Below are positions 1 to 64,000 of a stretch of DNA of 64,000 nt, in pieces. The DNA lies in the NCBI GenBank assembly GCA_016841605.1, contig JAENYV010000018.1, forward strand, positions 1 through 64,000. Direction: 5' to 3'. Every line of letters starts with the position of its first letter. The first letter of the stretch is position 1. The DNA is from Dethiobacter alkaliphilus (GTDB lineage Bacteria > Bacillota > Dethiobacteria > DTU022 > UBA8154). The notes under the pieces are model-generated. The model did no database searches. It saw nothing but the letters and a program-made list of their open reading frames with translations, and had not been told where the DNA came from. The translations under genes were made by a program, and so were the position numbers.

Positions 1-251
1 TCTTTCCTCGTTCAGTTATCAAAGAACTTTTTTCGGAGAACATTGATTATCTTATCACTTTTATTCTGCTGTGTCAATAGCTTCTTGTTGTTTTTTGTCG
101 TTTTTTTTAACTGCTGCCAAATTTGTTGTCGGATTCATTTCAATGTGTCTCACGGCTTTGAATTATAGCATGGATTAAATAGATTTACAAGCAGTTAGCA
201 AAAATTATTTAAAAAATGATTTTGAGAATATTATTCGTTAAATATTAATCG

Positions 252-1697
252 TTAAAAATAAAGGTCACGTTCACCATTTTCAAGACGTTTTATTCTTTCT
301 CTTGTAATATTGCGTATTTTATCATTTTTTATTTGTGCCAAATGATGGTTAATGACATCCTCACCAACTTTACCGGTAAAGACAGAAGCATAATCCAGCA
401 AATATTCCTTAAAAGTAAGAAGAGCATTGGGCTGACAGACGTTCTGTATCTGTCCGTCCTTAGCCAGTGCCATAAAACGATCTCCTGTACGACCCTTACG
501 GTAACAGGCCGTGCAATAACTCGGCAAATAGCCGGAGTTGCATATACTGCAAAGGACTTCATCCACACTGCGATGATCATCCAGCCTAAATTGCTCCACT
601 TGATCCTGGCCAGGCGTACTTGCGTTGTTTTCTTCCTCCCTGTAGCCTCCCACTCCAGTGCAGCTTCCTGCCGAAATCTGGGAAATACCGTAATCCAATA
701 ATTTATCTCGAAGTTCCGGGCACTCACGCGTTGAAAGTATCATTCCGGTATAGGGCACCGCCAAACGGATAACTGAAACGATTTTTGCAAAGTTCTTATC
801 GTTGACAAGATACGGAAATTCCTCTAAATTCATTCCCTGGGCAGAACGCAGGCGAGGCACTGAAATTGTATGCGGACCGACGCCGAAACGTTCTTCAAGA
901 TGCTGGGCATGTTGAAGCAATGCCAGCACTTCAAACTTGTAATCATACAATCCGAAAAGTACTCCAAAGCCGACATCATCGATCCCGCCCCTCATCGCCC
1001 TGCCGTGAGCTGTCGCATGCCAGTCGTAGTCCGCTTTGGGACCGCTGGGGTGCATTTTTTTATACGTTTGCCGGTGATATGTCTCCTGAAACAGGATGTA
1101 AGTACCGATCTCAGCAGCCTTGAGACGCCGGTACTCTTCCACCGTTGTCGCCGCAATATTGACATTAATACGGCGGATACTACCATTATCGAATTTAAGG
1201 CCATAGATGGTGCGAATACATTCCAGCACGTAATCCAGCGGACACTCCGCGGCATGCTCCCCGGCTTCCAGTGCCAGGCGTTTATGCCCGAGATTTTCCA
1301 GAATTTTTACTTCTTCCGCCAATTCATCCTGTGCAAGCTTCCGCCGTTGAAAGGGATTATCTTTTTTGTAGCCGCAATAAAAGCAATTGTTGACACAATA
1401 ATTGCTGATATATAACGGAGCAAACAAGACGACTCTCTTACCATAAATATTTTGTTTCACCGTTTTGGCGGCTGCAAAAACCTCCCTCAGCAAATCATCG
1501 TCCGAAACCTCTAACAAAACTGCCGTTTCTTCCAAAGTAAGGCCCTTGGCCTCCCGGGCTTTGGCTACCAAGGAGAGGACTCTCTCCCGTGAGGCCCCTT
1601 TTGCCTTCTGCAAAAAATGTTTTATTTCATCTTCAAGGATAAAATCAGCGGGCTCCCATTCCGGGTGCCTTACCTGACCTGTTTTATTTTTATTCAC
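252..1697 (-). CDS. hydG: [FeFe] hydrogenase H-cluster radical SAM maturase HydG
   Basis: 481 aa ORF; radical SAM CxxxCxxC (CVNNCFYCGY) and C-terminal Cys motif (CSICNSGYLPSYCTACYRKGRTGDRFM) typical of HydG; adjacent to hydF. Confidence 0.95.
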   Translation of the reverse strand: MNKNKTGQVRHPEWEPADFILEDEIKHFLQKAKGASRERVLSLVAKAREAKGLTLEETAVLLEVSDDDLLREVFAAAKTVKQNIYGKRVVLFAPLYISNYCVNNCFYCGYKKDNPFQRRKLAQDELAEEVKILENLGHKRLALEAGEHAAECPLDYVLECIRTIYGLKFDNGSIRRINVNIAATTVEEYRRLKAAEIGTYILFQETYHRQTYKKMHPSGPKADYDWHATAHGRAMRGGIDDVGFGVLFGLYDYKFEVLALLQHAQHLEERFGVGPHTISVPRLRSAQGMNLEEFPYLVNDKNFAKIVSVIRLAVPYTGMILSTRECPELRDKLLDYGISQISAGSCTGVGGYREEENNASTPGQDQVEQFRLDDHRSVDEVLCSICNSGYLPSYCTACYRKGRTGDRFMALAKDGQIQNVCQPNALLTFKEYLLDYASVFTGKVGEDVINHHLAQIKNDKIRNITRERIKRLENGERDLYF

Positions 1698-2952
1698 TGT
1701 ACATCATCCACCTTTCTTCTTCCATATCTCCATATATATGTTGCCGAACATCTGGAAACGGGGAAAGAGCACGCGGCAAAATCCCCATCAAATGTGCAAT
1801 CGCCACGCCATAGTTGACAATGGGAACTCCCGCCTCTTTTACCCCGGCCAGACGGGCCAGCATCTCCCGTCTGTTAATCATGCAGCCGCCGCAATGGACC
1901 ACCAGTTTATATTCATGCAGGTGAGGAGGGAAAGTTGTGCCGCTGACCCAGTCGAAATGAAGCTCCCCGCCGACAGACTGACGCAGCCAACGGGGTATTT
2001 TTACCCGCCCTATATCATCTTCCACCCGGTGGTGGGTGCAGGCTTCCGCCATCAGGACTTTATCCCCGGGGAGCAGGTCATCAATAGCCTTGGCTCCTTC
2101 CGCCAGTAGTTCCAGATCACCCTTTTGACGGGCAAACAATATAGAGAAAGACGTTAAAAGAACATCTGGGGGCGTATATGCTTCTGCTTTTAAAAACGCC
2201 TGTGAATCCGTAATAACAATTTTCGGTTTTTCCTTTAATTGTGAGATCGTTGCCTTTAATTCCCGTTCTTTTGAGACCAGCGCAATGGCATCATGATCCA
2301 ATATATCCCGCAGTGTCTGGACTTGCGGCAAGATGAGCCGTCCTTTTGGTGCGGCCAGGTCGATGGGGATGACCAGTACCGCGATATCCCCGGGGCTGAG
2401 CAGATCTCCCACTAGAGGACGGTCATCCCATTTTTCCGGTGTTTTACGGATTATGGCCATCTTCAAATCACTCATTCCCATTCCATCCGCGGCGCAAACC
2501 GCTATTACGTCATCGAGATGCAGTTCATCGCGTAATAAAGCCAATGTCCCCTCGTCAGGCGGGTTTAGATCTGTTTTATTCAAGACACAGACAACAGGAA
2601 TTAATTTTTCCCGGCATTGACTCAAAATATCTCTCTCAAACGAAGAGATGCTTTTGCCGGCATCGAGGACTAAAAGGGCCAGATCAGTCTGATCGAGGAC
2701 AGAGCGCGAACGTTTAACCCGTAATTCTCCCAGATCACCCACATCGTCAAGACCCGCTGTATCAATCAGCACTACCGGCCCGACCGGTAAAATCTCCATT
2801 GTCTTAAAAACCGGATCCGTCGTAGTACCGGGGACAGACGAGACCAGAGCAATACTCTGGTTGGTCAGAGCATTAATCAGACTGGATTTGCCTGCGTTAC
2901 GCCGGCCGAATATGGCAATATGCAGGCGGTTTCCTCTTGGTGTTTTATTCAT
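1690..2952 (-). CDS. hydF: [FeFe] hydrogenase maturation GTPase HydF
   Basis: 420 aa; N-terminal G1 motif GRRNAGKSSLINAL, NKTD; C-terminal CTHHRVEDDIGRVKIPRWL and HCGGCMINRREM cluster-binding motifs. Confidence 0.95.
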   Translation of the reverse strand: MNKTPRGNRLHIAIFGRRNAGKSSLINALTNQSIALVSSVPGTTTDPVFKTMEILPVGPVVLIDTAGLDDVGDLGELRVKRSRSVLDQTDLALLVLDAGKSISSFERDILSQCREKLIPVVCVLNKTDLNPPDEGTLALLRDELHLDDVIAVCAADGMGMSDLKMAIIRKTPEKWDDRPLVGDLLSPGDIAVLVIPIDLAAPKGRLILPQVQTLRDILDHDAIALVSKERELKATISQLKEKPKIVITDSQAFLKAEAYTPPDVLLTSFSILFARQKGDLELLAEGAKAIDDLLPGDKVLMAEACTHHRVEDDIGRVKIPRWLRQSVGGELHFDWVSGTTFPPHLHEYKLVVHCGGCMINRREMLARLAGVKEAGVPIVNYGVAIAHLMGILPRALSPFPDVRQHIYGDMEEERWMMYSE

Positions 2953-2967
2953 AAACTTTCACCTCAT

Positions 2968-4365
2968 TCATTCTCCCGTATAGCCGGTTTTTGTTGCTTT
3001 CTCCATGGTTAACAGCTTTTCCAGCTCTTCCTCGGTCAAAATACCCGCTTCCAGGATAATATCCCGGGCAGAGCGTTCCGTTAGAAGAGTTTGACGAGCC
3101 AGCTCTGAGGCGCGTTCATATCCGATACGGGTTGCAAGCAAAGTAAAGATACCGGTGCTGTTTTGCAAGTATTCCCGGCATTTCTCCGCATTGGCCCGGA
3201 TACCCCGAATACATTTTTCGACTAGAAGACGTATGGCTTTGGCCAGAGTCTCCATAGCCGGCAAAAGGTTTGCCGCCACAAGAGGCAGGAAGGCGTTGAG
3301 TTCCAATTGACCTGCCTGTGCGGCCATGCTCACAGCCAGGTCCTGGGCCATAACCTGATAGGCAACCTGTGTTACCATCTCCGGAAGAACAGGATTAATT
3401 TTGCCCGGCATGATGCTCGAACCTGCCTGCAATTGAGGCAGCGTAATCTCTCCAAACCCTGCCCTGGGGCCGGAAGATAACAAAATGAGGTCGCCGGATA
3501 TTTTTAATAAGGTAACAGCAGCCGCTTTGACAAGCCCCGATACTTCCACAAAAACATCGGCGTTTTGCGTCCCGTCGATGAGGTTTTCATTTCGGGCCAG
3601 GCCTATGCCGGTTAAGACCCGCAATTGTTCCACAACACGATAAATAAAACGTTTATCCGCGCCCAGACCGGTCCCCACAGCCGTTCCTCCCAGGTTGATT
3701 TGCCGCAGCCGCTCTTCCACTTTATACAGACGCCAGCGGTCGCGCGCTACCGCTTCGGCGTAAGCAGCGAACTCCTGACCTAGTGTTATCGGTATTGCCT
3801 CCTGCAGTTGCGTGCGCCCAACTTTTACAATACCGGCAAACTCTGCTTCTTTTTCCTGCAACGCACCTTGCAAGACAGCACAGGCTTCGGACAGGGGCAA
3901 CAAAAGACGAATAGCGGCAACCCGCAGGGCCGTCGGGTAAACATCATTGGTGGACTGACTGAGGTTAACATGCTCCAGCGGATGAACAAGGCCGTAATCC
4001 CCGGGCCAGCCTCCCAGCAGTTCAATGGCCCGGTTGGCGAGAACTTCGTTCATATTCATATTTGTAGACGTCCCTGCACCGCCCTGAAATGCGCCTACAA
4101 TAAACTGATCATGATAATATCCGTTCGCAACCTCCATAGCCGCCCGGCAGACAGCATCGCCCACATCTTGCGGCAAGCGCCCTATCTGCATATTCGTCCG
4201 CGCTGCCGCCTGTTTGACCAAAGCCAGGGCCACAATCAGTTCTTTATGAATGGGGATGTTGGAAACATGAAAATTTTCTGCTGCCCGCGCAGCATGAATA
4301 CCATAGTAAGCATCAACAGGTATAGCCATTTCACCAAGCAAGTCATGTTCTTTACGGTGCTTCAT
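2968..4365 (-). CDS. aspA: aspartate ammonia-lyase
   Basis: 465 aa; fumarase/aspartase signature GSSIMPGKINPVLPE; located between hydE and hydF. Confidence 0.9.
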   Translation of the reverse strand: MKHRKEHDLLGEMAIPVDAYYGIHAARAAENFHVSNIPIHKELIVALALVKQAAARTNMQIGRLPQDVGDAVCRAAMEVANGYYHDQFIVGAFQGGAGTSTNMNMNEVLANRAIELLGGWPGDYGLVHPLEHVNLSQSTNDVYPTALRVAAIRLLLPLSEACAVLQGALQEKEAEFAGIVKVGRTQLQEAIPITLGQEFAAYAEAVARDRWRLYKVEERLRQINLGGTAVGTGLGADKRFIYRVVEQLRVLTGIGLARNENLIDGTQNADVFVEVSGLVKAAAVTLLKISGDLILLSSGPRAGFGEITLPQLQAGSSIMPGKINPVLPEMVTQVAYQVMAQDLAVSMAAQAGQLELNAFLPLVAANLLPAMETLAKAIRLLVEKCIRGIRANAEKCREYLQNSTGIFTLLATRIGYERASELARQTLLTERSARDIILEAGILTEEELEKLLTMEKATKTGYTGE

Positions 4366-4377
4366 CTTTGCTCCTCC

Positions 4378-5466
4378 TTAACCCTCCATCTTAACCCGCA
4401 CCACCCGCATCCGGCCAAAGGGGGGCTTGGGACTATGCCCCGGGCCCTCGGCGACAGTTCTCCCCAGGGAAGCAATAACTTTGCCCATGCAGCGACGGCC
4501 GTAATCCGGGTTGTCGTCCTGGCAGGTTGTACTATGGGGATAAATTTCATACAGGTTTCTGTAACGTTGCGGGGTAATAACGGGCATCACCACATTCCCG
4601 CCGGCCTGCAGGGCTTTGCGGTGCGCCGAAGGATCGATTGTACCCAAAGCGGTCGTTGCGGGCAGATGCGCTTGCGGCAGCAGCAGGCGTGCTAAGGCAA
4701 GCATTTTTAAGGTCATTTCTACCGTCCCGGCAGGAGCCGAACCCAGCGGCGTGCGGGGATGGGGGATAAAGGGTCCAATCCCCGCCATTTCAACGTCCAA
4801 CTCTTTTAGCAATAACAGATCATCAGCCAAAGCCTCGAGCGTTTGTCCGGGCAAACCGACCATACACCCTGAACCCACCTGAAAATCCGCTTCCCGCAAG
4901 CGGTAAAGGCAACGGCGCCGATTATCAAAGGTCATATCCGGGTGAAGCTGCTTGTATAAGGCAGGGTCGGCCGTTTCATGCTTCAGAAGATAACGGTCGG
5001 CCCCGGCTTTTCGCCAAAGGCGATATTCTTCCGCAGATCTTTCTCCACAACTGAGAGTGACCGCCAGTCCCGGCAGCGCTTTTAACCGTTTAACAATAAA
5101 GGCAATTTTGTCCGCCTCATAAAAACTGTCTTCCCCGGACTGCAAAACTACCGTCCTGTAGCCGAGGGCAACCGACTCCGACGCGGTTGAAATAATTTCA
5201 TCTTCCTCAATGCGATAGCGTTTAAGTTGACGATTGGCGGCACGCAATCCACAGTAACGGCAATTACGTTCACAATAGTTTGAAAACTCAATGATACCCC
5301 GCAGGTGAACGGCATTACCCATGAATTGTTTACGGACACGATCAGCCGCGGTTAATAGCTCCCTTTTGTCTGAAAACCCATCCGACAAAAGGAAAATAAT
5401 TTCTTCTTTAGACAATTTGTTTTCCAGCATGACACTGTGTAATATCTGTTTAATATCGCGTTTCAA
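4378..5466 (-). CDS. hydE: [FeFe] hydrogenase H-cluster radical SAM maturase HydE
   Basis: ORF track gives 4378..5550, but codons upstream of about 5466 lie in or next to an intrinsic terminator; TTG at 5466 (LKRDIKQIL) is a plausible start. CxxxCxxC motif CERNCRYCGLR. Confidence 0.88.
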   Translation of the reverse strand: MKRDIKQILHSVMLENKLSKEEIIFLLSDGFSDKRELLTAADRVRKQFMGNAVHLRGIIEFSNYCERNCRYCGLRAANRQLKRYRIEEDEIISTASESVALGYRTVVLQSGEDSFYEADKIAFIVKRLKALPGLAVTLSCGERSAEEYRLWRKAGADRYLLKHETADPALYKQLHPDMTFDNRRRCLYRLREADFQVGSGCMVGLPGQTLEALADDLLLLKELDVEMAGIGPFIPHPRTPLGSAPAGTVEMTLKMLALARLLLPQAHLPATTALGTIDPSAHRKALQAGGNVVMPVITPQRYRNLYEIYPHSTTCQDDNPDYGRRCMGKVIASLGRTVAEGPGHSPKPPFGRMRVVRVKMEG

Positions 5467-5526
5467 ATCATCGCCCCGTTTTTCTATCGTGCTTTCTCCG
5501 CTTTCCCAATGCCTAAAAAAATAAAA

Positions 5527-5564
5527 AACTGCCTCAACGTGCAATAACACGCCAAAAGGCAGTT
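5527..5564 (-). terminator. intrinsic terminator/attenuator in hydE leader
   Basis: minus strand AACTGCC...CGTG TTATTG CACG...GGCAGTT followed by TTTTATTTTTTT, upstream of hydE. Confidence 0.8.
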
Positions 5565-5566
5565 TA

Positions 5567-5694
5567 CCAACTAGTCATTATGATAATCATCCCCTTCCCA
5601 TCAGGTAACCCCTTTGGCACAGGATTAATTAATTATGATCCTTGGATACGGCTAACAAGCCCTATCCGCAGATTGTAAGGCACTTCTGTTTATA
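5567..5694 (-). promoter_or_regulatory. structured 5' leader of hydE operon (candidate cis-regulatory RNA)
   Basis: hairpins GGATAGGGCTTGTTAGCCGTATCC and AGGAT..ATCCT; segment GCCAAAGGGGTTACC can pair with GGTAAACTGCCTTTTGGC, sequestering the left arm of the terminator. Confidence 0.55.
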
Positions 5695-5723
5695 ATTATA
5701 CCGGGGGAAAGAACATCTGTCAA
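5695..5723 (-). promoter_or_regulatory. sigma-A type promoter for hydE operon
   Basis: TTGACA (5718-5723) - 17 nt - TATAAT (5695-5700) on minus strand. Confidence 0.75.
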
Positions 5724-5855
5724 ATATACAACAAAAAAGCAGTAGGGAAGCAAAGGGATAGAAGAGCCGCAGGACTTACAGGCAGGAAAACCGGAGCACC
5801 GATCCGGCGCTTCACCTGAGCTCCCCGACCTCTTTTCGCTGTTCTGTAGTGCTAA

Positions 5856-6119
5856 TTACCTGGCGATCTTATCCATAATGGCCATAAGTTCTTCTATTTT
5901 CTCATCTTCATTTCCCGACTGAAAGGCCTCCCGCACACAATTTTTCATATGTGCATGAATGATTTCCTTATTAGTTTTTCGAAGGATAGATTCCGTCGCC
6001 AAAAGCTGGTTGGATATATCGATACAGTAGCGGTCATCCTCAACCATTTTCAAAATACCCTCTATTTGACCTTTGGCCGTTTTTAGAAGAGATGTTATCT
6101 TTTGTTTATCAGCTCTCAT
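5856..6119 (-). CDS. csoR: CsoR-family copper-sensing repressor
   Basis: 87 aa DUF156 protein with C..H..C ligand pattern (DRYC, HAHMKNC), next to copA. Confidence 0.88.
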   Translation of the reverse strand: MRADKQKITSLLKTAKGQIEGILKMVEDDRYCIDISNQLLATESILRKTNKEIIHAHMKNCVREAFQSGNEDEKIEELMAIMDKIAR

Positions 6120-6145
6120 AATGCCTCCTCTCCCGTGCCCGGCTG

Positions 6146-8713
6146 TTACCTAAGATCAACAACCGTATAGCCGGCATCAATTACCGCATTTTTCAGCAAC
6201 TCATCGCCAACTTCCTCGGATAATGTGATTATTGCCTTCTTTTGCTCAAGATCCACCACGGCATCTACACCTTCCAGAGCATTAAGGGCCTTTTCAACTC
6301 TACCGGAACAATGGGCGCAACTCATACCTTCAATAATCATTGTCTTTGTCAAAATATTATCCTCTCTTTCATTATCATTTATCATAGGGGTGCTGTTTAA
6401 AACACCGTCTAAACGAGTATCAGAGCCACCCGCATAGGTGCGGCGGGGTTTAAAGAGCTTTAATCTAAGTGCATTGGAGACGACACATACCGAGCTTAAG
6501 CTCATAGCCGCCGCCGCAAACATGGGGCTGAGCTTCCAGCCAAGGAGGGTATAGAATACACCGGCTGCCAATGGTATGCCTAAACTGTTATAGAATAATG
6601 CCCAGAACAGGTTTTGCCTGATATTTCGGACTACAGACTTGCTGAGCTGGATCGCGGCAACCGCATCAAAAAGATCGCTCTTTACCAGGACGATATCAGC
6701 GGATTCTATAGCCACATCTGTTCCTGCCCCAATGGCAATACCCACATCAGCCCTGACCAGGGCAGGCGCATCATTAATCCCATCGCCGATCATGGCAACT
6801 TTTTTGGCGATGCTCCTGATATTGCGTATTTCCCGTTCCTTATCCTGTGGCAAAACCTCGGATATGGCCCGCTTAATACCAAGCTCCTTTCCGATTGCTT
6901 CGGCTGTTTTACGATTATCGCCCGTCAGCATAACAACGTCAATCCCCATTGCCTCAAACTCTTTTATTGCCGCTTTACTGGTAGGCTTAACAACGTCCGC
7001 CACGGCAATAATACCCAGGACCTTTTCCTCGTCGGCAAAATAGAGGGGGGTTTTACCTTCCTCCGCCAATTTACTACCCGGACTGTCGAAATCATTGGCA
7101 TTAACATTTTTATCGAAAAGAATCTGTAAGTTCCCGGCAAAAATACGTTTTTTCTCAACCGCAGCTTCAACCCCCCGCCCGGGGACAGCCAAAAAGCTTT
7201 CCACGGGCAGGAGATCTATATTTCGTTGTTTTGCTTCTTCTATAATTGCCTCTGCCACGGGATGCTCAGAAGACTTCTCTATTGATGCCGCTATTTGCAG
7301 GAGCTCCATCTCCGTGATCTCATTATTTGTAATAATATCGGTAACCTTCGGCTTTCCTTCGGTAATCGTCCCTGTTTTATCCAAAACAACCGTATCTATT
7401 TTATGGGCAATTTCCAATGATTCGGCCGATTTTATCAATATTCCGTTTTCCGCGCCTTTTCCGATACCGACCATAATAGCTGTTGGTGTCGCCAGCCCCA
7501 AAGCACATGGGCAGGATATGACCAGTACCGATATCCCGATAGAAAAGGCAAATTCAAAGGGATAACCGAGGAGCAGCCAGACCGTTGAGGCAAAAAGCGC
7601 GATAGCAATGACAACCGGCACAAACACGCTGCTGATTTTGTCCGCCAGTCTGGCGATCGGCGCCCTGGAGGAGCTTGCTTCATCAACCAGTTGTATAATC
7701 CGGGCAAGCGTGGTATCATCGCCGACCTTGACGGCTCTGAATTTAAAGTATCCTGATTTATTAATACTGGCGCCGATGACCTGGTCTCCCTTTTTCTTTT
7801 CTACCGGGATGCTTTCCCCGGTCAAGGCAGACTCATCCACAGAGGAATTGCCCTCTACGATAATACCGTCAACGGGTATGCTCTGTCCGGGCTTGACAAC
7901 AAGAATATCTCCCTTGACAACATCTTCTACATCAATTTCAATTTCTTCGTTGTCTCTCACAACCAGAGCCGTTTTGGGCGCCAGTTTAACAAGCTTGTTG
8001 ATAGCTTCAGAGGTCCTCCCTTTGGCCCTCGTCTCAAAATATTTTCCCAGGGTGATTAAGGTAAGGATCATGGCCGCGGATTCAAAATACAAATTACCGG
8101 AGTACCCTTGAACCAGGGCCATATCCAGATGCCCCAGGCCGTAGCCAATCTTGTAGATGGCATAGATACCGTAAATCAACGCGGCAGCAGAACCGATTGC
8201 AATGAGGGAATCCATATTGGGCGAACCCTTCAGCAGGGTTTTAAAGCCCACCGTATAATATTTGCTGTTTACAAAGGCCACAGGCAAAACCAGAAGTAAC
8301 TGGGTAAAGGCAAAAGTCAAAGCATTTTCATATCCCTTAAAAAAGCCGGGCAAGGGCAATCCGAACATATGCCCCATGGATATATATAAAAGGGGGATAG
8401 TGAAAACAAAGGAAATAATGAGACGGCATTTCATCTGTGCAATCTCATTTGCCGTATCATCTGCCGGCTTTGAATTCTGGGCGGCAGCTTCCCTTTTGCC
8501 TGTCTGCACGAAAGCGTTATAACCGGCATTCTGCACCGCTTTGATGATTGCTTCCTCATCCAAACCGTCTTCATCATATTGGACGGTCATACTGTTGCTT
8601 AAAAGATTGACATTTACATTGGCGATGCCGTTTAATTTTGCCACGCTCTTTTCAACATGCGCTGAGCATGCGGAACAATTCATACCCGTTACATCAAACT
8701 TTTTCTTAATCAT
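6146..8713 (-). CDS. copA: copper-translocating P1B-type ATPase with N- and C-terminal HMA domains
   Basis: CPC motif ([11 protein letters not shown]), [22 protein letters not shown]-terminal [10 protein letters not shown] and C-terminal [15 protein letters not shown]. Start placed at MIKKKFDV; track start 8890 translates repeat DNA. Confidence 0.93.
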
Positions 8714-8728
8714 GGCCGGACCTCCACT

Positions 8729-8749
8729 CCACCCCCCCCCTGGGGGGTG
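8729..8749. promoter_or_regulatory. candidate CsoR operator upstream of copA
   Basis: GC-rich pseudo-palindrome CACCCCCCCCCTGGGGGGTG immediately upstream of the copA RBS. Confidence 0.6.
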
Positions 8750-8814
8750 ACTTATTGGCTCTATGCTATACCGCATCTTAGTTTTTGTCAAGCCGTTTTT
8801 GCTAATACGCGGAA

Positions 8815-8885
8815 AAAATTTCGGGACACATGGAAAAAATTTCGGGACACATTGAAAAAATTTCGGGACACATTGAAAATTATTC
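8815..8885. repeat. tandem repeats of AATTTCGGGACACATTGAAAAA
   Basis: three successive near-identical copies of TTTCGGGACACAT(T)G(A)AAAAA. Confidence 0.85.
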
Positions 8886-8898
8886 AGCAATCAAAAAA

Positions 8899-8967
8899 TT
8901 TGGGGACACATTAGAAATTATTCAGCAGTTATGAAAGGATAATGTTAATTCTTATTGTGTCCCCAAA
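8899..8967. mobile_element. MITE-like palindromic element, copy 1
   Basis: terminal inverted repeats TTTGGGGACACA...TGTGTCCCCAAAA; similar in length and sequence to 9302-9374. Confidence 0.6.
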
Positions 8968-9000
8968 ATATTCTCAAAATATTCTATTAAAAAAGAAAAA

Positions 9001-9303
9001 CCCCGATTTGACACCGGTGATCATCAAGGGCAGGGCCATCGCCAAGACCTGTGGGGCAAAGCCTGGAACAAAAACCTGGAGATGTATGCCGCCTACTCCA
9101 ACCGGATCGGGCGTGGACGGAGCTATGTGAGGCATGGTGCCGTACTGGATTTGAAGCTGGAAAAGGGTCTTGCCCGGGCACTGGTCCAGGGCAGCGGAAG
9201 CAAGCCTTATAAAATCGAAATCAAAATTTCACCTCTCGCCCCTGATAAGTGGGAGAATATCCTGAGCCTCTGCAAACACAAAATCGACAGCCTGCCGGAA
9301 ATT
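9001..9303 (+). pseudogene. truncated SWIM zinc-finger-family protein fragment
   Basis: in-frame DHQGQGHRQDLWGKAWNKNLEMYAAYSNRIGRGRSYVRHGAVLDLKLEKGLARALVQGSGSKPYKIEIKISPLAPDKWENI resembles the pre-SWIM region; lacks the SWIM motif; bounded by repeats on both sides. Confidence 0.6.
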
Positions 9304-9374
9304 TCGGGACACATTAAAAATTATTTAGCAATAATGAAAGAATGATATTAAAAATTTTCATTGTGTCCCCAAAT
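9302..9374. mobile_element. MITE-like palindromic element, copy 2
   Basis: TTTCGGGACACATTAAAAATTATTTAGCA...TTTTCATTGTGTCCCCAAAT; similar to copy 1. Confidence 0.6.
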
Positions 9375-9376
9375 TA

Positions 9377-11155
9377 TTATGCCAGAAGATCAAGCCTGTT
9401 ATTTGTCTTAACATCGTAAAGTCCATCTTCACAAATACGGAAAAAGGGAATAGCCGGAGAAGTGAGGGTCATCATCGGCAGATTGGTATTGGCAAAAGGA
9501 GAGCCAAGATCAGCAGCGGCCTGCTGTATTTCTTCACTTTTCTGCAGAATGTCTTCAATGGGAGCATCGCTTAAGTAGCCTCCAATTGGTAGAGGCAGTT
9601 CGGCAAGGACCTGGCCGTCGGCGCAAACTACCACGCCGCCCTGCAGCTCTGCAACTCTGTTGACAGCTAGCGCCAAATCCGAGTCATCCGCGCCGACAGC
9701 AATAATATTTGTCAGATCCCAGGCCATACTGGTGGCTATCGCCCCCCTTTTTATTTTAAATCCTTTGATTAAGCCCACAAATGACTTTCCGGGATTAGCC
9801 TTAAAATCAATACAAGCAACTTTAAGGAGGTCCCTTTCCAAATCAACGTTAATCTTTCCACTGGACAGCGGGACGACAAAGTTACTTTCCTGCGTTACGA
9901 GTTCCGTAATTTGATTGATTACGCGAACTTCTACGGAATCAACATTATCAGAAACAGTAATTACAAAATCCTCAGGCGTTAATTTTTTTGTTAAACGGAT
10001 AGCTTGGCGTGTCCAAGCGGGGAAAACATGTCTCCTCGGCTGCACAAGGAGTTCTCCCTGATGGGCGACAACCCGTCCATTGCTGATTACATACTCCGCA
10101 GCAATATTTTTCAGGTCGGGGATAATAACAATATCGGCATATTTACCCGGAGCAATCCCTCCAACAAGGTCATCTATTTTCAGGTATCTGGCGGCGTTAA
10201 TTGTGACCATTTGTATAGCTTCAACGGGATCAAAACCCAGATCAATAGCTTTTTGCAGGATGACATCCATATATCCTTCATCCACCAACTGCCTGAGAGA
10301 CACACCATCTGAAACCAGGGCCAGCCCACGCAGATCCAAGTTCTTATCTTTTATCTTTGCAATAGCTTTCAGATCCTGGCGGATTTCCCCTTCTCTTGCC
10401 AGGACATACAGTCCCAAACGCAGCCTTTCGATCGCTTCTTCCGCCGTAATGGGTTCGTGACATGAAGCAACTCCACTGGCAGCATAAGCAACAAGCTTAT
10501 TCCCTTTTGCCCCGGCAGAATGGCCGGCAACAATTTTCCTTGCCTGTAAGGCCTCTTCAAAAAACTCCAACAGCCTTTTATCCTGCTCAACCACTGGAAA
10601 CCAATATGTTTCCCCCAGTCCTAAAACATCGTCTCTTTGGAAAAGCTCTTTAAGCTGCTCTTTATTGATGACTTTCTCCCTGGTCCCGGGGCTGAGGGTA
10701 AGCATGGGCGGTATAACTCCGAAAACCTTGACCGGCTGGTCTTTACATGACTCCAGGTATTCAATAATTCCCTGGCATCCCAGGGGGAAAGCTACTTCTA
10801 TCAGCTCAGTAACAATAGTGGTTGTGCCTCCCCTCATGCCGTATCTGAGAAACTCATTTACAGAGCAATAAAAGGCCAGGTGGGCATGAGTATCGATAAA
10901 TCCGGGAACGACAATTTTCCCTGCCGCATCAATTACCTTCGTATCAGGCCCCACTGTTGGTTGAATATCCTTACCAACATAAGCGATCCGTTCTCCCTTA
11001 ACTGCCACCCCATACCCTTCAAGCAATTCTCCCGTATAAACATTGACCAATATTCCGTTAACAATGGCCAAATCGGCCTTCTCGCTACCTGAAGCTGTTC
11101 TGATTAGATCGGTCATTTTCTGAAGATTCATCAGCGGCACCTCCACTTTTTTCAC
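9377..11155 (-). CDS. ade: adenine deaminase
   Basis: 592 aa; amidohydrolase motif PGFIDTHAHL, GHSAGAKG, VSDGVSLRQLVDEGYMD; full-length Ade architecture. Confidence 0.9.
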   Translation of the reverse strand: MKKVEVPLMNLQKMTDLIRTASGSEKADLAIVNGILVNVYTGELLEGYGVAVKGERIAYVGKDIQPTVGPDTKVIDAAGKIVVPGFIDTHAHLAFYCSVNEFLRYGMRGGTTTIVTELIEVAFPLGCQGIIEYLESCKDQPVKVFGVIPPMLTLSPGTREKVINKEQLKELFQRDDVLGLGETYWFPVVEQDKRLLEFFEEALQARKIVAGHSAGAKGNKLVAYAASGVASCHEPITAEEAIERLRLGLYVLAREGEIRQDLKAIAKIKDKNLDLRGLALVSDGVSLRQLVDEGYMDVILQKAIDLGFDPVEAIQMVTINAARYLKIDDLVGGIAPGKYADIVIIPDLKNIAAEYVISNGRVVAHQGELLVQPRRHVFPAWTRQAIRLTKKLTPEDFVITVSDNVDSVEVRVINQITELVTQESNFVVPLSSGKINVDLERDLLKVACIDFKANPGKSFVGLIKGFKIKRGAIATSMAWDLTNIIAVGADDSDLALAVNRVAELQGGVVVCADGQVLAELPLPIGGYLSDAPIEDILQKSEEIQQAAADLGSPFANTNLPMMTLTSPAIPFFRICEDGLYDVKTNNRLDLLA

Positions 11156-11264
11156 ATATTTTCTGCAATTCTATCAATTTCTCCTGCATCAGCTTATAAC
11201 TTCCTCCAGTTCAGGGTGTATCAAAGGTTTAACAAAACCGCTTCTTAAAGCAGTGCCTCTGATG

Positions 11265-12530
11265 TTAGAAAAACGGCCATACCAGTGGGATAATAATAAT
11301 CGATACGATATAACAAACAATGATTAGCGGCACCCCAACTTTAACATAATCCATAAATTTAAAGCCGCCCGGCCCCAACACTAAGGTATTTGGCGGTGTG
11401 CCTATCGGTGTGGCAAAGGCACAGGATGCGCCTACTGCAATCGTCATTAAAATTGCCTGCGGACTGGCTCCGAGACCGTTAGCGATAGCATAACCAATCG
11501 GTGCTAAAAGAGTAGCGCTGGCAGTATTGGACATGAACTGGCTTAAGCCGGCAGTTAGAAAGAACAGCACAGTCATAACTAAATATGGGCCGGTATTATT
11601 GCCCATTAAGTTTAGTACGGCATCGGCCACAACCTGTCCTGCACCTGTCTGAACCATGGCCAATGCCAGCGGAAGCATGCCTGCAAAAAGAAAAATTGTT
11701 CTCCAGTCGATAGCTTTATATGCTTTTTTTTCATCAATTGTTCCCGTTAATACACATAGGAGTGCTCCAAGTGTAGCAGCTACATGCAGGGCAATTAAAT
11801 TAAGAGCCATAGTAACAACTAAGCCTATTATTATAGCCATGGAAAACCATTGTTTAAGTGGGCTTACCTCTATTTTCTGCTCTAAAACGGCAGGTGTCGA
11901 TTCTCTTGGCGGCATTGATTGTTCAGGCAGGAGTTTGCGCCCAATTGTTAGCAAATAAAGAAAACCGGCAATAGTCAGAGGTACACCAATAAGTGCAAAT
12001 TCAAAAAAACCAAACTGTTTTAAGCCGGATGTTTCCAGAACGCTATTGACAACAAGGTTTGGCGGTGTGCCGACTAAGGTTATCATGCCGCCAAGACCTG
12101 CCGCTAAAGCTAAAGGCATTAAAATTCTTGCTCGATTCCAGCCGGCAGAGTTAGCGATTCCAATAGCAACGGGCAACAACACTGCAGTAGTACCTGTATT
12201 ACTTAATACTGCTGACAGAACAGCGCAAATAATCATTATTCCCAGAGTTAACTTTGTAGCACTGCCTGATGCTGCTTTAACGACTTTATTACCTATTTGT
12301 TTTGCTACACCTGTTTCAAATAATGATGCACCAACCACGAACATGCCGGCGAACAGCACGACATTTGAGTTGGAAAGCCCGCTAAAAGCCTGCTGAGGTG
12401 TTAAAATACCTGTTAACGTTAGTGCTACGGGTACACTCATGGCTGTAACTGCCAGAGGGATTATTTCTAAAATAAACAATATTGCAGCGACAGCTAAGAT
12501 AACTAAAGTTGTTGTTGAAGCTTCCATCAT
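11265..12530 (-). CDS. SLC13/DASS-family anion permease
   Basis: 421 aa polytopic protein; VGTPPNLVVNS and IGTPPNTLVLGPGG motifs. Confidence 0.85.
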   Translation of the reverse strand: MMEASTTTLVILAVAAILFILEIIPLAVTAMSVPVALTLTGILTPQQAFSGLSNSNVVLFAGMFVVGASLFETGVAKQIGNKVVKAASGSATKLTLGIMIICAVLSAVLSNTGTTAVLLPVAIGIANSAGWNRARILMPLALAAGLGGMITLVGTPPNLVVNSVLETSGLKQFGFFEFALIGVPLTIAGFLYLLTIGRKLLPEQSMPPRESTPAVLEQKIEVSPLKQWFSMAIIIGLVVTMALNLIALHVAATLGALLCVLTGTIDEKKAYKAIDWRTIFLFAGMLPLALAMVQTGAGQVVADAVLNLMGNNTGPYLVMTVLFFLTAGLSQFMSNTASATLLAPIGYAIANGLGASPQAILMTIAVGASCAFATPIGTPPNTLVLGPGGFKFMDYVKVGVPLIIVCYIVSIIIIPLVWPFF

Positions 12531-12786
12531 CTCATCCCCCAGTTTAGTAGAACACTAAAATGCTTGATTAATAGGAATACTCTATCACAAAATTGGCTTA
12601 AAAAGTAGCCTCAGACCCTCTTTTAATATGTACGGATTCGATAATAATGCTATATTATAGGAAATTGCTTTTTTTTGTCAGAAAGCTTCTGAGGGATATC
12701 ATCAGCAAATTGTTTGGCCAATTAGCATCCTCCCTCTATTAACCCGTATAACAGCATATCACCCCTTGCCGCTTTTATACAATAAT

Positions 12787-12825
12787 AAACTCAGCCTTCG
12801 CATATTTGTCTCGAAGGCTGAGTTT
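12787..12825. terminator. hairpin terminator (potentially bidirectional)
   Basis: AAACTCAGCCTTCG-catatttgtct-CGAAGGCTGAGTTT perfect 14-bp stem. Confidence 0.7.
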
Positions 12826-12992
12826 ACATGTATGGGAATAAGACTAAACCCCTAACATACCCATACTTTTGATAACCTTATCTTTGTGTAAAAATACACA
12901 AAATTACAGCCCGGTGTTTTGCCACATTTCCGGCATTTCAAGTCATAGGTGGAATTCAAGATATAGAGGTAATAAAAAAGATCCTGCGTCAT

Positions 12993-13631
12993 TTATTTAA
13001 AAAGTCTCGGGAAATCATAAATTCCATTCCATTGTTTAAATCTCTTTACCGACTTCTCAAATCCATCGTCTTCTATCGGTTCAGCTAAATTAAAAAATTT
13101 GCTGTTAGCTGTACATCCTCCCCTTCCTTCCCCTATATATATCATAATACAATCAGTATTGATAATTCTCATTGTTTTTAATATTTCCGTTGCTGTGTTG
13201 TCCATAAACGGCCAAGATAAGATAACTATATCTGTTTCTCTTCCATACTTTTTTACTGCACTGATAGCATCGATTTTTTCTACTTCTATCCACATCATAT
13301 TGTCTTCTTTCCAAAAATAACTGAAATTATCATCACCGGAAAAATTATCTGTTGGTATAATTCTTGTATTTTGCTTCATTAAGGCATAAGCTAATGCTCC
13401 GGAACCTGACATTACTTCAAGACAATTTCTATCACCTATCCATACACTTAATGGAACTATCCAATCATTCGCTATTAGGGCATATCCCATGTTATCGATC
13501 ACTATATCCCTTAACCCATAATTGTCTATATCCGGATCAAATCTGCTTAACAGCGACTCTGGGTAAGAATCTGGTATTATCTTATTTTTTATCATCTCTA
13601 TAATCTTATTTACTTCCTCGGGAAAATGCAT
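12993..13631 (-). CDS. SAM-dependent methyltransferase-like protein
   Basis: 212 aa; CLEVMSGSGALAYAL (motif I-like) and DIVILSWPFMDNTA. Confidence 0.55.
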   Translation of the reverse strand: MHFPEEVNKIIEMIKNKIIPDSYPESLLSRFDPDIDNYGLRDIVIDNMGYALIANDWIVPLSVWIGDRNCLEVMSGSGALAYALMKQNTRIIPTDNFSGDDNFSYFWKEDNMMWIEVEKIDAISAVKKYGRETDIVILSWPFMDNTATEILKTMRIINTDCIMIYIGEGRGGCTANSKFFNLAEPIEDDGFEKSVKRFKQWNGIYDFPRLFK

Positions 13632-13900
13632 AGTTTCACCTCTGTGGCAAATATTTCAGCTTAAAGGTGGTGTTCCCAAAAACGTACAATTTGTGACAGA
13701 CTATTAAGGCTTCAATCCTTCAGGCCCAAAGTACCAAATATTCCGGATCGTATTTCGCCAAGCTGATATATTCAACATCAGTAAGTTTTCATCTTTCCTT
13801 TAATGGTATGGTCCGTATCCCTGCTGCCAACATTGTTTTACGGCAAAAATTGCATTATCTACGGGCTGCTTTAGTTTGGTTCATGTTGCTCAAAGCGCCT

Positions 13901-14974
13901 CTATTCGGGGATATTGGGTAAAGTGGTTAGCTGTCCTTTGTAGTTCTTAAGGGTGTATTCCTTTTCACCTCTGTTTATGATGTAATAGTCAGGCATCAAT
14001 GGTATTTTACCGATATTGGTAGCCACGACATACATCGGCTGGGCCAGCCCTGTCGTGTGCCCCCTAAGGCTATCCCTGATAAGCTCCGCGCCTTTTTCAA
14101 TGGGAGTTCTGAAATGGTCTATTCCCGGCGCGGGTTCGTTGTAAAATACATAATAGGGCCTGATCCTTATTGTTAACAGTTTTTGATGCAAATCCTTGAA
14201 AGACTTTAAGTCATCATTAATTCCTTTTAATAAAACAGCCTGGTTGCCGACATTAACACCACATGAGAGCAGATCATAAACCGCCCTGGCAGTCTGTTCA
14301 GTAATTTCCTTGGCATGGTTACACTGCGTATTTAACCAAATAGGCACCTTGTGGAAACCGCCCAGCACTTTCTGCAGTTTTGCCGTGATTCTCTGAGGTA
14401 AAACAACGGGTAGACGGCTGCCGAAACGGATCATTTGAATGTGAGGTATTTCACGGAGTTTTCTTACAATGTATTCGATTTTTTCGTCCGAAAGCAGCAG
14501 TGGATCACCACCGGTAACCAGCACGTCCCTTATTTCGGAGTGCTCCCTAATCCACTCCAGCCCCTGATCAATATCAAAGTGCAGTTGCAACGATTTGTCA
14601 ACCACAAGCTCTTTGCGAAAACAATGTCTGCAATAATTGGCGCAGGTATTCATTACGGTAAAAGCAATCCGGTCGTAATACTGCCGGGCTATAGTGTCGG
14701 GTCTTTTTTCCTCATTGGACCTGTTTTCTTTATAAACAAGGTAGTTTTCAATACCGTACCGGTTTTCTTTCTCCTTTAAGGATGGGATGACTTGTTTACG
14801 AATAGGGCAGGCTGGGTCATCGCGGTCCATGAGTGAAGCGAAATAAGGGGTTGTTCCCCACCTGGTATGCAAGGTTTCAATGGCTTCTTTTTCCTCGGGT
14901 GTAATGTTGATAAATTCCTTGAGCTTTTCAAGATTGTCGACATGGTTTTGCATCTGATATTGCCATTCTTCCAT
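13901..14974 (-). CDS. KamA-family radical SAM protein (lysine/glutamate 2,3-aminomutase-like)
   Basis: 357 aa; CANYCRHCFRK radical SAM motif, VTGGDPLLLSD, RFGSRLPVVLPQRI. Confidence 0.85.
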   Translation of the reverse strand: MEEWQYQMQNHVDNLEKLKEFINITPEEKEAIETLHTRWGTTPYFASLMDRDDPACPIRKQVIPSLKEKENRYGIENYLVYKENRSNEEKRPDTIARQYYDRIAFTVMNTCANYCRHCFRKELVVDKSLQLHFDIDQGLEWIREHSEIRDVLVTGGDPLLLSDEKIEYIVRKLREIPHIQMIRFGSRLPVVLPQRITAKLQKVLGGFHKVPIWLNTQCNHAKEITEQTARAVYDLLSCGVNVGNQAVLLKGINDDLKSFKDLHQKLLTIRIRPYYVFYNEPAPGIDHFRTPIEKGAELIRDSLRGHTTGLAQPMYVVATNIGKIPLMPDYYIINRGEKEYTLKNYKGQLTTLPNIPE

Positions 14975-15229
14975 TTCTCAAATTCCTCCCGGCCGGTTAA
15001 TGTTTTGATGTGAATAATGTTTATTACAAATGTCATTACTTACAGGATTCTATGTATGGTGGAATTTCTCCTACATAGTTAATTAAAATTTAAAAAAAAG
15101 CAAAGTGCGAAGCCACCAAAGCTAAGCGAATTAAAAACTTGTTAAAAAGAACATTAAATTGAAGGATTTTCTTAAAAAAAATAGAAAATCTATAAATAAA
15201 GTTTTTATAATCTAGAAGGGGGTTTTGTA

Positions 15230-16051
15230 GTGAATTTTTTAAAAAAAACTGGTTTGTTGCTGATGGTCTTACTGCTGGCTGTCAGCCTCACCGCTTGCAG
15301 TTCTCCGGAAACGGATGAACAATCAGCAGAGGGAAGTAACGATGGCACTACTGAAAAAACACTTGTGGTAGGAACAGACACAAGTTTTGTGCCATTCGAA
15401 TTCCTTAACCCGGAAACCGGAGAATATGATGGCTTTGACATTGATTTATGGGCAGCTATTGCAGAAGAACTCGGTCTTAAATATGAGATAAAACCCATGG
15501 ACTTTAATGGTCTAATACCCGCACTGCAAGCGAAATCCATTGATTTAGCCCTGGCAGGCATGACAATCAAGGAAGAGCGCAAGGAAAAGGTTGATTTTGC
15601 TGTTCCCTACTATGACGCCGGTCTGTTGGTGCTTGTACGGGAGGACAATTCGGAAATCAATGGTGTGGACGACCTGGAAGGAAAAATCGTTGCTACGAAA
15701 ACAGGGACAACAAGCTATGATTATTCGGTTACAGTAGAGGGTGTCAAGGAAGTTAAACCTTTCCCCAATATTGACGGTGCTTATCTCGAGCTACTTAGCG
15801 GCAGTGCGGATGCGGTAATTTTTGATTCACCAAGCGTGCTTTATTACTTTGCCAATGCCGGAAAGGGAAAAGTAAAACCTGTCGGTGACCTCCTGGAAGG
15901 GCAGCAGTACGGCATTGCTTTCCCCAAGGGAAGCTCGCTTGTGGAAGATGTAAACCAGGTAATGGAAACATTTTTTGAAAATGGAAAATATGATGAAATC
16001 TACGAAAAGTGGTTCGGTCAAAAACCGAAAAGCAGACCTGCCGCATCATAA
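15230..16051 (+). CDS. polar amino-acid ABC transporter substrate-binding lipoprotein
   Basis: lipobox LTACSS; TDTSFVPFEF..GFDIDLW family 3 SBP signature. Confidence 0.9.
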   Translation: MNFLKKTGLLLMVLLLAVSLTACSSPETDEQSAEGSNDGTTEKTLVVGTDTSFVPFEFLNPETGEYDGFDIDLWAAIAEELGLKYEIKPMDFNGLIPALQAKSIDLALAGMTIKEERKEKVDFAVPYYDAGLLVLVREDNSEINGVDDLEGKIVATKTGTTSYDYSVTVEGVKEVKPFPNIDGAYLELLSGSADAVIFDSPSVLYYFANAGKGKVKPVGDLLEGQQYGIAFPKGSSLVEDVNQVMETFFENGKYDEIYEKWFGQKPKSRPAAS

Positions 16052-16067
16052 TAGTAATTACTATAAG

Positions 16068-16096
16068 GAGAGCGTAACAAGATCAGTTACGCTCTC
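16068..16096 (+). terminator. intercistronic hairpin between SBP and permease genes
   Basis: perfect 11-bp stem GAGAGCGTAAC-AAGATCA-GTTACGCTCTC followed by TTCTTTC. Confidence 0.7.
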
Positions 16097-16136
16097 TTCT
16101 TTCCCTAACAAATTAAGCGAATAATGAGGTGTTATT

Positions 16137-16811
16137 TTGGGTTTGGATCTAAATTGGGGTTTGGCCATTAACGCTTTACCCCTATTGCTTGAAGGAATGA
16201 AGTTGACAATTATCATTGCTGTTGTCGGTTTGTTTTTCGGCTTTTTCCTGGGGGCAGCAGCGGGCCTTGCCAGGACAAGCAAGAATAAGATACTCTCCGG
16301 CATCGCAACAATATACGTGGAAGCAATACGCGGCACCCCCATTCTAGTGCAGGCCCTGTATCTTTATTTTGGTGTAAATCAGGTGTTAATATATGCCCTG
16401 GGCTGGAAAATAGAGAGTGTCCCGGCAGGAATCCTTGCTATCGCCATTAATTCAGGAGCTTATATTTCAGAAATCGTCCGGGGGGCTATTCAGTCTATTG
16501 AGAAAGGACAGGTGGAAGCCGGCCGTTCATTGGGACTCAGTAGCTTTAAAACTTTTTACTATATTGTCTGGCCGCAAGCTTTTAAACGAATGATTCCTTC
16601 CCTTGGTAATCAATTTATTATCAGCCTCAAGGATACTTCCCTTTTTGCCTTTATCGCTGTCGGTGAGCTTGTGAGGCAGGGACAGATCGCAATCGCAGTC
16701 ACCTTTGCCGCTTTTGAGATATATACTGTGATTGCCGCTTTGTATCTGCTCATGACTTTACCTATTTCCATTGTTCTGAGGCATATTGAAAGGAGGTTGG
16801 ATGTCAATTGA
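16137..16811 (+). CDS. amino-acid ABC transporter permease
   Basis: HisM/GlnP-type; [40 protein letters not shown]. Initiates at TTG/GTG-like codon; ORF track start used. Confidence 0.88.
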
Positions 16812-17563
16812 TTATCACAGTAGAAAATTTACATAAAAAATTTGGCTCACTTGAAGTTTTACGCGGCATAAGCTGCAAGGTTAAAGAACGTGAAGTAGTT
16901 TGCATGATCGGCCCTTCCGGTTCGGGTAAAAGTACATTTCTTCGATGCCTGAACTTATTGGAAAGTATTACGTCCGGCAAAGTGATTGTAAACGGACATG
17001 ACCTTGCCGACCCTAAAACAGATATTAACAAGGTTAGAGCTGAACTGGGTATGGTGTTTCAGCAGTTCAATCTTTTTCCCCATATGACCGTTTTACAAAA
17101 CGTTACCATGGCTCCGATAAAAGTTCTGGGAACCCCCAAACGTAAAGCTGCTGAAAAAGCTCTGCAGCTATTGGACAAGGTAGGGTTAGGGGATAAGGCG
17201 GACGTCTACCCCAGCAAGCTTTCCGGGGGGCAGATGCAGCGTGTCGCCATTGCCCGTGCTCTGGCAATGAACCCCAAGATAATGCTGTTTGATGAGCCGA
17301 CTTCCGCCCTTGACCCTGAACTGGTCGGAGAGGTTCTTGCTGTTATGCAGGATCTGGCACGCGAAGGGATGACCATGATGGTTGTGACACATGAGATGGG
17401 ATTTGCCCGTGAAGTGGCCGACAGGGTAATCTTTATCGACCAGGGGGTAATAGTTGAGGAAGATACCCCGGCTAACATTTTTTCAAATCCGCGCCATAAG
17501 AGAACCCGGACTTTTCTGGGCAAAATCATTAAAGGAGATGGAGTTCAGGGACAGTCCGGCTAG
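16808..17563 (+). CDS. amino-acid ABC transporter ATP-binding protein
   Basis: Walker [10 protein letters not shown], signature [15 protein letters not shown], Walker [15 protein letters not shown]. Confidence 0.93.
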
Positions 17564-17584
17564 ATTAAAAATTTCTACTTACCT

Positions 17585-17671
17585 TTTCTCTTTCACCTTT
17601 AAAAACGACCTCTCTACCCCCTCAGGTTCATCTCCGGCACTTTCTCATGCCAATGTAGCCGGCAATTTATA
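17585..17671 (-). pseudogene. degenerate fragment of an RND efflux permease gene
   Basis: high identity by eye to 28195-28275 inside the intact RND gene (shared CAGGTTCATCTCCGGCA.TTTCTCATGC.CAATGTA.CCGGCAAT) with indels and stops. Confidence 0.65.
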
Positions 17672-17715
17672 GACCCTGCTTGACATTGAAAGCAGCAAAC
17701 ACCCTTCCCGGAGAT

Positions 17716-18534
17716 TTACACAAGGCAAGAGGTTAAAGACATTTTTACATCTTCAACGGTATATCTTTTAGCGATGATAGAAAGTCCGCTTTTTGCCAGA
17801 GCAGGTTGTTTTTCGGTCACAAAACTGCTGAAAAGAAACGGGACGGTATAACCGTATCCCTGGGTATGTGAGAGACATTTTTTTGATACCTGCCGCATGA
17901 ATTTATTAAATTCGGATAGGAGTATTTTGTCGGTGAAGTGGTCTGCCTTTTTCCCGGATTTCCAGCCGACCAGACTGCCAAGGGCCTCCCTGGTCATGCT
18001 ATAAATAAGCAGAATCCGATGTTGGCCTGACACCAGCATCTGGCCAAAGAAGTCACAACCGTCATCTGCGTCCGGACCGGCGGTATCATTTTCTTCAACA
18101 TCCGAACCTGTTATTTCGGCGATAAGATTTTTTGTGTTGATTAAAAACATGTATCTTAAAGATGCGCTGACATCAATGCGTTCCAGGATTTTTTTAGTAA
18201 TATCTTCCTGTGTGAAAGGTTTAACCAGGTATTGAGAAGCCCCGGCCTGAACGGCCTTGATAATATTTTCCCGTTCATTTATGGCAGTCGTCATAACAAC
18301 CGGAATATCTTTATACTCCGGTTGTTTTTTGATATAGTTTAAAAATTCCAGCCCGCTCATTTTGGGCATATTCCAATCCAGAAAGATTAAATCGATTTTG
18401 CCCCCGGTTTCTCTTAAAACCTGCAGGGCTTCCTCCCCGTTTGCCGCCTCAAAAAAATCAGCGTCCAGAGATTTGGCCGCCCTGGCCACCATCTTTCTGA
18501 CAACTACAATATCATCAACAGAGAGTATATTCAT
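17716..18534 (-). CDS. response regulator receiver protein with C-terminal CheX-like domain
   Basis: REC domain (DLIFLDWNMPKMSG, KPFTQED) plus about 150 aa C-terminal region. Confidence 0.7.
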   Translation of the reverse strand: MNILSVDDIVVVRKMVARAAKSLDADFFEAANGEEALQVLRETGGKIDLIFLDWNMPKMSGLEFLNYIKKQPEYKDIPVVMTTAINERENIIKAVQAGASQYLVKPFTQEDITKKILERIDVSASLRYMFLINTKNLIAEITGSDVEENDTAGPDADDGCDFFGQMLVSGQHRILLIYSMTREALGSLVGWKSGKKADHFTDKILLSEFNKFMRQVSKKCLSHTQGYGYTVPFLFSSFVTEKQPALAKSGLSIIAKRYTVEDVKMSLTSCLV

Positions 18535-18548
18535 CTTTTCCCACCTTC

Positions 18549-19421
18549 TTAACTGCTTGAATTACGTTTTAAGTAGTAAACTCCACCTTTATAGTTTTTC
18601 AGCAAAAAGCGTTCCCTGTGATCGGAAAATATTTCTGAATTACCAAGCAATAACACCCCCTCCGGGTTCAATGCCGCTGCCGTTTTATTTAAAACTTCCC
18701 TGCCGAAATTATCCACAAAATAGATGGTTACATAACGGCACATAATCAGATCAAAATTGCCCAGCAGGATAAATGATTGACCTAAATTAAACTGCTGGAA
18801 GTTGATCCGGTCTTTTATCCTTTGCTCCACTGTCCAGAAACGGCCTTCTTGCTTAAAATGGTTATTTCTGAAAAAATCATTCAACCCCCTGCCCACAGTA
18901 ATGCTATCATAACTGCCTTTTTGGGCAATTCTTAAAACTGAGGGGGAAATGTCTGTTGCTAATATCTCAAAATCAGTCAAACCGATATCTTTAATGTTAT
19001 GCTGCCTGAGGTGCTGATCTATGCACATGACAGTGGAATAAGGCTCCTGCCCTGTGGAACAAGCCGCACTCCAGATCCGCACCCGGGTTCTTTTGCCCTG
19101 GCGCAGTTCAGTTATATATTGCGGCAGAAGCACTTCGTCCAGAAGTAGCCAGGGGCTCTTATCCCTAAACCAGTAGGTTTCTTTAATGGTGACGGCATCT
19201 ATAACTTTTTCCGCTAATTCCTGATTATTACCCTGCTCCTTGAGCTTGGAGTATAAAGAAAGATAACTTTTGATGCCCTGCTCTTTGAGCAGCTTTGATA
19301 ACCTGCTGTGAAGAAGATAGGTTTTACTTTCCGGAAAATGAATACCGCAATAATTCTTAATAAATTTTTGCAGCAAGAGAAACTCCTGAGGGGAAATTTG
19401 GGCACTCACCATTTCGAGCAC
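18549..19421 (-). CDS. cheR: chemotaxis protein methyltransferase CheR
   Basis: 290 aa; RIWSAACSTGQEPYS, ATDISPSVL, FDLIMCRYVTIYF. Confidence 0.93.
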   Translation of the reverse strand: MLEMVSAQISPQEFLLLQKFIKNYCGIHFPESKTYLLHSRLSKLLKEQGIKSYLSLYSKLKEQGNNQELAEKVIDAVTIKETYWFRDKSPWLLLDEVLLPQYITELRQGKRTRVRIWSAACSTGQEPYSTVMCIDQHLRQHNIKDIGLTDFEILATDISPSVLRIAQKGSYDSITVGRGLNDFFRNNHFKQEGRFWTVEQRIKDRINFQQFNLGQSFILLGNFDLIMCRYVTIYFVDNFGREVLNKTAAALNPEGVLLLGNSEIFSDHRERFLLKNYKGGVYYLKRNSSS

Positions 19422-20509
19422 CTGCCTAATGCTATTTTATTGATAAATTCCGGGAGCAGGTGCAAATCCTGAATTTCATCGGCAAGTCCTGCCCGGACAA
19501 TACTTCCCGGCATACCGTAAACAACGCATGTCTGCTCACTTTGCACCAGGCAGAAGCAGTCGCATGCTTCTTTCAATTTTCTTACTCCTGCCAGTCCGTC
19601 ACTCCCCATTCCGGTGAGAATCACGGCAAGAACCTTTTTCCCCGGATAAATATGGGCCAGTGAATTAAACAGGACATCGGCAGAGGGTTTTACACCATTA
19701 ACAGGGGGGCTGTCCTCTAATTTTGCATAATATTTACATTTATTTTTCGCTATAGTTAAATGAACTCCACCTGGAGCCAGTATGGCCTGTCCCGGTTCGA
19801 TCAAGGAGCCATCAACCGATTCTCTGACAATAAGGGGAGATTTTTTGTTCAATGACTGGGCCAACTTGCCGGTAAACTCTGCCGGCATGTGCTGTACGAT
19901 TAAAATGGGGATATTAATCTTTCCGGAAATATTTTGCAAAATGTATTTCAGTGCTGCAGGCCCTCCGGTAGAAGCAGCAATAACAATCAGGTCGGCTTCC
20001 ATCATAACTGTTTTTTTAATCTCTTGCCTCAACGGAGGAGCATTGTGCACGCTGTTTGAGCCGGCTGCCTTCCTGGGCAGGGGAGTGGAGGCCGCAGTAT
20101 AATTGTTCGTCATTATTTGTGTAAAAAGTCCCTGTAGCTTGCCTTTATTTTTTGTTACATTATTAATCAAGCTTGTCTCCGGTTGAATCAGGATAACATC
20201 GAGTGCTCCCATTTGCAAAGCCCGGATGGTGGCAGCAGTATTGACTTTATCCGCGTCGCCGACCATAATCACATGTATATTCGGATACTCTTTTTTAATT
20301 GTGAATAGTGTTGCCAGTTTTCCTTCCTCCGGAATATGCATGCTGAGCAAGACAACATCAATAGGGCTCTGCTTCAACCTTTCCAGGGTGATCTGGCCGG
20401 TGGAAGCCGTAAACCCGACCTGGGCAAAATCATTGGCTGCCACTGCTTCCTGGAGTATCTTGCGATAAGTGAGAGATTCCTGGGCGATAAGCACATTGAG
20501 CTTTTTCAC
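19406..20509 (-). CDS. cheB: chemotaxis protein-glutamate methylesterase CheB
   Basis: REC-like N-terminus plus methylesterase domain (IAASTGGPAAL, VQHMPAEFTGKLAQSL, GMGSDGLAG). Confidence 0.93.
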   Translation of the reverse strand: MKKLNVLIAQESLTYRKILQEAVAANDFAQVGFTASTGQITLERLKQSPIDVVLLSMHIPEEGKLATLFTIKKEYPNIHVIMVGDADKVNTAATIRALQMGALDVILIQPETSLINNVTKNKGKLQGLFTQIMTNNYTAASTPLPRKAAGSNSVHNAPPLRQEIKKTVMMEADLIVIAASTGGPAALKYILQNISGKINIPILIVQHMPAEFTGKLAQSLNKKSPLIVRESVDGSLIEPGQAILAPGGVHLTIAKNKCKYYAKLEDSPPVNGVKPSADVLFNSLAHIYPGKKVLAVILTGMGSDGLAGVRKLKEACDCFCLVQSEQTCVVYGMPGSIVRAGLADEIQDLHLLPEFINKIALGRCSKW

Positions 20510-20985
20510 TGGATTACACGCTTACGGTCAATGACCATAATAACCTCCGCATTCATTTTTACAATCCTTTCAATATAGACGTTTTCCGGATGGTTCAAGT
20601 TGGCCGGTGGAAGTTCGCTCATCTCATCGGTAACATCAATTACCGAACCGGGCTGATCGAATAAAAAGCCGGCATAGCACGAATTTCCGGGGATAGTTTT
20701 CAGGATAATACATGAATTACGCTGCCCGATATCTGTCCGGGCAAAGCCCAATAACCTCGCCAGGTCAAAAAGGGTTACCACCTGCCCGCGGACGTTTAAT
20801 AAGCCCACAATATGGGGAGGGGCATCGGGGACAGGAGTATAAGCAATATTGCGGTTAATCTCTTTAACCACAGTAATATCAATGCCCAGCAGGTAACCAT
20901 CCAGGTAAAAGGTAAGTATTTTTAAGGGCATTTTTCTGCCTTCTCTCTCCATGTTTTTATACAGCTCTTTTACCAACTCAGGCAA
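20506..20985 (-). CDS. cheW: chemotaxis coupling protein CheW
   Basis: 159 aa; GIDITVVKEINR, PPHIVGLLNVRGQVVTLFDL. Confidence 0.9.
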   Translation of the reverse strand: MPELVKELYKNMEREGRKMPLKILTFYLDGYLLGIDITVVKEINRNIAYTPVPDAPPHIVGLLNVRGQVVTLFDLARLLGFARTDIGQRNSCIILKTIPGNSCYAGFLFDQPGSVIDVTDEMSELPPANLNHPENVYIERIVKMNAEVIMVIDRKRVIQ

Positions 20986-21003
20986 GTCTTAGTCTTGCAT
21001 AAA

Positions 21004-24000
21004 TTAACTTTCATTCTTTTTCAAAGCCCTCCGGACCTTTTCCAGAAGCTTGTCCTTGTTTAGTTTTACTTCATAGAAATCAAAGCCCGCCTCCAAACCT
21101 TTTTCCCGGCTTCGCCGATCGGATCTGGAGGTAACGGCAATAACAGGCAGAGCAAAAAGATTTTGATCGGACCTTATTTTTTTCACCAAATCAAAGCCAT
21201 TCATTTTGGGCATCTCAATATCGCTGATGACCAGATCAATTTTTTCCTCTTGTAAAATATCCCAGGCTTCTTTCCCATTTATGGCGGTCACCACCTCGTA
21301 ACCCGCCCATTCCAGGTATTGTTTTTCCAGCTTGAGAAAAAAGGGCGTATCTTCTGCCAGCAGTACCCGTATATTGCCTGATTCTGAAATATCTTTTTGT
21401 TCCTGCAAAAAAAGCTCAGGAGCAGCCATTTCAAAAAGCTCATAGATATTAATGACCAATGTGATCTGGTTGGAAAGGATGGCTGTCCCCATTAAGCCTT
21501 TGACCTTGACTTCATCCCAGTTAAATTGAATATTTGCATCATAATTGGCGATAATTTTATGCATAAGAATACCCATAGGGTATTTCACCAGTTTGGGGAT
21601 AATAACAAAATAATTGTCGGGATTGACTGAAGAGCGATTTACCGGCAAATAATCTTCAGGACGAATCACTCTTAAAGATTCACCCCGGAACTGGATAAAT
21701 TCCCTGGCACCGATAGTTTCTAATTGGCTGTAGCGAATTTTTTCCACTCTGGCGACCATGGAAATATCCACGCAAAAAGTTTCCGGACCTGAACACTGAA
21801 ACAGTAAAAGACTTTGTTGTTCTTTCATGTGCTCTGAGCTATCCTGGCTGTGCAGCAACTGCTCCGTGTTATCGTTGTAAAATCTGAGCCCGGCCTTATT
21901 TGATATCCCTTCGGGGTCTAAAATCATGGCAACCATGCCGTCCCCTAAAATCGTCACTCCCGAGTAACAGGGAGAATCCTTTAAATAACTGGGAAGTTGT
22001 TTTACCAATATTTCCTCTCCGTCATGAATCAAGTCTACGATTAATCCGAAACGCTTGGAGCCGCTCTTGATAATCAGGACCCGCAACAGCTGATCCGGTT
22101 GAGCAACGTGTGTGTTGCCGGTGGTCCGTTCCAATCCGAGCACATCCGCCAAGTGAACGATAGGAAGAAGTTTTTCCCTCAATCTTAAAACCTGGGCGTC
22201 TCCCAGTTGTTCAATTCTTTTTGTGGGATCACTGGCCTTAACGCGGACCATTTCTTGCAGATTCACCTGTGGCAGGGCAAATTTGTGTCCGGAAACTTCC
22301 AGTATGATTGTCGGGATAATGGCTAATGTAAGAGGCATGGTTAACCTAAAGGTCGTTCCCATTCCCAATACGGACATAATCTCCATAACACCGCCCAATT
22401 TTTCGATGTTGGTCTTGACAACATCCAGTCCAACTCCCCTGCCGGAGAGATCGCTTACTTTAGTAGCTGTGGAAAAACCGGCCCGGAACAACAGCGCATA
22501 TAGCTCCTGAATTCCCATGGCCGCGATCTCTGCCGGAGTAAGCAGATTACTTTCCAATGCCTTCTCCTTAATTTTTTCTAAATTTATTCCCGCTCCATCA
22601 TCCTTGATCTCTATTACTACCTGCCCGCCTTCATGGTAGGCATGCAAAGTGATAATGCCTGTCGCCGGCTTGCCGGCCTTTTCCCTGATGGATGACACTT
22701 CAATACCGTGATCAATTGAATTGCGCACCAGGTGAGTAAGAGGATCGCCCAGACCTTCCACGATGGATTTGTCCAGTTCCACATCCTGTCCTCTGATGGA
22801 TAACTCCACATTTTTTCCGGTTTTTTTGGACAACTCCCTGACTATTCTGGGGAATCTATTAAAAACCCGGGACATAGGCTGCATACGGGTCAGCATAATT
22901 TTTTCCTGCAGCTCAGTAGTAAGATTATCAATGTTTTGCAAGACAGTATTCAAACCAGGTATTTCTTTACGTGATGACGCGGTCATACGAAGCAATTGAT
23001 TTCTACCCAGCACCATTTCACTGGCTAAATTGAGCAAATCATTCAAGAGGGAAACACTAACGCGGATACTTTCTTCCGTAGCCGGCTGGACTTTGCTTTC
23101 GACCTGTGTGGACGGTTCCCGGTTATTATCTGCCGATAGAAAGGATAGGTCCTGATTGCTGTCTGCCGCTTCCATTTCTTCTTCTCTTACTTCTTGTTTT
23201 TCTTTTATCGGTTTCTTTTCTACAGGTTCCCGTTTTACGTCAGGCGACGGATGGTTTGCCTGATCATTCGTCTTCTCCGGTTTGATGGAGGTTATCGTTA
23301 AAAAAGCAGCAAGTTGGGAAGGACTTTGTATCTCAATAATTTTTTCTTCCGCTATATTTAAGGCCATCGCGGCCAAGCTTGTCTCCAGAACGCTGTTAAA
23401 AACCAAAATCCAGTTCTGCTCATCATTAAATGCCTGCAATAATTGTCCGATACTGTTAATACCGTTAACAAATTCTTCCGGTGGTTTATCCACACTCGGG
23501 GTGGAATTCCGGTCAATTTCCAGGTTTAACCGGTATAATTTTTGGCCATGCTTTGTTGCAGCAGAAAAAAAACCGTCGGCTTCGGTGTTATCGTAGTTTT
23601 CAGTGTAGTAAAGCTGCTCATACGGGCTTAAGGCAGGGTGTGTTTCTTGTTTATCAACCTCTACAAAATCATCCTCTGTGAACAAACCCTTTATTTTATC
23701 CAGATGCGGCCTGATCTCTACTTCGTTGCTTTGTTCCACATGGGCAATCATTTTTTTAAGGCAGTCGTTAGCTTCCAGAAGGGTATCAATAGCCCTATCA
23801 TTAATAATAAAATTTCCCTTTCTGATTTCGCTAAAAAGATTTTCCATGGAATGGGCTAAATCTACTATACGGGTCAGAGAAAAAAAGCCTGCTGTGCCTT
23901 TGATGCTGTGCAGAGAGCGGAAAATTTCATTTATTGTCTCCCCGTCCGCTTCTCCGTTTTCCAGGCTTAAAAGACCGTTTTCAACAGTATTGACGTGTGC

Positions 24001-24063
24001 TTCTGCTTCTGCCACAAACTCATTAATCATTTCCTCGTTTTGCAAAACCCAGCACCTCTCCAA
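21004..24063 (-). CDS. cheA: hybrid chemotaxis histidine kinase CheA (Hpt-kinase-CheW-CheW-REC)
   Basis: 1019 aa; Hpt FRSLHSIKGTAGF, HATPase LVRNSIDHGIE, GRGVGLDVVKTNIE, CheW-type domains, C-terminal REC DLVISDIEMPKMNG. Confidence 0.92.
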   Translation of the reverse strand: MERCWVLQNEEMINEFVAEAEAHVNTVENGLLSLENGEADGETINEIFRSLHSIKGTAGFFSLTRIVDLAHSMENLFSEIRKGNFIINDRAIDTLLEANDCLKKMIAHVEQSNEVEIRPHLDKIKGLFTEDDFVEVDKQETHPALSPYEQLYYTENYDNTEADGFFSAATKHGQKLYRLNLEIDRNSTPSVDKPPEEFVNGINSIGQLLQAFNDEQNWILVFNSVLETSLAAMALNIAEEKIIEIQSPSQLAAFLTITSIKPEKTNDQANHPSPDVKREPVEKKPIKEKQEVREEEMEAADSNQDLSFLSADNNREPSTQVESKVQPATEESIRVSVSLLNDLLNLASEMVLGRNQLLRMTASSRKEIPGLNTVLQNIDNLTTELQEKIMLTRMQPMSRVFNRFPRIVRELSKKTGKNVELSIRGQDVELDKSIVEGLGDPLTHLVRNSIDHGIEVSSIREKAGKPATGIITLHAYHEGGQVVIEIKDDGAGINLEKIKEKALESNLLTPAEIAAMGIQELYALLFRAGFSTATKVSDLSGRGVGLDVVKTNIEKLGGVMEIMSVLGMGTTFRLTMPLTLAIIPTIILEVSGHKFALPQVNLQEMVRVKASDPTKRIEQLGDAQVLRLREKLLPIVHLADVLGLERTTGNTHVAQPDQLLRVLIIKSGSKRFGLIVDLIHDGEEILVKQLPSYLKDSPCYSGVTILGDGMVAMILDPEGISNKAGLRFYNDNTEQLLHSQDSSEHMKEQQSLLLFQCSGPETFCVDISMVARVEKIRYSQLETIGAREFIQFRGESLRVIRPEDYLPVNRSSVNPDNYFVIIPKLVKYPMGILMHKIIANYDANIQFNWDEVKVKGLMGTAILSNQITLVINIYELFEMAAPELFLQEQKDISESGNIRVLLAEDTPFFLKLEKQYLEWAGYEVVTAINGKEAWDILQEEKIDLVISDIEMPKMNGFDLVKKIRSDQNLFALPVIAVTSRSDRRSREKGLEAGFDFYEVKLNKDKLLEKVRRALKKNES

Positions 24064-24315
24064 AATCCTGCATAATTTAAGAAATGAGCAGAATAACCTG
24101 ATTTGGCACTTTTATGAAATAATAAAATAATTATAACACACGTATTGTCTTTTGAGAATGCCGCCGGGATCAAGGATCTATGTTTTCGCTATTTTCGCTA
24201 TTTTTCTGCCAAAGCTCATAAATATTTTTAGCTTATTCTCTTTTGTGCATTTTTATGGTAAGATTTTAAGTAAAATTTAATAATATTATGTCTATTTCCA
24301 GGAGGGATCGAATCT

Positions 24316-26592
24316 TTGCAAACTTATTTTAAAAGTATCAGATTTAAAATTATCCTGATCAGCATTATTACTCTGGTTATTGCTCTGGCAATCAGCTCTG
24401 TCTTCAATTACTATCAGAGCCGGAGAAATTTGGAGAATTATATGGAATTAACGATCACTTCTCTGGCTACTTCTATTGGAAACGAAGTAAGCCTCTGGCT
24501 AGATGGTCGTAAAACGGAGGTCAACAGTGCTGCCCTTGCTTTTTCCGCTTATGCCACCCGGGCGGAGAAACTTGCCTTTATGCAAAAAATAGTGGAAAAC
24601 GGTGCCTTTTACGAGACGATGTTTTTTGCCGACGAAAAGGGAGATTATTTTATTACTATGGGTGAAAACGGGAATGTAAAAGACAGGGAATATTTTCAAA
24701 AGGTTATGGCCGGACAAACCGTGATCTCCGACCCCGTTACTTCCCGGGCCACCGGAAGAAACGTCATTGTAGCCGCCGCACCCGTAAAAGAGAATGATAA
24801 GGTTGTGGGATTACTGGGATTGACGGTTTCCCTGGATGAACTTTCCGACAGGATTGTTACCACCAAGATCGGGAAAACCGGTTATCCCTACCTGATCCAG
24901 GGGGACGGGCTTGTTATTGCCCACCCCAACAAGGAACTGACCATGAAAATGAATGCCATCACAGACGATACCCTGGACAGCAAATCGAAAAAGGCTATGC
25001 TGGATATTATGCAGGGCAGCAGCCGTGTTAGCCGCTTAGTCTTTGAAGGAGTGGACAAGTATGTCTCTTATGCTCCCATACCGGGTGTATCATGGGGTGC
25101 GGTTATTACCGTTCCCGTTGACGAGCTGCACGAACAGCTTGCCTCCATTCCTCTGCCCATATTTATCATGGCTATTGCCATCGCTTTCCTGGCAGCCGTC
25201 GTTTCCAATATTTTTCTGGCCAGGCTAATATCAAACCCAGTTAAAAATATTCAGAAAATAATCGGAGAAGCTTCTCAGGGCGATCTGACTGCCAGGGGCA
25301 CGCTTGCTTCCCAGGACGAAATAGGGCAATTAACTGCTGATTTTAATAATTTTATGGACAAAATCCAGGCCATGATCAACAATATAAACGAGAACACAGC
25401 CGCCTTTAACCGGTCCCTTGATAATATGTTTGCCATTGCCCGCGGCATGATCCACAAAAGTGAGGAAATGAATGACAAGACAAATGCCGTTAACCAGGCA
25501 GTCAGGCAGATTACGGCCAGTATCGGGGAAACAGCTGCCGCATCCTCAGCCACCAGTGACAGTATTAATTTAATTGCCTCGGCAATGGAAGAAATGCATA
25601 GCACCATCCAGCGCCAGGCTTCTGCCGCAGAAGAAATTTATAGCAGTATCGAACATGTTTCGCAAGGAGCGGGGCAGATCTCCGCAAGCATAAGTAATAT
25701 CTCCCTCTCGGCCCAGGATATGTCTGCATCTGTCAACAGTGTTGCTACCGCTGTGAAGGAAATAAACAGCTCCTTAAGTGAAATAAGCGTTAATTGTGAA
25801 CGTTCCACACAGATTACCGGCGATGCGGAAAACAAAACCCGGGAAACAAAAATAATTATCGGAGCCCTCAAACAATCTTCACAGCAAATAGGACGGATTG
25901 TCGGCGTAATTAATAGCATTGCTGACCAGACTAATATGCTGGCCTTGAATGCAGCAATTGAAGCAGCCGGTGCCGGGGAAGCAGGCAGAGGGTTTGCCGT
26001 GGTGGCCAACGAGGTGAAGGAACTGGCCAAGCAAACGGCAGAAGCAACCGAAGAGATCAGCCGGCAGATTGAAACCATGCAATCCAACATGTCAAACGCT
26101 GTCAAAGCAATGGAGACCATTACCCAGGTAAATGAGGAAATCAATATTATAACAGGCACCATAGCCTCCGCAGTGGCTGAACAATCCGCTACCACCGGAG
26201 AGATCTCCAGATCTGTTATCCAGGCCGCTGAAAAAGTAAACTTGATCAGCACGGAAATCGGCGAGGTAGCTGCCAATTCCCGGCAGGCCGCCAATAGTGT
26301 CGCTGAGGTTTCCGAAGGCGTGCATGAAATTGCCCGTTCAACAAATGAACTGGCCCTGGCAGCCAATGAGGTAGCCGAAAATGCTGTAAAAGCATCATCC
26401 ATGGTTACCCAGGTCGCCCAGGAAGCAGCAGAGATCTCCCGAGGCGCCTCAGAAATCGCCGGCAGTATCCAGGAAATAGACCAGGCCTCCAGTGAAAGGG
26501 TAGCTGTCGCTGAAGAGGCGAGCAGCTCTACCGGCAACCTGATCGATCTCTTTGGGAAGTTGGAGGCTATGAGTAAGCAATTTAAAGCATAA
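24316..26592 (+). CDS. methyl-accepting chemotaxis protein (Cache sensor, HAMP, MA domain)
   Basis: 758 aa; two TM segments flanking Cache domain; signalling hairpin [33 protein letters not shown]. Confidence 0.93.
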
Positions 26593-26610
26593 GTAGGAGA
26601 ATAAACCAAA

Positions 26611-27615
26611 ATGTATATTCTGATTGTCGATGATTCACCTGTTGTCTGTGATATCATAGAAAACTGTTTGAATGAAGCGGGTTATACAAATCTGCTCTTT
26701 GCCGAATCGGCACAATCCGTTCTTAATATACTGGGTATGAATCAGCCTCAAGAGCAGCAGACAGAGGTACCGGAGATAGATTTAATTTTGCTGGACATTA
26801 TTTTGCCCGACATGGACGGCAGAGAGCTATGCCGCCTGATCAAAGGGATGAACAGGTTTAAGGACGTGCCCATAATTATGGTTACAGCTTTATCAAACAT
26901 CGAGGATCTGGAGAAAGCTTTTAATGCGGGAGCAATGGATTATATCACCAAACCCATAAACAATATTGAATTGTTAGTCAGAATCCGCTCTGCACTGAAG
27001 CTGAAATTTGAAATGGACCGGAGTAAAAAGCGGGAACAACACTTGCTTATCGTTACCCGGCAGCTCAAGGAGGCTGTAGCCAAGCTAAACCAGCTCTCTT
27101 CTCTGGATGGATTAACAGGGATCCCCAACCGACGCTATTTTGATCAGATTATCCAAAAAGAATGGAACCGGTGCAGGCGCAACATCAAACCTCTCTCCGT
27201 TATTTTTATCGATATTGACTTCTTCAAAGTCTATAATGACACTTACGGTCACCAAAGCGGGGATGACTGCTTAAAAACGGTAGCCGGACTTTTGCAGAAA
27301 GTGACCCGGCGCTCCGGTGATACAGTCTTCCGCTACGGTGGGGAAGAATTTATTGCCGTCTTGCCTGAAACAGCCTATAAAAATGCCCTGATGCTGGCAG
27401 AAAAAATGTGCAGAAAGGTTGAAGCAGCCGGTATCGCTCATGCAAAATCCCCTGTCTCGGACTTTGTTACTGTGAGCTTGGGAGTGGCCGCGACCCTTCC
27501 CACGGGTGAGGTATCGTATGAATCCCTCATCTCTGCTGCTGATAAAGCCCTCTATGACGCTAAAAAAGAAGGAAGAAACAGGGTCAGGGGAGGAAATCCG
27601 GAGGGAAAAGAATGA
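26611..27615 (+). CDS. diguanylate cyclase response regulator (REC-GGDEF)
   Basis: REC (LDIILPDMDG) plus GGEEF active site (RYGGEEF) with upstream RSGD I-site-like motif. Confidence 0.92.
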   Translation: MYILIVDDSPVVCDIIENCLNEAGYTNLLFAESAQSVLNILGMNQPQEQQTEVPEIDLILLDIILPDMDGRELCRLIKGMNRFKDVPIIMVTALSNIEDLEKAFNAGAMDYITKPINNIELLVRIRSALKLKFEMDRSKKREQHLLIVTRQLKEAVAKLNQLSSLDGLTGIPNRRYFDQIIQKEWNRCRRNIKPLSVIFIDIDFFKVYNDTYGHQSGDDCLKTVAGLLQKVTRRSGDTVFRYGGEEFIAVLPETAYKNALMLAEKMCRKVEAAGIAHAKSPVSDFVTVSLGVAATLPTGEVSYESLISAADKALYDAKKEGRNRVRGGNPEGKE

Positions 27616-27630
27616 TCCGAGATTTACCGC

Positions 27631-30600
27631 TCAAAACCCTTGCAAATATTTGTAACCTTCTGTCGAATAACTTTTTTTACGGCGGCCCAAATTCTGTTTA
27701 AGGTTATCAAGCGACAGATAGATGACCGGAATTACAATCATTGTGAACAGCGTGGCTATCAGCAAACCGCCCATTAAAGCGACTGCCATAGGACTGAATA
27801 ATTCGCTGCTTGAGGCGGCCAAAGGGAGAAGGCCCATCAAGGTAGTTGTAGCTGTAAGCATGATCGGCCGGAAACGCAAACCCACTGCCTTGAGGCAGGC
27901 ATCCTCACTTGAAAATCCCTGCTCTCTGGCATGTTTGATATAATCGATTAAAAGTATCCCGTTATTCACGACAATTCCCATTAAACTGATCACACCTAAA
28001 AGTGCGGTAAAAGATAAAGGTTTGCCGAAGATCCGCAAGGCCAATATGGAGCCTATTAATGACAGAGGAATTGTCAGCAGGATAATAAGCGGTTCCGTCA
28101 ATGCTTTGAATTCCAGCAACAGGATACTGTAAACAATTAACAGTATAAAGACGCCCAAAACACCCAAAATTGAAAAATTTTCGCTTATCTGTTCTCTCTC
28201 GCCTTCAAAAACTACCTCCACCTCCTCCAGGTTCATCTCCGGCAATTTCTCATGCTCAATGTAACCGGCAATATCAAGGGGGCTGTAACCCGGCCTGACA
28301 TCGGAAGTAACGAACACGCTTCTTTCTTTGTTATATCTTTTTATGCTCTCTAATTGAGGATCTGCTTTGATTTGCGCTACCTGCTTTAAAAGAACTTTTT
28401 TATCCTTAATGCTCGATTTAATGGCCAGATTTTCCAGTTCATGCAGATTGCGGATATTACTTGTCACCTTAATATTATATTCCTGGCCTGCTTTTCGAAA
28501 TACGGCGTTGTTGCTGCCCAAAAGGGCTATTTGCAGCTCCTGTTGTATATCCGCATTCAACAGGCCCATCATGGACGCTTTATCCGTATCAACATCCACA
28601 AAATATTCATAGGTATTTTCCACGGCATTGCTGTTGACATTTACCGTACCCGGAGTATCTTTGAGGGCATCTTCCAGTTGACCGGATACTTCCTTTAATC
28701 TCTGTAAATCTTTTCCCGACACTCTTATTTCAACGGATGCACTGGCGGGATCAGTAATCTCCAGCATCTTAACGGTGGAGACAGCCCCGGCAATGTGGGC
28801 ATCAAGCTTTTCCTGCAGATAAAAGGCAAGTTCGCTTTTTGTTTTAAATCTAGCCGAATCCCTCAAATCAAACTTTACTAAGGCCCTTGTAAAATTTTCT
28901 TTATCAGGCAGAGGAATCATGATCTGATAAAATTTCGGCAGGGAAGTACCGATTCCGGTCGTGACATTCAAGACCTCCGGTTCTTGCGACACCAAACGGT
29001 TGATCCGGGAGGCGATCTTTTCCGTGTACTCTAAATCTCCTATTTTTTCTGTGTATGTATCAATATACATGATATCTTTATCTGCTTTGGGGAAAAAGGA
29101 CACTTTGAGTTGGGGCAGGACAAAAAAAGCTGTGAGAAGAAAAAATACGAGGGCCAGAGCAGCGATGGTTTTCCTTCGTTTTAAGGCCCATTGCAGCAAA
29201 CCCAGATAAGCCTTTTTTATTTTTCCTGCTTCTATTTTCTGATCTTCCTTTCTTTTTATGACCATGGAAAGCAAGGCAGGAGTAACAAAAACTGCCGATA
29301 GAAAGGAAGCCGACAGGGTATAGATGACTGCTTTCGGCAGGCTGTCCAGGAAACTGCCTACTTTGCCCGGAATAAACAACAGGGGCACAAAGGCCGCCAC
29401 TGTCGTTAATGTGGACATAAAAACCGGCATGGCCGTGGAACTTGTTGCTTTAACGGCTGCCTCCCCTTTACTTTCGCCCGCGGCATATTCGACTTCCACG
29501 GCATCACTGACCACAACCGCGTTATCAACGATCATGCCCAGCGCGACGATTAGCCCTGTCAGTGAAACACTTTGGATGGTTACGTCGGTAACATTCATCA
29601 AGATAAATGTTGCCATCACCGTAAAAGGGATTGCCAGGGAGACAACAACAGCATTTCTGAATCCCATCCCTAAAAAGACGGTGGCAACAACCAAAACGAA
29701 TCCCATGACTAAATTTGCCGCAAAATCGCTAATACTGCCGGCAACATCCTCCGGTTGAAAAGTTACCTCTGTGAGAAGCAGATCCGGGGGAAGGTTCCTT
29801 TTGATCTTTTCCAGAGCTTCCCGAACTTCTTTTCCGATGGGGATAATGTTTCTTTCTTCTTGGAAATAACCGGCAATGATTACCGCGTTATTCTCCCCCT
29901 GCCGGCATTTTTCCGCGTCATCCTTCAGCTCCAAATCCACAGAGGCAATGTCTTTTAATCTGACGGCCGCTCCGGTTTGTGTCGAGACCCCGACAATAGT
30001 ATTTCTAATATCATCAATTGATTGGTAAAATGCTCTTGTTCCGACAAATAATTTTCCCTGTTCATTCTCCAAAGCTCCGCCCGGAAGTTCCAGATTCTGA
30101 GCGGATAACATGTTGCCGACTTCACGCAACGAGAGATCATACTGATTTAAGCGGTCCGTATCTACGTTAACCGTAACCTGTTTCTCAACGTTTCCCACCA
30201 ATTCCGTCTTGTAGATGCCTTCTATCCGTCCGATACTATCCTCAATTTCTTCAGCATAGGGGGATAACTGTTCATATGTATAATTGTTACCCGACAAGCT
30301 TATCAGCAGACCGGCCGCTTCCGCGGGATCCGTATTTATTTCCGGCTGCAGGCAGCCGGCAGGCAGCCGGCCTTTTACTTCATCGATCTTTTCCCTCAAT
30401 TCCCGGTTTGCCTTTTCTATATCGGCATCGTCATTATACCCCACTACAACGACGGAAACATTTTTTCCAGATTCTGACGATACATCTTTGTAGTCCTTTA
30501 TCTCTGAGACGGCATCTTCGATTTTTTTTGTAACCAATTGTTCAACATCTTCGGGAGAAGCTCCGGGATAGACTGTTGTTATGATGGCACCGGTTACCTT

Positions 30601-30723
30601 GATATGGGGATTTTCCTGCTTGGGAAGCACATCATAACTGTATGCCCCTAGAAGTAAAACCAGCAGGAAGATAAAAAACACGATTTTTCTCTGCTGAACA
30701 GCGCCCTTGATCAGCTCCTTCAC
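27631..30723 (-). CDS. RND-family efflux transporter permease
   Basis: 1030 aa; AcrB/MexB-type repeats, VVATVFLGMGFRNAVVVSLAIP, GMIVDNAVVVSDAVE, GIVVNNGILLIDYI. Confidence 0.93.
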   Translation of the reverse strand: MKELIKGAVQQRKIVFFIFLLVLLLGAYSYDVLPKQENPHIKVTGAIITTVYPGASPEDVEQLVTKKIEDAVSEIKDYKDVSSESGKNVSVVVVGYNDDADIEKANRELREKIDEVKGRLPAGCLQPEINTDPAEAAGLLISLSGNNYTYEQLSPYAEEIEDSIGRIEGIYKTELVGNVEKQVTVNVDTDRLNQYDLSLREVGNMLSAQNLELPGGALENEQGKLFVGTRAFYQSIDDIRNTIVGVSTQTGAAVRLKDIASVDLELKDDAEKCRQGENNAVIIAGYFQEERNIIPIGKEVREALEKIKRNLPPDLLLTEVTFQPEDVAGSISDFAANLVMGFVLVVATVFLGMGFRNAVVVSLAIPFTVMATFILMNVTDVTIQSVSLTGLIVALGMIVDNAVVVSDAVEVEYAAGESKGEAAVKATSSTAMPVFMSTLTTVAAFVPLLFIPGKVGSFLDSLPKAVIYTLSASFLSAVFVTPALLSMVIKRKEDQKIEAGKIKKAYLGLLQWALKRRKTIAALALVFFLLTAFFVLPQLKVSFFPKADKDIMYIDTYTEKIGDLEYTEKIASRINRLVSQEPEVLNVTTGIGTSLPKFYQIMIPLPDKENFTRALVKFDLRDSARFKTKSELAFYLQEKLDAHIAGAVSTVKMLEITDPASASVEIRVSGKDLQRLKEVSGQLEDALKDTPGTVNVNSNAVENTYEYFVDVDTDKASMMGLLNADIQQELQIALLGSNNAVFRKAGQEYNIKVTSNIRNLHELENLAIKSSIKDKKVLLKQVAQIKADPQLESIKRYNKERSVFVTSDVRPGYSPLDIAGYIEHEKLPEMNLEEVEVVFEGEREQISENFSILGVLGVFILLIVYSILLLEFKALTEPLIILLTIPLSLIGSILALRIFGKPLSFTALLGVISLMGIVVNNGILLIDYIKHAREQGFSSEDACLKAVGLRFRPIMLTATTTLMGLLPLAASSSELFSPMAVALMGGLLIATLFTMIVIPVIYLSLDNLKQNLGRRKKSYSTEGYKYLQGF

Positions 30724-30738
30724 ATTCTCAACTCCTTG

Positions 30739-31800
30739 TTATTGCTCGACTGATTCAACCTTCTTTCCTTCCACTGTCACCTCGTAACCGTCTTTCACGC
30801 TCTTCATTCCCTCTGTGATGAGCAGTTCTCCTTCCTGTAACCCCTCTACACAAACCTCATCTTCCAGGATGCTCTTTAATTTCACGTTTCTCCTCTTAGC
30901 CCTGCCGTTTTCCGCGACAAAAACATAATCCTCACCATCATTCAAGAGATAATTAAGCGGAATCCAAATCCCCTTTTCCGTTCCTGTCCGGATAACCACC
31001 CGGATTATGGACCCGATACTTACATCCTGTTCAGTATCTATGGATAGATCAACCGGATATGTTCTGCTCTCTTCATCGGGTATTTTATTAATGATTGTGA
31101 TTTTTCCCTTCGTCGGTTCATCATTAAGAAATACGTCAACTTCATCCCCCGCAGCAATTTGGGAAACATCCTCCTGGGTAAGGCCGATTCGCCCTTTAAA
31201 TGCGCTGCTGCAGAGAGCCACAACGGGAGAACCCGCCGCGACCGTCTCATTTTTTCTACTGATCACACTGAGCACATAACCGTCACTATCAGCGGTGAAC
31301 AAGGCCTCGTCATTGCTTAATTCCAGGACTTTTTGGGCCTGTTCCAGGCTGTATGCTGCCTGTGTCATTTTTAATTCAGCCTCGTCCAGATTTTGTGCTG
31401 AAGCCGCACCCTCCTGGTGTAATACGGCAATTTTCTCATAATAATCCCTGGCAAAATCATAATTTGCCTGTGCTTTATCCACATCCAGTTCCGTCAGGGA
31501 AAGAGAGTTCTGTTCCAGGAGGGCCAGTTTATCCCCTTTCCTTACTTTTTGTCCTTCTTCCACAAATATCTCCGCTATTTTACCCGCTGTTTTAAAAGAA
31601 TACCTTTTCGTTTCTTCCGGCTCTATGGTCCCGGTATAATGCAAAGAAACGGGACGAATTTCATCCTGCACTTCCAGGACGGAAACGGGCTTTACAGCGG
31701 CATTTTCCGTAGTCTTCGCCTCATTACTCCCGCACCCCGCCGATACACCGAAAAGAAGTGCTGCCATTATCAAGAAGATCCGGCATCTTTTCATACACAT
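30739..31800 (-). CDS. RND efflux periplasmic adaptor (membrane fusion) lipoprotein
   Basis: 353 aa; lipobox VSAGCGS; biotinyl-like FVEEGQKVRKGDKLALLE. Confidence 0.9.
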   Translation of the reverse strand: MCMKRCRIFLIMAALLFGVSAGCGSNEAKTTENAAVKPVSVLEVQDEIRPVSLHYTGTIEPEETKRYSFKTAGKIAEIFVEEGQKVRKGDKLALLEQNSLSLTELDVDKAQANYDFARDYYEKIAVLHQEGAASAQNLDEAELKMTQAAYSLEQAQKVLELSNDEALFTADSDGYVLSVISRKNETVAAGSPVVALCSSAFKGRIGLTQEDVSQIAAGDEVDVFLNDEPTKGKITIINKIPDEESRTYPVDLSIDTEQDVSIGSIIRVVIRTGTEKGIWIPLNYLLNDGEDYVFVAENGRAKRRNVKLKSILEDEVCVEGLQEGELLITEGMKSVKDGYEVTVEGKKVESVEQ

Positions 31801-31853
31801 CTACTCCCCTTTTCAATAACTACCAGGAGGGTCGTTATTGAACAAAATTTTTT

Positions 31854-32450
31854 TTAGCGGAAAACTTCTTTAAAGAAAAAAGAATAACCACTAATATAAT
31901 AACCAACCAGCATTTTAATGTTATCTTTAATCCAGTCATCGCTTTTCTTGTGTCGGATAATCTCCAACAAACCTTCCACCAGGCTGGCGGCAACATAATG
32001 GGCAAAAAAATAATCGTCTTTTCCCATGGTGATGTTAAACTTCTTGAATTCAAAGAGAGAATGTTCCTGCAAACGATTAATAAACTCATCTTTGACGTTT
32101 TCAAACCTGGTCCCTTTCGAGCAATCCACAATTAAGAGGATCTCTTCTCTGTATTCCGTTAATAATCTCATCAGTTCCTGAGAGACCGAAGAAGTAAATT
32201 CATCCAGGTTGAAGAGCTCATCATGCTTCAATAAATTTTTAAACATCGTATCGATCTGATCATACGCCTTGCCGGTTAACCGATAAAAAATTTCTTCTTT
32301 GGAGCAAAAATAGTTGTATAAATTGCTTTTGCTCACTTCCGCCCTTCTAGCAATCATATTCATGGAGGCTTTCTCAAATCCGTGTTTAACAAATAAATCC
32401 TTCGCCTCTTTCAGTATTTTTGCTCTGACTTCGTCTTTCAGCACCTGCAT
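31854..32450 (-). CDS. TetR/AcrR-family transcriptional regulator
   Basis: 198 aa; N-terminal HTH GFEKASMNMIARRAEVSKSNLYNYFCSKEEIFY. Confidence 0.92.
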   Translation of the reverse strand: MQVLKDEVRAKILKEAKDLFVKHGFEKASMNMIARRAEVSKSNLYNYFCSKEEIFYRLTGKAYDQIDTMFKNLLKHDELFNLDEFTSSVSQELMRLLTEYREEILLIVDCSKGTRFENVKDEFINRLQEHSLFEFKKFNITMGKDDYFFAHYVAASLVEGLLEIIRHKKSDDWIKDNIKMLVGYYISGYSFFFKEVFR

Positions 32451-32527
32451 TAGCGACCACCAATTCTTTTTTATTAATTATAAAGATATTTCCTTTGTTT
32501 GTAAAGAAATTTATGTTAGCATTGAAA

Positions 32528-33304
32528 CTAAAATTTAGGCCGGTCAAATATTTTATCCAGATCCAAATCCAACCCCGGAAAGGACGGATGGTTAAATTTA
32601 TCGCCCGGGCCTCCTACGAATACCAGGGTATAATTTCCATCCTTGAGCAGAAAAGCTTCCAACGTATTTTCCTCAGGATCGACGAGCCAGTAGTGAGGAA
32701 TTCCAGCCTTGCGGTAGATTTCCATTTTCTGCAGGCGATCTTTGCGGCGGTTTGTCGGCGACATAATTTCCACTACCAAATCACAAGCACCGTCAATGCG
32801 CTCCTCACGCAGTATTTCTCGATTGGCGCCGGAGATAAATAATAAATCGGGCTGCAGCACATTGACAGTTGTCAAAGTAACGTCAAGAGGGGCATAAAAA
32901 AGTTCTCCCTCAGGATCAAAACCATTAAAGAAAGTGATTAACCGGTATCCCAACTCTCGAGATATTCGCTGGTGGTGCATTGAAGGCGACGGTTCCTTTA
33001 CCAGAATACCTTCCAGGATCTCAAACCTGTAGCCCGGTTCTTCCGGAATCTTCAAGTAATCCTCATAAGTATATCCGCCTTGCTGAGAATAAACAGCCTG
33101 CTCTTCTTTAACAGCAGGCGCTCCTGCCGACAAGGCAGCCAGCACTGCTTCTTTCATATAGCGGTATTGCTTCTCTCCCAATTCGACGACAGGTATCTTT
33201 TTTTGACGTGTGTACCGCCAGACAGTTTCAACCGATAAACTCAAGATATCTGCTAATTCTTGAGCCGTCAGCAATTTTTTCATTGATGACACCTCCCGCC
33301 ACAA
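32528..33304 (-). CDS. helix-turn-helix/excisionase-like domain fused to Uma2-family (DUF820) PD-(D/E)xK nuclease-like domain
   Basis: N-term LTAQELADILSLSVETVWRYTRQKKIPVVELG; C-term PDLLFIS...CDLVVEIMSPTNRRKDRLQKMEIYRKAGIPHYWLVDPE. Confidence 0.88.
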   Translation of the reverse strand: MWREVSSMKKLLTAQELADILSLSVETVWRYTRQKKIPVVELGEKQYRYMKEAVLAALSAGAPAVKEEQAVYSQQGGYTYEDYLKIPEEPGYRFEILEGILVKEPSPSMHHQRISRELGYRLITFFNGFDPEGELFYAPLDVTLTTVNVLQPDLLFISGANREILREERIDGACDLVVEIMSPTNRRKDRLQKMEIYRKAGIPHYWLVDPEENTLEAFLLKDGNYTLVFVGGPGDKFNHPSFPGLDLDLDKIFDRPKF

Positions 33305-33411
33305 TTATACAACCAATAACAACTATAGTCAAGCAAACACAAGAATGGATCCAATTTTATCGAGGCTGTGGCGCGATCAGCGAACCAGGTGGTATTTGCC
33401 TATACAGGCGC

Positions 33412-34641
33412 TCACCTGGCTCTCAAAAGGTTCTGCAAGGCCGAAGCGGCTTCTTCCGGTTCATCTTCTTCAGCCGGTAAAAACGTATCTGTAAATTCGG
33501 CGGCCAGGTTCCTGTGGACTTCGGTGCCGGCGTTACTATTCATGGATACAAAAAAGCCCATGTTACCCTCGGGATAGAGGAAGAGCAGGCTGGCAAACCC
33601 GCCCCATAAACCGCTGTGGCGAATAAAGCGGCGGTTGTTGAAATAATCTTCAAAAAAACCGAAGCAGACTCCATCCTTCTGCTGGTGATGGGCAAACTGC
33701 TGGGCCTGCATTTTCTGCGCCGTTTCTTCCCGCAGCACGCGGTGGTTTTCAAACTTACCCTTTTGCAGATGGGCAATCATGAACCTGGCCATATCATTGG
33801 CGGTAGCGTTCAGGGAGGCAGCGGGAGCAATATTGTAGAGGTAATCAAAACTACGAGGCTGGTTAACACCACCGGACAAGAAATACCCGGTAGCCAAATC
33901 AGGGGCCAGTTCAGGGGGCAAAAGAAAGCTGCTGCGATTCATCCCGAGGGGTTCCAGTATATTCTGATTGACATAATCCACAAAAGACAGACCGGAGATT
34001 TTTTCAACCACCAAACCGGCCAGGGCCAACCCGTGATTGGAGTAACTGATCACCTCTCCGGGTGGCCTGATCCGGGGCGGCATATTTGCGGCCAGGTAGT
34101 CTTCCAGTGAAGGAACCTGCTCTTCGCGGGCAAAGGCCAGGTTTACTGAACGGTCATCGAAACCCCCGGTGTGGGTCAGCAGGTGAAACATGGTTACAGG
34201 TGCGTCAAACTTCTCCTCCAATTTAAACTCATCCAGATAAACATTGACATCCTCCATTAAGTCCAGCCGTCCCTGCTCAAACAACTGCATAGCCGCGGTG
34301 GCGGTAAACAGTTTGGAGATGGACGCTGTGCGAAAAAGGCTAATCTCCGGGTCTGCAGGGAGCTGTCCAGCCAAATCTGCATAACCGTAACCCTTGGAAA
34401 AAATAATCTTTCCATTTTCTACCATGGAAAAAACCGCCCCGGGAATATTCAGCCTCTCCATTTCTCGGGCAAAAAATTCGTCCAGAAAGGTTTCCAAATC
34501 TTCTGTAACGATGCGCTCTTGCGGCGGCTTTTTGAAAGTCCTCGGAAAGTTGAATTCAAACGGTTCCGGAGCGGATATGGGGGAGAACCATAAAAACAGG
34601 GTGCATAACAAGACGATGGTCGTAACAAGCAGTCGTGCCAA
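33412..34641 (-). CDS. serine hydrolase, beta-lactamase class C-like
   Basis: SISKLFTATAAMQL (SxxK), YSNHG (YxN). Confidence 0.88.
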   Translation of the reverse strand: MARLLVTTIVLLCTLFLWFSPISAPEPFEFNFPRTFKKPPQERIVTEDLETFLDEFFAREMERLNIPGAVFSMVENGKIIFSKGYGYADLAGQLPADPEISLFRTASISKLFTATAAMQLFEQGRLDLMEDVNVYLDEFKLEEKFDAPVTMFHLLTHTGGFDDRSVNLAFAREEQVPSLEDYLAANMPPRIRPPGEVISYSNHGLALAGLVVEKISGLSFVDYVNQNILEPLGMNRSSFLLPPELAPDLATGYFLSGGVNQPRSFDYLYNIAPAASLNATANDMARFMIAHLQKGKFENHRVLREETAQKMQAQQFAHHQQKDGVCFGFFEDYFNNRRFIRHSGLWGGFASLLFLYPEGNMGFFVSMNSNAGTEVHRNLAAEFTDTFLPAEEDEPEEAASALQNLLRAR

Positions 34642-34791
34642 CGGCTTCTCTCCTTAAGCAAAGGTTACACTATTTTTATTATGTGGAAAGAGCCGGATTT
34701 TAATAACGGCATGATTCCTTTATATATTGGCTTGCTGCAATAGAAGGAGCGTTTAAGCACGACATTTTTTGATGGCAGAATTCTTGAGATA

Positions 34792-35664
34792 CTAGAAATA
34801 ATCTAAAGGCAGCTTTCCCGCGGCTTTCAGGATTTCCCGGTGATGTTGGATATCCATACCACCGGAGTGGATTGTACTACCCAAAAAATGTATACAGAAA
34901 TGTCCGGGAAAATTATTGTCTTGAATTTTGCCGCTCCCATGCGGCATACCGTTCATAGATGCAGATATCCGGTAACCTCGGACCTCAACAATGATCCCTT
35001 TCCGCTCCCAACTCCACTGACCGCCATATATTTTTTTCATGATGGCCGTATCTTCTGCCGTCAGAGGTTGGGCATCTACATGGGTGCTTCCTTCTCTACG
35101 CTGCACGTTAAAGGAATTGCCTGTATATATGTCTGTTATTTTGGCGGTGGCATACATCGGAAATATTTTGTCCACTTCCTCCCACACCAGCAAGGCACCG
35201 TAGGTTTTGTGAATTTCCTGCCTGTATGACGCGGTAAGGTCCAGCAGCACTTCTTTTAAATTAGATGAAGGCTCAAGCAAATGGTCGTTGTTATATGCCT
35301 CATTTAAGGTTGGGCTGTAATGTAATTGAATCTGCTGTTGGCCTTCATATAAAAAAGTAAAGGTATAATGATCATAGGGAGGTATATCGGTTATGGGTGA
35401 GGCGGTTTTATAAAACAGCGCCTTTTCTTTGAAGATAGGAGAGTATGGCTTTTCGGCAAGATAGGAGAAATATGGATATTCAGTGGAAGATATCCGTATG
35501 TCCTGAAGCCCTTCTATCCTGATATATGTGCGGACGACTTCTTTTTGGAAGCTTTTTAACGGCCAAAGAGAAGCTATAAGGAGAATCCCAAGACACACCA
35601 GCTTACATGTGCTTTCCCGTATAAAAATGATCTTTTTTCTTGGAAAGAATGGATTGGTTTGCAT
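34792..35664 (-). CDS. conserved Firmicute protein of unknown function, membrane-anchored
   Basis: 290 aa; N-terminal TM; C-terminal YTGNSFNVQRREGSTHVDAQPLTAEDTAIMK..NNFPGHFCIHFLGS conserved-looking motif. Confidence 0.6.
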   Translation of the reverse strand: MQTNPFFPRKKIIFIRESTCKLVCLGILLIASLWPLKSFQKEVVRTYIRIEGLQDIRISSTEYPYFSYLAEKPYSPIFKEKALFYKTASPITDIPPYDHYTFTFLYEGQQQIQLHYSPTLNEAYNNDHLLEPSSNLKEVLLDLTASYRQEIHKTYGALLVWEEVDKIFPMYATAKITDIYTGNSFNVQRREGSTHVDAQPLTAEDTAIMKKIYGGQWSWERKGIIVEVRGYRISASMNGMPHGSGKIQDNNFPGHFCIHFLGSTIHSGGMDIQHHREILKAAGKLPLDYF

Positions 35665-36002
35665 ATGACAGCCCTATTTTAGAACTTTAAATTCCGAACC
35701 TTTAACAGAACAACGAAAATTACTTGTGCTGCAATTCTGATAATAATTACGAAAAGTCTATTTCATTTTTATTACGTTATAATATATTTTATGCTGGGAA
35801 CTTACATAAATAGGGATGGAAAATTGACCTAAATTGGATCTATTCTGAAAGAATTACCAGGAAGGTAGCTGCTCAAGCTAAACAAAAACATAAAAACACG
35901 CTCTCAGGCTCCCCTTCGGCTGCGGTTTCAGATACTCTTGATATCATCTACTGAATCGAAGGCTTTTTTCGCGGGTTTCTTTACGCCCTTACTTGATAAA
36001 AA

Positions 36003-36287
36003 TTACCGCTCTGTTTCCGGAGTCAACGATTGGAAAATGTGAGACCAGGCTCTGCGTGCAAAAACCGTTTTCACTCCGTTTCCCCGGGCCTCTTCCTTAA
36101 TCCTTTCGGCAAGCGCGTGGTTTACATAATCAATAAGCACAAGAACAACATCCACCTTTTTAGAGATATCAACGGTTAAATGGCCCTTTTTACGGCCGCT
36201 GACATGCTTTATCTCCGTAAACCCAAGCACTTTCAACTTTGATGTTATGTTTCCCAATCTGTCTCCTCCCACAACTAACACCGACAT
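36003..36287 (-). CDS. DUF2325 domain protein
   Basis: 94 aa; MSVLVVGGDRLGNI...VDVVLVLIDYVNHALAERIKEEA. Confidence 0.75.
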   Translation of the reverse strand: MSVLVVGGDRLGNITSKLKVLGFTEIKHVSGRKKGHLTVDISKKVDVVLVLIDYVNHALAERIKEEARGNGVKTVFARRAWSHIFQSLTPETER

Positions 36288-36355
36288 AATCCCCCTCCTT
36301 CACGAATTTTCTGTCTATCTTTGTGTTTATCCAAAATCAATGCTACTGTTTCCAT
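36275..36355 (-). CDS. 26-aa leader ORF translationally coupled to DUF2325 gene
   Basis: METVALILDKHKDRQKIREGGGLCRC*; preceded by AAAGGAGG; its 3' end overlaps the DUF2325 start. Confidence 0.4.
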   Translation of the reverse strand: METVALILDKHKDRQKIREGGGLCRC

Positions 36356-36408
36356 AATTAATTGCCTCCTTTTATTAAAAACAGTATAGCAATCCGCACG
36401 ACCGGCAT

Positions 36409-36437
36409 ATAATGATAATGAATTTCATTATCATTAT
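36409..36437. promoter_or_regulatory. Fur box
   Basis: ATAATGATAATGAATTTCATTATCATTAT, near-perfect palindrome matching Fur consensus. Confidence 0.8.
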
Positions 36438-36613
36438 TGTAAAAGATTTTCCTGTTCTTGTCAAGACTTTTTTTTCCAAACTAATTTTTCCGGAGTCTTT
36501 CTTTTTTTCTATTCGACACAAACTTACATTTTACAACAAAGGAAATGCTTTCCTTTTATCGAATAAACCTGTAATGTATGTTAAATTTTTCATTTTCGAA
36601 AGGAGACATTTGT

Positions 36614-38338
36614 ATGAAGAAAACCCCCTCACCAGTCAGCACAACCGTTTCATTACCGTCAGAACACCTCAACACACCTATCCCGGACGGCAGCGATCTT
36701 TGTCATGTTAACTTCACCGCTGCGGAAGGCAACTTTTCCACAGCCGGGCATCCGGTTCTTGCGCAAGTTGCGAGGATCGATCGTGAACTTGGTGAAAAGA
36801 CATCTTTGTTGCTGGAAAAACTGCACCCATACCAGGCTCAAATACTCAGTTGGATGCGCACCAGTCCGGAAAATGCACAGGAATTTTATCACAATCCTCT
36901 TGAGGTTTTCTCAAAAGTAACAAACGCACCGGAAGACCTAATTAAAGAGATTGGAGAAATACAAAAAAAATGGCCGCAAATGACTGAGTCCGGGCCTGAT
37001 GAGTACGTAAACCATGAATTTTTGTCTGCTGCGGCACCGCTGCAGGACTATACACAGGGTTGGGATGTCGTTGCAGCCTTAAGGCAAAAGGAAATAAACC
37101 ATGGATTATCTCTCGCTTACGGGCTTGGCCTGATGCCCCAGGACTTTGACGTTAAATTCGACGTGGAATTCGGTCCTATTAAAATACCGGTCGAAGCCAA
37201 AGGTACTTTTGGGGCAACTCAGATTAAATGCGGGACCGGCTCCAATATTGACCTTGCCATTCCCGTGGACAAAGGCACCATATCGTTTTCCGGCACTCCA
37301 GCGTTTGATATCGGCGGCATAAAGGTAATTATGACGGTAAACCTTGTTTACGTTCTTTCTCCGGTTCAACCGGAGAAGGGTCACAAATATGCCTTTCAGC
37401 TTGACATAAAGAACGAGAAAGCATTTGTGGGGATAGACCTTGAGAACCTCCCCCCCTCCCTCATTAAACAAAAAGCTGCCTTGGAAACGACTTTGCTGGA
37501 GTTGCTCCGCAACCACGTCCCATCACAGCCGTTTACTGTTTTTGAAGTTACTCTGGAAGGTATTGATGAGGATTATCCCTACTTAATACCGAAACTGGTT
37601 CAGTACGCCTTTCTCAATGACAGCAAATGCGAAGATGACAATACTCTTGGAGCCCTTATCTTAACTACCGGCGAAAAACCGGGGGCCGGACAAATTCTGA
37701 ACGGCACCATCCCCGAAGGCAGCCGTGCCGCAGCAATCATTTCCAACCCTCTTCTCATGCAAAAAGTCGTTATGCCGAAAATTGTAGAAGCCCTGAAGGT
37801 TGATTCATCATACATTACCGCTTCAGGAAACCCTGTGGTTGTTCGGAACACCAAATCTTTTGATTATTATGAGAAAGTAAAGGGGTACACGGCAAAAATA
37901 ACAAGTTTAGAAATTCAGGTGGCGGATTCCGCTTTAAAAATTGCCCTGAAAGGCACCACCAGTGTATCACCGGGTATTAACGTCGATTTTTGGGCAACAG
38001 GAGAATATACTTTTGTTATCGAAACAAAGGATGGCAAACAGACAATCAGTTATCAACAAAAAAGCTTTAATTCAGGCCACTCAACCTGGCTTGAATGGTG
38101 GGTGTGGCTCCTTGGCTGCCTCGGAGGCCTCATCGGCATTATCGTTCTGCTTATCATTCAGGCCATTGTTAATGCCAAAGTTCCCGATCTCGATGGAAGC
38201 ATGTTCGCAAGCGCCCTTAAACCGATTAACTGGAGCTACGTAGGTCTCTTCAATCTTCAGGTTATTAACCTTCCGGGTGATATCCAGGTTGGCGGATCAG
38301 TACCCCTCCTGAATGATCAGGGGCAAGTCGTTCAGTAA
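36614..38338 (+). CDS. possible TULIP-fold P47-like protein with near-C-terminal hydrophobic segment
   Basis: RBS AAAGGAG before ATG 36614; WDVVAALRQKEIN near N-terminal third, GTGSNIDLAIPVDKGTI, IISNPLLMQKVVMPKI, C-terminal WLEWWVWLLGCLGGLIGIIVLLIIQAIV..LQVINLPGDIQVGG resemble P47/OrfX-like TULIP proteins (from memory). Confidence 0.45.
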   Translation: MKKTPSPVSTTVSLPSEHLNTPIPDGSDLCHVNFTAAEGNFSTAGHPVLAQVARIDRELGEKTSLLLEKLHPYQAQILSWMRTSPENAQEFYHNPLEVFSKVTNAPEDLIKEIGEIQKKWPQMTESGPDEYVNHEFLSAAAPLQDYTQGWDVVAALRQKEINHGLSLAYGLGLMPQDFDVKFDVEFGPIKIPVEAKGTFGATQIKCGTGSNIDLAIPVDKGTISFSGTPAFDIGGIKVIMTVNLVYVLSPVQPEKGHKYAFQLDIKNEKAFVGIDLENLPPSLIKQKAALETTLLELLRNHVPSQPFTVFEVTLEGIDEDYPYLIPKLVQYAFLNDSKCEDDNTLGALILTTGEKPGAGQILNGTIPEGSRAAAIISNPLLMQKVVMPKIVEALKVDSSYITASGNPVVVRNTKSFDYYEKVKGYTAKITSLEIQVADSALKIALKGTTSVSPGINVDFWATGEYTFVIETKDGKQTISYQQKSFNSGHSTWLEWWVWLLGCLGGLIGIIVLLIIQAIVNAKVPDLDGSMFASALKPINWSYVGLFNLQVINLPGDIQVGGSVPLLNDQGQVVQ

Positions 38339-38356
38339 ACATAGCTGAAAAAATAT

Positions 38357-38403
38357 ATCCCATGCTTATGTTGGGACAGATTTCTCCCCACATAAGCACG
38401 GGA
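38357..38403 (+). terminator. hairpin terminator downstream of 36614-38338
   Basis: CCCATGCTTATGTTGGG...CCCCACATAAGCACGGG stem. Confidence 0.65.
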
Positions 38404-38436
38404 TTCTCTTTATTCATCAGACCAGGGGCAGACCAG

Positions 38437-38825
38437 GGGGACGGTTCTTGCGGTTCAATATGTTTGTATGCAAATTTAAGAATAGTAAACAGAAAGAAGA
38501 AAATATTTATACTCCCGAAGAAAACCTATCGATAATATGTTATATTATCCTGGCGGGATCACACTTTTATTATAATACCTCTGCTAATACCCGTTAGTCT
38601 CGCTATTTGCCTTGTAGATAATCCTTCTTCTTTTCTTTTAAAGTACGCAATAATTTGGCAGAGTCTTCCTTATCTTCAAATATCGCTTGTTTGTTAATAC
38701 CTCGTAAAATAATATGATAAATCCCTGTCTTGCTCCTCTCCCTGGCTGCTCTTGGCATAGTTGTAATCACCCATTATTTAATATAACACTCTTTGCTATT
38801 TTGGGCAACCGCAAGAACCGTCCCT
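38437..38825 (-). pseudogene. internally deleted REP-associated tyrosine (Y1, RAYT) transposase relic with inverted end repeats
   Basis: minus strand encodes MPRAARERSKTGIYHIILRGINKQAIFEDKED (RAYT N-term) then, in another frame, EEGLSTRQIARLTGISRGI (RAYT C-term HTH); flanks GGGACGGTTCTTGCGGTT / AACCGCAAGAACCGTCCC. Confidence 0.8.
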
Positions 38826-38839
38826 CTGGATCCTCCTCC

Positions 38840-40132
38840 TCAGGATAAATAATCTTTAACCATCTTGAGGGCACAATAGGAGCCGCACATGGTACATTCT
38901 TCTTTTTCCTGGGGATTGAGACGCTTATACAAACTTTCCGCCAGTTCCGGATCAAGGGAGAGCTCCAACTGTTTTTTCCAATCCAGTCTCCTGCGGGCCA
39001 ACGACATTTCCCTGTCCCACTCCTTCGCTCCCTTAACACCCCTGGCCACATCCGCGGCATGGGCGGCGATACGGGAGGCCATTACCCCCCGGTGAACTTC
39101 TTCCGGACCGGGTAGACCCAGGTGTTCGGTGGGAGTTACATAGCAGAGAAAATCCGCTCCGGCAACGGCCGCTATCGTTCCGCCGATCGCGGCCGTGATG
39201 TGATCGTAACCGGGAGCCACATCGGTAACCAGGGGACCTAATACATAAAAGGGAGCACCTCTACAGATTGATTTGGCTGCTTTCATATTCGTTTCGATCT
39301 GATCAAAAGGAACATGACCCGGACCTTCTACCATAACCTGCACATCGGCTGCTCTGGCTCTCTGCACCAGTTCCCCCAGGGTCAACAACTCCTGTATCTG
39401 GGCACGATCAGTGGCATCTTCCAGGCATCCCGGCCTCATCCCATCTCCAAGGCTCAGGGTTACATCGTATCTTCCGGCGATCTCCAGAAGCCGGTCAAAG
39501 TTTTCGTAGAGGGGATTCTCCCTTTCGTTTTCCAGCATCCAGCCGGCCAGAATTGCGCCGCCGCGGCTGACCAATCCCATTATCCGTCCCTCCGAACGCA
39601 GACAATCCAGTGCCGACATGGTCAAACCACAGTGCACGGTCATAAAATCGACACCTTCTGCCGCATGCTCCTCGATTACGGTAAAAAGATCCTCTTCTTT
39701 CATTTTAAGAACCGCCCCGTAAGATGAACGTGCTTTGGCGGCTGCTTCATAAATGGGAACAGTTCCGATAGGAACAGGACAAAGATTTAGCACCATGGAA
39801 CGTATCCCTTTCAAATCGCCGCCTGTACTTAAGTCCATAACTGCATCCGCTCCTGCCCGCAGGGCAGCTGACAGCTTGGCCTTTTCGTTTTCTTTCTCAG
39901 GGTACGCCTCTGAAGTGCCGATGTTGGCATTAACTTTTATGCGCAATCCCTCACCGATGCCGCGGGGCTGCAGATTCACGCGGTTGATATTGGCAGGGAT
40001 AACAATAGTCCCCCCGACCACCCCTTTCATGACCGTCTCTACTGCAAGGTTCTCCTGTGAAGCCACCATTTCCACCTGGGAAGTCACCTCTCCCTGCCGC
40101 GCCCTGACAACCTGTTTAATATCTTTTGTCAT
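38840..40132 (-). CDS. thiC: phosphomethylpyrimidine synthase ThiC
   Basis: 430 aa; GGDLKGIRSMVLNLCPVPIGTVPIYEA, MVEGPGHVPFDQIETN, C-terminal CTMCGSYCALK (CxxCx4C). Confidence 0.95.
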   Translation of the reverse strand: MTKDIKQVVRARQGEVTSQVEMVASQENLAVETVMKGVVGGTIVIPANINRVNLQPRGIGEGLRIKVNANIGTSEAYPEKENEKAKLSAALRAGADAVMDLSTGGDLKGIRSMVLNLCPVPIGTVPIYEAAAKARSSYGAVLKMKEEDLFTVIEEHAAEGVDFMTVHCGLTMSALDCLRSEGRIMGLVSRGGAILAGWMLENERENPLYENFDRLLEIAGRYDVTLSLGDGMRPGCLEDATDRAQIQELLTLGELVQRARAADVQVMVEGPGHVPFDQIETNMKAAKSICRGAPFYVLGPLVTDVAPGYDHITAAIGGTIAAVAGADFLCYVTPTEHLGLPGPEEVHRGVMASRIAAHAADVARGVKGAKEWDREMSLARRRLDWKKQLELSLDPELAESLYKRLNPQEKEECTMCGSYCALKMVKDYLS

Positions 40133-40206
40133 AATCGGTAAACCACCTCGCTTATGGGAAGTCTTTATTATTTAAACTCCGGAAAAATTAACAATGTGGG
40201 ACCGGC

Positions 40207-40992
40207 CTAAATTCCTTTTTGCAAAGAAGCAGCAATTTCAAGGGCTGCTTTTCTTCCGGAAAGGAGCATACCGCCGAAAATAGGACCCATACGATGACCG
40301 CTGTGTACTGCCGCGGCAGACATCCCCGCCACATAGAGCCCGGGATATACTTCCCCGGTATATTCCAGCAGAAAACTTTCTCCCGACTCTGCCCACATGG
40401 AACGTTCTCCTAAAATTTTTCCTGTATCCGTAAATAATTTTCCTTTTAATTTATTCTGCACAAAACCCACGACCTGGCAATCGTGCCCGGTGGTATCAAT
40501 AACGTACGAAGCTTCCACAGAAACGGGATCAACGTGCAGCCCTGCCATCTGGACGGGAGACCAGTTTAAAACCAGACCGGTTACCCTGTTACCGCCTGCA
40601 GCCAGGACATCTTCCGCGGAGAGGAGGTTAAATATTTTAGCCCCGGCCCGGATCGTTTTTGCTCCCATGGCGGCGACCGACAGCACCGAGTCCGCCGAGT
40701 AATAACCCTCCCCGTGGCTGCGGTGCTCAATCTCAAATTCTTCAAATATTTCCTTTGCTTCTTCCTGGAAGACAATGGTGTTGAACATGATACCGCCGCC
40801 CCACATACCTCCGCCGATGCTAAGTCTCTTTTCAAAGACAGCCACCTTATAGCCGCTTTTTGCCAGGTAATAAGCAGCCGCTAAACCTGCCGGACCCGCA
40901 CCAACAATGGCGACATCGGACTTTAAGTATGATTCCAATTCTTCCAGGTACCTGCGGATAATAATCTTGGATATGTGAGCATCCCGCAACAT
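40207..40992 (-). CDS. thi4: sulfide-dependent adenosine diphosphate thiazole synthase (Thi4 family)
   Basis: 261 aa; VAIVGAGPAGLAAAYYLAKSGYKVAVFEKRLSIGGGMWGGGIMF; His at the position (STTGHDCQ/EIEHRSHGEG region) expected for non-suicidal prokaryotic enzymes; followed by thiC. Confidence 0.88.
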   Translation of the reverse strand: MLRDAHISKIIIRRYLEELESYLKSDVAIVGAGPAGLAAAYYLAKSGYKVAVFEKRLSIGGGMWGGGIMFNTIVFQEEAKEIFEEFEIEHRSHGEGYYSADSVLSVAAMGAKTIRAGAKIFNLLSAEDVLAAGGNRVTGLVLNWSPVQMAGLHVDPVSVEASYVIDTTGHDCQVVGFVQNKLKGKLFTDTGKILGERSMWAESGESFLLEYTGEVYPGLYVAGMSAAAVHSGHRMGPIFGGMLLSGRKAALEIAASLQKGI

Positions 40993-41097
40993 TTTTAGCC
41001 CTCCTTAAATATTTATTGTTTTTTTAGTTTCACCTCAACCGAAAACAGTGTATCCGGCTATCTGCTATCTTTATATGTACCGTCAAGACAAAAACAA

Positions 41098-41127
41098 AAA
41101 AACGGGCCAAAACGCAGGCCCGCTCTA
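41098..41127 (-). terminator. intrinsic terminator downstream of TPP aptamer
   Basis: minus strand GAGCGGGCCTGCGTTTTGGCCCGTTTTTTTG. Confidence 0.8.
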
Positions 41128-41156
41128 ATCCAAAAATTAACACGGCAACACATTAT

Positions 41157-41272
41157 CCCTACGCTGGTATTACCCAGAACGGAAATACTATTCCCGTCAA
41201 ACAGGTTCAAAGGGTTTAGGAACTTCATAGCGCTCCTCTCTCAGCCTCCACTCGGAAGCACCCCCAACAAAT
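41157..41272 (-). promoter_or_regulatory. TPP riboswitch (THI element)
   Basis: minus strand GGGGGTGCTTCCGAGTGGAGGCTGAGAGAGG...ACCCTTTGAACCTG...GGGTAATACCAGCGTAGGGA. Confidence 0.95.
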
Positions 41273-41456
41273 ATTAAATTTTTAATTTATTGTTATTTAA
41301 TGTTGTTAATTATTATACCTCGTTTCCGTAAAAAGCACAACACTGTTAATGCAACAAATATGCAAGTCGTATTATCCTCCCTGTAAAGCAGGGAAGCGTC
41401 CGATACTTAAAGATATGGTATTAATAATTATTATCATTCTGGTGAAAAAAAATAAT

Positions 41457-42560
41457 TTACTGATAATGATATTTATTATCGTGCAAATGCCCTGCCGGCA
41501 CAGGACCGATCAATGATGCCCGCTCAAAATGGAAAAATACTTCCTCACCCGGTTCGTAAACTTCTGCAGGCATGGCTTTAACCGTTAATTCCCGATTTCC
41601 GAACAATATTTTATATTCGATTAAATTCCCCCGGTAAATGCTCGTGATAATTCTCCCTCTGACCGCGCCGTCAGCACGATTCAGACGAATTTCCTCCGGA
41701 TGAACAGACAGAACATCCCACCGGTCGTTGAAAGCATTGTATTGGTTGTAATAGCTGTGTTGAGCTGCTTTAGCAGCCATTTTCCACAGCTCTTTTTCCT
41801 GAAGGCTTTCGGCGTTTTGATAAATGATGTTGCTTTTACGAATAAAACGGGCAACAAAAACAGAAGACGGAGAGCAATAGACTTCCCGGACAGGACCGAT
41901 TTGTTCCAAATTCCCCTGGTTCATCACGGCAATGCGGTCCGCGATGCCCAAAGCTTCCTGCTGGTCATGCGTCACATGCATAATTGTCAATCCGAGGGTT
42001 TTCTGAATTTTTTTTATCTCTGTGAGCATTTCTTCCTTTAACTTGGCATCAAGGTTTGATAAAGATTCATCCAGAAGAAGCAACCTCGGATTCATGGTCA
42101 GGGCCCGCGCCAGAGCCACGCGCTGCTGTTCTCCTCCGCTGAGTTCATGGGGATAACATTTTTCCTTGCCGATTAAGCGCACCATTTCCATCGCTTCTTT
42201 AACATCTTTTTCATACTGTTTTTTCTTTAAGCCTTTAATCCTCAGAGGATAAGCAATATTCTGGAAAACAGTATAATGCGGCCAAAGAGCATAGCTCTGA
42301 AAAACCATGCCGATTCCTCTCTTTTCCGGGGGAACAAAGATATTCTTCTCCCGGGAAGACAAAATTTCTCCTCCCAGCAAAACACTCCCCTCGTCCGCTT
42401 GAATCAAGCCGGCAACAATTTGCAAGAGAGTGGTCTTCCCGCAACCGCTCGGTCCCACAATCGCCAGAATTTCTTTGCGGTTAACATCCAGGTTTACCTG
42501 CTGAAGAACCCACTTATCCTCATATCTCTTAGAAATACTGCGTATTTCGGCGTGAACCAT
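41457..42560 (-). CDS. iron(III)-type ABC transporter ATP-binding protein
   Basis: Walker A GPSGCGKTT, LSGGEQQRVALARAL, LLLLDESLSNLD; start taken at MVHAEIRS overlapping the permease gene. Confidence 0.85.
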   Translation of the reverse strand: MVHAEIRSISKRYEDKWVLQQVNLDVNRKEILAIVGPSGCGKTTLLQIVAGLIQADEGSVLLGGEILSSREKNIFVPPEKRGIGMVFQSYALWPHYTVFQNIAYPLRIKGLKKKQYEKDVKEAMEMVRLIGKEKCYPHELSGGEQQRVALARALTMNPRLLLLDESLSNLDAKLKEEMLTEIKKIQKTLGLTIMHVTHDQQEALGIADRIAVMNQGNLEQIGPVREVYCSPSSVFVARFIRKSNIIYQNAESLQEKELWKMAAKAAQHSYYNQYNAFNDRWDVLSVHPEEIRLNRADGAVRGRIITSIYRGNLIEYKILFGNRELTVKAMPAEVYEPGEEVFFHFERASLIGPVPAGHLHDNKYHYQ

Positions 42561-44247
42561 CGAGAACCTCCATGGGGGATTTTCCAAATTTTCCTATCAA
42601 TAAATTTCCCAAGATTGTCAGCACAATAACGATTACGGCAATTGCTGAAACGGTCTCCAAGCCGCCGGTATCGGAACGCATCCGATAAAAAAGGACGCCG
42701 ATTGTTTCACTCCCCACCGAATATAGCATAATGGAAATAGGGATTTCCCTTAAAACCATCAGGAAAGAAGTAATCCATCCAATTCGCATTCCTGGAATAA
42801 TGGCCGGCAGGGTGATATCGCGAAACGTCTTTAGTCCAGAAGCCCCCGCAACCCTGGCAGCATCATCCAAAATGGGGTCCATCCCCTGCAAAAGCCCGTT
42901 GATGTTTCTCACTCCGAAAGGGAGACACGCGGCAAAGTATGTGATGATAATAATCCAAGGGGTGCCGTACAGTTTCAAGGGCTCATTGATCCAGGCCAGC
43001 GTGGCCGCAACAGCCATGACCGTTCCGGGGACAGCCAAAGGGCAGGTAGCCAATAATTCCAAAACTTTCCTTCCTCTAGTCACTGTTTTGGTCGAAATAT
43101 AAGCAACAGCCGTCCCCAGCACTACTGTTACTGAAGCTGCAAGAATCCCAAAACCCATACTATTGCCTATAGCCCGCAATGCAATTGTATTTTCCCAAAA
43201 TATGGCAGCATAATTATGCAAGGTCAGATTTTCTAAATGCAAAGCAAGACCCCAGCTTTTTAAGAAAGAGGAGACAAGCAATGTCCCCAACGGCAGGATG
43301 GTTGTCACAAGGAAAAGGAATGCGATCCCGATGACTGCAGGAATTTTCCCTCTGCCCAGGGGGATCAATTCTGCTGCCTGGCTGGTTGAACTGAGATGAA
43401 TGTATCGCTTTCTGCGTAAACTGAGATGATAGAGATAAAACACCCCTCCGGAACAAAGCAGTAGAATTATGGAAAGTGCGGTCACCATAGATAAATCCAT
43501 TTGGCTTAACGAACTGTATATTCGCGTTGTCATAACATAATGGCCGTTCGGCAGTCCAATAATCGCCGGCACACCGAAATTCGCCATTGTTTGTTGAAAA
43601 ATCATCAAGCTGACCGACAAAATAGCGGGCAATATCAACGGCAAAGTGATGGACAACAAAGTCTGAAGACAACGGGCACCTGCCAACCGGGCCGCCATTT
43701 CCAAAGTTCTGTCGTTCAACTTCAAAGTACCTGCCAAAGCCATGAATACCATGGGAAAGGAATGCAAAACCAGAATAAAAATAATGCCTTCCAGAGAGTA
43801 AATATTCAACGGTTGGCTGATAAGTTGCCATTCATTGCAAAGAATGCGGTTGATAAAACCGTTTCTGCCCAACAATTCTATCCAGGCGACTGCCAGGATA
43901 TAGGAGGGAATGGTAAACGTAATAAAAATTAACAGATTAAAAGCTCGTTTAAAGGGCAGATCCGTTCGCATCAACAGCCAGGCCAATCCTCCTCCCAGCA
44001 AAAGAGCGAAAATCGTGACCCCGGTGGACACATAAAAGGTATTTTTCAGGGCTACCAGGGTATTCATATCCTGAAAAGCACGTAGATAATACATATCCGT
44101 CAATTCAAGACTTTGGCCCTTAATTCCCAGGCTGTATGTCAACAGGGAGATCAGAGGATAACCGACAAGGACAACAACGAGCAATGTCAGGCCGCCCATC
44201 AGCAGCAGACCATTTTTTGACAGACGGTTTTTCGACCTTTTTACCAT
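42529..44247 (-). CDS. iron(III)-type ABC transporter permease (fused double permease)
   Basis: 572 aa with two binding-protein-dependent transport domains; EAA-like loops (EMAARLAGARCLQTLLSITLPLILP; DDAARVAGASGLKTFRDITLPAIIP). Confidence 0.88.
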   Translation of the reverse strand: MVKRSKNRLSKNGLLLMGGLTLLVVVLVGYPLISLLTYSLGIKGQSLELTDMYYLRAFQDMNTLVALKNTFYVSTGVTIFALLLGGGLAWLLMRTDLPFKRAFNLLIFITFTIPSYILAVAWIELLGRNGFINRILCNEWQLISQPLNIYSLEGIIFILVLHSFPMVFMALAGTLKLNDRTLEMAARLAGARCLQTLLSITLPLILPAILSVSLMIFQQTMANFGVPAIIGLPNGHYVMTTRIYSSLSQMDLSMVTALSIILLLCSGGVFYLYHLSLRRKRYIHLSSTSQAAELIPLGRGKIPAVIGIAFLFLVTTILPLGTLLVSSFLKSWGLALHLENLTLHNYAAIFWENTIALRAIGNSMGFGILAASVTVVLGTAVAYISTKTVTRGRKVLELLATCPLAVPGTVMAVAATLAWINEPLKLYGTPWIIIITYFAACLPFGVRNINGLLQGMDPILDDAARVAGASGLKTFRDITLPAIIPGMRIGWITSFLMVLREIPISIMLYSVGSETIGVLFYRMRSDTGGLETVSAIAVIVIVLTILGNLLIGKFGKSPMEVLDGSRRNTQYF

Positions 44248-44250
44248 TCC

Positions 44251-45345
44251 CTATCTGCTGGTCATAATTTTATCAAAATTATTTCGCAGCTCTTCAGCCT
44301 GGGAAACCGCCTTCTCCCAGTCAATACTTACTGATTTTATATTCTCAGGAACTCCGGAAGCAGCACTCTGATCTTCCCGCACGGAAACAAAACCATATTT
44401 GGAGGCGATCTGCTGCCCTTCGGAGGAAAGGACAAAGTCAATAAACTCTTGGGATAGTGTGGCATTAATGTCCGGCCGTGCCTGGTTGGCGGTAATAGCA
44501 ATGGCCCTTTGTATGCTAACGGCGCCTTCTTCAGGCCAGGCGATGGCCAGGGGACTTTCGGTACCCGACTTTTTAGCCTTTTGAATTAAGCGGAATACTC
44601 CGTCGTGAGGAGCAACGGCCACATCCGCCTCACCTGTGGCTACTCTTTCAATTGCTTGTTCATTTTGTTGTGTTAAGAGCACCTGATTATCCTTCAAAGC
44701 TTGAATAATATCCCAATTGTCTCTGTTAATCTGAACAAGCCCTGCCACCAGGGCCAGCGCCATAGCGGACTGCCTGGCATCCGCGAGGGCTATACGGTTC
44801 TTCCAGTCGCTTTTCGTCAGATCTTGCCAGGAAGAAGGTATTTCAGATGATTTAACTTTTTCTTTATTGTACACAATCACGCCATAACGGGAATTACATA
44901 AAGAAAAGGCGCTGCTTTCCATTTGATTTTCCGGTTTCAAAGCTGCAGCTTCAGGGGAGACATACGGCTGCAAAAGACCTTTGTCCTGCAACTCCATATA
45001 GGCAATAATTTCGGCTCCCCAGATTACATCAGCCTGAATAGCCCCCGCTTCTGCTTCGGTATTAACTTTTTGCGCCAGTGGCCCGCTACCCAGCGCCAGC
45101 ACTTCCAAGATATCTCCCCGTTCTTGCTCAAAAGCGCTTTCAATATCCGCCAGCATCTGTTCAGGACCGGAAATATAGGCTGTAATACGTCCTTCCGTAC
45201 CGCTGTAAACTGCTGCTGCAGGCTCTCCTTCATTGGGGGCAGGTTGAACGTTATCTACGCTATCAACACTACCTTTGGAGCACCCGCCTAAAAATAAAAC
45301 AAAAGACAAAACAGCACTTAAAATAAGTATCACACCTTTTTTCAT
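44251..45345 (-). CDS. iron(III)-type ABC transporter substrate-binding lipoprotein
   Basis: 364 aa; lipobox LGGCSK; FbpA/ThiB-like fold sequence. Confidence 0.85.
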   Translation of the reverse strand: MKKGVILILSAVLSFVLFLGGCSKGSVDSVDNVQPAPNEGEPAAAVYSGTEGRITAYISGPEQMLADIESAFEQERGDILEVLALGSGPLAQKVNTEAEAGAIQADVIWGAEIIAYMELQDKGLLQPYVSPEAAALKPENQMESSAFSLCNSRYGVIVYNKEKVKSSEIPSSWQDLTKSDWKNRIALADARQSAMALALVAGLVQINRDNWDIIQALKDNQVLLTQQNEQAIERVATGEADVAVAPHDGVFRLIQKAKKSGTESPLAIAWPEEGAVSIQRAIAITANQARPDINATLSQEFIDFVLSSEGQQIASKYGFVSVREDQSAASGVPENIKSVSIDWEKAVSQAEELRNNFDKIMTSR

Positions 45346-45444
45346 CCTTTTAATTCTCCTTAATTGTATATTTTTTCGGGGTTAACCTTGATTTTCGGGT
45401 TGACCCTGGATTGAATATCATATGTAGTGCCGCCTGTGAAAGAG

Positions 45445-45485
45445 ACTCTTCGCATGGCAGGGCTTTATTCTGCCATGCGAAGAGT
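45445..45485 (-). terminator. terminator of feo operon
   Basis: perfect 16-bp stem ACTCTTCGCATGGCAG-ggctttatt-CTGCCATGCGAAGAGT just past the small ORF stop. Confidence 0.75.
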
Positions 45486-45492
45486 AAAGCTT

Positions 45493-45657
45493 TTACCTGG
45501 ACGGAGAGAACCACTGTTCATCGTTGGTTGTTCGACAGTGGCTGCAGCATGATTCCGTGCAAGAGGCACAACCTTTTTCTGCAGACGTCCCTAATAATTT
45601 CCAAACAATGAACCCCAAGGCCAGTATTCCTGCCAGAATCAACAAGACCGTTTCCAT
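45493..45657 (-). CDS. FeoB-associated Cys-rich membrane protein (small ORF not in ORF track)
   Basis: 54 aa METVLLILAGILALGFIVWKLLGTSAEKGCASCTESCCSHCRTTNDEQWFSPSR; one TM plus 6 Cys; downstream of feoB. Confidence 0.8.
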   Translation of the reverse strand: METVLLILAGILALGFIVWKLLGTSAEKGCASCTESCCSHCRTTNDEQWFSPSR

Positions 45658-45837
45658 ATCATCAACCTCCGCATCCTTTTAACTAAAAGAGCAAGCTTTC
45701 GGTCTGCGCTTCACCGGGACTTTGCACAGCCGGGAAAGTCGCACCTTGCCCGTCGTTTCACCCAAGTACCTTGCATATACTAAAGCCAAGAGGAAAGCAT
45801 TTTTTCGCTGTAGTTATACAGAAATCATCCTTTACAC

Positions 45838-47892
45838 TTATCCGAGTCCAAGAAGCTTGCCGACCTGGAAGACCAGAACAGCCATTAACCAGCCCAGGAC
45901 GAAGGTGTAGCCGACGCTAAAAGCCGTCCAGCCCCAGGAGTTGGTCTCCCTTTTAATCGCTCCAATCACAGCCATACAAGGGACATAGATAAGTGTCATT
46001 ACCATAAAGGCATAGGCAGACAGCGGGGTCCAGTGCAGGGCGATTGCCTCGGACAATCCGGCCTCACCTATCCCGTAAACCACGCCCAGTGTGCCGACGA
46101 CGACTTCTTTGGCCAGGACGCCGAAAATCAGAGCGGCAGCAGCCTCCCAGGTCCCGAAACCGGCAGGACTAAAGATAGGAGCCACAAAACCCCCGATCCG
46201 TCCCAAAAGGCTTCCCTGACTGGCGTATTCCACTCCAGCCGGCAAACTGGAAAGAACCCAGACCAGGATTACCACGGCAAAGATAATCGTGCCGGCCTTA
46301 CGGATAAAGGCGCTGCCCCGCTCCCACATATGGATAAAGGTGCTTTTCAGCGTCGGTATGCGGTAAGGGGGGAGTTCCATCACAAAGTGGGATGTCTCTC
46401 CTTTAAACAACAACCGTTTGAAAACGACTCCCATAATAATAGCAAGAACAATTCCCAAAAGATAAAGAGAAAATATTACCATCCCCTGTCTTGCACCGAA
46501 GAATGCTCCAGCGAATAGAACGTACACAGGCAACCGTGCTGCGCAGGACATCAACGGGTTAATCAGAATAGTAATTAAGCGATCATTTTTGTTTTCCAGC
46601 GTCCTTGTCGCCATAATCGCCGGGGTATTGCATCCGAAACCGACCAACAGCGGTATAAAAGATTTACCGTGCAGGCCCAGCGAGTGCATAAAGCGGTCGA
46701 CGATGTACGCTGCCCGGGCCATATAGCCGCTGTCTTCCAAAAGGGAGATGGCAAAGAACAGAAGAAAAATAGGAGGAATAAAGACCAGAACAGAGCCGAC
46801 ACCACCGATGATACCGTCGCCCACCAGTGATATTAATAGCTCGGCAGCTCCCAGGGACTCCAGCCAGGCCATAACAGCTCCGCCAAACCATTCAAAGAGA
46901 CTTTCAACCAAACCTATGAGCGGATCGCCTATTTTAAAGGTAAACTGAAAGATTGCCCACATGGCCAGGAGAAAAACGGGGATCCCCAGGTAACGATTGG
47001 TGACGATGCTGTCGATCCGGTCGGAGGTGGAAGCACGATCAGCCGCGCTTTTACGCCGTTTGATTACTTCTTTGGCCAGACCACTGATGAAGCCGTAACG
47101 GCGGTCCGCGACAAGCGAATCAATATCCTCTCCCCACATGGATTCCAACCGTTTCACAGCATCCTCGCGGCCGGCAAAAATTTGCTTCGGACCTGCATAT
47201 TTTATCAGCTCATTGAGGACACTTTCATCACCCTCCAGTATCTTGACCGCCAGCCAGCGTGAAGAAAATTTCTCCGCTAATTTTGTGTTGGAAAGAATAT
47301 CCTTTTCCAAACTTGTGAGTTCTTTTTCCATTTCTTTACCATAGTTGACCCTCAAAAACTCTTTCTTTTTTGTCTTAGCCGCCTGTAAAACACTGTTTAC
47401 AAGTTCTTTCATCCCCTGATTACGGGTTGCTACCGTCCGCACAACCGGAACATCCAGCAACTCCGACAATTTTTTCATGTCAATTTCCATCTGTCTGGCT
47501 TTGAGTTCGTCAGACATGTTCAGGGCTATGACAACATTGGCACCCATCTCCAGAAGTTGTGTCGTCAGGTACAGGTTACGTTCAAGATTGGTAGCATCGA
47601 CGATATTGATTACCACGTCGGGTTTTTCCAGCAAAATATAATTGCGGGCAACCGCTTCGTCTTCCGAGTAAGCGCTGAGGCTGTATGTTCCCGGCAGGTC
47701 CACAACCCTGACTGCCTTTCCTTCAGAAAATAACTGACCTTCTTTTTTTTCTACTGTAACGCCGGGCCAGTTACCGACATGCTGCCTGGCTCCCGTTAAA
47801 GAATTAAAGACAGTGGTTTTGCCTGAATTGGGGTTTCCGGCCAGGGCCACCACTACCTGCGCTTCTTTTTTTATCACTTGTGCAGCTTCCAT
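45838..47892 (-). CDS. feoB: ferrous iron transport protein B
   Basis: 684 aa; G1 [53 protein letters not shown]. Confidence 0.95.
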
Positions 47893-47912
47893 ACCAAATT
47901 CACCTCCATTTT

Positions 47913-47929
47913 GTTAAGTAAGCCTAACA
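47913..47929. promoter_or_regulatory. candidate DtxR-family operator between feoA and feoB
   Basis: GTTAAGTAAGCCTAACA; shares AGCCTAACA with 48924-48940. Confidence 0.4.
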
Positions 47930-47947
47930 CTTGCCTAAAAAAACAAC

Positions 47948-48187
47948 TCAGCTTGCTTCTTCCACCATGATTTTCAAGGCCATGCCGCGGCCGATGGCTA
48001 AACGTCCTTCACCTACGGAGATAATCAGAGGACCGCCCCTATCGTTTTTAACAACTCTTACTCTAGTACCGTGCACAAGACCCAATTCAATTAGCCGTTG
48101 ACGCAGACTCTTCCCCCCTTGGCATTCCCTGACTACGGCACTGCATCCGGCTTGTAGAAATCCGAGGGGTAAGGCATTATTGTTCAC
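47948..48187 (-). CDS. feoA: FeoA-domain protein
   Basis: 79 aa; LRQRLIELGLVHGTRVRVVKNDRGGPLIISVGEGRLAIGRGMA. Confidence 0.9.
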   Translation of the reverse strand: MNNNALPLGFLQAGCSAVVRECQGGKSLRQRLIELGLVHGTRVRVVKNDRGGPLIISVGEGRLAIGRGMALKIMVEEAS

Positions 48188-48909
48188 TATTGCTGCACCT
48201 CCACAAAGACATGAGCTGCTTCTTCTTTCCTCAGACTAAGATGATACCCTTTGACCAGCAACTCGATAGGATCACCTAAAGGTGCCTTTCCCTTAACGCT
48301 GATATCTGTTCCCAGCGTGACGCCCATTTCAAGGATACGGCGGCGCACAGGGTTTTTTGCCGTAATGCGCATCACTGTGCCTCCTTCTCCGGTCTTTAAC
48401 TCGCTGAGAGCCCTGGTATTGACGGACTTCATTCTTTTTACCTCCTCTCCATTATATAATTCCGGATTTTTAACGGAAATCGCCCTGGGGAAAATACCGG
48501 CGTTCTCCGTACGGTCGGCTTTTTCCAAAAATTGAATTAATTTCTCCATAGTTTGCGGGCTCACCACATGTTCCATAAGGCAGGCATCCTTTTCGGCAAT
48601 TCTGTAATCTACTCCCAGTATCTCTACAAGAAATTTCCTTAATGTTCGGTGCCGGTTACGTACTTTTATGGCTTCTTCCCTGCCGGTACGGGTTAATTGC
48701 ACTAAACCATATCTCTCCTGTGCAACCAGCCCCATACCTTTAAGACCGCTTACGGCCTGTGTTACACTGGCCTTGGCAATGTTCAGCCTGGAGGCAATAT
48801 CGGTTACCCTGACAGATTCCACTTTTTCGGAGAGTTCCAGAATTACTTCCAGATAATCCTGCATGGCGGAAGATATAGTCATAGCACCCGTCACAATACC
48901 ACCTCCCAT
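48187..48909 (-). CDS. DtxR/MntR-family metal-dependent regulator with C-terminal FeoA domain
   Basis: DYLEVILELSEKVESVRVTDIASRLNIAKASVTQAVSGL; HVVSPQTMEKL; C-terminal FeoA/SH3-like. Confidence 0.9.
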   Translation of the reverse strand: MGGGIVTGAMTISSAMQDYLEVILELSEKVESVRVTDIASRLNIAKASVTQAVSGLKGMGLVAQERYGLVQLTRTGREEAIKVRNRHRTLRKFLVEILGVDYRIAEKDACLMEHVVSPQTMEKLIQFLEKADRTENAGIFPRAISVKNPELYNGEEVKRMKSVNTRALSELKTGEGGTVMRITAKNPVRRRILEMGVTLGTDISVKGKAPLGDPIELLVKGYHLSLRKEEAAHVFVEVQQ

Positions 48910-48923
48910 TCTTTTAGTAAAAC

Positions 48924-48973
48924 GCTAGTTCAGCCTAACATTTTAGGATACAATAATGAAAATCATTATCAAA
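48924..48973. promoter_or_regulatory. composite upstream region: DtxR-like site (48924-48940) and Fur box (48951-48973)
   Basis: GCTAGTTCAGCCTAACA and CAATAATGAAAATCATTATCAAA. Confidence 0.6.
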
Positions 48974-49101
48974 TTTAAGCATATAATATCCCATTGCCAT
49001 TTGTTTGTCAACTACTTTTTTACAAGAATTTCTTTCTTAGAAAAACAGAAAATAAGAGGGGGGCTGTAATTCAGCCCCCCTCGCTTGATAGAGATTCTAC
49101 T

Positions 49102-49416
49102 TTATTGTTCCTTTCCCAGTTCTGCCAAACGTTTCTCTATTTCCTCAAGTTCAGTCTTGATCATCTGCGCCTGATTTCTTAAAATGGTAGCCTCATCTTC
49201 GGGAGCGGGCTCATCCATCCAGGCCGGATGAAAACCGAAACCGTAGCCGGGATGGGGAGGATAACGAAACCAGCGGCAACGATTTGGCCAAAATGCTCCC
49301 GCGCGGTCATAAAAATCGGCACCACCGGCACCACCTCTAAAGCCTCCCGAGCCCGGGACCCATCCCCTGTCCTGTTTCCAAAAGCCAGGACCATACCAGT
49401 ATCTACCTCTGGGCAT
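49102..49416 (-). CDS. DUF5320-like small protein
   Basis: 104 aa; Gly/Trp-rich N-terminus and C-terminal coiled coil LRNQAQMIKTELEEIEKRLAEL. Confidence 0.6.
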   Translation of the reverse strand: MPRGRYWYGPGFWKQDRGWVPGSGGFRGGAGGADFYDRAGAFWPNRCRWFRYPPHPGYGFGFHPAWMDEPAPEDEATILRNQAQMIKTELEEIEKRLAELGKEQ

Positions 49417-49882
49417 TGTTCTCTTCCTTTCTTTCTTCTAAAAGTTTTGAATTTCTCTCACAGCATTTTTCACAATAACCAAAAAACTGGACAACAGTAG
49501 AAGTAACCTTAAAACCGGGACTAACAGACAAGAGGGGTTCAAAGTTTATGCCGTCTGTTTCAGATATTTTGCCGCAAGAAAGACAGATCAGGTGATAATG
49601 CGTTCTATCCCGTTTAAGCTCGTAGCGTGCACATCCATCATCTAAAACCATGTTCTGGACAATAGAGAGGTTCATAAAAAGTTCCAAAGTCCGGTACACT
49701 GTGGCCAGACCTATCTGTGGACAATGTTCTTTGGCGTTAAGGTAAATTTCTTCAGCGGATGGATGCTCATTACGCCTTGTGTTAGCCAGAGCCAGTAATA
49801 CGGATTTCCGTTGAGGAGTAAGGCGGTATTTATTTTCAATAAGCCTCTTTAGTCCCGGAAGTTTACTCTGATCAGACGGCAT
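49403..49882 (-). CDS. Fur-family transcriptional regulator
   Basis: 159 aa; LTPQRKSVLLAL, GLATVYRTLELFMNLSIV, HYHLICLSCGKI. Confidence 0.92.
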   Translation of the reverse strand: MPSDQSKLPGLKRLIENKYRLTPQRKSVLLALANTRRNEHPSAEEIYLNAKEHCPQIGLATVYRTLELFMNLSIVQNMVLDDGCARYELKRDRTHYHLICLSCGKISETDGINFEPLLSVSPGFKVTSTVVQFFGYCEKCCERNSKLLEERKEENNAQR

Positions 49883-49992
49883 AAAATAGTCCCCCTGCTT
49901 TTTTACATTTTAAGGTCCTATATTTTCATGGCCATGATAGGTATTAAACATATTTGAAAACTCTCTTCAGCGGTAAAAATCACTTCAAACAA

Positions 49993-50268
49993 CTACCGCT
50001 CATCTTCACGCCCGCTAAAATCGCCAAGCCTTGCTTCAACCAGCCTGAGTTGTCCTCTGAGAAACTCTGCCTGCTGTTCAAGGAACATCTTTTCGTTTGG
50101 TTGGGGATAACCAAATTCCCTCCCTCTTCTGTAGACGGGGATGAAGTTTGCATAACCCGGCATAAAATATCTCCAGCAGTAACCTGCTTTCCAACCAGTC
50201 CCCGGGCCGAAACCCCTTGGCCCGGTACCATCGCCTCCAGGCATCACATCTACCCCCTTTCTCAACAT
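49993..50268 (-). CDS. DUF5320-like small protein
   Basis: 91 aa; MPGGDGTGPRGFGPGTGWKAGYC..; C-terminal coiled coil. Confidence 0.75.
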   Translation of the reverse strand: MLRKGVDVMPGGDGTGPRGFGPGTGWKAGYCWRYFMPGYANFIPVYRRGREFGYPQPNEKMFLEQQAEFLRGQLRLVEARLGDFSGREDER

Positions 50269-50300
50269 TTTTACTTGCCACTAACAGCCACTACCAGCTA

Positions 50301-50504
50301 CTACCAGCGCTGCCGGCCGCCCCGGCCTCTCCTTAAGCCAAAGCCGAAACGAAGAAAATTAGAGAACCGATAGCCGCCGGGACGCCTGGAGGAAGAAGGC
50401 GAAACGCCACTACTCCGGATAGGCAAGACGCAAAAACCGCGTCCTTTACCAGTTAAAGGACCGGTGCCCGAGGGACCCGTTCCATCAAAACCCGGCATCT
50501 TCAC
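50301..50504 (-). CDS. DUF5320-like small protein
   Basis: 67 aa; MPGFDGTGPSGTGPLTGKGRGFC. Confidence 0.75.
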   Translation of the reverse strand: MKMPGFDGTGPSGTGPLTGKGRGFCVLPIRSSGVSPSSSRRPGGYRFSNFLRFGFGLRRGRGGRQRW

Positions 50505-50536
50505 TGCCTCCTTTCTTACTTACCTTTCATCTTTAG

Positions 50537-50597
50537 TTATGAACATATGTCAATTATAATTTTATACACTTTACGGGCATATGTCAAATATAATTTT
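50537..50597 (-). promoter_or_regulatory. tandem 24-bp box overlapping promoter (site A)
   Basis: boxes at 50541 and 50575; TTGACA 50582-50587, 17 nt, TAAAAT 50559-50564 (minus). Confidence 0.75.
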
Positions 50598-50657
50598 CAT
50601 TAAAAAATAAATAGAAGGTTCAGAGCAAGATAAATTCCGAAAGAACAGAAAAAATCC

Positions 50658-51599
50658 CTAAAAAATCGGGATTTTTACTTTGTAAAACTTCCCTCGTCCT
50701 TGCTCTTCATAGTCTATTTGCTTTGTTTCTAAAAGTAATTTGAGGAATTTATTAACTTCTAACAAGCGAAGCTGCAGGATGTGAGCAATATCTTCCGCAG
50801 TACAGGGTCTCCGTTTCAAGAGCATCATGATATCTTTTTCCCGATTCCGGCCAATACCGGTCACAAGCCTGGAAGATGCAAACTTTCCAATAATATTAAA
50901 ACCACCTAAAACAGTAGCAATTCTTTCCATATCTTTTCTGCTTGCAGCCTTTACCCACGGCTCGGTTCCCGGCCTGTCCAATGTGCCTAACTGCACTCGA
51001 TCAGGTTTTATCTCTTGAATTGTTTCTTTCAATAGACCAAGTTCTGTCTCCGTATCGTTTAAACCGGGGACAATCATTATCTCCAACCATAGCTCACCCC
51101 GGTATTCCCGGCGGAACTGCCTAATTCCGGAGATAACATCCCGGCAAACAAGGCCGTCATGGGGACGGTTTATTTTTCTAAATATCTGCTCTGAAATAGC
51201 ATCCAGAGATGGTATAACGACATCAGCCCGTTTTAGCTGTTCACGAACTCTACTTTGCGTCAAAAATGTGCTATTAGTTAAAACAGCAACTTTGTAGAGG
51301 GGGAAATAATCTTTTATAAAGTTGATAACAAGATTTATCCTGCTATGCAACGTTGGTTCCCCTGAGCCGGAAAAAGTAATATAATCAAGATCCGGTTTTT
51401 CCTGCAAATAATTTTTTAATTCCTTGAGAACATCACGGACGGGAACGTACTCCTTCCGCTCAACGGTCAAACACGTGGTTTTACCGCACTCGCAGTAAAT
51501 ACAATCAAGGTCGCACGTTTTGTAAGGAACCAGATCGATTCCCAGAGAAACCCCAAGACGACGAGAAGGAACCGGTCCGAATAGGTACTTGTTTTCCAT
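50658..51599 (-). CDS. radical SAM protein (COG0731-like) with C-terminal HTH
   Basis: 313 aa; CDLDCIYCECGKT, FSGSGEPTLHS; C-terminal CTAEDIAHILQLRLLEVNKFLKLL. Confidence 0.85.
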   Translation of the reverse strand: MENKYLFGPVPSRRLGVSLGIDLVPYKTCDLDCIYCECGKTTCLTVERKEYVPVRDVLKELKNYLQEKPDLDYITFSGSGEPTLHSRINLVINFIKDYFPLYKVAVLTNSTFLTQSRVREQLKRADVVIPSLDAISEQIFRKINRPHDGLVCRDVISGIRQFRREYRGELWLEIMIVPGLNDTETELGLLKETIQEIKPDRVQLGTLDRPGTEPWVKAASRKDMERIATVLGGFNIIGKFASSRLVTGIGRNREKDIMMLLKRRPCTAEDIAHILQLRLLEVNKFLKLLLETKQIDYEEQGRGKFYKVKIPIF

Positions 51600-51627
51600 T
51601 GCTTATTCTCCTTGTTTAAGTGGAAAT

Positions 51628-51694
51628 TATGAACATATGTCAAATATAATTTAATTGTAAACAGTTTATGAACATATGTCAAATATAATTTAAT
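51628..51694 (-). promoter_or_regulatory. tandem 24-bp box overlapping promoter (site B)
   Basis: boxes at 51631 and 51670; TTGACA 51677-51682, 17 nt, TACAAT 51654-51659 (minus). Confidence 0.75.
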
Positions 51695-51811
51695 TTTTCT
51701 TCTAAAAAATAAATAAACACTTCACCAAGGGAAGTGTTTATTTAGAAGGATGTTAAATTTTTTTGAATAGATATCTCAATTACTAAATAGTGGTAGATAA
51801 CCCCTTAAGCT

Positions 51812-52018
51812 TTAAGGCGTATTAGGTTCAAGAAGTAATGATTCCCCCTGATCCTTAACCGCATAGCCTTTACTCTTAGCGAGCCTTGTCACATTTTCTT
51901 TCGAAACTGAACTCTCAACGATAACTGTAAGAGGTTTATCGGGATTGGATTCCATAGCTTTTTTAGTTTTAATTACAGGGATAGGGCAGGCGAAACCTCG
52001 AACATCAATTTCAATCAT
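51812..52018 (-). CDS. TusA/SirA/YedF-like sulfur/selenium carrier protein
   Basis: 68 aa; VRGFACPIPVIKTKKAME (CPxP motif). Confidence 0.88.
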   Translation of the reverse strand: MIEIDVRGFACPIPVIKTKKAMESNPDKPLTVIVESSVSKENVTRLAKSKGYAVKDQGESLLLEPNTP

Positions 52019-52910
52019 TTATAATTTCCTCCCTTATGCATACTCCACTCCAGGAGCATAAATTTTCTTGGAAAACCTGCGGGTAATAATTGATTATTTC
52101 TTTAACTTGAGTTTTGGGCGTAACGCCCATCATTTTTCCTGCTGCTCTATTTGCTTTTGCGCTTATAATGGCGGCATGCTCCGGCTCCAGTTCGGCGTGG
52201 ACAAAAGCTGCAACCATTCCCGTAATAGTATCACCTGTTCCTCCGATACACTCTAAGACAGGAACATTCGGTTCCTCAACTGTTGCAACTATCTTTCCAT
52301 CTGTAGCAATATAGTCAATCGCACCTTTAACAAGCAATAGTTTGGCTGCGCCCTTCAACTCGTACGCTTTTTGAATAAGCTCAGGAGCTTTAGAAATATC
52401 ACAGCTAAATAAATGTTGATTTATATACGCAGGGTGAATTGCATCCGCATCTGCAAGAAATGCAATTTCAGAAGAATCCGGAGTAAAAATATCAAACATT
52501 GATGCCAGCCCTACTGCTTTTGCCGTATACATTGAAGCTGCATCCGCTATCATAATTGGTTTTTTATCTAATTGTTTAATTACGGAGCATAATTCTTTCA
52601 TTAATTCTAAATGAGGCATCCAATAGTGCAACGCCAGAACATCCGGTGATATTTTTTTAATATTATCGATCAAATGTCTATAAAGAAAATGGCTACCTGT
52701 TCCGGAACCTATATCTCCTACAAGTAAGGCCTGGGGAGGAGCAATGTTTAAATGTTTGGTTACTGCCAGCGCAGAACTAAGCATGGCTGAAGTTCCCTGA
52801 GCGTAAGCGATACTCTTTCCGTCAATTATTAAAGAACTATTGTCCGCTTTAACTTCACCTTTTATTAAAGGCAAATCGGGGGCAGGAACAATTCCGGCAA
52901 TAAGGAGCAT
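52011..52910 (-). CDS. ribokinase-fold / NAD(P)H-hydrate dehydratase-like kinase-fold protein
   Basis: 299 aa; TPDSSEIAFLADADA, LLVKGAIDYIATDG, GGTGDTITGMVAAFV. Confidence 0.65.
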   Translation of the reverse strand: MLLIAGIVPAPDLPLIKGEVKADNSSLIIDGKSIAYAQGTSAMLSSALAVTKHLNIAPPQALLVGDIGSGTGSHFLYRHLIDNIKKISPDVLALHYWMPHLELMKELCSVIKQLDKKPIMIADAASMYTAKAVGLASMFDIFTPDSSEIAFLADADAIHPAYINQHLFSCDISKAPELIQKAYELKGAAKLLLVKGAIDYIATDGKIVATVEEPNVPVLECIGGTGDTITGMVAAFVHAELEPEHAAIISAKANRAAGKMMGVTPKTQVKEIINYYPQVFQENLCSWSGVCIREEIIND

Positions 52911-53480
52911 TTATTTTTCCCCCTCCCATATACTCAAAGCTTTTTCAAAAGCCCGGTCCAACATCAGAGAGCATAAAGTAAAACCTAATTCTTTTGGGCG
53001 CACAGCTTCACTTAACTTTTTCCCTACCAATTGAATATTTAAATAAGGTATGTCAGGGCAACCACCGCCGGAAGTATTTACAATTAGACCTGTATCGTTT
53101 TCAAAAGTAATTTTCATATTTCCGGCTTTAACCATTGTATAATTGTCAAAGGATGTTATTTTTACAATCTGAAGCAACTCAGTGGTCCCCTCGAGAGGCG
53201 AAATTCCTACATAAGGAACTTCCGAGGAGGCAAGCAGCCTTTCCATAATTGCTTGTTCCACAAGATTAATACTCAGTGCAAGGTCACATCCTTTACGCAA
53301 AGACGGCGGCGGAGCAACCAGTTTACAGGTATAACCCGCTTCTTTAATTACTTTTTCTGCTTTTATGGCGTCTTCTACAACATGAAAAAGTATTAAACCT
53401 GATCCCGCGGCAGTCCTTGTTGGGACTTTCGATTTATCAGTTGATCCAACTAATCTTGATTTGACTTTATCCCAGAACAA
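52911..53480 (-). CDS. DUF3343-containing putative Se/S carrier-like protein
   Basis: 189 aa; LILFHVVEDAIKAEKVIKEAGYTCKLVAPPPSLRKGCDLALSI. Confidence 0.7.
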   Translation of the reverse strand: MFWDKVKSRLVGSTDKSKVPTRTAAGSGLILFHVVEDAIKAEKVIKEAGYTCKLVAPPPSLRKGCDLALSINLVEQAIMERLLASSEVPYVGISPLEGTTELLQIVKITSFDNYTMVKAGNMKITFENDTGLIVNTSGGGCPDIPYLNIQLVGKKLSEAVRPKELGFTLCSLMLDRAFEKALSIWEGEK

Positions 53481-53527
53481 TAGTTCTACTCCTAACTTTC
53501 AATAATTTAAACCGATAATGATTTACT

Positions 53528-54619
53528 TTAGTGACTAATATTTTTTGATGTTTTACTTACCGTCCAGTTAATATTTTCCTTCATTAACAGTCCTACGGCA
53601 CAGGCAAATATTAAGCCGATAATTACCGCTACAGGGCCAAACTCTCCAGGACCCTCAGGACTTGAAGCGAGCATAAAGTTATGCGAACAGGCAGCTCCTG
53701 CGATCATGCCCATAATAGTAATTCCCGAATCGATATCTCCTTCAGAAGCCATAATCGTTTGTCTCAAAGGACACCCGCCAAGAAGAGTAGCGGCAAGACC
53801 GGTCAAAGCCATACCTAAGAAGTTCCATAAATGATTGGCATGAGCTACAGGTTGACCTTCAAAGCCAAAATTGATATTTCCTGTGATTGCATTAATCAGA
53901 AAGGCCCCTACCAAGAAAGCTGCTATTCCACCAAACAAATAGCTGTCTTTTACCAAAAACAAATCTCTCCATCCGCCTACGAAACACATTCTTGTCCTCT
54001 GAGCCAAGAAACCGATAATTAATCCTGCCAGAAGAGAAATAATGATTGGAGCGTGGGCGGCACCAGGTCCGCTTTCACTTACAAAAATAAATTTAGGGAC
54101 TCCAATAGCCAGTAACAACAGGCCAAACATAATTACCGGCATCAACCATCCTGCCGGTGTATAAGTCTTTTCCGCCCTACCGAGATTAAAACCGTTTTTC
54201 AAAAAGTAAATACCGACAAGAGCACCGGCAACAATACCTAAAAGCGCTGTAATACCATTTAAATCCCCGCCTGCCAAACGTAAAAGAGCCCTGACGGGGC
54301 AACCTAAAAAGGCCAGTGAACCTATCATAACAAAAGCACCCAACAAAAAACGTACCAGCGATGCAGAACCGCCACGAGCACGAAAATCACCAAAAAGCAA
54401 AGCCGCGATAAATGCTCCAAGAGCTATCCCCATAATTTCCGGCCTCAAATACTGTACAACTGCTGCCCTGTGAAACCCTAAGGCACCGGTTATATCACGA
54501 TAAAAACAGGCGATACAAACACCCATATTGGCAGGATTGCCCAGCACATTCATTAACGCGGCAATAATGCCTACAGCAAGTCCGGCAAAGATCATTCTGC
54601 CTTTGGAGAAAAAAGTCAT
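53528..54619 (-). CDS. YedE/YeeE-family membrane protein, putative selenium/sulfur transporter
   Basis: 363 aa polytopic; repeated GCPVRALLRLAGGDLNG and GGCPLRQTIMASEGDIDSG. Confidence 0.85.
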   Translation of the reverse strand: MTFFSKGRMIFAGLAVGIIAALMNVLGNPANMGVCIACFYRDITGALGFHRAAVVQYLRPEIMGIALGAFIAALLFGDFRARGGSASLVRFLLGAFVMIGSLAFLGCPVRALLRLAGGDLNGITALLGIVAGALVGIYFLKNGFNLGRAEKTYTPAGWLMPVIMFGLLLLAIGVPKFIFVSESGPGAAHAPIIISLLAGLIIGFLAQRTRMCFVGGWRDLFLVKDSYLFGGIAAFLVGAFLINAITGNINFGFEGQPVAHANHLWNFLGMALTGLAATLLGGCPLRQTIMASEGDIDSGITIMGMIAGAACSHNFMLASSPEGPGEFGPVAVIIGLIFACAVGLLMKENINWTVSKTSKNISH

Positions 54620-54810
54620 ACTATAACCTCCGTAGAATGAATTAATGTGTTTATCAATTAATTATAAAATTATGTGAAATAAAGCAAAAAGTAAGGATCC
54701 ATACTTTCGAGATCATTATAATTGATCCGGAAGAATGATAGAAATAGATTTTATATATACTTAACCGGTTTATTATAGAGAAAATATATAAGCGGAAAAG
54801 AAACATAAAA

Positions 54811-54837
54811 AAAGGCCGGGACAAATTTCCGGCCTTT
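54811..54837 (-). terminator. intrinsic terminator downstream of moaA
   Basis: AAAGGCCGG-gacaaattt-CCGGCCTTT with T-tract on minus strand. Confidence 0.8.
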
Positions 54838-54896
54838 ACAACCTTGACAATAAATATGTTTTGAAAACTATCATTGTTAATAATCAGGTTACAGCA

Positions 54897-55889
54897 TTAT
54901 CCTCCTATTTGTGTCATGGGTCGTTTTACTTGAAACTGTTTTACTCTATCAAGGGGATCACCATAGACTTTTGTCGGATCGGACTTAAATTTTATAGCTT
55001 CCCGTAGTTTCTCCTTTAGTTCTTCTTTATCCGAAAGACTAAGTTGCAGATCGATCTCATCGTCGGAAAACAGGCAGGGCTTAATCGTCCCGGCAGGGGT
55101 AACTCTCAAGCGATTGCAGACACTGCAAATATGACGACTTAACGAATAGATAACTCCAATTTTTCCCAATGCTCCCTCTAGACGATAGTACCTTGCCGGC
55201 CCCCCGTGTTCTCCCTTTACGGGCACAAGCGGAGCAATACTAGCTGCTATCTCCATAACCTTGTCCAAGGGTAAAAAATACTGATGCCAATTCTTATGAC
55301 CATGGAAAGGCATATATTCTATAAAACGGACATCCAGCGCTTTATCCAGAGTAAGCTCAATAAATCTTCGGATCTCATCAGCATTAATGCCCTTAAGGAG
55401 AACAACATTTAATTTCACAGGATTTAACCCTGCTTGCAAAGATTTTTCAATTCCTTTTAAGGTTTTAAGAAGTTTTCCTCCCCTGGTAATCTGCCGGTAG
55501 GTCTCCTCATCAAGGGAATCAAGGCTAATATTGACCCTGTCCAGACCTGCCTCGGCAAGCTTAAAAGCCATGGTCTCCAGAAAAACTCCATTTGTTGTCA
55601 GAGAGAGATCCTTAAGTCCGTCAATACGGGATAAGCGGAAGATAATATCCGTGATATCCGGGTGCACAAGAGGTTCTCCGCCGGTTAAGCGTATTCTTGT
55701 CATCCCCAGTTCTACGGCTGCCTCTGCTATGTTAAGACATTCTTCAGCTGTTAAAATTTTATCCTTTGTTACTGCTCTGCATCCTTCCGGTTCAGAACGG
55801 CAATAAAAGCAGTTTAAATTACAATGTTCCGTTATAGAAAGCCTGAGATAGTTAATTGTTCTCCCGAATGGATCAATAAGTTTTTCCAC
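54897..55889 (-). CDS. moaA: GTP 3',8-cyclase MoaA
   Basis: 330 aa; CNLNCFYCR, RLTGGEPLVHPD, C-terminal CSVCNRLRVTPAGTIKPCLF. Confidence 0.93.
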   Translation of the reverse strand: MEKLIDPFGRTINYLRLSITEHCNLNCFYCRSEPEGCRAVTKDKILTAEECLNIAEAAVELGMTRIRLTGGEPLVHPDITDIIFRLSRIDGLKDLSLTTNGVFLETMAFKLAEAGLDRVNISLDSLDEETYRQITRGGKLLKTLKGIEKSLQAGLNPVKLNVVLLKGINADEIRRFIELTLDKALDVRFIEYMPFHGHKNWHQYFLPLDKVMEIAASIAPLVPVKGEHGGPARYYRLEGALGKIGVIYSLSRHICSVCNRLRVTPAGTIKPCLFSDDEIDLQLSLSDKEELKEKLREAIKFKSDPTKVYGDPLDRVKQFQVKRPMTQIGG

Positions 55890-55934
55890 AAGAATAATAC
55901 CTCCCGTCGTTTTCTCACCATGGAGTCCTCCGCT

Positions 55935-56777
55935 TTATGCAAACTCAAAAACACTGCCGACCAGGTTTGACATGAACTCTTTATTAAAAGCTTGATGTAA
56001 TGCAACGGTTGCCTGAAAACCGGTACAGTGACAGGGAGCAATTATGTTTAATCCAAATTCGCCCAGAGCTTCCAAAGTGCGGGCAATCCTGCTCTCAGAT
56101 GCATTCATCAGATGTGTTCCGCCAATAAAAGCATAAATGTTATCTTTTCCTGTTAACTCGGCAACATAACTGAGAGTATTAATTAACCCGGCATGGGTAC
56201 AGCCGAGAAGGACGATTGTTCCTTCAGAACTTTCTACCACCAGGGCTTGGTCATCATAAATTTCATCCGGCTCAAAACCCCGCTCAGTTTTTCTTAGGAA
56301 TTGCGGTTCCTGTTTCTCAAATTTTACAACGCGGGGAATTTGGCCGGTAATAATCAATCCTTCATCCAGTTTTAGCGGACCCTGCACAGGACAAAATTTT
56401 ACCCCCCGCTCCTGCAGGAACTCCCGCGTCCAGGGAGGGCCCACATAACTGGGTGCTTCCGGCGCGCCAAGATATTTGTTAAAAATATCCGGGTGGGCAT
56501 AGACAGGTATCGAATTATTTTTTTCCAACAGTTTGTCCAGTCCGCCGGTATGATCAATGTGACCGTGGCTGAAAACGACCGCATTTAAGGCGCGCAAATC
56601 TTTACCTAATAATTGTGCATTGGCAATTAAACTGGAACCGGAACCGGTATCAAAAAGAATCTTTTTGTCTCCCATCTCCAGCAGCATGGATAAACCGTAC
56701 TCCGGCAGCAGTCCAAAGCCCGGAGTCCTGTTTTCACAAATGGTAGTTATTTTTACTTTTGGGTGCACGATAATCAT
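55935..56777 (-). CDS. MBL-fold metallohydrolase (MptA/dihydropteroate-type, COG1237-like)
   Basis: 280 aa; FSHGHIDHTGGLDKL, LLGCTHAGLINTL, GGTHLMNAS. Confidence 0.85.
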   Translation of the reverse strand: MIIVHPKVKITTICENRTPGFGLLPEYGLSMLLEMGDKKILFDTGSGSSLIANAQLLGKDLRALNAVVFSHGHIDHTGGLDKLLEKNNSIPVYAHPDIFNKYLGAPEAPSYVGPPWTREFLQERGVKFCPVQGPLKLDEGLIITGQIPRVVKFEKQEPQFLRKTERGFEPDEIYDDQALVVESSEGTIVLLGCTHAGLINTLSYVAELTGKDNIYAFIGGTHLMNASESRIARTLEALGEFGLNIIAPCHCTGFQATVALHQAFNKEFMSNLVGSVFEFA

Positions 56778-56816
56778 CCTTTTTTTAGTTTTTTAAAAAT
56801 TTTTTTATCTCACAGG

Positions 56817-56877
56817 TTATGAGCATATGTCAGATATAATTTTAAAGATTTAATGAACATATGTCAAATATAATTTT
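56817..56877 (-). promoter_or_regulatory. tandem 24-bp box overlapping promoter (site C)
   Basis: boxes at 56821 and 56855; TTGACA 56862-56867, 17 nt, TAAAAT 56839-56844 (minus). Confidence 0.75.
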
Positions 56878-56961
56878 CAGGGTGGAAAAAACGCTTCTAC
56901 ATTATAGAGAAGCGTTTCGAACTTTAATGTAATAATAACTTCCGAAAACCAGCGAAAAATA

Positions 56962-57696
56962 CTAATAAATCCATTTCTTCTTCACGTTTTTTGTACTAAA
57001 AGCAAATAAAAACACACTGAAGCATAAAAGGATCAAAAAGCTCAGCCAGGGCAAAATATCTCCGCTGCCGTTGATGGAACTTTTTAAAATATCGGCCCCA
57101 TAAGTAAGGGGAAGAAGATAAGATATCGGCCTTAGGAAAAAGGGCAACTCCGGCACAGGAATAAATAGCCCGCATAAAAAGACCATGGGAAACCGGAAAA
57201 AATTAGAAAATGTTTGTGCCTCGAAAGCCTCAGAGACAGATACCGCAATGAACAAACCGAGAAAAGTTGAGGTTACAGCCATCAGTAAAATACTTCCCAG
57301 TGCGGCGAACCAGTTGACAACGGATAAATCAGTTAAAAATAAGGCGAAAACAATAGGAATAAAGGCATTCAGTACACCGAAAATGATGGCACCTGTAGTT
57401 TTCGCCAGCATAAGAAGGTTGAGATCAAGCGGCGCCAGCAGGAGCCTTTCAAAAGAACGGCTTTTCCTTTCGAAAGTAATCGTTACGGCCAGCATGGAGG
57501 TCGTGCCGAAGAGAATGGACATGGAGACAACTCCAGGTAATATGCTCAGAACATCAAATGAGCTCTGAGATCTTATGAAAAACATAAGCGTCCACGCAAA
57601 GGGGAAAATGATACCCCAGCTTATGTTCGGGGGTTTCAAGTAATAGTTTTTCATATCTTTTCTTAAAATGTTCCAAAAGGCAATCCACGATTTCAC
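56962..57696 (-). CDS. ABC-2 type transporter permease
   Basis: 244 aa, 6 TM; ERKSRSFERLLLAPLDLNLLMLAK. Confidence 0.85.
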   Translation of the reverse strand: MKSWIAFWNILRKDMKNYYLKPPNISWGIIFPFAWTLMFFIRSQSSFDVLSILPGVVSMSILFGTTSMLAVTITFERKSRSFERLLLAPLDLNLLMLAKTTGAIIFGVLNAFIPIVFALFLTDLSVVNWFAALGSILLMAVTSTFLGLFIAVSVSEAFEAQTFSNFFRFPMVFLCGLFIPVPELPFFLRPISYLLPLTYGADILKSSINGSGDILPWLSFLILLCFSVFLFAFSTKNVKKKWIY

Positions 57697-58670
57697 TTTT
57701 TCCCACCCGCACCTTTCTTTTCCTTTTCCTTTTTCATTTTTCCCAGCTCAATTCCCGTAACTTTTACAAAAACTTCTTCCAGGGAGGGGCGAATCATTTT
57801 CGCCTCAAAAACAACACGGTTATTTTCTTCAAAAAACTTCATAAACGGCATAAGAGGAATTAAAGAGGTAGAATGAATTCTGAGCATATTTTCCCCCAGA
57901 ATTTCTGTCGTAAAATTTGGAAACTGATCCGTAACAGCCTGCATAAGTTGTGAAATATCCCCATCCAGTGTAAACTGAACGATGGTTTCCTGCTGTACTT
58001 CTTTCATTAACTCGGCAATAGTTCCAATACGGACAATTTTCCCGTCAACAATAAAGGCTACTCTATGACAAAGCCTTTCCGCTTCTTCAATGTAGTGGGT
58101 CGTTAAAAAAATTGTGGTCCCTTTTTGGTTTAGATCCAGTATTAACTTACGTATTTGTCTTGCACTGGCGACATCAATACCGGTTGTCGGTTCGTCCAAA
58201 AAAAGAATTTTGGGCTCATGAATGATGCCGGCAGCAATAGTAAGCTTCCTTTTCATACCCTTGGAATAAGACTTGAAGGGCCTTTTTGCGGCCTCAGCAA
58301 GACCGAATTGCTGAAGAAGCCGGCCGGCTCTTTCTTCACGCTTGCGTTTCTCCATTCCATAAAGGGCAGCACAAAAGGTTAGGTTTTCAAATCCGTCCAG
58401 TTCATCATAGAGATTGCTTTCATCCGGGACAATACCCATTAACCTCTGAGCTTTTTTAGTTTCGCGGGTATAATTAACTCCTGATAAGTAAACAGAACCG
58501 GAGGTTATTCCTGCCAGTCCGGTCAGCATATTTATAGTTGTTGTTTTTCCGGCTCCGTTGGGGCCCAGGAACCCAAATATTTCCCGATCCTCAACGTAAA
58601 AATCAATATCATTGACAGCCGTAAAATCGCCGTATTTTTTCGTTAAGCTGCTTGCTTCCAAAATATTTAT
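57693..58670 (-). CDS. ABC transporter ATP-binding protein (ABC-2/DrrA-like)
   Basis: GPNGAGKTTTINMLTGL, YSKGMKRKLTIAAGII, ILFLDEPTTGIDV; ORF track start 58685. Confidence 0.9.
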   Translation of the reverse strand: MNILEASSLTKKYGDFTAVNDIDFYVEDREIFGFLGPNGAGKTTTINMLTGLAGITSGSVYLSGVNYTRETKKAQRLMGIVPDESNLYDELDGFENLTFCAALYGMEKRKREERAGRLLQQFGLAEAAKRPFKSYSKGMKRKLTIAAGIIHEPKILFLDEPTTGIDVASARQIRKLILDLNQKGTTIFLTTHYIEEAERLCHRVAFIVDGKIVRIGTIAELMKEVQQETIVQFTLDGDISQLMQAVTDQFPNFTTEILGENMLRIHSTSLIPLMPFMKFFEENNRVVFEAKMIRPSLEEVFVKVTGIELGKMKKEKEKKGAGGKK

Positions 58671-58740
58671 CTTTATCACTCCCAAAAAAGAAAGCAGGAT
58701 AAAAAAGTTCCTGCTTTGTTATTCGTTAAGACTACTAATT

Positions 58741-58866
58741 TTATTCGCTCTGACAGGGATGATTTTTTGCATCCCCATGACATTCCTTAATTCTTTCGGG
58801 GCTGCATTTTCCGGGTTCGCCTTCCAGTTTCTCAGGATGCTGACAGTTACAGTTACAGTTACACAC
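58741..58866 (-). CDS. Cys-rich 41-aa microprotein
   Basis: GTG start overlapping arsR stop, RBS GGGGAGGG; MCNCNCNCQHPEKLEGEPGKCSPERIKECHGDAKNHPCQSE with 7 Cys and 3 His. Confidence 0.55.
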   Translation of the reverse strand: MCNCNCNCQHPEKLEGEPGKCSPERIKECHGDAKNHPCQSE

Positions 58867-59209
58867 TTTCTTTTCCCTCCCCTCTATAAAAATTTTTTGC
58901 AAAAAATCCTCGTTGACAGGCATGTCGAGGATTCTTCTGAACTGCGATCTTTTCCAGGTCGGCAGCAATTTGCTTAATAGTCTTTTCCTCTACCGAATAA
59001 TGGGTCCAATATCCTCGTTTTTCTCCCTTGACCAGCCCTGCTTTTCTTAAAATTTGCAGGTGTTGGGAAACAGCGGCCTCGGAAAGTTCTAAATGCCTTG
59101 CCAGAGCACGGACACATAGGTCATAATTTAAAAGTATGAAAATAATCTTTAACCGTGTTTCATCAGCCAAAGCTTTAAATTGGGTCAATAGCTGGATCAT
59201 GCCTATCAC
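58859..59209 (-). CDS. ArsR-family transcriptional regulator
   Basis: 116 aa; ALADETRLKIIFIL, HLELSEAAVSQHLQILRKAGLVKGEKRGYWTHY. Confidence 0.92.
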   Translation of the reverse strand: MIGMIQLLTQFKALADETRLKIIFILLNYDLCVRALARHLELSEAAVSQHLQILRKAGLVKGEKRGYWTHYSVEEKTIKQIAADLEKIAVQKNPRHACQRGFFAKNFYRGEGKESV

Positions 59210-59380
59210 CTAAACTAATTAAGTTATTAATTAATTAAATTTTAATTGTCTTATTCATTTTTGTCAAGCCTAATTCCGGACAATAACAAAAAAATGTTAA
59301 TTCTGGAAGGTATACAAAATAAATAGTAGAAATAAATAACTGATTGTTTTAATGAATAGCATGGCAGGGAGGTAAAAAGG

Positions 59381-60481
59381 ATGTTAAAGCTTCATAAATT
59401 TTTATTTTTATTCTTGTTTTTCTCATTAATATTAAGCAGCAGCGTTGCTGATGCTCAGGATACTTTTAATTACTATCGCGGAAAGGTGCTATCCGTCCAA
59501 GATTTTGAACCTGTCCAGCAGTTTGTGATGCCGGAACAGGAATCCATTGAGCAAAATGTTGAAGTCTTGTTGATAAGCGGACCTTTTAAGGGAGAAAAAG
59601 TCTCCATAACCAATACATACATTAAAAACGACTTTTTTCTTAATATTTACCTAAAAGAGGGTATGGAGATAATCCTGGCTGCCGAAGAAGAAAACGGAAC
59701 TTTAAAAGATGTTTTTTTTAACGATGTTGCCCGCGATCGCGGCCTTTACTACCTTCTGGCAATTTTTATTTTTCTTCTGCTTCTCGTAGGTAGAACTAAA
59801 GGTTTAAAAACTATTATTACGTTGGCTTTTACAGGTATTGTAATCTTTAAGGGACTTCTGCCTTTACTTCTGAAAGGATATGAACCTATTCCTGTGGCAA
59901 TCGTTTCCGCGATAGTAATAATCGTCTTTACCTTTTTAGTTGTTGGAGGCTTTAATGCCAAGTCTGTTTCAGCTATTCTGGGAACCGTCTGCGGAGTTGC
60001 CATTGCGGGAGTACTGGCCCTCTGGGTGGGAGAAATTTCCTGTTTGACGGGATTTAGCAGTGAAGAGTCACAGATGCTCTTTTTTATGGAACAGACCATT
60101 AATATCAGAGGTCTGCTTTTTGCCGGTATTATCATCGGCTCTCTGGGAGCTGTCACGGATGTGGGCATGTCGGTGGCCTCCGCTGCCGCTGAAATAAGGG
60201 AAGTTAACCGACGCATAAGCCCTTATGAATTAACAAGAGCTGCTTTGAACGTCGGGCGCGATATCATGGGAACTATGTCCAATACTTTGGTTTTGGCCTA
60301 CGTCGGCGGAGCTATGCCTTTGCTTTTGCTGCTTATGGGCTACGAGATGGATTGGCTAAGAATTATTAACATGGACTTGATCGCCACCGAGTTTGTCATG
60401 GGTATTGCCGGCAGCATCGGACTAATCATCTCCATACCGATTACCGCTGCCATCGCCGGAGCTATGATGGGGAAAAAATGA
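59381..60481 (+). CDS. YibE/F-family membrane protein
   Basis: 366 aa; signal-like N-term then 7-8 TM; GSLGAVTDVGMSVASAAAEIREVN. Confidence 0.88.
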   Translation: MLKLHKFLFLFLFFSLILSSSVADAQDTFNYYRGKVLSVQDFEPVQQFVMPEQESIEQNVEVLLISGPFKGEKVSITNTYIKNDFFLNIYLKEGMEIILAAEEENGTLKDVFFNDVARDRGLYYLLAIFIFLLLLVGRTKGLKTIITLAFTGIVIFKGLLPLLLKGYEPIPVAIVSAIVIIVFTFLVVGGFNAKSVSAILGTVCGVAIAGVLALWVGEISCLTGFSSEESQMLFFMEQTINIRGLLFAGIIIGSLGAVTDVGMSVASAAAEIREVNRRISPYELTRAALNVGRDIMGTMSNTLVLAYVGGAMPLLLLLMGYEMDWLRIINMDLIATEFVMGIAGSIGLIISIPITAAIAGAMMGKK

Positions 60482-60851
60482 TAGTCCCCTTCCATTCCCA
60501 AAATAAAAGAGTTATACATTAAAAAATCTTATCATTCACTAAAAACTTCGTTTAACAATATCCCATATTAAACCTACTCTACTTGTTTTGCCTCCCTTTT
60601 TTCAATCTCCCAGATTCATATACTAATATTTACTTATTTTTTGATAATTTAACAATGCATCTTTTAAAAATATAACTATATTTCCATTTTTTTTGATTTT
60701 TTACTCCTTTTCTACTTTTTTTGCCATTAATAATATGATAAAATAGGGAAAAGGGTGAAAACTGGAGATTTTTCCAGCATAGCAGCAATCCCCTGAGAAA
60801 TGATACCTGTTTTCTTTAAAAATCACTGCATCCAACAGGAGGGACCATTTA

Positions 60852-62801
60852 ATGTTTCTAAAAAAAAAGGGAAAAGAAGCTAAACCAAAGGAGAAAAAAG
60901 TAAAAACTAAGAAAAATGCCATTTCATTCGGTATGAGAAAAAAGCTGCTTTTTTGTTTTATCGGTCTTGTTGCTGTTTTTTGCATTCTCATCACCCTGGT
61001 TTTAAATTCCAGAAGCACGCGCTTTTTAGAAGAACAGGCACTCCATGAAATTGACTCTAAGTTAACCGTTTTTCAATTGTTGCTCGAAGAACAGGAAGTA
61101 TTGTTGAAATCGTTATCTGATTCTCTAAAGTATGAATTTATGGATGTTTTATCCGGAGAGAAAAAAGATGTTTCGTTGGTATTGAACCCCCTTTACTCAC
61201 TATATAACAAAACCTACGGTATTACGAATATACAGTTAAATGACCCGCAGTTATGTCTTTTATACCGTGTCAATAATCAGAACCAAAACATTTTTGGTAA
61301 TGACGGCAACAATAGGCCGCTTTTGAAGCAAGCCTTAGGACTTGGTTACGGAAGGCTGGCCTCAGGCTTTGAAATTGGTAAAAACGGCGTTCTGATGCTA
61401 AACTCGGCCGGACCCGTATCCAGTTACGAGTCTTCTTTTGCGGGTATCATAGAGATCGGACGAAATATTGACAACGATTACCTTGACCAGATCAAAGAAA
61501 AAGTAGGGGTTGATTTTACTGTTTTTAAAGGCAATGAACGTATCGCTACGACCATTGTCGATGAGGAAGGTAACCGCGCCATAGGGACAACAATTGAACA
61601 TCCTGAGATCTTGGAACAAGTCCTAAATCAGGGAGGGCGCTGGGCCGGCCGTCTGCAGATCATCGGGTCCAACAACATCTTCGGCTCTTATACGGCACTG
61701 CGCGATGCAGAAGATAATATTATCGGCATGCTTTTCGCCGGCACTTCCGCACTTCCATATGATGGCCAGCAAAGTCAAAACAGAAATATCGCTTTCGGCT
61801 TGCTGGCCCTAGCTATTCTTATTACTGCAGTAGTTTCAGTCCTCTTTGCCAACAAAATCGTCGGGCCCTTAGCGGACCTCTCCAGGGTTTTCAGCGCTGT
61901 AGCAGAAGGAGATTTTACGGTTACAGTAAAAAACTATGGGAGGGATGAAGTCGGGAGCATGGGTCGGGCCGTCGCCCAAATGGTAGAGAATCTGCGGGTT
62001 TTTGTCGCCCAAATCGGAGATCTTGCCGGTAAAGTAGATAATCTTTCTAGGGGGGTTTCCGAGACGGCGGAAGGTATCAGCACATCCGTTCAGGACGTTG
62101 CCGGCTCCACCAACGAGGTCGCCTCATCCACGGGAATGCTCAGTTCCCTCTCTCAGGAGATGTCTAAAGAAGCCGCAAAAACAGCAGGAAAGGCCTCATC
62201 AAGTCAAGAAGAAATGGATAAGGCCCTGGAGCAGATGCAGGCCATTGAGGGAAGCTTCCGGGAATTAAAAGAAACAATTGATAAACTGGGGCAGCGTTCA
62301 GCTGAAATAGGGGAAATCATCCAGGTAATAAATGAAATTTCGGAACAAACCAATCTGCTGGCCTTGAACGCTGCTATTGAAGCGGCAAGGGCCGGTAAAT
62401 ACGGTCGGGGATTTGCCGTAGTAGCCGACGAGGTGCGCAAACTCGCGGAGAGGTCCTCTGCCTCCACGGAAGAAATTGCTCATCTTATTAATGACACACA
62501 GAAGGATGCGGCTGCCGCGGTTTCGGGAATGGATCGCAGCGCTGCTGCTGTGAACTCGGGCAGGATAGCCATGTCCAAATCTTCGGAAACGTTTGGGGAA
62601 ATTGTCGCTTCCATTAAACTTTTAATAGCCAAAATTGAGGAAGTGGCTGCTTCTTCGCAGGAACTTAGCGCCTCCAGTGAGGAAGTAGCTGCTTCTACCC
62701 AGGAACAATCGGCAGCAGTAGAGGAAATCGCCGCAGCCACCGACGAACTGGAGAACATGTCCAGGGCCCTCTATGACGGATTGAAGAAGTTTAAGCGTTA
62801 G
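60852..62801 (+). CDS. methyl-accepting chemotaxis protein (single Cache-type sensor, HAMP)
   Basis: 649 aa; [38 protein letters not shown]. Confidence 0.93.
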
Positions 62802-62917
62802 CTATCCCACCTGTTGCCTTACCAACTACGCTTTTTCTTGTCCGATATGCCCCAGCCGCTGATGGTTCTTTTGCCGGATTCTTTTGCAAAATGTCCACAT
62901 CCACATCTAAGTCTTTA

Positions 62918-62952
62918 GGCAACACTACCGGCTAGAAGCCGGTAGTGTTGCC
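62918..62952 (+). terminator. hairpin terminator downstream of MCP
   Basis: GGCAACACTACCGGC-TAGAA-GCCGGTAGTGTTGCC perfect 15-bp stem. Confidence 0.75.
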
Positions 62953-63085
62953 CTGTGTTTAAACTTTTGAAGTTAGGAAACAAGATAATTGATGAACGCC
63001 TTTTTATGTAACGGAGAATATTCTCAGGGAGCCGGGTTCATAAGAGACTCTGTATCTGTATTATGGAGAGAAGCCAACAATCATC

Positions 63086-63802
63086 CTAGCGGCAATCGGA
63101 ACAATAGTCAAACCAATCTGCCGGGGGAGGATTCTTGACCTTGTCCATAATAAATGCAATTTCAGCAAAAGAGATAAAGGGGCGGCCGCATTTTGCACAG
63201 GCTTTCATCTTTAACGTCCGCTTCCACTTACCTATTTTTCTTTCCATCCCCTGCTCTTCCATGCTGATAAACCCTGTGGGGCAGATCTGCACACAGGTTC
63301 CACAGCCGATACAGTTCTCCGCCTCTTCTGCAAAAGGCGGTTCAACCATTCTTTGGGCGCCCCTGTGGGCAAAAGTTATGGCGTGCGCGCCGACAAGCTC
63401 GTCACAAGCCCGGACGCACAGACCGCAGCGGATACAGTTATCGCCCGCAGGTGTAAAACGCGTTGCAACAATACCCATCTCCTGAGCCAGGTCTTGTATT
63501 TTCGGGGCATCGGGAGCCAGAGACAGCAGCAGTTCCATCACAAACCGCCTGGCCTTTTTCACCTTCGGCGTATCGGTCCGGACAATAATGCCGTCCATGG
63601 CAGGATAGGTACAGGAAGTTGTTAAGACGGTCTTGTTATCCCTGGTAACCTCTACCTGGCAAAGCCGGCAGCCGCCAAAGGAAGAAAGATTCTCGTGATA
63701 ACAGAGATGGGGAATTTGGATTCCATTATCCAGGGCAACCTGCAATATAGTCCGGCCTTCGGCAGCCTCATATTGTTTATCATCGATCCATAATGTTATC
63801 AT
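63086..63802 (-). CDS. 2Fe-2S/4Fe-4S ferredoxin-like subunit (NuoG-N-terminal/HoxU-like)
   Basis: 238 aa; CYHENLSSFGGCRLCQVEV 2Fe-2S motif, CIRCGLCVRACDE and CIGCGTCVQICP clusters. Confidence 0.85.
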   Translation of the reverse strand: MITLWIDDKQYEAAEGRTILQVALDNGIQIPHLCYHENLSSFGGCRLCQVEVTRDNKTVLTTSCTYPAMDGIIVRTDTPKVKKARRFVMELLLSLAPDAPKIQDLAQEMGIVATRFTPAGDNCIRCGLCVRACDELVGAHAITFAHRGAQRMVEPPFAEEAENCIGCGTCVQICPTGFISMEEQGMERKIGKWKRTLKMKACAKCGRPFISFAEIAFIMDKVKNPPPADWFDYCSDCR

Positions 63803-63828
63803 TTTTGCTCATATCCTTTAAGTTATTC

Positions 63829-64000
63829 TTATCTGACAATTACGGCTTCAAAGCGGCAGGCTTCCCGGCAGATACCGCAGCGTATGCAGCTTTGAGCATT
63901 AATAGTCAGGGGAGAGCCCTTTTCGCCTTCGATAGCTTTTTGGGGACACAGGTTGCGGCACCGGCCGCAGCCGTTACATTTCTCCTGATCAATTGTATAT
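63829..64000 (-). CDS. C-terminal end of NuoF/HydB-type subunit (partial, runs off window)
   Basis: YTIDQEKCNGCGRCRNLCPQKAIEGEKGSPLTINAQSCIRCGICREACRFEAVIVR*; 2x[4Fe-4S] tail typical of bifurcating HydB/HndC. Confidence 0.7.
   Translation of the reverse strand, partial: YTIDQEKCNGCGRCRNLCPQKAIEGEKGSPLTINAQSCIRCGICREACRFEAVIVR

Follow-up and report, generated by a model that had tools for sequence, protein, structure and literature searches.

The window, by which we mean the whole 64,000-nucleotide stretch that was analyzed, carries the operon hydE-aspA-hydF-hydG on its minus strand, with genes assigned by NCBIfam models as follows:

4378–5466, minus strand: hydE, the first gene of the operon (TIGR03956)
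2968–4365, minus strand: aspartate ammonia-lyase gene, aspA-like (NF008909)
1690–2952, minus strand: hydF (TIGR03918)
252–1697, minus strand: hydG (TIGR03955)

The start codon of hydE is likely the TTG at 5466. Further upstream on the same strand (5856–8890, minus) lie a gene for a CsoR/RicR-like metal-sensing repressor and a copper-type P-type ATPase ORF that has CopZ-like stretches at each end.

The leader that precedes hydE contains, on the minus strand, the consensus promoter, the two hairpins (approximately 5676–5638 and 5623–5591) and the intrinsic terminator (stem 5565–5526, followed by a T run) that an earlier note had described from the sequence. The promoter matches the consensus at 12 of 12 positions with a 17-nt spacer, and transcription would start near 5688. 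The features of the leader, in the direction of transcription, are:

5695–5723, minus strand: sigma-70 type promoter, −35 TTGACA (5723–5718) and −10 TATAAT (5700–5695)
5638–5676, minus strand: module 1 (the 5′ module), AATCUG - hairpin GGATA...TATCC - AAGGAT, matched by covariance models R1 and R2, with covariation in alignments A5 and A6
5591–5623, minus strand: module 2 (the core module), CCUGUG-CCA-A-AGG-GGUUA-CCU-GA-UGG-GA-AGGGG, matched by covariance model R3, with middle-stem covariation in 50 sequences
5604–5618, minus strand: candidate antiterminator 5′ strand, GCCAAAGGGGTTACC, inside module 2 (from sequence, duplex energy and a 71-locus test)
5591–5596, minus strand: AAGGGG, the 3′ strand of module 2, Shine-Dalgarno-like (near-invariant in alignment A10, with downstream ATG enriched)
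5564–5590, minus strand: putative tiny leader ORF, ATG ATT ATC ATA ATG ACT AGT TGG TAA (from sequence)
5551–5568, minus strand: candidate antiterminator 3′ strand, GGTAAACTGCCTTTTGGC, which includes the left arm of the terminator (from sequence, duplex energy and the 71-locus test)
5523–5565, minus strand: intrinsic terminator, AAACTGCC...GGCAGTTT and T run, −21.5 kcal/mol (from sequence and folding energy)

The predicted product of the tiny ORF is MIIIMTSW, or MTSW if the second ATG (5578) is used, and the ORF ends in a stop codon that overlaps with the base of the terminator stem. R1 and R2 match the window leader at 5588–5676 and R3 matches it at 5587–5626 with 48.8 bits. Each of 200 dinucleotide shuffles folded less well than the complete leader (z = −4.53). 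As judged by sequence comparison, the window leader is far beyond chance, since many genera have homologous leaders in which compensatory changes are seen.

Relatives were gathered by a HydE scan of species genomes, and similar leaders were gathered by blastn of the window leader. Comparative covariance in the leaders of relatives had been put forward as a check on the structure, and compensatory base changes were found in many genera. In A5, a hand-structured alignment of six leaders, both hairpins show such changes (13 double-change cells vs. 4.9 in shuffled alignments and no more than 2 when the pairing was slid), and the helix of module 1 covaries in both A5 and A6. Comparison of diverse members showed that the two hairpins are versions of one module, CCU-GA-stem-R-AGG-loop-YCU-GA-stem′-A-AGG, with the consensus CCUGA-NNN-R-AGG-loop-YCU-GA-N′N′N′-A-AGGGG, which occurs singly or, often, in tandem. 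The module is pseudo-symmetric around its middle stem, with two symmetry-related internal loops, and these purine-rich loops and the flanking blocks CCUGA and AAGG are near-invariant across members. Module 1 of the window is a plainer hairpin; in many species (e.g., L091, L095–L097, L113, and L132) module 1 conforms to the consensus as closely as module 2 does, and some leaders (L100, L116, L117, and L126) have module 2 without module 1.

The middle stem pairs in 130 of 150 cells (shuffles: mean 72, maximum 92), and in A10, an alignment of 50 module-2 sequences, there are 55 double-change cells vs. 17.3 (sd 3.6) in shuffled alignments and at most 22 with the pairing slid; these counts are strong but come from related rows and are not corrected for phylogeny, and they were obtained from padded alignments in which the stems were picked by a parsing script that rewards and maximizes pairing and therefore favors structure. 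Both the inner AGG/CCU and the outer CCU/AGG stems are almost invariant in A10, and because of this near-invariance the outer stem has no covariation support. The inner stem is backed, as judged by eye, by the pairing of AGA with UCU in L199 and L227, which are variants outside the model. A further helix, P3, which models R1 and R2 included as an AGGA/UCCU pairing between the modules, was kept in only 75–78% of cells and was given up in favor of the two-module view.

The leader had originally been described as a structured leader of hydE. That it is a structured leader of hydrogenase maturation genes stands, but the scope was too narrow, as the element is far broader than hydE leaders. Model R1, built from six leaders, recovered leaders outside its training set (L033 and L035, 21 bits) and, in a class-wide search, also those of G072–G074 and G076, all of which lie before TM1266 and/or hydE. 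Model R2, built from 14 sequences and run on 399 genomes of the phylum, had matches in 52 of them, nearly all of the inspected ones preceding hyd-regulon genes. R3, a model of module 2 alone, had matches in 105 of the 399 genomes at E ≤ 0.05 and in 74 at E ≤ 0.0025, and in at least 74 genomes the element precedes TM1266, hydE, hydG, hydF, aspA, an ECF S component or an NMT1-type ABC transporter. After obvious false matches within coding sequence had been removed, 104 R2 and R3 loci were kept, of which 103 precede hyd-regulon genes and the remaining one ends at a contig edge. The first downstream gene is most often TM1266 (56 loci), followed by hydG (23), hydE (14), an ECF S component (6), an NMT1-like substrate-binding protein (2), aspA (1), and hydF (1); the ECF_trnsprt, NMT1-like and TM1266-like assignments are backed by Pfam. 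The matches rejected as coding sequence were L114 (ABC transporter), L122 (collagen-like repeat), the second match in L130, and L179–L181.

R3 also matches before TM1266 in six deltaproteobacterial loci, ahead of TM1266-hyd operons, and because in four of these genomes this place is the sole R3 match of the genome at E ≤ 0.05, we place the element in a second phylum. Among 40 regions upstream of TM1266 from genomes with no R3 match, 15 match R3 weakly (E ≤ 0.33) and several others resemble variants by eye, findings that are only suggestive of further copies of the element. Separately, in the L055 leader upstream of 4001, which lies before hydE and has a hairpin and a terminator, the segment CTGATGGCAAAGTTACTCTGAGCCGCAAGA has the look of a divergent module and received no score from the models.

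TM1266 (TIGR03959), a small putative regulator of [FeFe] hydrogenase systems that has no DNA-binding domain and belongs to the NikR C-terminal or ACT-like fold family (PDB 2nzc), is present in 209 of the 399 genomes. All 74 genomes with an R3 match at E ≤ 0.0025 encode it (hypergeometric 9e-25, phylogeny not corrected for), as would be expected of a leader autoregulated by this protein, in which the RNA should never occur without TM1266. The reverse does not hold: TM1266 occurs without a detected element, whereas the element without TM1266 was not found at a confident score in the 399 genomes. Three R3 matches at E ≤ 0.01 in TM1266-negative genomes (L179–L181) have no hyd-regulon gene downstream; the L180 match runs into an ABC-type coding sequence, and those of L179 and L181 look coding. 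HydG was found in 17 of 80 sampled TM1266-negative genomes and none of the 17 had an R3 match at E ≤ 0.0025, an outcome with a chance of ~6e-4 at the 35% rate of TM1266-positive genomes if the genomes were independent, which they are not. The co-occurrence of TM1266 and the element could reflect shared membership of a regulon. In the genome from which the window comes, the only TM1266 gene is on another contig (C11:203920), separate from the hydE operon. There (L229) TM1266 is followed by genes of an NMT1-type ABC transporter, for the substrate-binding protein and a permease, and the leader before it has related CCUGA/AAGG blocks and a terminator and falls below threshold in the models.

With regard to the output of the element, deduplication at 70% identity left 81 loci, and in 71 of these a terminator lies within 130 nt 3′ of the module. 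A Shine-Dalgarno-like sequence (AGGGG, AGGAGG, or AGGGGAGG) forms the 3′ strand of module 2. In those of the 81 loci where the module is not directly before a gene, an ATG follows 8–16 nt past the AGG in 42 cases, where positions further downstream would predict 6.75 (Poisson 7e-20), and the strand likely serves as Shine-Dalgarno sequence either for a tiny leader ORF or for the structural gene itself. The putative leader ORFs are short, and many stop at the foot of the terminator (MTSW in the window, and L093, L098, L102, L104, L097, and L113), while others extend into it; in about 24 of the 71 loci of the terminator type, the expected place holds no ATG, GTG or TTG. In cases where there is no leader ORF and the module lies directly before a gene, over its ribosome-binding site (hydG in L100, L101, and L143; ECF in L117, L120, and L134), the module stands as far from the true start codon as it does from the leader ATG elsewhere. 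The simplest reading of these arrangements would be that the module governs ribosome loading at the start-codon site.

The terminator was also proposed in the earlier note to be mutually exclusive with an antiterminator. Both segments of the latter are present in the window, with a duplex energy of −15.8 kcal/mol, but the comparative support is modest and is clear in a subset of loci only. Across 71 deduplicated loci the complementarity within a locus exceeded that between loci (mean residual −1.39 kcal/mol, permutation p < 0.0005); seven of eight controls were not significant, and the remaining one, the reversed arm, gave p = 0.018. The signal was strongest in L087–L089, L131, L148, and L104, and a smaller test of 14 loci showed no own-locus excess. 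In the window, module 2 and the terminator together (−14.2 and −21.5 kcal/mol) are more stable than the antiterminator, and the minimum free energy folds of truncated transcripts always keep module 2 folded and in none contain the antiterminator. We consider that the pairing may be a contributing, though not a universal, part of the element, a modestly supported reading.

Considered apart from its effector, the element very probably serves the H-cluster maturation regulon as a conserved, structured control RNA, either an attenuator or a translational operator, a view that rests on comparative sequence evidence. The regulon comprises TM1266, hydE, hydF, hydG and aspA, with an ECF or NMT1-type ABC importer in some species. 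In the mechanism that we propose, the outer CCU strand of a folded module 2 would hold the AAGGGG Shine-Dalgarno sequence and the 5′ strand of the module would not be free, so that the leader ORF would receive no ribosome, the terminator would form and the operon would be off. In an open module 2 the 5′ strand could base-pair with the terminator's left arm, and the 3′ strand could load a ribosome on a leader ORF that reaches into or up to the terminator; either ribosome loading or antiterminator pairing would block the terminator and turn the operon on. It is feasible that the folded state is stabilized by TM1266, perhaps carrying a ligand of its own, and this is the least certain step.

We tentatively favor TM1266 as an RNA-binding autoregulator, based on its strict co-occurrence with the element, its place directly behind the leader and its lack of a DNA-binding domain, over a metabolite riboswitch, which we hold to be almost as likely in view of the importer genes and the near-invariant internal loops; these gradings are a matter of judgement and were not computed. 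In a metabolite riboswitch, modules 1 and 2 would be tandem aptamers for an H-cluster-related small molecule and TM1266 would merely be a member of the regulon. The element has two of the features by which a riboswitch is recognized, namely a conserved RNA secondary structure with compensatory changes and a place in the 5′ leader of a coherent gene set together with an expression platform. The purine-rich loops, the CCUGA/AAGG flanks and the tandem layout would suit aptamers, and the union of biosynthesis genes with ECF and NMT1-type importers in one regulon is typical of metabolite riboswitches. However, no confident match was found in those of the 399 genomes that lack TM1266, including the sampled ones with HydG, the small pseudo-symmetric module would suit a protein dimer or tetramer equally well, and the gene contexts suggest no ligand. 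Returning to TM1266, its recognition of a pseudo-two-fold-symmetric RNA module, so coupling translation of a minimal leader ORF to termination in the maturation regulon in at least two phyla, is a more specific proposition that we regard as possible and put forward with greater reserve than either of these effectors.

Start codons enriched past the module, and leader ORFs whose stop codon lies at or within the terminator, such as MTSW in the window, could also be accounted for by plain attenuation, in which ribosome occupancy of the tiny ORF alone sets termination without an aptamer or an RNA-binding protein. We believe this to be improbable, as the leader ORFs have no common peptide sequence or codon run of the kind expected in a leader-peptide attenuator, and a covarying module would not be needed, yet it is kept directly before hydG and ECF genes, where a leader ORF is missing altogether. 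An ordinary 5′ UTR that contains a terminator, with likeness due to descent or low complexity alone, might be suspected from the fact that G-rich leaders with a terminator fold well anyway, and when the window leader was cut inside the terminator, leaving that hairpin unable to form, z was only −1.95. The compensatory changes across genera, the match in another phylum and the location of nearly all confident matches at hyd-regulon genes speak against such a UTR and leave it, in our view, barely credible.

The earlier note could assign the leader to no riboswitch class that it considered, and an Rfam search of positions 5440–5760 also gave no match at E ≤ 10. There was likewise no Rfam match at the gathering threshold in the window or in eight relatives, and a set of 11 diverse members had nothing at E ≤ 0.5. 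In the literature searched (subscription papers, supplements and preprints were outside its scope), no paper was found that connects hydE, hydG, the hydrogenase maturases or TM1266 with a riboswitch or a leader RNA, and the word "hydrogenase" is absent from the main text of a 2024 list of candidates from 50 genomes. We regard the element, which the Rfam and literature collections searched lack, as a new class within a known kind of RNA, and its output arrangement as unusual.

Several known systems bear comparison with the element. Like riboswitches with a terminator platform, it is a structured 5′ leader RNA that is followed by a terminator or lies over a ribosome-binding site, and its regulon consists of cofactor biosynthesis genes and importers; TPP riboswitches also control thiH and NMT1-type and ECF importers. 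It differs from these riboswitches in having no Rfam riboswitch similarity and in co-occurring strictly with one protein family. With protein-bound leaders (ribosomal protein leaders, PyrR, HutP, and TRAP) it shares a terminator or Shine-Dalgarno output, tandem hairpins and, frequently, a position directly before the gene for a putative small regulator, here TM1266, which comes first in 56 of 104 loci. It differs from them in that RNA binding by TM1266 is putative, and its NikR C-terminal/ACT-like fold family is not known to us to include RNA binders. The Moco/Tuco RNA motif (RF01055) has a tungsten variant that occurs upstream of ferredoxin hydrogenase genes (PMC9481103). The element resembles this motif in its position before hydrogenase-related genes and is unlike it in structure and in the genes that follow, and the leader has no match to it at E ≤ 10. 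Guanidine-II (mini-ykkC) RNAs likewise have two similar small tandem hairpins beside a ribosome-binding site or terminator; their sequence and loops differ from those of the element, which has no Rfam match to them and has its conserved letters in the internal loops and flanks instead of the terminal loops.

Assembly of the H-cluster is costly chemistry with toxic intermediates (CO and cyanide), and to our knowledge little is known of how cells regulate it. An element that stands before essentially the whole maturation regulon in many anaerobic bacteria provides a handle on the signal, ties two importers of unassigned substrate to the H-cluster pathway, and offers a candidate function for TM1266, an annotated regulator without a DNA-binding domain. 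If the effector is a metabolite, the riboswitch would be new, and if it is TM1266, this protein would represent a new family of RNA-binding proteins.

An ECF-type S component is under the element, either directly or behind TM1266, in L117, L120, L123, L134, L141, L092, L152, and L164, and the substrate of this component may be a pointer to the signal. The aspartate ammonia-lyase gene that sits within the hydE-hydF-hydG operon of the window (2968–4365, minus strand) has counterparts behind the element elsewhere, with hydF, hydG or TM1266 (L128, L131, L170, and L184), and the enzyme may be a source of ammonium for the H-cluster. Copies of the module were also seen just 3′ of TM1266 in L157 (G329), L137 (G156), L151 (G281), and L183 (G257), and in G329 the module is on both sides of TM1266, upstream and downstream. 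The placement of modules downstream of TM1266 suggests a second control point within the operon.
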